Below are positions 1 through 33,068 of a stretch of DNA of 33,068 nucleotides, one piece after another. The notes under the pieces are model-generated. The model did not search any database and had not been told where the DNA came from. It worked only from the letters and a program-made list of their open reading frames with translations. The translations under genes and the position numbers were made by a program. The stretch is from Hyphomicrobiales bacterium (lineage in GTDB: Bacteria > Pseudomonadota > Alphaproteobacteria > Rhizobiales > HXMU1428-3), in the NCBI GenBank assembly GCA_017640685.1, contig JAEPQF010000019.1:4338-37405 (forward strand), read 5' to 3'. The stretch's first letter is position 1, and every line of letters begins with the position of its first letter.

Positions 1-98
1 AACATCGATTTGGAGATGTTGGGCGAAGTGAAGTTCGACGAGAAACTGTTCTCAAAGCGCTTGAACTTGGCCTTTCTGCACTTCAAGTTCAAAGCTGA
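1..98 (+). CDS. cinA: CinA-family protein, C-terminal end only (partial)
   Basis: The third plus-strand frame is open from the window edge for 31 codons and stops with TGA at 96-98. The peptide begins HRFGDVGRSEVRRETVLKAL, which resembles the extreme C-terminus of the CinA / nicotinamide-nucleotide amidohydrolase (PncC) family, where an F-x-G-D-(I/V)-G-R segment precedes a final helix. In Hyphomicrobiales a cinA-like gene commonly lies beside coq10 and lipA, and that fits here. It converges with the coq10-like gene with an 11-base gap. The family deamidates NMN in pyridine nucleotide recycling. Only the tail is visible, so catalytic residues cannot be checked. Another frame is also open across the edge but its peptide looks like nothing known. 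Confidence 0.65.
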   Translation, partial: HRFGDVGRSEVRRETVLKALELGLSALQVQS

Positions 99-109
99 GG
101 GATATAATT

Positions 110-577
110 TTAAGAGATTTGAGAGCGTTTCTTTAAGGTATCTGCTCTATTTTCAAAGCTTTTTGAATAGGTTCTGAAGGCTTTATCAAACATGCCGCCT
201 AAGAGCTTTTCCATCATCCAGTTTTTAAATTCATACTCAATTGAAAAATGAATATCTGTGCTTGTTTCTGTAACAGGTACGAAGCGCCATTTGTTTTTCA
301 TAAATTTAAATGGACCGTTAATGTTTTCTGAGGTGATGATTTTTGCCTCTTTATCAAGAGTGACTTTTGAGCGGAACACTTCTTTAATCGCTTTATAGCC
401 AACAGTCATGTCGGCCTCCAGAACCTCAATTACTTCGCTTTCTGAATTGTTTTTAGAAATGATTTTTAGGTCTTCGCAAAGGTCTAAGAATTCAGGGTAT
501 TTTTCGACATCAGCAACGATTGCGTACATGACATCGCAGTCATGTTGTACACGGTGAACTGTTTCAAACTTTGGCAT
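110..577 (-). CDS. COQ10/RatA-like SRPBCC (START-type) ubiquinone-binding protein
   Basis: A 155-residue protein starting MPKFETVHRVQHDCDVMYAI and continuing VADVEKYPEFLDLCEDL, the usual opening of the COQ10/RatA (polyketide cyclase-like) family: a short strand, then the helix with VxDVExYPEF. The middle carries V-x-A-D-M-T-V-G-Y-K, and the C-terminal helix begins near residue 120 (ENWMMEKLLGGMFDKAF-like). Length is typical. The family forms a hydrophobic helix-grip pocket; eukaryotic COQ10 members bind coenzyme Q and help respiratory electron transfer. The E. coli homologue RatA was described as a ribosome-associated toxin, so that annotation is also met. It lies 65 bases downstream of lipA on the same strand and is probably cotranscribed with it. 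Confidence 0.85.
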   Translation of the reverse strand: MPKFETVHRVQHDCDVMYAIVADVEKYPEFLDLCEDLKIISKNNSESEVIEVLEADMTVGYKAIKEVFRSKVTLDKEAKIITSENINGPFKFMKNKWRFVPVTETSTDIHFSIEYEFKNWMMEKLLGGMFDKAFRTYSKSFENRADTLKKRSQIS

Positions 578-642
578 ATGTAGATCTTTAAAATGTCAGG
601 TTCATTGATTTTAAAATTAAAAATCAAAGCTTTCTAACATCA

Positions 643-1629
643 TTAGTTCATTGCACCAACTTTTTTAGCTCTTGCTTGTTTTAGATCTTCAAAATCTTCA
701 CCGGCATGATGAGACGAACGTGTTAGAGGTGTGCACGACGCCTTTAAGAACCCTTTTGAATAAGCCATTTGTTCAAGAGATTTAAATTCTTCTGGTGTGA
801 GGAATTTTGCAATTGGCGCGTGTTTTAATGTTGGCTGTAAATATTGGCCAATTGTGATGAAGTCAACATCAGCGGTTCTAAGGTCATCCATAAGCTGGAG
901 GATTTCTTTTCTCTCTTCTCCAAGGCCAACCATAATGCCTGACTTTGTAAAGATCATTGGATCTAGCTCTTTTACTCTTTGTAAAAGGCGAATGGAGTGA
1001 AAATAGCGGGCGCCGGGGCGAATATCTAAATAAAGGCGTGGAACGGTTTCTAAGTTGTGGTTAAAGACATCTGGTTTGGCGTCTACGACAACTTCTAGTG
1101 CGCCCTCTTTACGCAAGAAATCTGGTGTTAGAATTTCAATGCTTGTTGTAGGTGCTGCTTTTCTAATTGATGTTATCACTTCAGCGAAATGCTTCGCCCC
1201 TCCGTCTGCCAAGTCATCTCTGTCAACTGATGTAATCACAACATGATTGAGACCTAATGTTGCGACAGCGTCTGCCACCCTATTTGGTTCTTCTTTGTCT
1301 AGTGCTAATGGTAGACCGGTTCTTACATTACAAAAGGCGCATGCTCTTGTGCAAATTTCTCCCATGATCATCATGGTGGCGTGGCGCTTTTCCCAGCATT
1401 CACCAATATTAGGGCATGCTGCTTCTTCGCAAACTGTTGTTAGCTTATGCTCTTTGACGATGTTTTTTGTGGTTTGATAATCTTTTGAGCCAGGTGCTTT
1501 AACGCGGATCCAATCTGGCTTTCTCAAGGGGGTTGAAACCGGATTATTGCGCTTTTCTGGATGGCGTAATTGTTGTGATTTAGCAGTTGTTTTCGTTTGC
1601 TGCTTTGTGTTGTCTATAAGAGTTACCAT
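643..1629 (-). CDS. lipA: Lipoyl synthase (radical SAM)
   Basis: A 328-residue LipA, which inserts two sulfurs into the octanoyl chain on lipoyl domains. Both iron-sulfur cluster motifs are intact: the auxiliary-cluster motif C-x4-C-x5-C ([12 protein letters not shown]) and the radical SAM motif C-x3-C-x2-C (CTRACAFC). The C-terminal RSSHHAGE holds the conserved Ser that ligates the auxiliary cluster. An in-frame TTG three codons upstream (1638) is possible, but it sits only about 3 bases from the GAAGGA Shine-Dalgarno, while the ATG at 1629 has a workable spacing of about 11, so I chose the ATG. The neighbouring pdh operon encodes its lipoyl-protein substrates; in this genome two acyltransferase genes separate them. 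Confidence 0.96.
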
Positions 1630-1709
1630 CCGAGGCAATCATCCTTCATTATGAGCATTTCAGGGCGCTTAGCTTCAATCAAATTTTATTTTATAGATTT
1701 TGTAATTTT

Positions 1710-1736
1710 GCTAAGACTTATAGTTTATAAGTTAGC
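1710..1736. promoter_or_regulatory. Imperfect palindrome in the lipA/acyltransferase divergent promoter region
   Basis: Arms ACTTATA (1716-1722) and TATAAGT (1726-1732) are perfect complements around a 3-base centre. Past a two-base bulge, the outer arms GCTA (1710-1713) and TAGC (1733-1736) also match. It lies in the 176 bases between two divergent starts (1629 and 1806), which is where an operator would sit. No regulator can be named. Confidence 0.35.
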
Positions 1737-1805
1737 TAATTAATATCAGCTTTTGGGCCTAATGGCTATAAAACTTGTGCCTAAAGTCGTATTTTGAGAG
1801 TTTTT

Positions 1806-2873
1806 ATGAGTACAATTTCTTCTTTGATGGATGGTCGAAATAATAATTTTAACCTCCTGCGCTTATTGGCAGCTTTTTTCATAGCTTATTACCATTGCTA
1901 TTTTATGGTGCTGGGCCCAGCGATGGATGAAAAGGTATATATTGGCCTTTATGAACTTAGCCAAATTGCTCTTAATTTCTTTTTTATCACAAGTGGGTTT
2001 TTAATTGCGCTTAGCTTTACCAGGCGGGCTTCGCTTTTCTCATATTGTATTGCGCGGATTTTAAGGCTTATTCCTGGTGTTTTTGTTCTCTCGCTCCTTA
2101 TCTGTTTTGTCATGGGACCTTTGGTGACAAATGTTTCACTTAGCTCTTATTTCACTTCCTTTGATACATGGGTTTATGTGCCACTTACCACTGCTTTGCA
2201 GCCAGATAGAATGTTGCCTGGTGTGTTTTCTGAAAACATTAATCAACATGAAATTGATTCAGCTTTATGGACACTGCGCTATGAGATGATTTGTTATGTG
2301 GGTTTAGCGGCGCTGGGTTTGCTTGGGCTTTTAACTGATCGGGTTAAATTTGGCTTGGTTGCTCTTGGCTTGTTGGTTGTTTTTCTCCTAGTGACTTTTT
2401 TAACGCCTCTGCGGGAGATTGCAGCATTTAACCATCTAGTTCATTTTGGTTTGAGTTTCTTTATTGGAACGATGGCATTTGTTTATAAGGATAAGGTTCC
2501 TCTGCATTGGGGGATTGCCGCTTCATCTGTCGTGATAGCTTTTCTTATGTATGTCTATTTACCGCGTTCGGTTGCTGAGCCTTTTGTGATTTTAGCTACG
2601 GCTTATTGTGTATTTTGGTTAGCTTATGTGCCACGAGGGTTTTTATTAGAGTTTAATAAACTCGGTGATTATTCTTATGGTGTTTACATTTACCACTACC
2701 CTATCGAGCAGTTGTTGATGCAATTTGTCGGCGGTTACACTCCATTAACTTTGTTTTTAACTACCTTACCTCTTAGTTTAATTTGTGCGGTAGTTTCATG
2801 GACCTTGATTGAAAAGCCAAGTTTAGCGCTTGTGCCAAAATTAAAGAGAACTGCAGTTGCACAACCAGGTTAA
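1806..2873 (+). CDS. Acyltransferase 3 (OafA/YrhL-type) membrane protein, copy 1
   Basis: A 355-residue integral membrane protein with about ten hydrophobic segments. The N-terminal MDGRNNNFNLLRLLAAFFIA, then YYHCY in the first membrane helix, match the acyltransferase-3 family, in which that His and the nearby Arg are needed to move acetyl or other acyl groups onto sugars. An LWTLRYEM motif lies near the middle and a YSYGVYIYHYPIEQ segment near the C-terminus. There is no SGNH domain after the membrane part, so this is the short form. An in-frame TTG at 1794 exists; I chose the ATG at 1806, which follows GAGAG. The gene is followed after 11 bases by a paralogue. The likely substrates are surface polysaccharide or LPS sugars, but no glycan genes are nearby to fix the target. 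Confidence 0.87.
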   Translation: MSTISSLMDGRNNNFNLLRLLAAFFIAYYHCYFMVLGPAMDEKVYIGLYELSQIALNFFFITSGFLIALSFTRRASLFSYCIARILRLIPGVFVLSLLICFVMGPLVTNVSLSSYFTSFDTWVYVPLTTALQPDRMLPGVFSENINQHEIDSALWTLRYEMICYVGLAALGLLGLLTDRVKFGLVALGLLVVFLLVTFLTPLREIAAFNHLVHFGLSFFIGTMAFVYKDKVPLHWGIAASSVVIAFLMYVYLPRSVAEPFVILATAYCVFWLAYVPRGFLLEFNKLGDYSYGVYIYHYPIEQLLMQFVGGYTPLTLFLTTLPLSLICAVVSWTLIEKPSLALVPKLKRTAVAQPG

Positions 2874-2884
2874 TTGTTATTGAG

Positions 2885-3988
2885 ATGAGTTCGTCACTTA
2901 CCTTAAAACCATCATTACTCTCTTACATGGAGGGGAGGAATAATAATTTTAATTTGCTCCGCATGCTTGGTGCATTAACGATTATGTTTGCTCATGCGAT
3001 GTTTATCACCATTGGTGACGATATTAATTTTGAAACTTACCCGGTTAAGTACACCCTTGGCATCACAACACTTAATTTGTTTTTTGTGCTCTCTGGTATG
3101 TTAGTGACAGCGAGTTGGATGAAGCATTCTGATGTGATCACTTATAGTGTCTCTCGCATTATGCGGATTCTGCCTGGGTTAATGGTGGTCTCTTTTGTGC
3201 TTCCCTTTATTTTAGGGCCTTTAGTGACCAAACTTTCTTTAGCGGATTATTTTTCTGACATTCGAGTTTGGCTTTATTGGCCGGTGACCTCTTTGCTTCA
3301 CCCGGACATGACTTTACCTGGTGTTTATGAGGGGATGCCAAATGATGCTGAAGTTAACGCGCCCTTATGGACCCTTCGTTATGAGGCTGTGCTTTATGCT
3401 GGGGTTGCGTTTATTGGATTGTTTGGTTGGCTCAATGTGCGCTCTCGCTTTTTACTTTTCGCAGGCGTTGCTCTTGGTGTTTATTTTGGCGTGACCTATT
3501 TAACGAACTTGCGGTCAATTGCTGCGATTGATCATCTTATGCATTTTGGTTATGCGTTTTTGGTCGGCAGTGCATTTCATATATTCAGGGATAAAGTGCC
3601 GCTTGATCTCCGGTTAGGGTTTATTGGACTTGGCATTGCGCTCTTAATTGTTTGGCAATTTGGTTTGGAGACGGGGGAGTTTTTACTTATTCCATCGGCA
3701 GCTATTTTGGGCTGTTGGCTGGCTTATGTGCCTGGCGGTGTTATTCGCTATTATAATGGGCTTGGGGATTATTCTTATGGGCTTTATATTTGGCATTACC
3801 CGATTGAACAATTGGTCTGCCAAATTTATGGCACCATTACAGCCTCACATTTGTTTTTGGTGAGTTTACCTTTTGCTTTGTCGGCTGCTATTCTTTCTTG
3901 GCATTTTATAGAACGCCCTGCTCTTGTGAGCATAAAGTCAATTGTTCGGGTGTTAAAATCTTTTCAAGCTAAGGGCATTAAGTTGTAA
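2885..3988 (+). CDS. Acyltransferase 3 (OafA/YrhL-type) membrane protein, copy 2
   Basis: A 367-residue paralogue of the preceding gene. It shares the opening MEGRNNNFNLLRMLGAL, a histidine in helix 1 (FAHAMF), the PGVYEG...APLWTLRYEAVLYAG region, the A-(I/A)-(D/F)-(H)-L-(M/V)-H-F-G motif, and YSYGLYIWHYPIEQL near the C-terminus. The two proteins line up along their whole length with similar spacing, which points to a tandem duplication followed by divergence. The ATG at 2885 is 11 bases after the previous stop, so the two are probably cotranscribed and perhaps translationally coupled. A strong hairpin terminator follows. Role inferred: O-acylation of an extracellular or periplasmic glycan, perhaps with a substrate or positional specificity different from copy 1. 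Confidence 0.87.
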   Translation: MSSSLTLKPSLLSYMEGRNNNFNLLRMLGALTIMFAHAMFITIGDDINFETYPVKYTLGITTLNLFFVLSGMLVTASWMKHSDVITYSVSRIMRILPGLMVVSFVLPFILGPLVTKLSLADYFSDIRVWLYWPVTSLLHPDMTLPGVYEGMPNDAEVNAPLWTLRYEAVLYAGVAFIGLFGWLNVRSRFLLFAGVALGVYFGVTYLTNLRSIAAIDHLMHFGYAFLVGSAFHIFRDKVPLDLRLGFIGLGIALLIVWQFGLETGEFLLIPSAAILGCWLAYVPGGVIRYYNGLGDYSYGLYIWHYPIEQLVCQIYGTITASHLFLVSLPFALSAAILSWHFIERPALVSIKSIVRVLKSFQAKGIKL

Positions 3989-4004
3989 TTGGCTTTAAAT
4001 TAAA

Positions 4005-4037
4005 AAAAGCTGCAGGATATTTCATCTTGCAGCTTTT
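4005..4037. terminator. Bidirectional intrinsic terminator between the acyltransferase pair and lpd
   Basis: A 14-bp stem with one G-U pair: AAAAGCTGCAGGAT (4005-4018) against ATCTTGCAGCTTTT (4024-4037), loop of five bases. A-rich flanks on the left and T-rich on the right let it serve both convergent transcripts. Confidence 0.85.
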
Positions 4038-4058
4038 GTTATTGTTCTTTTTTAGGGG

Positions 4059-5453
4059 TTAGAAATGAAGCGCTCTACCATAAGCATCGAGCACACTTTC
4101 ATGCATCATTTCTGAAAGGGTTGGATGAGGGAAGACCGTTTCCATTAACTCATGCTCAGTTGTCTCTAGCCCCATGGCAACGGCATAGCCTTGAATGAGT
4201 TCAGTGACTTCCGCACCGATCATATGAGCGCCTAAAAGCTCGCCTGTTTTGGCATCAAATATGGTTTTGACCATGCCATCAGGTTCACCCAGCGCCAAAG
4301 CTTTACCGTTTGCTTGGAAAGGAAATCTACCCACTTTTAGTTTGTGACCTTTTTCCTTGGCTTGATCTTCTGTTAAACCAACAGAGGCGATTTGCGGCGT
4401 TGTGTAAGTACAACCTGGGATGAGATTGCCGTCTAAAGGTTTCACCTTATGGCCAGCAATCGTTTCCACTGCAATGATAGCTTCGTGACTTGCTTTGTGG
4501 GCGAGCCAAGGTGGGTTAGTCACATCTCCAATCGCAAAGATATTTGCGACATTGGTTTTGCCCCATCCATCTGTTTTGATGAAGCCACGATCAAGCTCAA
4601 GCCCCAAGGCTTCTAGACCGATATTTTCAACATTTGGTGTGATGCCAACGGCAGTGATGACACGATCAAACGTTTCAGTGGTAGTTTTGCCCCCCTTTCC
4701 TTCGATGGTCAGAGAGATGTCATTTTTACCTGGCTTTGTTTCTTTCACGCTTGATTGCGTGAGAATGTTAATGCCAGACTTTTTAAAGGCTTTTAATGCA
4801 AAGTCTGAAATTTCAGCATCTTCAGCGGGAACAATGCGATCTGCAAGTTCAACGATGGTGACTTCAGCGCCAAGAGCATTGTAAAAGTTTGCAAACTCAA
4901 CACCAATAGCACCTGAGCCGATGACGCAAAGTCTTTTTGGCATGACATCCGGCATCAATGCTTCACGGTAGGCCCAAATATATTTACCATCAGGTTCTAG
5001 ACCAGGTAAATTACGGGCTCGGGCGCCCGTTCCGATGATGATATTTTTCGCCTTGACGGTTTGATCACCTTTTTCAGTTTTTACAATAAGGCTTTTGTCT
5101 TTAGCTATCGCTGCTTCGCCTTCAATGACTTCAATTTTGTTTTTCTTCATCAAGTAAGAAACGCCGCCTGTTAGTTTTTCAGAGACTTTTCTTGACCGTT
5201 TGATGATGGCATCAAAATCAAATTTTACACCTTCGACTGAAATGCCAAATTCATCAGCATGTTTGATGGTTGAATAGATTTCAGCTGAACGAAGCAATGC
5301 TTTGGTGGGGATACAGCCCCAGTTTAAGCAAATGCCTCCTAAATTTTCACGCTCGATTAAAACGGGCTTTAGGCCAAGTTGTGCTGCGCGAATAGCGGCC
5401 ACATAACCGCCAGGTCCGCCGCCTATTATTGCGACGTCGTATATTGTGCTCAT
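4059..5453 (-). CDS. lpd: Dihydrolipoyl dehydrogenase (PDH E3)
   Basis: A 464-residue flavoprotein that reoxidises dihydrolipoyl groups of PdhC using FAD and NAD+. The N-terminal FAD-binding motif is GGGPGGYVAA, the redox-active disulfide is in GGICLNWGCIPTKA (two Cys four residues apart), the NAD-binding motif is GSGAIGVEFA near residue 180, and the second FAD motif is NIFAIGDV. The C-terminal dimer interface has FPHPTLSEMMHES, which holds the catalytic His-Glu pair. It is the last gene of pdhA-pdhB-pdhC-lpd, 27 bases after pdhC. Full length and intact. Confidence 0.97.
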   Translation of the reverse strand: MSTIYDVAIIGGGPGGYVAAIRAAQLGLKPVLIERENLGGICLNWGCIPTKALLRSAEIYSTIKHADEFGISVEGVKFDFDAIIKRSRKVSEKLTGGVSYLMKKNKIEVIEGEAAIAKDKSLIVKTEKGDQTVKAKNIIIGTGARARNLPGLEPDGKYIWAYREALMPDVMPKRLCVIGSGAIGVEFANFYNALGAEVTIVELADRIVPAEDAEISDFALKAFKKSGINILTQSSVKETKPGKNDISLTIEGKGGKTTTETFDRVITAVGITPNVENIGLEALGLELDRGFIKTDGWGKTNVANIFAIGDVTNPPWLAHKASHEAIIAVETIAGHKVKPLDGNLIPGCTYTTPQIASVGLTEDQAKEKGHKLKVGRFPFQANGKALALGEPDGMVKTIFDAKTGELLGAHMIGAEVTELIQGYAVAMGLETTEHELMETVFPHPTLSEMMHESVLDAYGRALHF

Positions 5454-5480
5454 TTTATTTTTTCCTTAATACCAACATCG

Positions 5481-6806
5481 TTAAACCAACATAGTGACAG
5501 GGTCTTCGATATAACCTTTAAATGCGCCAAGTAATTCAGCGCCTAAGGCTCCATCAACCACACGGTGATCGCAAGAGAGCGTCACAGACATAACGGTGCG
5601 TGGTTCGACTTTGTCTTCAACGATGGTTGGTCGGCGCTCACCAGCACCTACAGCCAAAATTGTTGATTGAGGAGGATTGATCACCGCATCAAACTTTTTG
5701 ATACCGAACATACCGAGGTTTGAGATTGAGGTTGTGCCACCGGTATATTCATGTGGTGCAAGCTTTTTAGAGCGTGCTCTAAAGGCAAGGTCTTTCATTT
5801 CATTTGAAATTTCTGACAGTGTTTTTAACTCACAATGACGGATAACCGGTGTGAATAATCCACCTTCAACGGCAACAGCGACTGAGACATCTGACCTTTT
5901 ATGGCGCAGAATACCTTGTGTTGACCATGTTGCATTTGCATCTGGCACTTGCTGTAGGGCTAGACCCATAGCCTTGATGATGAAATCATTTACAGAGATT
6001 TTAAATGCGCCTGGGCCTTCTTTTGGAGATTGGTCATTTAACCGCTTGCGGGCATCAAGAAGACTGTCCAATTCGCAATCAATTGTAAGGTAGAAGTGCG
6101 GAATGGTTGATTTGGCAACAGTTAGTCGCTCTGCAACCGTTTTGCGCATATTATCTAGGGGTACTAGATCATAGCTGCCTTCTTCATAGGTTGCAAAAAT
6201 CTCTTTGTCTGACACTGGAGAAATTGCATGGCCCCCTGTAACAGGTGCGACTTCACCAAGGCTCCGTGTAACAGCTGTTCCCTCTGGTGCGCCTTCAAGG
6301 TCTGCTTTTATGATGCGCCCGTTTGGCCCGGTGCCTTTGATAGCAGAAAGATCAATGTTTTTCTGACTAGCGATCCGTTTTGCAAGGGGGGATGCGATGA
6401 TACGTCCATTTGCATTGCTTTGAGGTGCATTTGCCGTTTTTGGTGCTGCTGGTGTTTCAGAAGATGGTTTGGCAACCGGCTTTTCAGCTGTCTCAGTTTT
6501 TTCTTCTGTTACAGGAGCAGCAACTGGGGCAGCTTCCATACTATCTATTGCTGTTTTGTCTTCTCCTTCAAGAAGAAGGACGGCGATTGTTGAATTTACA
6601 GCAACATTTGCTGTGCCTTCTTCGATGGTGATGGAGCCGATGGTTCCTTCATCAACAGCTTCAACTTCCATGGTTGCTTTGTCGGTTTCGATCTCAGCAA
6701 TGACGTCGCCTGAGGAGACTTCATCTCCTTCACTTACGTGCCATTTTGCGAGAGTGCCGACTTCCATTGTTGGGCTTAGTGCCGGCATCAAAATTGGAAT
6801 AGGCAT
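5481..6806 (-). CDS. pdhC: Pyruvate dehydrogenase E2, dihydrolipoyl acetyltransferase
   Basis: A 441-residue E2 with three parts: an N-terminal lipoyl domain (residues 1-80, lipoylated Lys43 in [10 protein letters not shown]), an Ala/Pro/Glu-rich linker, a peripheral subunit-binding domain (about 135-171, ASPLAKRIASQKNIDL...GTGPNGRI), a second linker and the catalytic domain (about 215-441) with SNLGMFG and the active-site CDHRVVDGA. One lipoyl domain is usual for alphaproteobacteria. It forms the core of the PDH complex, passing acetyl from E1 to CoA. The first 50 residues are almost the same as those of PdhB, indicating an ancient shared lipoyl domain. Confidence 0.96.
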   Translation of the reverse strand: MPIPILMPALSPTMEVGTLAKWHVSEGDEVSSGDVIAEIETDKATMEVEAVDEGTIGSITIEEGTANVAVNSTIAVLLLEGEDKTAIDSMEAAPVAAPVTEEKTETAEKPVAKPSSETPAAPKTANAPQSNANGRIIASPLAKRIASQKNIDLSAIKGTGPNGRIIKADLEGAPEGTAVTRSLGEVAPVTGGHAISPVSDKEIFATYEEGSYDLVPLDNMRKTVAERLTVAKSTIPHFYLTIDCELDSLLDARKRLNDQSPKEGPGAFKISVNDFIIKAMGLALQQVPDANATWSTQGILRHKRSDVSVAVAVEGGLFTPVIRHCELKTLSEISNEMKDLAFRARSKKLAPHEYTGGTTSISNLGMFGIKKFDAVINPPQSTILAVGAGERRPTIVEDKVEPRTVMSVTLSCDHRVVDGALGAELLGAFKGYIEDPVTMLV

Positions 6807-6832
6807 TTTGTGCTCTTTCTTTGAAAAATGAT

Positions 6833-8176
6833 TTATGTTCTGTAGGTAACTTTTTTAACTGCTTCCACAATCTGGTTGGTTGTTGGCAAGGCCAAAGCTT
6901 CCAGATTAGCTGCATAAGGCATTGGCACATCGGCGCCGCTGACTTTCAGTGGTGGAGCGTCTAACTCGTCAAATGCGAGGTTTGTTACACTGCTACAAAT
7001 TTCTGATCCGATTGAACAAGTTGGCCAGCCTTCTTCAACAACCACAATGCGATTGGTTTTGCGAAGAGATGTTAGGACCGTATCCATATCCAATGGGCGC
7101 AGAGTTCTTAGATCAATGATCTCAGCACTAATGCCCATTTCTTTAAGTTCAACATCAGCATTTTCGACATATTCAACGCCGCGAGAATAAGAAACGATGG
7201 TGACATCTGTTCCTTGTTGTCTCACATTTGCTTTGCCGATTGGGATGATGTGATCGTCCGTTTCAGGGACGGGGAAGGATTTGCCATATAGAATTTCATT
7301 TTCAAGAAAGACGACCGGGTTAGGGTCTTTAATGGCGGCTTTTAGCAAGCCTTTGGCGTCACTAGCGCTATAAGGTGCGATCACCTTAAGCCCTGGAACT
7401 TGTGCATACCAGGAAGAATAATCCTGACTGTGTTGGGCTGCCACTCTGGAGGCAACACCGTTGGCTCCTCTGAATACAACAGGACAGCGCATTTGCCCAC
7501 CTGACATATAAAGCGTTTTGGCAGCTGAATTGATGATATGATCAATGGCTTGCATCGCAAAGTTGAATGTCATGAATTCAACGATTGGCTTGAGACCTGC
7601 CATACCAGCACCACAAGCGATACCAGCGAACCCATATTCGGTAATTGGCGTATCAATCACTCGTTTTTTACCAAATTCATCAAGTAGGCCTTGTGTGACT
7701 TTATAAGCGCCTTGATATTCGGCGACTTCTTCACCCATCACAAATACACGATCATCAAGACGCATTTCTTCTGCCATGGCATCTCGAAGTGCTTCTCTAA
7801 CTGTGATTTCTACTTGATTGGTAAGGGGGGCTGGTTCTTCTGTCGCAGCGATTATTTCTGTTGTTGGTGTTTCTGCTGCATCTTGGTTGGTTGTGTTTGT
7901 GTTGGTATCTGATATGGCCGTTGCGGCGTCTTCACCTTCACTTAGGATAATGGCAATTGGCGTGTTTACCGCCACATCCATTGATCCTTCTTCAATTAAA
8001 ATTTTGCCAATGGTGCCTTCTTCAACAGATTCAACTTCCATGGTTGCTTTGTCTGTTTCAATTTCGGCTATGACGTCACCAGAGTTTACTTCATCTCCTT
8101 CTGTGACGTGCCATTTGGCGAGATTGCCCTTTTCCATTGTTGGAGAAAGAGCGGGCATTAAAACCTCAATAGGCAT
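6833..8176 (-). CDS. pdhB: Pyruvate dehydrogenase E1 beta with N-terminal lipoyl domain
   Basis: A 447-residue protein, longer than a plain E1 beta because residues 1-80 form a lipoyl domain (Lys43 in [10 protein letters not shown]). An acidic Thr/Ala/Glu linker (about 81-122) follows, then the E1 beta body (about 125-447) with [13 protein letters not shown], the TPP-site segment [18 protein letters not shown], and [10 protein letters not shown]. Lipoyl-E1 beta fusions are known from rhizobia and other alphaproteobacteria, so this is a family trait rather than a novelty. It pairs with PdhA to decarboxylate pyruvate. It lies 23 bases after pdhA and 26 before pdhC. Confidence 0.96.
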
Positions 8177-8199
8177 ATAGTGTCCTAACTTTTATAAAT

Positions 8200-9183
8200 T
8201 CAAGCGGTCTCTTCCAGAAGGATGTCTGTGTAGAGTTCAGACGGATCTGGTTCGGGGGCGGTTTGTGCAAATTCAGCAGCTTCATTCACAATTTTGCGAA
8301 TTTCAGCGTCGATTTGCTTTAAGCCGTCTTCATCAATGTCACCATCATCTAGGATTTTTTCTTTTAATGTGGTGATAGGGTCATGATCCTGGCGCATCTC
8401 GTTCACTTCGTCTCGGCTTCTATATTTAGCCGGATCTGACATTGAGTGACCGCGATAGCGATATGTGATCATTTCTAAGATGAAGGGACCTTTGCCTGAA
8501 CGGGCATGATCGAGAGCTTTGCGCCCTGCTTCCATCACAGCGTCAACATCCATACCATCAACCTGGATGCCAGGAATGTCGAAGCTTAACCCTCTTTGAG
8601 AGAGGTCTGTAGTTGATGAGGCTCGCTCGATACTTGTGCCCATGCCGTATCTGTTATTTTCAATAACGTAGACAACGGGAAGGTTCCAAAGTTTAGCCAT
8701 ATTGAAACTTTCGTAGACTTGGCCCTGGTTTGCAGCGCCGTCTCCGAAATATGCCAATGAGACATTGTTATTTTCACGGTATTTATTCGCAAATGCGAGA
8801 CCTGTTCCTAAAGGAACTTGTGCCCCTACGATTCCGTGTCCACCGTAAAAATGTTTCTCAACTGAGAACATGTGCATTGAACCACCTTTACCGCGTGAGT
8901 AGCCATCTACGCGGCCCGTGAGTTCTGCCATCACGCCATTTGGATCCATGCCAGCTACAAGCATGTGGCCGTGATCGCGATAACCAGTGATAACCTGGTC
9001 ACCTTCAATCATGACAGCGTTCATACCTGTCACGACAGCTTCTTGCCCGATATATAGGTGACAAAAACCACCAATATGGCCCATGCCATATAATTGACCT
9101 GCTTTTTCTTCAAAGCGTCTGATCAATAGCATATCTCGGTACAGATCTTTTTTAGATACTGATTTTTGGGATTTTGAGCTCAT
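8200..9183 (-). CDS. pdhA: Pyruvate dehydrogenase E1 alpha
   Basis: A 327-residue E1 alpha. The thiamine diphosphate motif starts at GDG (residues 147-149) and ends with the Asn pair about 30 residues later (VVYVIENN). LLIRRFEEKAGQLYGMG at the N-terminus and YRYRGHSMSDPAKYRSRDEV (the regulatory-loop region of E1 alpha) are intact. First gene of the PDH operon. Its own ATG (9183) has only a distant GAGG before it, while a consensus AGGAGG further upstream serves a very short ORF whose TGA overlaps this ATG (see the entry at 9180-9215), so translation of pdhA may depend on coupling. The start is supported by the normal N-terminal length. Confidence 0.96.
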   Translation of the reverse strand: MSSKSQKSVSKKDLYRDMLLIRRFEEKAGQLYGMGHIGGFCHLYIGQEAVVTGMNAVMIEGDQVITGYRDHGHMLVAGMDPNGVMAELTGRVDGYSRGKGGSMHMFSVEKHFYGGHGIVGAQVPLGTGLAFANKYRENNNVSLAYFGDGAANQGQVYESFNMAKLWNLPVVYVIENNRYGMGTSIERASSTTDLSQRGLSFDIPGIQVDGMDVDAVMEAGRKALDHARSGKGPFILEMITYRYRGHSMSDPAKYRSRDEVNEMRQDHDPITTLKEKILDDGDIDEDGLKQIDAEIRKIVNEAAEFAQTAPEPDPSELYTDILLEETA

Positions 9184-9215
9184 GTGGGAAATACCTCGCT
9201 CATCATAAACCTCCT
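9180..9215 (-). promoter_or_regulatory. Strong Shine-Dalgarno and mini-ORF overlapping the pdhA start
   Basis: On the minus strand AGGAGG (9215-9210) is followed by two consecutive in-frame ATGs (9206 and 9203), the second at an ideal 6-base spacing. They open a frame different from pdhA that reads MMSEVFPT or MSEVFPT and stops with TGA at 9182-9180, overlapping the pdhA ATG as ATGA. This is the classic arrangement for translational coupling. The peptide is too short for any homology argument, and chance is possible. Confidence 0.5.
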
Positions 9216-9424
9216 AATGATTCTATGCTTCAAAATGTCCCATTTACTCGGTAAGTGATTGAAAAAATTCTTACGATTTTGGGGAATGAAGCTTGTTTCT
9301 TGATCTAATGTATAAACCCAACTTTAGTCGAATTTCAAATGATTATTACGAACTATGTCAAAGATTAAAAATATTCAAAAAACTGAATACGTGTTTTTAG
9401 GTAGTTAAAATCAGTAGTTATTTC
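9184..9424 (-). promoter_or_regulatory. Intergenic region upstream of the pdh operon
   Basis: About 240 AT-rich bases between ftsB and pdhA, both minus strand. Apart from the ribosome-binding region at 9180-9215 I see no clear terminator hairpin or operator. A pdh promoter is expected here, but no box matches well enough to place it. Confidence 0.3.
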
Positions 9425-9745
9425 TTAGTCAAAAAGGACTAAATCTTTTGGATCTGCGTATTGAAGAGCTGTTCTGGCAAGCTCATCGACCAAGTCTTTT
9501 TTTGCTCGATTTGACGCAATAAGATCTATACGATTTTCATAAATTTTACGCGTAGCTGATAATTCTTTTAGGGATAATTTTAAGCTTGAAACGTTTTGCT
9601 CAAGGCGCTCATGAGACTCGAGGCCATATTTTCCACCCGCAAAATGAAGAGAAAAATAGCAAAAGAGCGCAGCGCATAACACAACAGGAAACAGCGCGCG
9701 CGCTCCTTTGCTAATTTTTATGTAAACTCTAGTAAACACACGCAA
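9425..9745 (-). CDS. ftsB: FtsB/DivIC-family septum formation initiator
   Basis: A 106-residue bitopic membrane protein: a short basic cytoplasmic N-terminus, one membrane helix (about residues 18-36), the family signature GGKYGLESHERLEQ, a coiled coil (about 44-78) and a C-terminal segment ending ADPKDLVLFD. This matches the FtsB/DivIC layout of alphaproteobacteria, where the gene lies between eno and pdhA exactly as here. It would join the FtsQ-FtsB-FtsL complex at the division site. No in-frame ATG exists near the N-terminus; TTG at 9745, 7 bases after GAGAG, is the best start. A GTG two codons later is the alternative. Confidence 0.87.
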   Translation of the reverse strand: MRVFTRVYIKISKGARALFPVVLCAALFCYFSLHFAGGKYGLESHERLEQNVSSLKLSLKELSATRKIYENRIDLIASNRAKKDLVDELARTALQYADPKDLVLFD

Positions 9746-9982
9746 TACTTAACTCTCTACCAATTGCTTACTAAGCTACGTTAGATGATTGAGGTTAATA
9801 GTGAGTAAAAGAGATTGCTAAAATTTTGCAATTTAATTTTAATTGGTTCCAATTTGTCGCACGATTAAATCAGAAGATTGGTCTCGTTTTGAAACTTTAT
9901 AATCTTTGCACTGAATGTACTTGATCAGTTTTTTACTGTTTGTATTTACACTGCCCTTATTTGATTATGCGGATGACTTATA

Positions 9983-10396
9983 ATGCCTGTAGAAATTAGA
10001 TTTATTAAATTTACTTTGAATGAAGTGATCGACGCACTGAGAGAGCTTTCTCATAAAGGGCAATTTGATTTGCCAAAATCAAGCCCACGAGATGTGAAAG
10101 AGAGTACGGACAGCCAAGGTCGTGTGATTGAATTTTTATTTAATGGGGCTGAGGCACCTATTAAGATTGCAAACAGTTTTGTTGCTGCTTCACTTATTAG
10201 ATATTGTAAAAGATTTCAGATTCCGATCCCCAAGAATGAAGAAAAATCTATTGCTGTTATTGAAGGAGCTGTGATTTTAAAAATTGGTTCGGATCGCGGT
10301 AAAAACTTTTCTGCAACACCTGCAAAAAAAATGGGGAAAGAAATTAATTCTGATCAAGAAAGTGATGAAAACAAAGCTGAAGAATTCTTGCTTTGA
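9983..10396 (+). CDS. Conserved-looking hypothetical protein, 137 residues
   Basis: I do not recognise a named family. The protein starts MPVEIRFIKFTLNEVIDALREL and has a predicted alpha/beta N-terminal part (1-105) with an AASLIRYCKRFQIPIPKNEEKSI stretch, then a charged, disordered C-terminal tail rich in Lys, Glu and Asp. No signal peptide or membrane helix is seen. It is divergent from ftsB (about 240 bases between starts) and converges on eno, ending before a shared terminator. The Shine-Dalgarno is weak (GGATGACTTATA before ATG). Codon use looks like the neighbours, so it is probably a real gene. My impression is that similar small proteins occur in other alphaproteobacteria, but I cannot confirm it. 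Confidence 0.7.
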   Translation: MPVEIRFIKFTLNEVIDALRELSHKGQFDLPKSSPRDVKESTDSQGRVIEFLFNGAEAPIKIANSFVAASLIRYCKRFQIPIPKNEEKSIAVIEGAVILKIGSDRGKNFSATPAKKMGKEINSDQESDENKAEEFLL

Positions 10397-10407
10397 TGAT
10401 TTTTAAA

Positions 10408-10450
10408 TTAAAAAGCGGCCCTTATGAACGTCATAAAAGCCGCCTTTTTT
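10408..10450. terminator. Bidirectional terminator between the 137-residue gene and eno
   Basis: AAAAGCGGC (from 10411) pairs with GCCGCCTTTT with one bulged base. The inner CTTATGA / TCATAA arms extend the hairpin. A run of T follows on the plus strand (10444-10450) and A's precede it for the minus strand, so it can end both transcripts. Confidence 0.75.
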
Positions 10451-10468
10451 GTCTCTGTTTTTTAATTC

Positions 10469-11740
<1,272 letters not shown>

Positions 11741-11872
11741 TTAACTTGCCTTTCATGAGGAGATTTGCTCATGGTTGCCTGCCCTTGCAGACAAACACAT
11801 AACAGATCATTTATATGGGATTTTCATTTGTTTTGCGGGTTTTAGCTTATCTCATGCGGTTGTGGAAGGGTT

Positions 11873-11903
11873 AAAACGGAAAAAATACCGTTTTTTCCGT
11901 TTT
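11873..11903. repeat. Perfect 13-bp inverted repeat between eno and queC
   Basis: AAAACGGAAAAAA (11873-11885) and TTTTTTCCGTTTT (11891-11903) are exact complements around the 5-base centre TACCG. It lies about 130 bases upstream of the eno start. It could be an operator or a hairpin in either transcript; an AT-rich stem with T's inside the stem is unlike a normal terminator. Confidence 0.7.
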
Positions 11904-11957
11904 CCTTAGCTGTTTCGCATGGTATGCCAGCTGGCTTATCCTCTCTCACGGGTAAAT

Positions 11958-12020
11958 TTTTCGCTGGAAAAGCGAAAAGCCCTCCGAGGGGCGGCGCTCA
12001 CGCCGGACGCCTCTGGCGTC
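11958..12020. repeat. Four back-to-back short hairpins (GC-rich block)
   Basis: Four inverted repeats follow one another with almost no spacer: TTTTCGCT/AGCGAAAA (11958-11978), GCCC/GGGC (11979-11992), CGGCG/CGCCG (11992-12005) and GACGCC/GGCGTC (12006-12020). The block is much richer in G+C than the surrounding chromosome. This looks like an extragenic palindromic element or the core of a structured RNA. No known RNA family signature (SRP, RNase P, tmRNA) was recognised. Confidence 0.6.
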
Positions 12021-12021
12021 A

Positions 12022-12143
12022 TGTCCTTCAGCCTTGGTCCGGTTTGCTGGTGTGCAACTGAAGGGTAAGAAAGGCTGAACTTCTTCTTCGTATAAAAAGA
12101 AGAAATTAATTGGCTCTGCCTAAAAATGATTTGTTCAGGGCCA
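12022..12143 (+). promoter_or_regulatory. Candidate structured queC leader with mutually exclusive stems
   Basis: TGTCCTTCAG (12022-12031) can pair with CTGAAGGGTA (12058-12067; two G-U pairs). The overlapping TTCAGCCTT (12027-12035) can instead pair exactly with AAGGCTGAA (12071-12079), so the two stems exclude each other. Two further hairpins follow: TTCTTCTT/AAGAAGAA (12081-12104) and TGGCTCTG/CAGGGCCA (12111-12143, one G-U), the last ending 12 bases before the queC ATG. The arrangement resembles an attenuator or riboswitch; I see no match to the preQ1-I consensus. The transcript start is unknown. Confidence 0.4.
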
Positions 12144-12155
12144 TAAAGTTATTGA

Positions 12156-12890
12156 ATGGTTTTTAAAATGACTGGTGTTAAAAATTTAGATCATCGAGGG
12201 GCTCTTGTATTGTTGTCTGGAGGGCAAGACTCGACAACAGCATTGGCCTTTGCTTTAGAGCATTATGACAGGGTTGAAACTGTTGGTTTTGATTATGGCC
12301 AGCGCAATAAAATTGAATTGGACTGCAGGCTTGAAATTTTATCTAGCATTAAAAGAGATTTTCCTCAGTGGTCTTCTAAGATTGGCAATGACCATATGCT
12401 GGATCTTTCAACATTTGCTTCACTCTCAAATAGCGCGTTAACGGATCACAATCAGGAAATCACAGTTGGTGAAACAGGATTGCCGACGACATTTGTGCCT
12501 GGGCGTAATTTATTCTTTTTCACTTATGCGGCGGTGATTGCGTATAATCGTAATTTGGGAACTTTGGTTGGCGGTATGTGTGAAACTGATTTTTCAGGCT
12601 ATCCAGATTGCCGGGAAGAGACGCTGCAATATCTAGCGCTTACACTTAATCATGGTATGGGGACAGATTTTGAGCTTGTTACGCCTTTGATGTGGAAAAA
12701 TAAGGCTGAGAGTTGGGCTTTGGCACATGAGTTAGGGGGAGATGCTTTGATTACCCTTATTCGTGAGCAGAGCCATACTTGTTATAATGGGGTGCGAGAT
12801 GAGTTGCATGACTATGGCTATGGTTGTGGTGAGTGCCCTGCATGCGAGCTTCGAGCCAAAGGTTATGCTCAATGGATAGCAAAAGTTTAA
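12156..12890 (+). CDS. queC: 7-cyano-7-deazaguanine synthase
   Basis: A 244-residue (or 240 from the ATG at 12168) ATP-dependent enzyme converting 7-carboxy-7-deazaguanine to preQ0. The PP-loop ATPase motif LLSGGQDSTTAL lies near residue 19, the GFDYGQRNKIE segment follows, VPGRNLFFFTYAA is in the middle, and the C-terminal zinc site is formed by Cys in SHTCYNG and CGECPAC. The first gene of queC-queE-queD-queF. Neither start has a strong Shine-Dalgarno; I kept the upstream ATG. The protein is a little longer at the N-terminus than typical QueC. The leader is unusually rich in inverted repeats. Confidence 0.95.
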   Translation: MVFKMTGVKNLDHRGALVLLSGGQDSTTALAFALEHYDRVETVGFDYGQRNKIELDCRLEILSSIKRDFPQWSSKIGNDHMLDLSTFASLSNSALTDHNQEITVGETGLPTTFVPGRNLFFFTYAAVIAYNRNLGTLVGGMCETDFSGYPDCREETLQYLALTLNHGMGTDFELVTPLMWKNKAESWALAHELGGDALITLIREQSHTCYNGVRDELHDYGYGCGECPACELRAKGYAQWIAKV

Positions 12891-12948
12891 TTTATGTATA
12901 TTAGAAGCGTGAGCCAGTTCACTTTAGAGAAAGACTAAAACCAGCTTT

Positions 12949-13647
12949 ATGTATCAGGTCAAAGAAATTTTTTATACTCTTCAAGGAGAAGGTGCTCACA
13001 GTGGTCGCCCGGCTGTTTTTATGCGTTTTAGCGGGTGTAACCTTTGGACAGGGCGTGAGGTTGATCGGGGAACAGCGCAATGCCAGTTTTGCGATACGGA
13101 TTTTGTTGGTGTTGATGGTGAAAATGGCGGGAAGTACAAAACAGCTGAAGAACTGGCTTTAAAAGCACAGTTAGTCGCAACAGGTTTAGGCAAAGAAAAA
13201 TCTGAGAAAATTGATGGTTTATTAATTGTGCTGACGGGCGGTGAACCGTTATTGCAGGTCGATGAACCTTTAATTGAAGCGTTGCACGCTCAAGGTTTTG
13301 AAATCGCAATTGAGACGAATGGTACGATTAAAGCGCCAGATGGTCTGGATTGGATTTGTGTTAGCCCGAAGGCGGGGACCGAAATCGTTCAAAGGTCTGG
13401 CAATGAGTTGAAACTTGTGTATGGCCAAGATGGCATTGACCCAGTGCAATTTGAAGATTGGGCGTTTGATCATTTTTATCTGCAACCGATGGACACTCTA
13501 AGGGTTAGTAGTAAAAGGAGTGATTATTCGCAGATTAATATTCATGACGAAACTGACAGTCTCACTGATCAAGTTATTGCTTATTGCAAGGCTCATCCCA
13601 AGTGGAAACTCAGCTTGCAGACCCACAAGATCTTAAACATCGCATGA
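12949..13647 (+). CDS. queE: 7-carboxy-7-deazaguanine synthase (radical SAM)
   Basis: A 232-residue radical SAM enzyme that contracts 6-carboxytetrahydropterin to 7-carboxy-7-deazaguanine. The N-terminal EIFYTLQGEGAHSGRPAVFMRFSGCNLW is diagnostic. The cluster motif is the wide QueE form: Cys in SGCNLW, fourteen residues, then CQFC, rather than C-x3-C-x2-C. LTGGEPLLQ is the SAM-binding GGEP motif, and AIETNGT and VSPKAG follow. The insertion in the cluster loop (REVDRGTAQ) fits the proteobacterial type. It lies 58 bases after queC. Between it and queD a short hairpin (GAGCA/TGCTC) is visible but without a T-run. Confidence 0.95.
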   Translation: MYQVKEIFYTLQGEGAHSGRPAVFMRFSGCNLWTGREVDRGTAQCQFCDTDFVGVDGENGGKYKTAEELALKAQLVATGLGKEKSEKIDGLLIVLTGGEPLLQVDEPLIEALHAQGFEIAIETNGTIKAPDGLDWICVSPKAGTEIVQRSGNELKLVYGQDGIDPVQFEDWAFDHFYLQPMDTLRVSSKRSDYSQINIHDETDSLTDQVIAYCKAHPKWKLSLQTHKILNIA

Positions 13648-13740
13648 GGAGCAACTTGCCCTTTCAAACCGGGTGCTCTAAAGAAGTTAGGGCTAGACCC
13701 TAGCTATTCCATTAAATGAGAACATAAAGCCGAAACCACC

Positions 13741-14124
13741 ATGCTTATTTTTAAAGAATTCACATTTGAAGCAGCGCATTTTTTACCTTCAGCTGAAAAA
13801 GGGACCGCGAATAGCCGCATTCATGGGCACTCTTTTCGCGTTCGAGTGACCTTAAAAGGTGCGCCTGCTGATGATACTGGCCTTATTCAACATTTAGGCG
13901 TGGTTGAAGAGAAACTAAAAGCCGTTCATGATAAATTAGACCATCGTTTTTTAAATGAAGATGTTGAGGGACTTGAATATCCAACACTTGAACATATTGC
14001 GCTATGGATTTGGGGTGAGCTCCATATTGAACTTCCTTTAATCTATGAAGTGAGTGTTATGCGCGACACATGTGGTGAGGGCTGTATTTATCGTGGGTCT
14101 CAACATAAAAAGGGAGCTGAGTAG
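13741..14124 (+). CDS. queD: QueD-like 6-carboxytetrahydropterin synthase with Asn in place of the catalytic Cys
   Basis: A 127-residue member of the 6-pyruvoyl-tetrahydropterin synthase family. Zinc ligands are present: His13 (FEAAHFL) and His28/His30 (IHGHS). The C-terminal LDHRFLN, EYPTLEHIALWIW and CGEGCIYRG match QueD closely. E. coli QueD has its nucleophile in C-x3-HGH; in the gap-free alignment of this segment the corresponding residue here is Asn24 (NSRIHGH). The order queC-queE-queD-queF argues strongly that it works in preQ0 synthesis, so either another residue supplies the function or this is a different subfamily. The next gene starts on the base after its stop codon. Confidence 0.87.
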   Translation: MLIFKEFTFEAAHFLPSAEKGTANSRIHGHSFRVRVTLKGAPADDTGLIQHLGVVEEKLKAVHDKLDHRFLNEDVEGLEYPTLEHIALWIWGELHIELPLIYEVSVMRDTCGEGCIYRGSQHKKGAE

Positions 14125-14595
14125 ATGGCTGACAAGGATAATATTGAAGCGCATGTTACACAGCTTGGTGGCTCAAATGAAATTGCTTCCTCTCCTGAAG
14201 AAGCTGTGCTTGAGCGCGTGCCAAACCCGCAAGCAGACACACCTTATGTAGCGCGGTTTACTTGCCCTGAATTTACCTCGCTTTGTCCTGTTACCGGGCA
14301 ACCAGATTTTGCCCAGTTGATGATTGATTATGTGCCGAACGAGTGGTTGGTTGAATCTAAATCACTTAAACTTTATCTCACCTCTTTTCGCAATCATGGT
14401 GCTTTTCATGAAGATTGTACGGTTGCAATTGGCAAGAGGATTGCTGAGTTATTAGCCCCACATTATTTACGAATTGGTGGATATTGGTATCCGCGAGGCG
14501 GCATCCCTATTGATGTGTTTTGGCAATTTGGTACTGTGCCTGAAAGTGTGTGGCTGCCTGATCAAAATGTTCCTAATTATCGGGGGCGTGGTTAG
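14125..14595 (+). CDS. queF: NADPH-dependent 7-cyano-7-deazaguanine reductase (type I, short)
   Basis: A 156-residue QueF that reduces the preQ0 nitrile to the preQ1 amine with NADPH. The catalytic Cys is in [13 protein letters not shown], with the conserved Asp in the same motif, and the QueF signature [16 protein letters not shown] plus HEDC is intact. The length and single domain fit the unimodular (B. subtilis-like) class, not the long two-domain E. coli type. The first 40 residues are a less conserved extension. The ATG follows the queD stop directly (TAGATG) with GGGAG as Shine-Dalgarno inside queD, so the pair is probably coupled. It indicates that the cell makes queuosine rather than only preQ0. 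Confidence 0.95.
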
Positions 14596-14654
14596 GCCCT
14601 AAGGCCATTTTTATCTGATTTAATTTCTATCAAGAGTAAAAAAAGGTATTCCCC

Positions 14655-15926
14655 ATGCGTCTACTTCCCAAACTGCTTAAAAAGGCTATCAAGAAGGGTA
14701 CGTTGCGCTTAAGGGGGCCAAAGGGAGAGGTTCATCTCATAGGCGGGCAACAGCAAGGCCCTGAGGTGAGTATTGAAATCAGTGACCCTTCCTATGATTG
14801 GAAAATTGTTCTCAACCCAGAGCTTTATGCGGGTGAAGCTTATATGCATGGGGCGCTTAAAATTGAGAACGGGGATATTTATTCCTTTTTGGAGCTGTTT
14901 TTTCTCAACAAGCGCAATTTTGATCTCACTGCCAGCCAGATATATTGGAAAGGTGTGGCGCGCAAACTTAAGCGCTTTCAACAACACAACCCGATTGCCA
15001 GAGCGCGCCAGAATGTGAAGCATCATTATGATTTAGGCAATGATTTATACCGGCTCTTTCTTGATGATGATATGCAATATTCCTGCGGCTATTATGCGGA
15101 AGGGGTTTCAACTCTTGAAGAAGCGCAGCTTGCCAAAAAACGCCATTTGGCTGCGAAACTTGGTTTAGAAGATGGGCAGCGGATTTTAGAGATTGGTTGT
15201 GGCTGGGGTGGCTTGTCGCTTTATCTTTCGCAATTGGCAGATGTTGAGGTCACTGCTGTCACGCTTTCTAAAGAACAGATTGATATTGCACGCGCCAGAG
15301 CCGCAGCGGCCTCGTTAACAGATCAGGTTCATTTAAAGCTTTGTGATTACCGCGAAGTTTCAGGCACTTTTGATCGGGTGATTTCTGTTGGCATGCTTGA
15401 GCATGTTGGTGTCGGGCATTTGGATGAATATTTCTTAAATGTGCGGGATCGCTTGAACCCTGATGGGTTAGCGCTTATTCACTCTATTAGCTCGAAAGCC
15501 CCTCCAGGGATTACCGGGCCGTTTTTGGCGAAATATATTTTCCCTGGTGGTTACAGCCCTTCCCTTTCTGAGGCGATTACAGCTGTGGAACATAGCGGGC
15601 TTTGGGCGCTTGATATTGAAATTTGGCGCAAGCACTATGGGCATACGCTTCGTGAATGGCGTAACCGCTGCACGGAGAACAAGGATCAAATCATCAAACT
15701 CTATGATGAGACATTTTATCGGATGTGGGAGTTTTACTTAGCGGCTTGTGAAGGAGCGTTTATGTATGGGGCGTCGCATGTGTTCCAAATGCAGCTGGCA
15801 CGCTCTCCTGATGCGGCACCTTTGACGCGCGGCTATGTTGAGGAACGTACAGCGCAGATTAAAGAGAAAGAGCCTTTGTTTCTTGGAAAATTGCAAGAGG
15901 CGACGGATGCTGCTTTTGAGACGTGA
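14655..15926 (+). CDS. cfa: Cyclopropane-fatty-acyl-phospholipid synthase
   Basis: A 423-residue SAM-dependent enzyme that adds a methylene bridge to double bonds of membrane phospholipid acyl chains. The N-terminal lipid-binding part (1-110) is followed by NVKHHYDLGNDLYRLFLDDDMQYSCGYY, holding the active-site Cys. The SAM-binding motif is ILEIGCGWGGLSLYLS; VGMLEHVG, LIHSISS and the final FYRMWEFYLAACEGAF line up with the bicarbonate- and substrate-site residues of E. coli Cfa. It lies 59 bases after queF on the same strand and may be read from the que transcript. It converges with kdsA, with only five bases between the stops. Confidence 0.93.
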   Translation: MRLLPKLLKKAIKKGTLRLRGPKGEVHLIGGQQQGPEVSIEISDPSYDWKIVLNPELYAGEAYMHGALKIENGDIYSFLELFFLNKRNFDLTASQIYWKGVARKLKRFQQHNPIARARQNVKHHYDLGNDLYRLFLDDDMQYSCGYYAEGVSTLEEAQLAKKRHLAAKLGLEDGQRILEIGCGWGGLSLYLSQLADVEVTAVTLSKEQIDIARARAAAASLTDQVHLKLCDYREVSGTFDRVISVGMLEHVGVGHLDEYFLNVRDRLNPDGLALIHSISSKAPPGITGPFLAKYIFPGGYSPSLSEAITAVEHSGLWALDIEIWRKHYGHTLREWRNRCTENKDQIIKLYDETFYRMWEFYLAACEGAFMYGASHVFQMQLARSPDAAPLTRGYVEERTAQIKEKEPLFLGKLQEATDAAFET

Positions 15927-15931
15927 ATATA

Positions 15932-16765
15932 TTAGCCGTAATTTTTAACAGTTTGATCAATCGCCTTTAAGTCTTGCAGTAATGCCTTTAGCTCATTTAA
16001 AGGGATCATGTTTGGTCCATCAGAGGGGGCGTTGTCTGGGTCGTTGTGGGTTTCAATGAATAAACCGCTAACGCCGACGGCAACAGCTGCTCTGGCGAGG
16101 ACGGGTACGAATTCTCGCTGCCCGCCGCTTGATGTGCCCTGCCCGCCTGGTTGTTGGACGGAATGGGTTGCATCAAACACAACTGGGCAGCCTGTTTCTG
16201 CCATGATGGGTAAGCCTCTGAAATCAGTCACCAATGTGTTATAGCCAAAGCTGGCGCCGCGTTCGGTTAGCAAGATGTTTTGATTGCCAGTGCTGAGGAC
16301 TTTATTCACGACGTTCTTCATATCCCATGGTGCTAGGAACTGGCCCTTTTTGATTTTTACGACTTTGCCTGTTTCACCGGCTGCTAAGAGCAAATCTGTT
16401 TGGCGACACAAGAAGGCAGGAATTTGAAGGACATCAACCACTTCAGCCACAGGTGCGCATTGGCTTACTTCGTGGACATCCGTTAGGATCGGCAGATCTA
16501 GTTGTTGTTTAATTTCAGCGAATATATCCAAGCTTTTCTCTAAGCCTATGCCACGCTCACCGCTGGCGCTGGTTCTGTTTGCTTTATCAAACGAGGCTTT
16601 GAACACAAAAGGAATGTCTAGCTCTGAGCAGATTTCTTTAATGCCTTCAGCCATCATGAAACCGTGGTCTTTGCTTTCCAACTGACAGGGCCCTGCAAAC
16701 AACATAAAGGGTTTATCATTGCTGATTGTTTCTTGCTGGATTAAAACTGAAGAATTGGGCTGCAT
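15932..16765 (-). CDS. kdsA: 3-deoxy-8-phosphooctulonate synthase, metal-dependent type
   Basis: A 277-residue KDO-8-phosphate synthase condensing PEP with arabinose 5-phosphate for the LPS inner core. Signatures: [47 protein letters not shown] and [12 protein letters not shown]. Residue 27 is Cys (FAGPCQLES) where the metal-independent E. coli enzyme has Asn, which puts it in the metal-dependent class. The C-terminus carries [17 protein letters not shown]. Normal length. It is on the conserved minus-strand run but is now separated from eno by the plus-strand que-cfa block. Confidence 0.96.
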
Positions 16766-16936
16766 AAATTATCCTTAATCTCAGGCCTGTATTTCGAGCT
16801 TTAAGAGCTGAAATGAGAACTTACCTAATTAAAGTTTTCTTTAAGGGGACGCAAGATCTTTATAAAGGAGATGAGGCCTTTGAAGGTTTTTCATTTTTTA
16901 GAGAAAGGGCAAATCTAATGGCGATGGTTTTAAGTT

Positions 16937-17194
16937 TTAAGATTGTTTTTTCTTTTTGTCTTTTGTGTGTGTGACACTGTAGACGCCAAAACCGATAATC
17001 AATGAGACAACAAGGATTAGGCCATACATCATAAAGAGCTCGCCATTTTGATTAAATGAAATTCGAGCACTTTCGAAATGGTTCACCATGGATCCATTAG
17101 CTGCATTTAGCCCCGAATTAATGAGGTATGCTTCAATATTGGGTACTATTTTTTCTAATAGAGCGGTTAAATTTTCAATCACATTCGTGAACAT
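16937..17194 (-). CDS. Small single-pass membrane protein of unknown function
   Basis: An 85-residue protein I do not recognise. Residues 1-50 are soluble and start MFTNVIENLTALLEKIVPNI; one membrane helix follows at about 53-73 (MMYGLILVVSLIIGFGVYSV), then a basic tail THTKDKKKKQS. By the positive-inside rule the N-terminal part would be outside and the tail in the cytoplasm. The ATG is preceded by AGAGA at a suitable distance. It sits alone between pyrG and kdsA with about 170-200 bases of AT-rich DNA on each side; a weak AAAGG/CCTTT hairpin downstream (about 16865-16885) could end its transcript. It could be a lineage-specific gene. Confidence 0.6.
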   Translation of the reverse strand: MFTNVIENLTALLEKIVPNIEAYLINSGLNAANGSMVNHFESARISFNQNGELFMMYGLILVVSLIIGFGVYSVTHTKDKKKKQS

Positions 17195-17390
17195 GTTGCA
17201 TCTCTGAAACTAATATACTCGTTTGATAAGCTGTTCCTATCATAGGTTATATACCATATTTAAATCAATAGGCTGTGAAAACCGTTAAATATTTTGATTT
17301 AAGTACATTTGCATTAGCGATTGAATTTTATGGTTAATTTTTGATTGCTTCCCAAGTACTAACCGGTGCTTAATATTTGAGAATAATAGT

Positions 17391-19025
<1,635 letters not shown>

Positions 19026-19129
19026 TTAGATTGCACGATTAGATGTTGATTCGTATAGAAAAGTTAAGTTTCAAACAGTTAAATTAGAAAAAGGCTGTAA
19101 GTGATGACATTTTAATCACAGTTTTTGAT

Positions 19130-19191
19130 GCTCCTTCGGTTGCCTACTAGGCAACCGTCGCTGTTACTTACGGAGCTTGGCGATGAGTAAC
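19130..19191. repeat. Hairpin cluster upstream of pyrG
   Basis: A perfect 9-bp stem CGGTTGCCT/AGGCAACCG (19137-19157, 3-base loop) is enclosed by GCTCC/GGAGC (19130-19134 and 19172-19176). A second stem, GTTACT/AGTAAC (19163-19168 and 19186-19191), overlaps the outer arm in its loop, so both cannot form fully in a nested way. No T-run follows, so this is not a standard terminator. It lies in the pyrG 5' region; it could be a leader element or a copy of a dispersed repeat. Confidence 0.5.
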
Positions 19192-19202
19192 ACTAGCATT
19201 TA

Positions 19203-19250
19203 TAAAAAAATAAAGCCTTATGAGGCTAAATAAGCTTCATAAGGCTTTTT
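19203..19250 (-). terminator. Intrinsic terminator of secG
   Basis: A perfect 12-bp stem AAAGCCTTATGA (19212-19223) / TCATAAGGCTTT (19237-19248) with a 13-base loop. Read on the minus strand it is followed by a run of T (complement of 19203-19210). It lies 27 bases after the secG stop. Confidence 0.9.
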
Positions 19251-19274
19251 ATCTATTTTCAATTGTGTCGTTGT

Positions 19275-19640
19275 TTATTTCTTAGGTGCGTCTGGTGTTG
19301 GAACCACTGGGCCGTCTTGCTTCTTTGGTGCCGCTGGCGGAACCAAACCGTCTAAAACTTTGCCAGATTTTTTTGTGCCATCAACTTTAATTGCATCAAT
19401 TTTAGATTCGCTGGTGGTTGATGTGCGCGCCAAGATAGTTAGGCCGATGCTTGACATAAAAAAGCAAGCAGCAAGAATAGCTGTTGTTCTAGAAAGTAAA
19501 TTACCTGTTCCGCGTGCTGATGTCATACCGCTACCGCCGCCGCCAATGCCAAGAGCACCACCTTCAGAGCGTTGCAATAATACAGTCGCGATGATGCCCA
19601 GTGCGATTAACACGTGAATGACTAATAATATAGTTGCCAT
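19275..19640 (-). CDS. secG: Preprotein translocase subunit SecG
   Basis: A 121-residue SecG: first membrane helix at about 1-20 (LLVIHVLIALGIIATVLLQ), the family motif QRSEGGALGIGGGGSG, the short cytoplasmic segment TSARGTGNLLSRTTAI, a second membrane helix at about 52-70, and a Pro/Lys-rich C-terminal tail. It joins SecY and SecE in the inner-membrane translocon. The secG-pyrG order is usual in alphaproteobacteria. The leader on the minus strand carries a TTTTGAGC/GCTCAAAA hairpin (19686-19718) whose role is unknown. It ends before a strong terminator. Confidence 0.93.
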   Translation of the reverse strand: MATILLVIHVLIALGIIATVLLQRSEGGALGIGGGGSGMTSARGTGNLLSRTTAILAACFFMSSIGLTILARTSTTSESKIDAIKVDGTKKSGKVLDGLVPPAAPKKQDGPVVPTPDAPKK

Positions 19641-19975
19641 TATATTTCCTTAGCTTTTAAAGACACATGTTTTGGTGTCATATCGTTTTGAGCGCTGAAA
19701 TGTTTTTACAGCTCAAAACAGCTCAAATATCTTTAAATCTCGAATGATAAGGGCAAATCACGTTTTTTCTAAGGTGGTGCACTTATAAATAGAGACATCC
19801 TTCAATGAGCAAAAAATTTAGTTGCTCAAATCAAATGATTTTAGGCTTATATCGCCTTCTTTGGTGAAAAATCAATAGTGAAACTGCCTAAAGCCTCAAG
19901 ATTAATGCATAATCTCGGTTGAAGCTTCGAATTATAATAGATTTTACTGTTGTTTTTTCTATTTAATTCAGAAAA
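19641..19975 (-). promoter_or_regulatory. Intergenic region upstream of secG
   Basis: About 335 AT-rich bases with no convincing gene. Two hairpins are visible: TTTTGAGC/GCTCAAAA (19686-19718) and TGAGCAA/TTGCTCA (19806-19828). The second could mark the end of the lysine-rich gene transcript, but it has no T-run on that strand. A secG promoter is expected; I cannot place it with confidence. Confidence 0.3.
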
Positions 19976-20599
19976 CTAGCTTTTGTTTTTGTTGTTATAT
20001 TCAACGCTTGAAGGGAAAATCGTTTCAAACAGAGTTGGTTCCGTTTTCGGTTTTTCTTCTAAGCTGGATTTTTTCTTTGTTGTTTTTTTCTTAGGTAACG
20101 GTTTCTTTTTAGTCGTTTTTTTCTTTGGTTGAGATTTTTTCTTAGCTTTAACGACCTTCTTTTTTACAGGCTTTTTGACACTTGCTTTTTTGTTTTTATC
20201 AGCAACAGCTTTTTTTGCATCTGCACTAGCTGTTTTTGGCTTTGGCTTTGGTTTTGGTGCTTTTTTCTTTCTTGGTTGTGGGCACCTGAATTTATACTGC
20301 TCTTCAGTTTCAATAAATTCTTTAATTGGTAACAGCTCATCTCCCTTCATATTGGCTTTCACCCACTCAAAGCCTTTTGACATGTTCATAACGGCGGGCG
20401 TTGTTTTGAGGGTTTTAAGCTTTGTTTGAAGAGCTTTGCATTCTTTTTTGGGAAGTGGTTTTGCATTTACCGTTTGGGATTGTGTTACACTCATTGAAAA
20501 AATAATGAGAGCAAGTATTGAGAAGAAAAATTTTAAAGGTGTCTTTAAAGGTGTCATTGACGTTTTCTGGTTTTCTTTACGAATACGCGTCACAAACAT
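19976..20599 (-). CDS. Exported lysine-rich protein of unknown function
   Basis: Up to 207 residues. From Met15 there is a clear signal peptide (TPLKTPLKFFFSILALIIFS) with likely cleavage after Ala46 (VNA-KP). A small domain (about 47-108) has Cys54 and Cys106, a possible disulfide, and the stretch SKGFEWVKANMKGDELLPIK plus EEQYKFRCP. Residues 109-182 are a lysine/proline-rich low-complexity tail with two copies of KKKTTKKK, like a histone H1 tail, ending in a short non-basic segment. Start choice is open: ATG at 20599, or ATG at 20557, which places the signal peptide at the very N-terminus; neither has a strong Shine-Dalgarno. It lies between tpiA and secG. A role in binding anionic surface polymers is only a guess. 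Confidence 0.75.
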   Translation of the reverse strand: MFVTRIRKENQKTSMTPLKTPLKFFFSILALIIFSMSVTQSQTVNAKPLPKKECKALQTKLKTLKTTPAVMNMSKGFEWVKANMKGDELLPIKEFIETEEQYKFRCPQPRKKKAPKPKPKPKTASADAKKAVADKNKKASVKKPVKKKVVKAKKKSQPKKKTTKKKPLPKKKTTKKKSSLEEKPKTEPTLFETIFPSSVEYNNKNKS

Positions 20600-20625
20600 G
20601 AATTTTAAGCCCCGAATAGAATGAT

Positions 20626-20704
20626 AGGTGCAGTCCTACCTCTGATGTATAATGATCTTGTGTGCAATGAACAGCACATTAACCATAAGGTTTGGACTGC
20701 ACCT
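20626..20704. repeat. 11-bp inverted repeat enclosing a second hairpin, just after tpiA
   Basis: AGGTGCAGTCC (20626-20636) and GGACTGCACCT (20694-20704) are perfect complements separated by 57 bases. Inside, TGTGC/GCACA forms another small hairpin around 20661-20678. The repeat starts 8 bases beyond the tpiA stop. There is no T-run after it, so it is not a simple terminator. Confidence 0.6.
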
Positions 20705-20712
20705 TATATCAG

Positions 20713-21459
20713 CTATTCGTAAGCTGCAATAATTCCTGCAAAATCTTCAGCTTTTAAACTTGCACCGCCAACAAGTGCCCCATTTACGTTACTTGCAGCC
20801 ATAAGTTCTTTGGCATTGCCTGGTTTGACGGATCCGCCATAAAGAATGCGCATATTGTTGCCGATTTCAGAACCAAGATTATCAGAAAGTAATTGCCGGA
20901 TGAAATTATGAACGGCTGCGACATCTTCAACGGTTGGTGTGAGGCCTGTGCCAATTGCCCAAACGGGTTCATAAGCTATGATAAGATTTTCAGCTGTTGC
21001 CCCTTCTGGAATAGAGTTTTTTAGCTGGCGCTCAATGACTTTGAGGGTGAGATCAGCTTTTCTCTCTCCGATTAACTCGCCAACACAAAGAATGGCTTTA
21101 AGCCCTGCTCTCCAGGCAGCTTCTGTTTGTGATTTTACGATTTTATCAAGCTCGCCGTGGTCCATTCGGCGCTCTGAGTGACCTGTGATGACGTATTCTG
21201 CCCCACAATTCTGGATCATTTCGGCTGAAATATCACCAGTATGAGCGCCTTTTTCTGCCGGGTGACAGGTTTGACCACCAAGAGCGATGGGTGTTTCTTT
21301 TAAAATATGTGAGAATGCCATGATTAATGTTGCTGGCGGGCAAATTAAAACATCGCAATTTGAATTTGAGGACACTTTTTCTTTTAATGCATTGATTTCT
21401 GACACAGAGCTGGAGAGCCCATTCATTTTCCAGTTACCGGCTACTAATGGTTTAATCAT
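20713..21459 (-). CDS. tpiA: Triose-phosphate isomerase
   Basis: A 248-residue glycolytic enzyme interconverting dihydroxyacetone phosphate and glyceraldehyde 3-phosphate. The start [14 protein letters not shown] carries the catalytic Lys in GNWKMNG; the catalytic His is in VITGHSERR and the catalytic Glu in [12 protein letters not shown]. The phosphate-binding loop [11 protein letters not shown] and [10 protein letters not shown] are intact. The reading frame stays open for 28 codons upstream, but that extension has no resemblance to TPI and the ATG at 21459 has AAGGGG upstream, so I chose it. Confidence 0.97.
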
Positions 21460-21782
21460 ATTTGAAAAACGCCCCTTGAGTTTAAATATCGATTTATTTT
21501 GATCTTTTTTATGGCGGCAATTAAGCCTTTTGTTATTTTGCATAAAAAATGGCTTGCCAAATGCTTACCTACCACATTAGGAAAGTCTATTGAGCCCAAG
21601 AAACCTTACCACCAAAGACTTCTTGGCATTCACATAAGTGGATACTATGATGGGTGGAATTTGTACATAGTTCGTCTTTTTTTGTCTAAATGGCATTAGT
21701 TTTGTCCAAATGACAATGATTAACATTGATTAGATTTCTATTTATTTCAATGCGGCGAATCGAAACATAAGATGGAATTTAA
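21460..21782. promoter_or_regulatory. Divergent promoter region tpiA/ppiD with a phased direct repeat
   Basis: About 320 bases between divergent starts. A 66-codon open frame on the plus strand has no Shine-Dalgarno and no recognisable sequence and is not called as a gene. TTTGTCTAAATG (21681-21692) and TTTGTCCAAATG (21701-21712) are a near-identical direct repeat with starts 20 bases apart, close to two helical turns, a spacing often seen for regulator sites. They lie 71-102 bases before the ppiD ATG. No regulator can be named. Confidence 0.4.
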
Positions 21783-23678
21783 ATGCTTAGTCTTCTTCGC
21801 AAAGGTGCTACCACTTGGTTAGCTAAAATTTTGATTGGTTTGTTGATTTTGAGTTTCGCTGTTTGGGGCGTTCAAGGGTTGATACAAACGCAAGGGCAAA
21901 CAGAGCTTGCCAAAGTGGGTGAAATTGAAATTTCCCGCCAGGATTATGAGAGATTACTTCCAACGGTTGTGAATGAATGGAACAGCCGTTTACAACGTCG
22001 TTTAAGCCGCGATCAGTTGCGCGCGTTTGATATTCCAAGTCAGGTTAAGTTTCGTCTTATCAATCAAGCTGTGGTTGATAATCATGCTAAAGAGTTAGCG
22101 CTGGGTGTTTCTGATGATGCAATTGGTGATGCCATTAAAAATGATCGTCAGTTTCAAGATCAGGCGGGGAATTTCAATAAGGAATTGTTGAAGCAAATTT
22201 TGCGCTCTGAGCGCATTTCCGAGCAAACCTATTTTGACACGCAAAGAAGCTCAGCTCTTAGAACACAAGTCACCAGCTTGTTCACCCAAAAGAAACGCAT
22301 TCCTAAGATTTTGATTAATAGTCTTTATCATCACCGTGAAGACAAGGTTGAAGTTGAGTATTTTGTTGTGCCTGGTGACAAAGCGAAAAAAGCCGGTGAA
22401 CCGACAGACGCTCAATTAAAAGAGTTTTATGATCTGACGAAAAGCTCTTACAGAGCGCCTGAATATAGAAAAGTTGCTCTTTTCCCTCTTTCTCTTGAAG
22501 AATTGAAGAAAAAAGCTGTTCTTTCAGAAGACGATGTTAAGAAGACTTTTGAAGTTCGTAAAAAACGGTTTAATTCACCCGCCAATAGAAGTTATGAGCA
22601 AATTGTTTTTGACAGCATGGAGAAAGCTTTAGAAGCTCACAAAGCTTTAAAAAAGGGCAAGAAGTTTGAAGAGGTTGCTAAAGAATTTGGCAAATCTAAA
22701 ACGGCAGACAAAGTTGGACCCGTTACTAAGAAAAGCATGGCTGATGCCAAATTAGCTGATGCCGTTTTTGATATTAAAGAAGGTGAGTTTACAGCACCAA
22801 TTGAAGGTACTTTTGCGATTACCATTGCGAAGGTGACAAAAGTTGTTGCCGCTGTTGAGAAGACGTTAAAAGATGTGCGTCCTGAAATTGAAAATTTCTT
22901 GAGAGAGACAGCTGCTCGTAAAGAGGTGCGCAAGCTTTTTGATAGGGTTGAAGATTTGCGTGCTAGCGGCATGAGCATTGCTGATGTTGCTAAAGAAATG
23001 GGTGGTAAATCCATTTTGATTGAAGCGATTGATAATAAGAGTAAAGGACTTGATGGAAAGGCCGTTAAAGATTTACCGGGGTCTCCTAAACTTGTTCAAT
23101 CTATCTACGCCTCTGCAATAGGTGATGACACTGTTTCTGTTCGACATGGTGATGGCGGTTATATTTGGTATGATGTTTTAGAAATCACACCAACACGTAT
23201 TAAGCCACAAGCTGAAGTTAAAGATGAATTGTTAAAAGCGTGGACGACACGTGAGAATAAGAAATTTGCTTCTGAATATGCAGCGTCTCTTGAAAAAGAA
23301 ATTTTGGGCGGCAAAAGCTTTGAAGATGTTGCTAAGGGCTTGAAAGCCAAAATCGTTAAAGTGAAACCACTTGGTCGTGGTACCGTTGCTGATGATATTC
23401 CTGCCTTTTTCACCAATCGGTTGTTTAGCGTGAAAAGTGGTGGCATTGCTTCTGGTCTAGATGTTTCGAATAAAAACTGGCTCATTGTTAAAGTTAAAAA
23501 GCACATTCCAGCAAAAACGAGCGGCTCCGCTTATGATGCTTATGTGATTAAGCTTGAGAATGAGCTGCAAGAAGAAATGACAAATGATTTGGTTACTCAA
23601 TATTTAGAAGGTGCGAAGGCGCATTTTGGAGTGACTGAAAACCAGCAACTCTTCAATCAACTTAAAGATGCTCTATAA
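21783..23678 (+). CDS. ppiD: PpiD-like membrane-anchored periplasmic foldase (SurA N-terminal, PPIC-type)
   Basis: A 631-residue protein: a short cytoplasmic start, one membrane helix at about 14-34 (WLAKILIGLLILSFAVWGV), then a periplasmic SurA_N-type chaperone region (about 38-190), a parvulin/PPIC-like domain (about 265-370, with KKGKKFEEVAKEFGKSKTADKVGP and FDIKEGEFTAPIEG) and a second chaperone-like C-terminal half. This is the PpiD architecture. In PpiD the parvulin domain is often catalytically weak, so a chaperone role at the Sec translocon is likelier than strong prolyl isomerase activity. The ppiD-trpE order next to tpiA is typical for Hyphomicrobiales. A long hairpin separates it from trpE. 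Confidence 0.9.
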   Translation: MLSLLRKGATTWLAKILIGLLILSFAVWGVQGLIQTQGQTELAKVGEIEISRQDYERLLPTVVNEWNSRLQRRLSRDQLRAFDIPSQVKFRLINQAVVDNHAKELALGVSDDAIGDAIKNDRQFQDQAGNFNKELLKQILRSERISEQTYFDTQRSSALRTQVTSLFTQKKRIPKILINSLYHHREDKVEVEYFVVPGDKAKKAGEPTDAQLKEFYDLTKSSYRAPEYRKVALFPLSLEELKKKAVLSEDDVKKTFEVRKKRFNSPANRSYEQIVFDSMEKALEAHKALKKGKKFEEVAKEFGKSKTADKVGPVTKKSMADAKLADAVFDIKEGEFTAPIEGTFAITIAKVTKVVAAVEKTLKDVRPEIENFLRETAARKEVRKLFDRVEDLRASGMSIADVAKEMGGKSILIEAIDNKSKGLDGKAVKDLPGSPKLVQSIYASAIGDDTVSVRHGDGGYIWYDVLEITPTRIKPQAEVKDELLKAWTTRENKKFASEYAASLEKEILGGKSFEDVAKGLKAKIVKVKPLGRGTVADDIPAFFTNRLFSVKSGGIASGLDVSNKNWLIVKVKKHIPAKTSGSAYDAYVIKLENELQEEMTNDLVTQYLEGAKAHFGVTENQQLFNQLKDAL

Positions 23679-23724
23679 GAAAATTGTTTTTCTTTTTAGT
23701 ATTTTTATTTAAGTGACACTCATT

Positions 23725-23772
23725 ATTGTGCTCAAGGACCTTACTTTCTACAGAAGCTCCCTTGAGCACAAT
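23725..23772 (+). terminator. Strong hairpin between ppiD and trpE
   Basis: ATTGTGCTCAAGG (23725-23737) and CCTTGAGCACAAT (23760-23772) form a perfect 13-bp stem with a 22-base loop, followed by TATTTTTG. It most likely ends the ppiD transcript. I looked for a trp leader peptide with tandem Trp codons nearby and found none, so an attenuator is less likely. Confidence 0.7.
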
Positions 23773-23848
23773 TATTTTTGGCACATATTTTCTGGGCAAA
23801 ATATTCGTTTTATAAGTTGCGCGTTTTTATTGTTAAAGGCTATTTTTT

Positions 23849-25405
23849 ATGAATGAAGTTCCAAATTCAGGGGGTAATCAGTTTGCTCCAGAACTTTCAT
23901 CCTTTCAAAAGCTTTATAAGAAAGGGCGTTCGCAAGTTGTTTGGGCACGGCTTGTTGCTGACTTAGAAACGCCTGTTTCTGCTTTTTTGAAGTTAACCGA
24001 GCGGCATCCAAAAAATAGTTTTCTCTTTGAAAGTGTTGAGGGTGGTGCCGTTCGCGGGCGTTATTCTGCGATTGGTTTAAAGCCTGATCTTATATTTCAA
24101 AGCAATGGCGAAAAATGTGAAATTAATGAAGACTGCCTTGATGGTGAGACAGAGTTTACGCCTCTTGCAGCACCGACGTTAGATGCAATGAGAGATTTGT
24201 TAGAGCGTTCGAAGATTGATTTGCCAAGCGAACTTCCACCTATGTCGGCTGGTGTTTTTGGCTATATGGCCTATGACACTGTGCGCTTGATGGAGCACTT
24301 GCCGGATGTAAATGAAGATGTTCTAGGGCTTCCTGATTCAATTTTTGTGCGCCCGACTATTATGGTTATTTTTGATGCTGTAAAAGATGAAATCGTGATG
24401 GTTCACCGGGTTGATGTTAAAGAGGGTGTTTCAGCTAAGACAGCGTACACAACTGCTATTGAGAATTTAAAAGAGGCGATTTTAGATTTAAATGCGCCTG
24501 TTCCTCATATGCATGAGGTAAATATTGATGAGGAGGATGGTGCTCCTTTATTTGAAGAGCCAACTTCAAACACCACGCCTGCGCATTATAAAAAAATGGT
24601 GAAACAGGCTCAGAAATATATTACTGAAGGTGATATTTTTCAGGTGGTTTTAAGTCAACGGTTTAGCGCGCCTTTTTCTTTGCCGCCCTTCTCGCTTTAT
24701 AGAGCGCTTCGACGCACGAACCCGTCTCCCTTTCTTTATTATCTTAATTTTACGGACTTTTCAGTCATCGGTTCGAGCCCAGAAATTTTAGTGCGTGCGC
24801 GTGATGAAGTGGTCACTATTCGCCCTATTGCTGGCACGCGGCAACGCGGGAAAACAGAAGCTGAAGACAAGGCTCTTGGCGAAGATCTCTTAGCTGACCC
24901 GAAAGAATGCGCGGAGCATCTTATGCTATTGGATTTAGGGCGTAATGATGTGGGGCGTGTTGCTGAAACTGGCACTGTTAACGTAACTGATCAGTTCTTT
25001 TTAGAGCGCTATAGTCATGTGATGCATATTGTCTCTAATGTTGAGGGCAAACTTTCTACAGAATTTGATGAGATTGATGCGTTAATGGCTGGTTTCCCCG
25101 CTGGTACTGTTTCTGGCGCTCCTAAAGTGCGGGCAATGGAGATTATCGATGAACTTGAGGTTCATAAACGCGGTGTTTATGCAGGCTGTGTTGGTTATTT
25201 TTCAGCGACAGGTGAAATGGATAGCTGCATAGTTTTGCGAACAGCCATTGTTAAAGATGGTCAGATGCATGTGCAAGCTGGTGCTGGGATTGTGGCAGAT
25301 TCTGTGCCGCAATCAGAATTCGATGAATGTGTGAATAAAGCAAAAGCTTTGTTTAGTGCGCGGGCAGAAGCGCTTCGTTTTGCAGGTATTAAGAGAAACA
25401 ATTAA
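23849..25405 (+). CDS. trpE: Anthranilate synthase component I
   Basis: A 518-residue enzyme making anthranilate from chorismate with ammonia from TrpG. The N-terminal regulatory part includes FLFESVEGGAVRGRYS, close to the Trp-binding LLES region. The chorismate-binding domain has GDIFQVVLSQRF, PSPFLYYLNF, GSSPEILVR, RPIAGTRQRG, HLMLLDLGRNDVGRV, HVMHIVSNVEG, AGFPAGTVSGAPKVRAMEII and QAGAGIVADS. It is a separate gene, not the fused TrpEG found in some rhizobia. The stop is followed three bases later by the sixA start. AAAGG lies about ten bases before the ATG. Confidence 0.97.
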   Translation: MNEVPNSGGNQFAPELSSFQKLYKKGRSQVVWARLVADLETPVSAFLKLTERHPKNSFLFESVEGGAVRGRYSAIGLKPDLIFQSNGEKCEINEDCLDGETEFTPLAAPTLDAMRDLLERSKIDLPSELPPMSAGVFGYMAYDTVRLMEHLPDVNEDVLGLPDSIFVRPTIMVIFDAVKDEIVMVHRVDVKEGVSAKTAYTTAIENLKEAILDLNAPVPHMHEVNIDEEDGAPLFEEPTSNTTPAHYKKMVKQAQKYITEGDIFQVVLSQRFSAPFSLPPFSLYRALRRTNPSPFLYYLNFTDFSVIGSSPEILVRARDEVVTIRPIAGTRQRGKTEAEDKALGEDLLADPKECAEHLMLLDLGRNDVGRVAETGTVNVTDQFFLERYSHVMHIVSNVEGKLSTEFDEIDALMAGFPAGTVSGAPKVRAMEIIDELEVHKRGVYAGCVGYFSATGEMDSCIVLRTAIVKDGQMHVQAGAGIVADSVPQSEFDECVNKAKALFSARAEALRFAGIKRNN

Positions 25406-25408
25406 GAT

Positions 25409-25936
25409 ATGTTAGATCTTTATATCTTGCGGCATGCAAAATCGAGTTGGAAAGATTTAGACCTTGATGATTTCGATCGCCCGCTCAATAAGCGTGGTAA
25501 GTTGAATTCGGCTCAGATGGGGCGGTATTTAAGTGAAAGAAATGTCCGCCCCCAAATGGTTTTGTGTTCCAAAGCTAAACGCTGCAAGCAGACATTAAAA
25601 AGACTATTAGCAGAAGGATTTTCTCCTTCTCAACAAGTTTTCTTAAACCGGCTTTATCTTGCGAGTTCTTCTGAAATTTTAGAGGAAATTCGAAACACAT
25701 CAGATACTGTTAAGTCTCTGATGGTTGTGGGGCATAACCCTGGATTAGAGAGTTTCATTGAAAAGCTTGTTGAAGATAAAGGCAATGCTGACTATTTGTC
25801 TATTTTAGAGAAATTTCCAACTTGTGCCTTGGTTCATATTCAAATTGACACAGATTGTTGGTCGACGCTTGCCCCAAACTCGGGAAGGCTTTATTGTTAT
25901 ATCACTCCAAAGCAGCACTTTTCTCAGGACACATAA
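25409..25936 (+). CDS. SixA-like histidine phosphatase between trpE and trpG
   Basis: A 175-residue histidine-phosphatase superfamily protein. The catalytic motif is [10 protein letters not shown] at residues 5-14, followed by [14 protein letters not shown] (phosphoglycerate mutase-like loop), [10 protein letters not shown] (the S-x-A-x-R-x3-T motif) and the second catalytic His in VVGHNPGLE. This is the SixA pattern; E. coli SixA removes phosphate from a His on phosphotransfer proteins, but many relatives have unknown substrates. It starts 3 bases after trpE and ends 5 bases before trpG, so it must be translated from the trp mRNA. No phosphorelay or PTS gene is close by. The C-terminal 25 residues are less typical. 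Confidence 0.88.
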
Positions 25937-25941
25937 AGTTA

Positions 25942-26553
25942 ATGATCACTCTTATCGATAATTACGACAGTTTTACCTATAACCTGGTTCATTACATTGG
26001 TGATTTGGGTGTTCATTCAGATGTTGTTCGCAATGATAAGATTACGGTTGCGAAGGTTCTTAAAGCCAAACCTAAAGCGATTGTACTCTCTCCAGGCCCT
26101 TGCACACCGAATGAAGCGGGGATTTGCCTTGAGTTAATTAAAAAGGCTGCTGGGAAATTTCCAATTTTTGGGGTTTGTCTTGGGCATCAATCAATTGGCC
26201 AAGCCTTTGGCGGAAAGGTCATTAAGGCGCCTGAATTGATGCATGGGAAAACATCTGAAATTACTCATGAGGAGCATTCAGTCTTTAAAGGGCTGCCTTC
26301 TCCCTTTACAGCCACGAGGTATCATTCGCTGATTGTCGAAAAGAAAAGTTTGCCTGATTGCTTTGACATTACTGCTGAAAGCTCTGATGGGTTGATTATG
26401 GGATTAGCCCACAAAGAGTATCCTATTTTTGGGGTGCAATTTCACCCAGAGAGTATTGCTTCTGATTATGGCCATAAGATTTTAGGTAATTTCCTTGAAA
26501 TTGCGGGTCTTTCGATTGACCATAAAATTTTTGAAAAACAATTGACGGCATAG
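25942..26553 (+). CDS. trpG: Anthranilate synthase component II (glutamine amidotransferase)
   Basis: A 203-residue class I glutamine amidotransferase that supplies ammonia to TrpE. It starts [23 protein letters not shown], has [13 protein letters not shown], the nucleophile in [25 protein letters not shown] and the His-Glu pair in [20 protein letters not shown]. The frame is open upstream for 29 codons, but the extension overlaps sixA and the ATG at 25942 gives the standard N-terminus. A dual role with PabB (p-aminobenzoate) is possible, since sequence alone does not separate TrpG from PabA; position in the trp cluster favours TrpG. Confidence 0.95.
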
Positions 26554-26611
26554 GTTATAGTTTTCAAAAATAAGAAATAATTTTAGCCGTTTGATTAATA
26601 GTGGGGACGCA

Positions 26612-27625
26612 ATGGCACGTATCGAAGATTACATCCAAATTGTATCAACTGGTGAGAGTTTATCTCGAGAACAATCAGCTGCTGCTTTTGAACTTTTGAT
26701 GACGGGGCAAGCGGAGCCCGCTCAAATTGGCGGTTTTCTTATGGCACTTCGTGTACGAGGGGAAACAGTTGATGAAATCACGGGTGCTGCTGAAGTGATG
26801 CGCGCCAAAGCTACTGGTGTTCAAGCGCCAGAAGGCTCGGTTGATACATGCGGAACTGGTGGCGATAGCTCAGGGACGTACAATATTTCAACATGTAGTT
26901 CTTTTGTGGTGGCTGGCGCGGGTATCCCAGTTGCGAAACATGGCAACAAGTCAATTTCTTCAAAATCAGGTTCGGCTGATGTGCTTGCCTCTTTAGGGGT
27001 GAATTTAGATGTGACACCTGAGATCGTTGAAAAATGCATCGAGCAAGCGAATATTGGGTTCATGTTTGCGCCGGCTCATCATTCAGCTGTGCGTCATGTT
27101 GGCCCAGCTAGAGCTTCTCTTGGTGTGAGGACTATTTTTAATTTGCTTGGCCCTCTTTCAAACCCAGCGGGCGCCAAACGGCAGGTGCTTGGTGTTTTTT
27201 CTGATGAATGGTTGGTTCCTATCGCTGAAGTGTTACGTACACTCGGCTCAACAAAGCTTTGGGTTGTTCATGGGGCTGATGGTCTTGATGAGTTATCAAC
27301 AACCGGTGAGACCAAGGTTGCTGCGCTTGATAATGGTGAAATTACAACCTTTACCGTGCATCCTGAAGAGGTTGGTTTACCTCTTACAAGCATAGATATG
27401 CTAAAAGGAGGTGATTCTGAGGTGAATGCGGTTGCCATTAAGGAAGTTTTAAAGGGTGAGATGGGACCATTTAGAGATATCGTCTTGCTCAATGCTGCGG
27501 CAGCGCTTGTTGTTAGCGGTAAAGTGAATGACTTGAAAGAGGCTGTTGGTGTTGCGGCTAATGCTATTGATGATGGTAAAGCACTTGAGGCGTTGGAGCA
27601 GTTGATTACACTAACCAATGGTTAA
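26612..27625 (+). CDS. trpD: Anthranilate phosphoribosyltransferase
   Basis: A 337-residue enzyme joining anthranilate to PRPP. An N-terminal helical part (ARIEDYIQIVSTGESLSREQSAAAFELLM) is followed by VDTCGTGGDSSGTYNIST, the PRPP-binding glycine-rich loop, then KHGNKSISSKSGSADVLASLGV, FMFAPAHHSAVRHVGPAR and FNLLGPLSNPAGAKRQVLGV. The GDELS-type metal motif appears as DGLDELS. I chose the ATG at 26612, seven codons inside the open frame, because GGGGA lies directly before it and the preceding start would be TTG. It is 58 bases after trpG. Confidence 0.97.
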   Translation: MARIEDYIQIVSTGESLSREQSAAAFELLMTGQAEPAQIGGFLMALRVRGETVDEITGAAEVMRAKATGVQAPEGSVDTCGTGGDSSGTYNISTCSSFVVAGAGIPVAKHGNKSISSKSGSADVLASLGVNLDVTPEIVEKCIEQANIGFMFAPAHHSAVRHVGPARASLGVRTIFNLLGPLSNPAGAKRQVLGVFSDEWLVPIAEVLRTLGSTKLWVVHGADGLDELSTTGETKVAALDNGEITTFTVHPEEVGLPLTSIDMLKGGDSEVNAVAIKEVLKGEMGPFRDIVLLNAAAALVVSGKVNDLKEAVGVAANAIDDGKALEALEQLITLTNG

Positions 27626-27702
27626 AAAGATGAATGCTTCACGGATGAAAAGACGTGGCTTATTCGTTTATTATTTGATTTTTAATTTTTAGGACGTCCG
27701 TT

Positions 27703-29361
27703 ATGAAAAATATGCTGGATCGCATTATTGCTCACAAAGCAAAAGAGGTGGCGAATGCCAAAAACATATTGCCTCTTTCAGAAATTGAAAATCAAGCCAG
27801 AGCTGCGACAGCGCCACGCGGGTTTATCAAATCTATTCAAAGATTTCATGCAGATGGTAAAGCCGCTTTAATCGCTGAGATTAAAAAGGCAAGCCCTTCT
27901 AAAGGTTTGATCCGGCCTGATTTTGATCCTGCGACATTAGCTGATGCTTATGAGACAGGGGGGGCTGCTTGTCTTTCTGTCTTAACGGACATTGCGTTTT
28001 TCCAAGGGCATCCACAATATTTAAAAGAAGTGCGCACTGCTTCAACTTTGCCTGTCTTGCGCAAAGATTTTATGATCGACACGTACCAAGTTGTTGAGGC
28101 ACGCGCATGGGGTGCTGATTGTATTTTGGTTATTATGGCGGCTGTAGATGATGTTATGGCTCAATCCATTACCAATATGGCTAACAAGTGGGGCATGGAT
28201 GTGCTTGTTGAAGTGCATAATCGTCAAGAATTAGAGCGGGCTCTTAAACTTAATACGCTTTTAATTGGGATTAATAATCGCAACTTGCAAACTTTTGACA
28301 TCAAACTTGAGACTACAGAAGGGTTAGCGCCCCTTATTCCAAAAGACCGGATCATTATTAGTGAAAGTGGTATTACAACTCATGATGATTTGATTCGTCT
28401 TTCTAAAGTTGGGTCGAATACGTTTCTTGTTGGTGAATGTTTGATGCGGAAAGAGAATGTTCAGCAAGCCACCAGAGTTCTGCTTGGACATGAGGCCGTT
28501 CCTGATTTTTTTCCTGATGTGAAGGGTGCTGAGGCTGGCCAAGAAACGGCAGCACAAAGAGCCCCTTCACCAAATGAAGCACCACAACAAGATCAAGTTA
28601 CAGCTCCTTCAATTGATGAAAATAAGTTTCATGAAGAGTTGAAGCAATCGAATGATGAAACTGACATTAAAATAGAAGATGTGCAGTTGCTTGGAGATAA
28701 TTTTGAAACAGCCATTGAAGAACTTGGCGCTTTGATAAGTTCTGGTAGTGATGGCAAGGACGGGGCGCAACAACCACAAGTCAATCAAGAAAAAGTGCAA
28801 CAAGCACAATCTGCTGTTAAACAGCCTGAGGTTCAGAGCCGCAGTGTTGAGACCCGTAGTGTTGAGACGGAGCAAAAGCTTTCTCATGTTAATGAGGCAG
28901 GTGCTGCTCATATGGTTGATATTTCAGAAAAAGGCGTTACTCAACGGGTTGCCGTTGCAGAAGGGTTTGTTGCTATGCAGCCTGAGACATTGGCACAAAT
29001 TCAACAAAATGCGATGAAAAAGGGTGATGTTTTAGCAACCGCGCGTATTGCTGGAATAATGGCAGCGAAGAAAACATCTGATCTTATTCCTTTATGCCAC
29101 CCTCTTCCTGTAACAGGTGTTGAGGTTTCGTTTACTCCAGCCACTGAGCCAGCAACCGGAATATTGGTGCAGGCAACGGTAAAAGTTGACGGAAAAACAG
29201 GTGTGGAAATGGAAGCTTTGACAGCGGTTTCAGTTTCTTGTCTTACTATTTATGATATGGCCAAGGCTATTGATAAGGGGATGAGTTTTTCTGGGGTGCG
29301 TTTATTAGAAAAAACAGGTGGTAAGTCAGGAACTTACCGGGCACCAGATGCAGCAGAATAA
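27703..29361 (+). CDS. trpC-moaC: Fusion of indole-3-glycerol-phosphate synthase (TrpC) and cyclic pyranopterin monophosphate synthase (MoaC)
   Basis: One uninterrupted 552-codon frame. Residues 1-262 are Trp[60 protein letters not shown] and FLVGECLM, with the catalytic Lys/Glu and the phosphate-site Ser present. Residues 263-391 are a Gln/Glu/Ala/Pro-rich linker without recognisable domain. Residues 392-552 are MoaC from [19 protein letters not shown] through [29 protein letters not shown] (catalytic Lys) to [22 protein letters not shown] (catalytic Asp). Both halves look complete. No ATG occurs in frame between residue 248 and 404, so MoaC has no normal start of its own. TrpC makes indole-3-glycerol phosphate; MoaC makes cPMP for molybdenum cofactor. 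In related bacteria these are adjacent separate genes. Confidence 0.93.
28840..28869 (+). repeat. Tandem 15-bp repeat in the TrpC-MoaC linker
   Basis: Two consecutive 15-base units, CGCAGTGTTGAGACC and CGTAGTGTTGAGACG, differ at two bases and encode RSVET twice (residues 380-389). They lie in the low-complexity linker directly before the MoaC domain and keep the frame. Confidence 0.85.
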
Positions 29362-29419
29362 TTATACTGAGTTGTCATTTTAGAAACCGTTTCATTTTTT
29401 GTTATTTTTGGAGTTATTA

Positions 29420-30655
29420 ATGAGTTTACTTTCAGTTGCTGAAGCTCAGGACCGTATGGTTGCTAAAGGGCCTCTCATGGCGACTGAAACGTTACCATTA
29501 GAGCTTTGTTCTAACCGTGTTGTTGCCAAGTGTATTTCCGCTAAAATCACTCAACCTCCATTTGCCGCTTCGGCGATGGATGGATATGCCGTTATTCACT
29601 CTGATTGTAATTCACTTCCCTCTTCTTTCAGAATTGTTGGAGAAAGCTCAGCTGGACACCCCTTTGACGGGAAGATTTCTTCAGGAGAAGCTGTTCGAAT
29701 TTTTACGGGCGCTGTTGTGCCTGAGGGGGCTGATGCAATTGCCATTCAAGAAGATTGTGACAGGCAAGAAGATTGTGACAGGCTTGATGAGCAGATCGTT
29801 TTAGTAAAGGACGTTAGTGAGCCCGGCAAATTTATTCGAGCTGCGGGATATGATTTTCACAAAGGTGATGAGCTTATTCAAAAAGGAACATCACTTAATT
29901 TTCGGCACTTGGCACTTTTGGCGTCAATGAATATTGCTTCTGTTGAGGTTTTCAAAAAGCCAAAAGTTGCGATTATTGCAACGGGTGATGAATTAGTTCT
30001 ACCTGGAGAGGCTTTAGCGGACGGGCAAATTATTTCTTCTATTCCTTTTGGGATGAAACAGCTGCTTGATCAATCCGGTGCTGAAGCTCATTGCCTTGGT
30101 ATTGCAAAAGATAATTTAGAGAGTTTAGAGACTATAATTGGAACTGCTAAAGCTCCCGAGAATGCATTTGATATTATTGTGACAATTGGTGGGGCTTCTG
30201 TTGGTGATCATGATTTGGTGCAAGAGGCGTTAAAAAACGCCGGGATGAAACTTGATTTTTGGCGAATTGCCATGCGCCCTGGAAAACCCCTTATGGTTGG
30301 AACTTTGGGTGAGAAAAGCATTGTAGGTGTTCCTGGCAATCCTGTTTCAGCTTTAATATGCGCCGAGATGTTTGTTGTTCCGCTTATTCGCTCGATGGTG
30401 GGGATACCTTCTCCAATTAAAGAAACACAAACGGCTCTTTTACAAAATGCGGTTGGTTCTAATGGCCCTCGTAAACATTATATGCGCAGCTTTTACTGGA
30501 TTGATGAAAAGGGTCAACTTTGTGTTGAATGTAGAGAAAATCAAGATAGTTCATTGCAGGCGACTTTTGCATTTTCAAATTGTTTGATTGTAAGGGAACC
30601 TCATGCAGATCAAGCTTTTAAAGGTGAGTTTGTTGAAATTTATCCACTGGATTAG
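29420..30655 (+). CDS. moeA: Molybdopterin molybdenumtransferase
   Basis: A 411-residue MoeA that inserts molybdate into adenylated molybdopterin. The N-terminal PPFAASAMDGYAV, the VRIFTGAVVPEGADAIAIQED segment, PKVAIIATGDEL, the MoeA/MogA-type VTIGGASVGDHDLVQEAL, and MRPGKPLMVG with VGVPGNPVSAL are all present. The ATG at 29420 was chosen over the TTG seven codons upstream because TTGGAG lies just before it. Residues 110-121 are a perfect in-frame duplication, QEDCDR twice, beside the conserved QED of that domain. It is 58 bases after the TrpC-MoaC fusion and belongs to the same transcript by position. Confidence 0.95.
   Translation: MSLLSVAEAQDRMVAKGPLMATETLPLELCSNRVVAKCISAKITQPPFAASAMDGYAVIHSDCNSLPSSFRIVGESSAGHPFDGKISSGEAVRIFTGAVVPEGADAIAIQEDCDRQEDCDRLDEQIVLVKDVSEPGKFIRAAGYDFHKGDELIQKGTSLNFRHLALLASMNIASVEVFKKPKVAIIATGDELVLPGEALADGQIISSIPFGMKQLLDQSGAEAHCLGIAKDNLESLETIIGTAKAPENAFDIIVTIGGASVGDHDLVQEALKNAGMKLDFWRIAMRPGKPLMVGTLGEKSIVGVPGNPVSALICAEMFVVPLIRSMVGIPSPIKETQTALLQNAVGSNGPRKHYMRSFYWIDEKGQLCVECRENQDSSLQATFAFSNCLIVREPHADQAFKGEFVEIYPLD
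29747..29782 (+). repeat. Perfect 18-bp tandem duplication inside moeA
   Basis: CAAGAAGATTGTGACAGG occurs twice back to back (29747-29764 and 29765-29782) without a single difference, adding six residues in frame. Identity at all positions, including wobble bases, points to a recent event. Confidence 0.95.
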
Positions 30656-30828
30656 AATTTTTTTCATTTAATTTGTTGTTTTAGTTCTTTTTTTCACTAG
30701 CTTTGTAAAAAATGCAACGCTGAGTTGATCTAATTGATCTACCTCGCCTCTCTTTGTCCTCTTATGTTGTATTCAAGAGAAAGTTTTCTCAATAACCGGT
30801 GTTCAACAAACACTTAAAGGAGAAACTC

Positions 30829-31029
30829 ATGTCGATTGAACTAAAAGACATTAGCATTGATGAAGTGAACCATCATATTGAACAAGCTCACAAATTACGA
30901 AGTGAAGCTTTGTATGATACATTTTCACATATTGGCCACTCTGGTGCGCAAGCGGTTACAACTGCACGTGCTGTTTTAGGTCATTTACATCTTCCTAAAT
31001 GGGTTAAAATGAAGCCAAATCTTCATTAA
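30829..31029 (+). CDS. Small protein of unknown function, 66 residues
   Basis: Starts MSIELKDISIDEVNHHIEQA and continues HKLRSEALYDTFSHIGHSGAQAV, ending in a basic LPKWVKMKPNLH. The ATG has a textbook AAAGGAGA Shine-Dalgarno and the gene ends 25 bases before a clear terminator, both of which argue that it is real. The first half is probably an amphipathic helix (with a pattern A-H-x-L-R-S-E-A). It reminds me of short alphaproteobacterial proteins with a similar helix and RSEA motif, but I cannot name a family. Function unknown; no signal peptide or membrane helix. The 173 bases upstream may hold its promoter. Confidence 0.75.
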   Translation: MSIELKDISIDEVNHHIEQAHKLRSEALYDTFSHIGHSGAQAVTTARAVLGHLHLPKWVKMKPNLH

Positions 31030-31054
31030 TTTCCTGAAAATTAGGAACATTATT

Positions 31055-31092
31055 AAAAAGGGCCGCAATAATTTTTATTGCGACCCTTTTTG
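31055..31092 (+). terminator. Intrinsic terminator after the 66-residue gene
   Basis: AAAAAGGGCCGCAATAA pairs with TTATTGCGACCCTTTTT, 16 of 17 positions matched, around a three-base loop, followed by a T-rich stretch. It separates the small gene from the lexA promoter region. Confidence 0.88.
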
Positions 31093-31131
31093 TTTTTATA
31101 GGAATTAAAAAAATCATTTTTCCAACTTGCG

Positions 31132-31159
31132 GAACAAGACGGGAACATGCATAATGTTC
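31132..31159. promoter_or_regulatory. LexA box (alphaproteobacterial type) upstream of lexA
   Basis: GAACAAGACGGGAAC (31132-31146) is GAAC-N7-GAAC, the reverse complement of the GTTC-N7-GTTC operator described for alphaproteobacterial LexA. The second GAAC also begins a perfect inverted repeat, GAACAT-N5-ATGTTC (31143-31159). Starting from its GTTC, a near-match GTTC-N7-GTAC runs to 31170. The box is about 180 bases before the lexA ATG and implies SOS autoregulation. Confidence 0.8.
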
Positions 31160-31324
31160 TCGATTCGTACTTTAGCTATTGATTCTTTTATTGCAGCATT
31201 TGAAACGATAGAACTTTAGTTTTTTGGTTTTATGTGCCGGTTTTATTCAATTAACTAGATCGAACAACGAATTAAATAGATCAGGCAACATTAAATAAAC
31301 CTGATAATAGAGAGGGATGATTTT

Positions 31325-32035
31325 ATGCTGACGAAAAAACAAAAAGATTTACTTCTTTTTATTCATAGCCGTGTTCAGGAAACAGGCGTTTCTCCCTCTT
31401 TTGATGAAATGAAGGATGCACTTGAGTTAAAATCAAAATCAGGTATTCATCGCCTCATTACAGCGCTTGAAGAACGAGGATTTATTCGCAGACTTGCTCA
31501 CAGAGCGCGCGCTCTTGAAATTTTAAAATTACCTGAAGGGATGCAAAGCTCAGCTAATGAGGTCGCAAGCGCTCAGGCGAAAAGCAATGTTGTCTCACTC
31601 GCTGATGCTGCTTTAAAATCTTCTTCAGAGGCTTCTTCTGATCCATCTTCTATGACTGTGCCCGTTATGGGCCGGATTGCGGCTGGTGTTCCTATATCTG
31701 CTATTCAAGATCATAATAATGATTTGGTGGTTTCACCTGACATGCTAGGTAATGGTAACCATTATGCTCTTGAAGTTCATGGCGATTCGATGATTGATGA
31801 GGGTATTCTTGATGGGGACACGGTCTTAATTAAGGAAACGTCTACAGCTCGCAATGGTGATATTGTTGTTGCTTTTATTATTGAAGAAGAAGAAGCCACT
31901 TTGAAGAAGATATATAAATCTGGAAATGAGATTGAGCTTGTTGCTGCGAACCCGGCTTATGAACCGCGGAAATTCACATCTGATAAGGTGCAAGTCCAAG
32001 GACAACTTATTGGACTTGTTCGTAAATATCACTAA
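31325..32035 (+). CDS. lexA: LexA repressor
   Basis: A 236-residue SOS repressor. The N-terminal winged-helix domain begins MLTKKQKDLLLFIHSRVQET and carries GVSPSFDEMKDAL and SKSGIHRLITALEERGFIRR, the alphaproteobacterial form of the recognition helix region. A Ser/Ala-rich linker follows (about 75-110). The self-cleavage site is Ala120-Gly121 (RIAAGVP); the catalytic Ser155 is in HGDSMID and the Lys194 in ATLKKIY. All parts needed for RecA-stimulated self-cleavage are present. AGAGGGA precedes the ATG. It converges with comEC with 28 bases between the stops. Confidence 0.97.
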   Translation: MLTKKQKDLLLFIHSRVQETGVSPSFDEMKDALELKSKSGIHRLITALEERGFIRRLAHRARALEILKLPEGMQSSANEVASAQAKSNVVSLADAALKSSSEASSDPSSMTVPVMGRIAAGVPISAIQDHNNDLVVSPDMLGNGNHYALEVHGDSMIDEGILDGDTVLIKETSTARNGDIVVAFIIEEEEATLKKIYKSGNEIELVAANPAYEPRKFTSDKVQVQGQLIGLVRKYH

Positions 32036-32063
32036 GGCTGAAATTTTTACTAGCGGGTTTGTC

Positions 32064-33068
32064 TTAACGATAGCCAGACCAAATTCTATTTTTTCTAAAC
32101 CCATTTGCTGTAATGATTTCCATTTTTTTGTCTTTAACATAAATGGAGAGTGTACCGCTTGTTATCAAGTTTCTTTTAGTAAGTGTCAATTTTGGTTTTT
32201 TGCATTTTCGTGTGATTGCGAATTTGTAAATTACAATATCGGCTGTCTCACACGCATCTTCTAATGCGGCAATTGATTTAATAAGTGTCACTCGCAAGCC
32301 AGCTGTTTTTCCCGAACAAGCTGTATCATCACATAATAGATATTTATTGTTTCTCACAAAATTTAATGATCGTGTATCGGCATCAACTTTTAGCCAATTA
32401 TTTAAAATAAATGTTCCTTTGCGCCCTGTTGGTGCATAGAGCTTTTGGTCGTCTCCTCTTAAGGCGATGATTTCAGCCGACGCGCCAATATAAAGATCTG
32501 GCTTTTTATATTGAGCTGCTGAAATAGGCGCTAAAATTAATAGAACAGCACCTAAATAGTTTAAGGGTTTGTTTGTGAAAAATATGAAGCCTAGTCCTGC
32601 CATCAAAATTAAAACAGAACTGAAATTAATCGCACCGGTCGTAATAATGGCGGGATCAAAACTTGATGTCCAATGAGCTGAACTTAAAAGAAGGCTTATT
32701 GAATATTTTAGAGGAATAAACGCGATTGCCTCTAAACCAAATGGCATTAGAATTAAAGAGATGAGGGCTGAGGGCATTAACAGCAAGCTAAATATAGGGA
32801 TTGCTAGCATGTTCCCGATTGGGCCCATGTAAGAAATATTATGGAAATGATAGATAGCAAATGGTGCCGTTGCGATTGTCGTGATGATTGAGGTGAACCA
32901 AATTCCACCTAGATAATATAAAGGTTTGAGCCAAGTAGCTCTTTGACCGTTGTTTAAATTTTGAAATGGTTCGTACTCTCTCAAAAAATTATAACTTATT
33001 ATAAGTGCCGTTACAGCGGCAAAAGACATTTGGAAGCCCGCTGACATAAGGCTCTCTGGTCGCAAGAT
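32064..33068 (-). CDS. comEC: ComEC/Rec2-family competence membrane protein, C-terminal part (partial)
   Basis: The frame runs off the window edge; the first visible residues after the edge are LRPESLMSAGFQMSFAAVTAL, an internal motif of the ComEC competence domain, so the start lies outside. Several membrane helices follow (YYLGGIWFTSIITTIATAPFAIYHF, NMLAIPIFSLLLMPSALISLIL and others), then a soluble C-terminal domain of about 140 residues with ALRGDDQKLYAPTGRKGTF and a Cys pair (LLCDDTAC). ComEC forms the inner-membrane channel for DNA uptake in transformation. The gene commonly flanks lexA in this group. Downstream end is intact with a stop at 32064. Confidence 0.9.
   Translation of the reverse strand: MLRPESLMSAGFQMSFAAVTALIISYNFLREYEPFQNLNNGQRATWLKPLYYLGGIWFTSIITTIATAPFAIYHFHNISYMGPIGNMLAIPIFSLLLMPSALISLILMPFGLEAIAFIPLKYSISLLLSSAHWTSSFDPAIITTGAINFSSVLILMAGLGFIFFTNKPLNYLGAVLLILAPISAAQYKKPDLYIGASAEIIALRGDDQKLYAPTGRKGTFILNNWLKVDADTRSLNFVRNNKYLLCDDTACSGKTAGLRVTLIKSIAALEDACETADIVIYKFAITRKCKKPKLTLTKRNLITSGTLSIYVKDKKMEIITANGFRKNRIWSGYR

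Follow-up and report, generated by a model that had tools for sequence, protein, structure and literature searches.

A single gene in a 33,068-nucleotide stretch of a Hyphomicrobiales draft genome (GCA_017640685.1, contig JAEPQF010000019.1; hereafter the window) joins indole-3-glycerol-phosphate synthase (IGPS, TrpC) of tryptophan synthesis to MoaC of molybdenum cofactor (Moco) synthesis. TrpC-MoaC is a cross-pathway fusion of operon neighbours that is fixed in a lineage, where it replaces both separate enzymes. Judging from its sequence, the gene quite likely specifies a single bifunctional chain of about 60 kDa, the domains of which would fold and work independently. Gene fusions are widely taken as a sign of functional linkage, but TrpC-MoaC joins enzymes of two pathways that have nothing but an operon in common. 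Whether a fusion of neighbours can be neutral could be tested cleanly on it, and it counsels care in 'Rosetta Stone' inference. Within its long, fast-evolving linker lies one constrained helix, which offers a concrete handle for telling the neutral from the functional reading.

Table 1 Features of the trpC-moaC locus and its surroundings (positions in the window)
Feature	Position	Strand	Remarks
trpE	23849-25405	+	by sequence inspection
SixA-like ORF	25409-25936	+	by sequence inspection
trpG ORF	25855-26553	+	by sequence inspection
trpD ORF	26591-27625	+	by sequence inspection
Upstream operon, trpE to trpD	23849-27625	+	by sequence inspection
trpC-moaC fusion gene	27703-29361	+	552 codons, ATG start, TAA stop
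IGPS (TrpC) domain	27703-28488	+	residues 1-262
Linker	28489-28878	+	residues 263-392, 130 aa, predicted disordered
Conserved linker motif	28693-28737	+	residues 331-345, predicted amphipathic helix
MoaC domain	28879-29358	+	residues 393-552
M404 codon	28912-28914	+	sole in-frame ATG between IGPS domain and MoaC core; preceded by a weak SD-like AGGTG, not conserved in the genus
moeA ORF	29399-30655	+	next gene 3' of the fusion; likely ATG at 29420; by sequence inspection
lexA	31325-32035		after moeA; by sequence inspection

Pfam and NCBIfam searches of the translation find complete IGPS and MoaC profiles within the one frame, which bears out the preliminary description of 552 codons holding a complete IGPS, a linker and a complete MoaC. 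In the N-terminal half, PF00218 covers residues 5-259 (profile positions 1-253 of 254; 315.8 bits against a cut-off of 27; E 2.2e-94), and the NCBIfam TrpC equivalog NF001370 matches residues 1-264 with 411.9 bits against a cut-off of 348. Residues E59, K61, K121, E170, N191, E221 and S222, which we take to be the catalytic residues of IGPS, are all there and invariant across the genus. The IGPS barrel is confident in the predicted monomer model, the nearest solved structure for this half is the Brucella IGPS 3tsm, and the first 50 rows listed by a PDB fold search hold IGPS-type matches alone.

The C-terminal half is equally complete, with PF01967 at residues 404-540 (profile positions 1-136 of 136; 191.7 bits against a cut-off of 27; E 6.7e-57) and the NCBIfam MoaC equivalog TIGR00581 at residues 393-542 (206.8 bits, cut-off 141.5). 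The motifs KKGDV (439), PLCHPL (463), MEALTA and YDMAKA (517) are intact, and KKGDV, PLCHPL and YDMxKA are presumably active-site motifs of MoaC. The MoaC core is predicted with moderate confidence in the monomer model, and the nearest solved structures are MoaC proteins such as 2eey and 4pyd. One genus member (locus L005, genome G007) carries an extra C-terminal tail, LTHPQRRTDGMAQTS, that is absent from the fusions of the other species.

The fusion protein has one whole-length match in its own genome, and no second trpC or moaC was found in the 230-contig draft; the suggested check for a separate moaC elsewhere thus left the fusion gene as the sole TrpC and MoaC match. Genes for moaE and for xanthine-dehydrogenase-type molybdoenzymes are found in all eight genus genomes, and moaA exceeds its cut-off in seven of them; the eighth genome is 78% complete. 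The Moco pathway is very probably in use, in which case the fused MoaC must serve Moco synthesis. Given that the copies are the only ones and that moaA, moaE, moeA and molybdoenzyme genes accompany them, both activities are presumably needed and both halves should be functional. The N-terminal TIM barrel would make indole-3-glycerol phosphate and the C-terminal domain cyclic pyranopterin monophosphate, each domain folding and catalysing independently of the other.

All eight genomes of the uncultured genus that were examined carry the fusion uninterrupted, at 65-83% protein identity; at one locus (L008) the contig ends inside MoaC, and one genus genome is assembled in 6 contigs. Public MAG records with the fusion include Hyphomicrobiales OFTM213 and OFTM288, Methyloligella sp. 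DHS20C07 and Rhodomicrobium sp. DHS20C08, and the names of these records suggest that they stem from at least two projects. Among the genomes searched, the genus is the sole member of its family. No whole-length match outside the genus appeared among the matches listed for a set of 61 genomes of relatives and for 397 order, 385 class and 299 phylum genomes, the latter three being samples reported as best matches only, so that a divergent fusion elsewhere could escape. The IGPS plus MoaC pair, for which a wider search had been proposed, is hence confined to the genus among the genomes sampled and the matches listed. Likewise, of 80 trpC-moaC loci retrieved from the collection of genomes, 4 are fused, all in this genus. 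Most of the unfused loci retrieved have trpC and moaC adjacent, with a short distance, often 7-80 bases, from one matched domain to the other and a frame change or stop in between; moaC directly 3' of trpC has already been noted on marine metagenome contigs (PMC2395257). Long open frames at L011, L022 and L023 were considered as independent fusions and rejected, given that a stop lies between trpC and moaC. A GNAT acetyltransferase-like ORF lies between the two genes in another Hyphomicrobiales MAG (Cca_12, locus L087, about 4800-5330), and gene insertion has therefore changed the trpC-moaC junction in that lineage.

A tree built from the concatenated domains unites the fused proteins in a single clade, with support of 1.0 and a long stem. 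As relatives keep trpC and moaC as unfused neighbours, the simplest reading of these sequences is a single origin of the fusion from an adjacent gene pair. The stop between the two genes would have been lost once, in the ancestral trp-moa operon of the ancestor of this genus- or family-level lineage, and an extended disordered linker would then have grown between TrpC and MoaC. The route first suggested, loss of the trpC stop together with gain of linker DNA, is supported by the adjacent unfused genes of most relatives and by the single fused clade.

The linker is acidic, rich in E, Q and A and free of Cys, and it ranges from 95 to 139 residues across the genus. Its pLDDT is below 50 in the predicted structure, with one helix at residues 334-346. 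Between close species the linker DNA is only approximately 60% identical, and none of the eight genomes has a stop in the fusion frame, whereas the other two frames of the window's linker contain 5 and 23 stops (3-24 each across the genus). The chance of a stop-free linker in shuffled sequence is p 0.0002 for the window's genome and 0.0000-0.024 per genome. For the four closest species, codon-based dN/dS comes to about 0.2-0.4 for the linker and 0.02-0.05 for the domains, rough values given that synonymous sites are near saturation (pS 0.5-0.8). With its open frame and codon constraint, the linker is most likely translated in phase with MoaC, and as a whole it is most likely weakly constrained. 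In a chain of this kind TrpC and MoaC would reasonably be present in equal amounts, and a MoaC hexamer could be decorated with as many as six TrpC barrels, each held flexibly by its linker; proteolysis or internal starts could uncouple the two.

Embedded in this linker is a short motif with the consensus [DN]-F-x-x-A-[IV]-x-E-L-G-A-[LM]-I (residues 332-345). The preliminary description of the linker as low-complexity fits its E/Q/A-rich composition but does not extend to this conserved part. The linker positions that are invariant in the eight genomes (D332, F334, A337, E340, L341, G342, A343 and I345) all fall within 14 residues; when the 76 gap-free linker columns were permuted 200,000 times, eight invariant columns never came to lie within so short a span. 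The hydrophobic residues F, I/V, L and I are spaced 4-3-4, which suits an amphipathic helix, and the helix predicted at 334-346 has low confidence (pLDDT about 33-37). No relatives of the motif were found in Pfam or the PDB at E values up to 10, and no convincing relatives of the motif or linker elsewhere in the genus genomes; two weak hits, one to an AsmA-like protein of the same genome (L113, E 0.1) and one to a P-type ATPase of a sister genome (L130, E 2.1), were judged by inspection to be chance matches. Conservation and predicted structure suggest that the motif most likely serves for docking, be it to TrpC or MoaC themselves or to a different protein. A further step is possible but doubtful, namely that the helix, as a novel kind of interaction motif, would make the TrpC-MoaC chain a scaffold by docking to one of its domains or to a third protein, the joint product then acting differently from the separate enzymes through shared localisation, stability or regulation. 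The conserved motif adds to the earlier account of the fusion, which otherwise stands.

Other explanations of the locus can be weighed against a single bifunctional chain. An artefact, that is, a stop or frameshift missed in one draft MAG, would be imaginable for a genome of 230 contigs, but it is refuted by the same structure in eight divergent genus genomes and can be practically dismissed. Separate translation of MoaC could start from M404 or a nearby ATG, GTG or TTG, with the linker as a tail of TrpC. The absence of any in-frame ATG between codons 248 and 404, as first described, holds for the window's gene but not for L002, L004, L007 and L008, in which an ATG lies 4-9 codons before MoaC (4/8 species). 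AGGTG precedes M404 in the window, GGGAG/AGGA-like sequences lie just 5' of the ATG near MoaC in L002 and L004, and the archaeal MoaC 2ohd, which aligns from its residue 4, has its N-terminus close to where M404 lies. However, the eight genomes have no internal start or SD-like sequence in common, and the recognizable starts of the neighbourhood use AGGA/GGAG-type sites: AGGA about 8-9 bases 5' of the ATG of the fusion gene, GGAG at moeA, and a site of this type at lexA. A start at M404 would also lose an 11-residue stretch that is nearly invariant in all eight genomes, and the linker frame is kept in phase with MoaC, so that separate initiation appears distinctly improbable.

Cleavage after translation is unlikely as well. 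One chain would be made and then cut in the exposed linker, leaving TrpC and MoaC to work separately, and the length and predicted disorder of the linker would suit this. Precedents exist in fungal NIT-7AB, for which cleavage freeing the MoaC part is reported (PMC7232280), and in human MOCS1AB, the cleavage of which is cited in the same paper, but both rely on mitochondrial import, which bacteria lack. Moreover, no conserved protease-like site was recognized in the linker, the sole conserved motif of which looks helical. Finally, the fusion might couple tryptophan and Moco synthesis, by regulation or channelling, through the linker motif. The motif is strongly constrained, and the adjacency of trpC and moaC is old and widespread in Alphaproteobacteria (see also the contigs of PMC2395257). 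On the other hand, the two enzymes have no substrate or product in common, gene adjacency by itself accounts for the fusion, and nothing convincingly related to the motif turned up in other parts of the genus genomes, in Pfam or in the PDB. We consider coupling highly doubtful, and a metabolic or functional link between tryptophan and Moco synthesis is unsupported. The bifunctional chain with independently working domains remains our preferred reading.

To our knowledge, TrpC-TrpF and TrpC-TrpB fusions are made without a long disordered linker. Like TrpC-MoaC they have an N-terminal IGPS, are bifunctional and belong to the trp operon (PDB 1pii; NCBIfam PRK09427, PRK13802), but their partner comes from the same pathway, whereas here it comes from Moco synthesis. 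MoaC-MoaB, MoaC-MOSC and MoaC-MobA (PRK03604, PRK14499, PRK14500) likewise place MoaC in a multidomain protein formed from neighbouring genes, and MoaC-MoaC, MoaC-MoaE and MoaC-MoaB fusions are described from archaea (PMC11237513). The partners in known MoaC fusions are Moco- or molybdenum-related, in contrast to the tryptophan enzyme that lies N-terminal of MoaC here. The animal and fungal MoaA-MoaC proteins MOCS1 and NIT-7AB (PMC7232280) share a C-terminal MoaC behind a linker, although their partner, MoaA, belongs to the same pathway and their processing depends on mitochondria, unlike TrpC-MoaC. The trpE-PLPDE_IV and trpF-truA fusions on Sargasso Sea contigs (PMC2395257) also join a trp gene to a non-trp neighbour, but these involve other genes and single metagenome contigs, whereas TrpC-MoaC is fixed in a genus. 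No published TrpC-MoaC fusion was found in the literature searched, in agreement with the initial impression that it was not known.

Two further features of the window concern other genes. The SixA-like ORF encodes a histidine phosphatase-like protein between trpE and trpG, and its 3' end overlaps the start of the listed trpG frame. At 6833-8176 (minus strand), the E1 beta subunit of pyruvate dehydrogenase has an N-terminal lipoyl-type domain, so that E1 beta and the adjacent E2 gene (5481-6806) both carry lipoyl domains.
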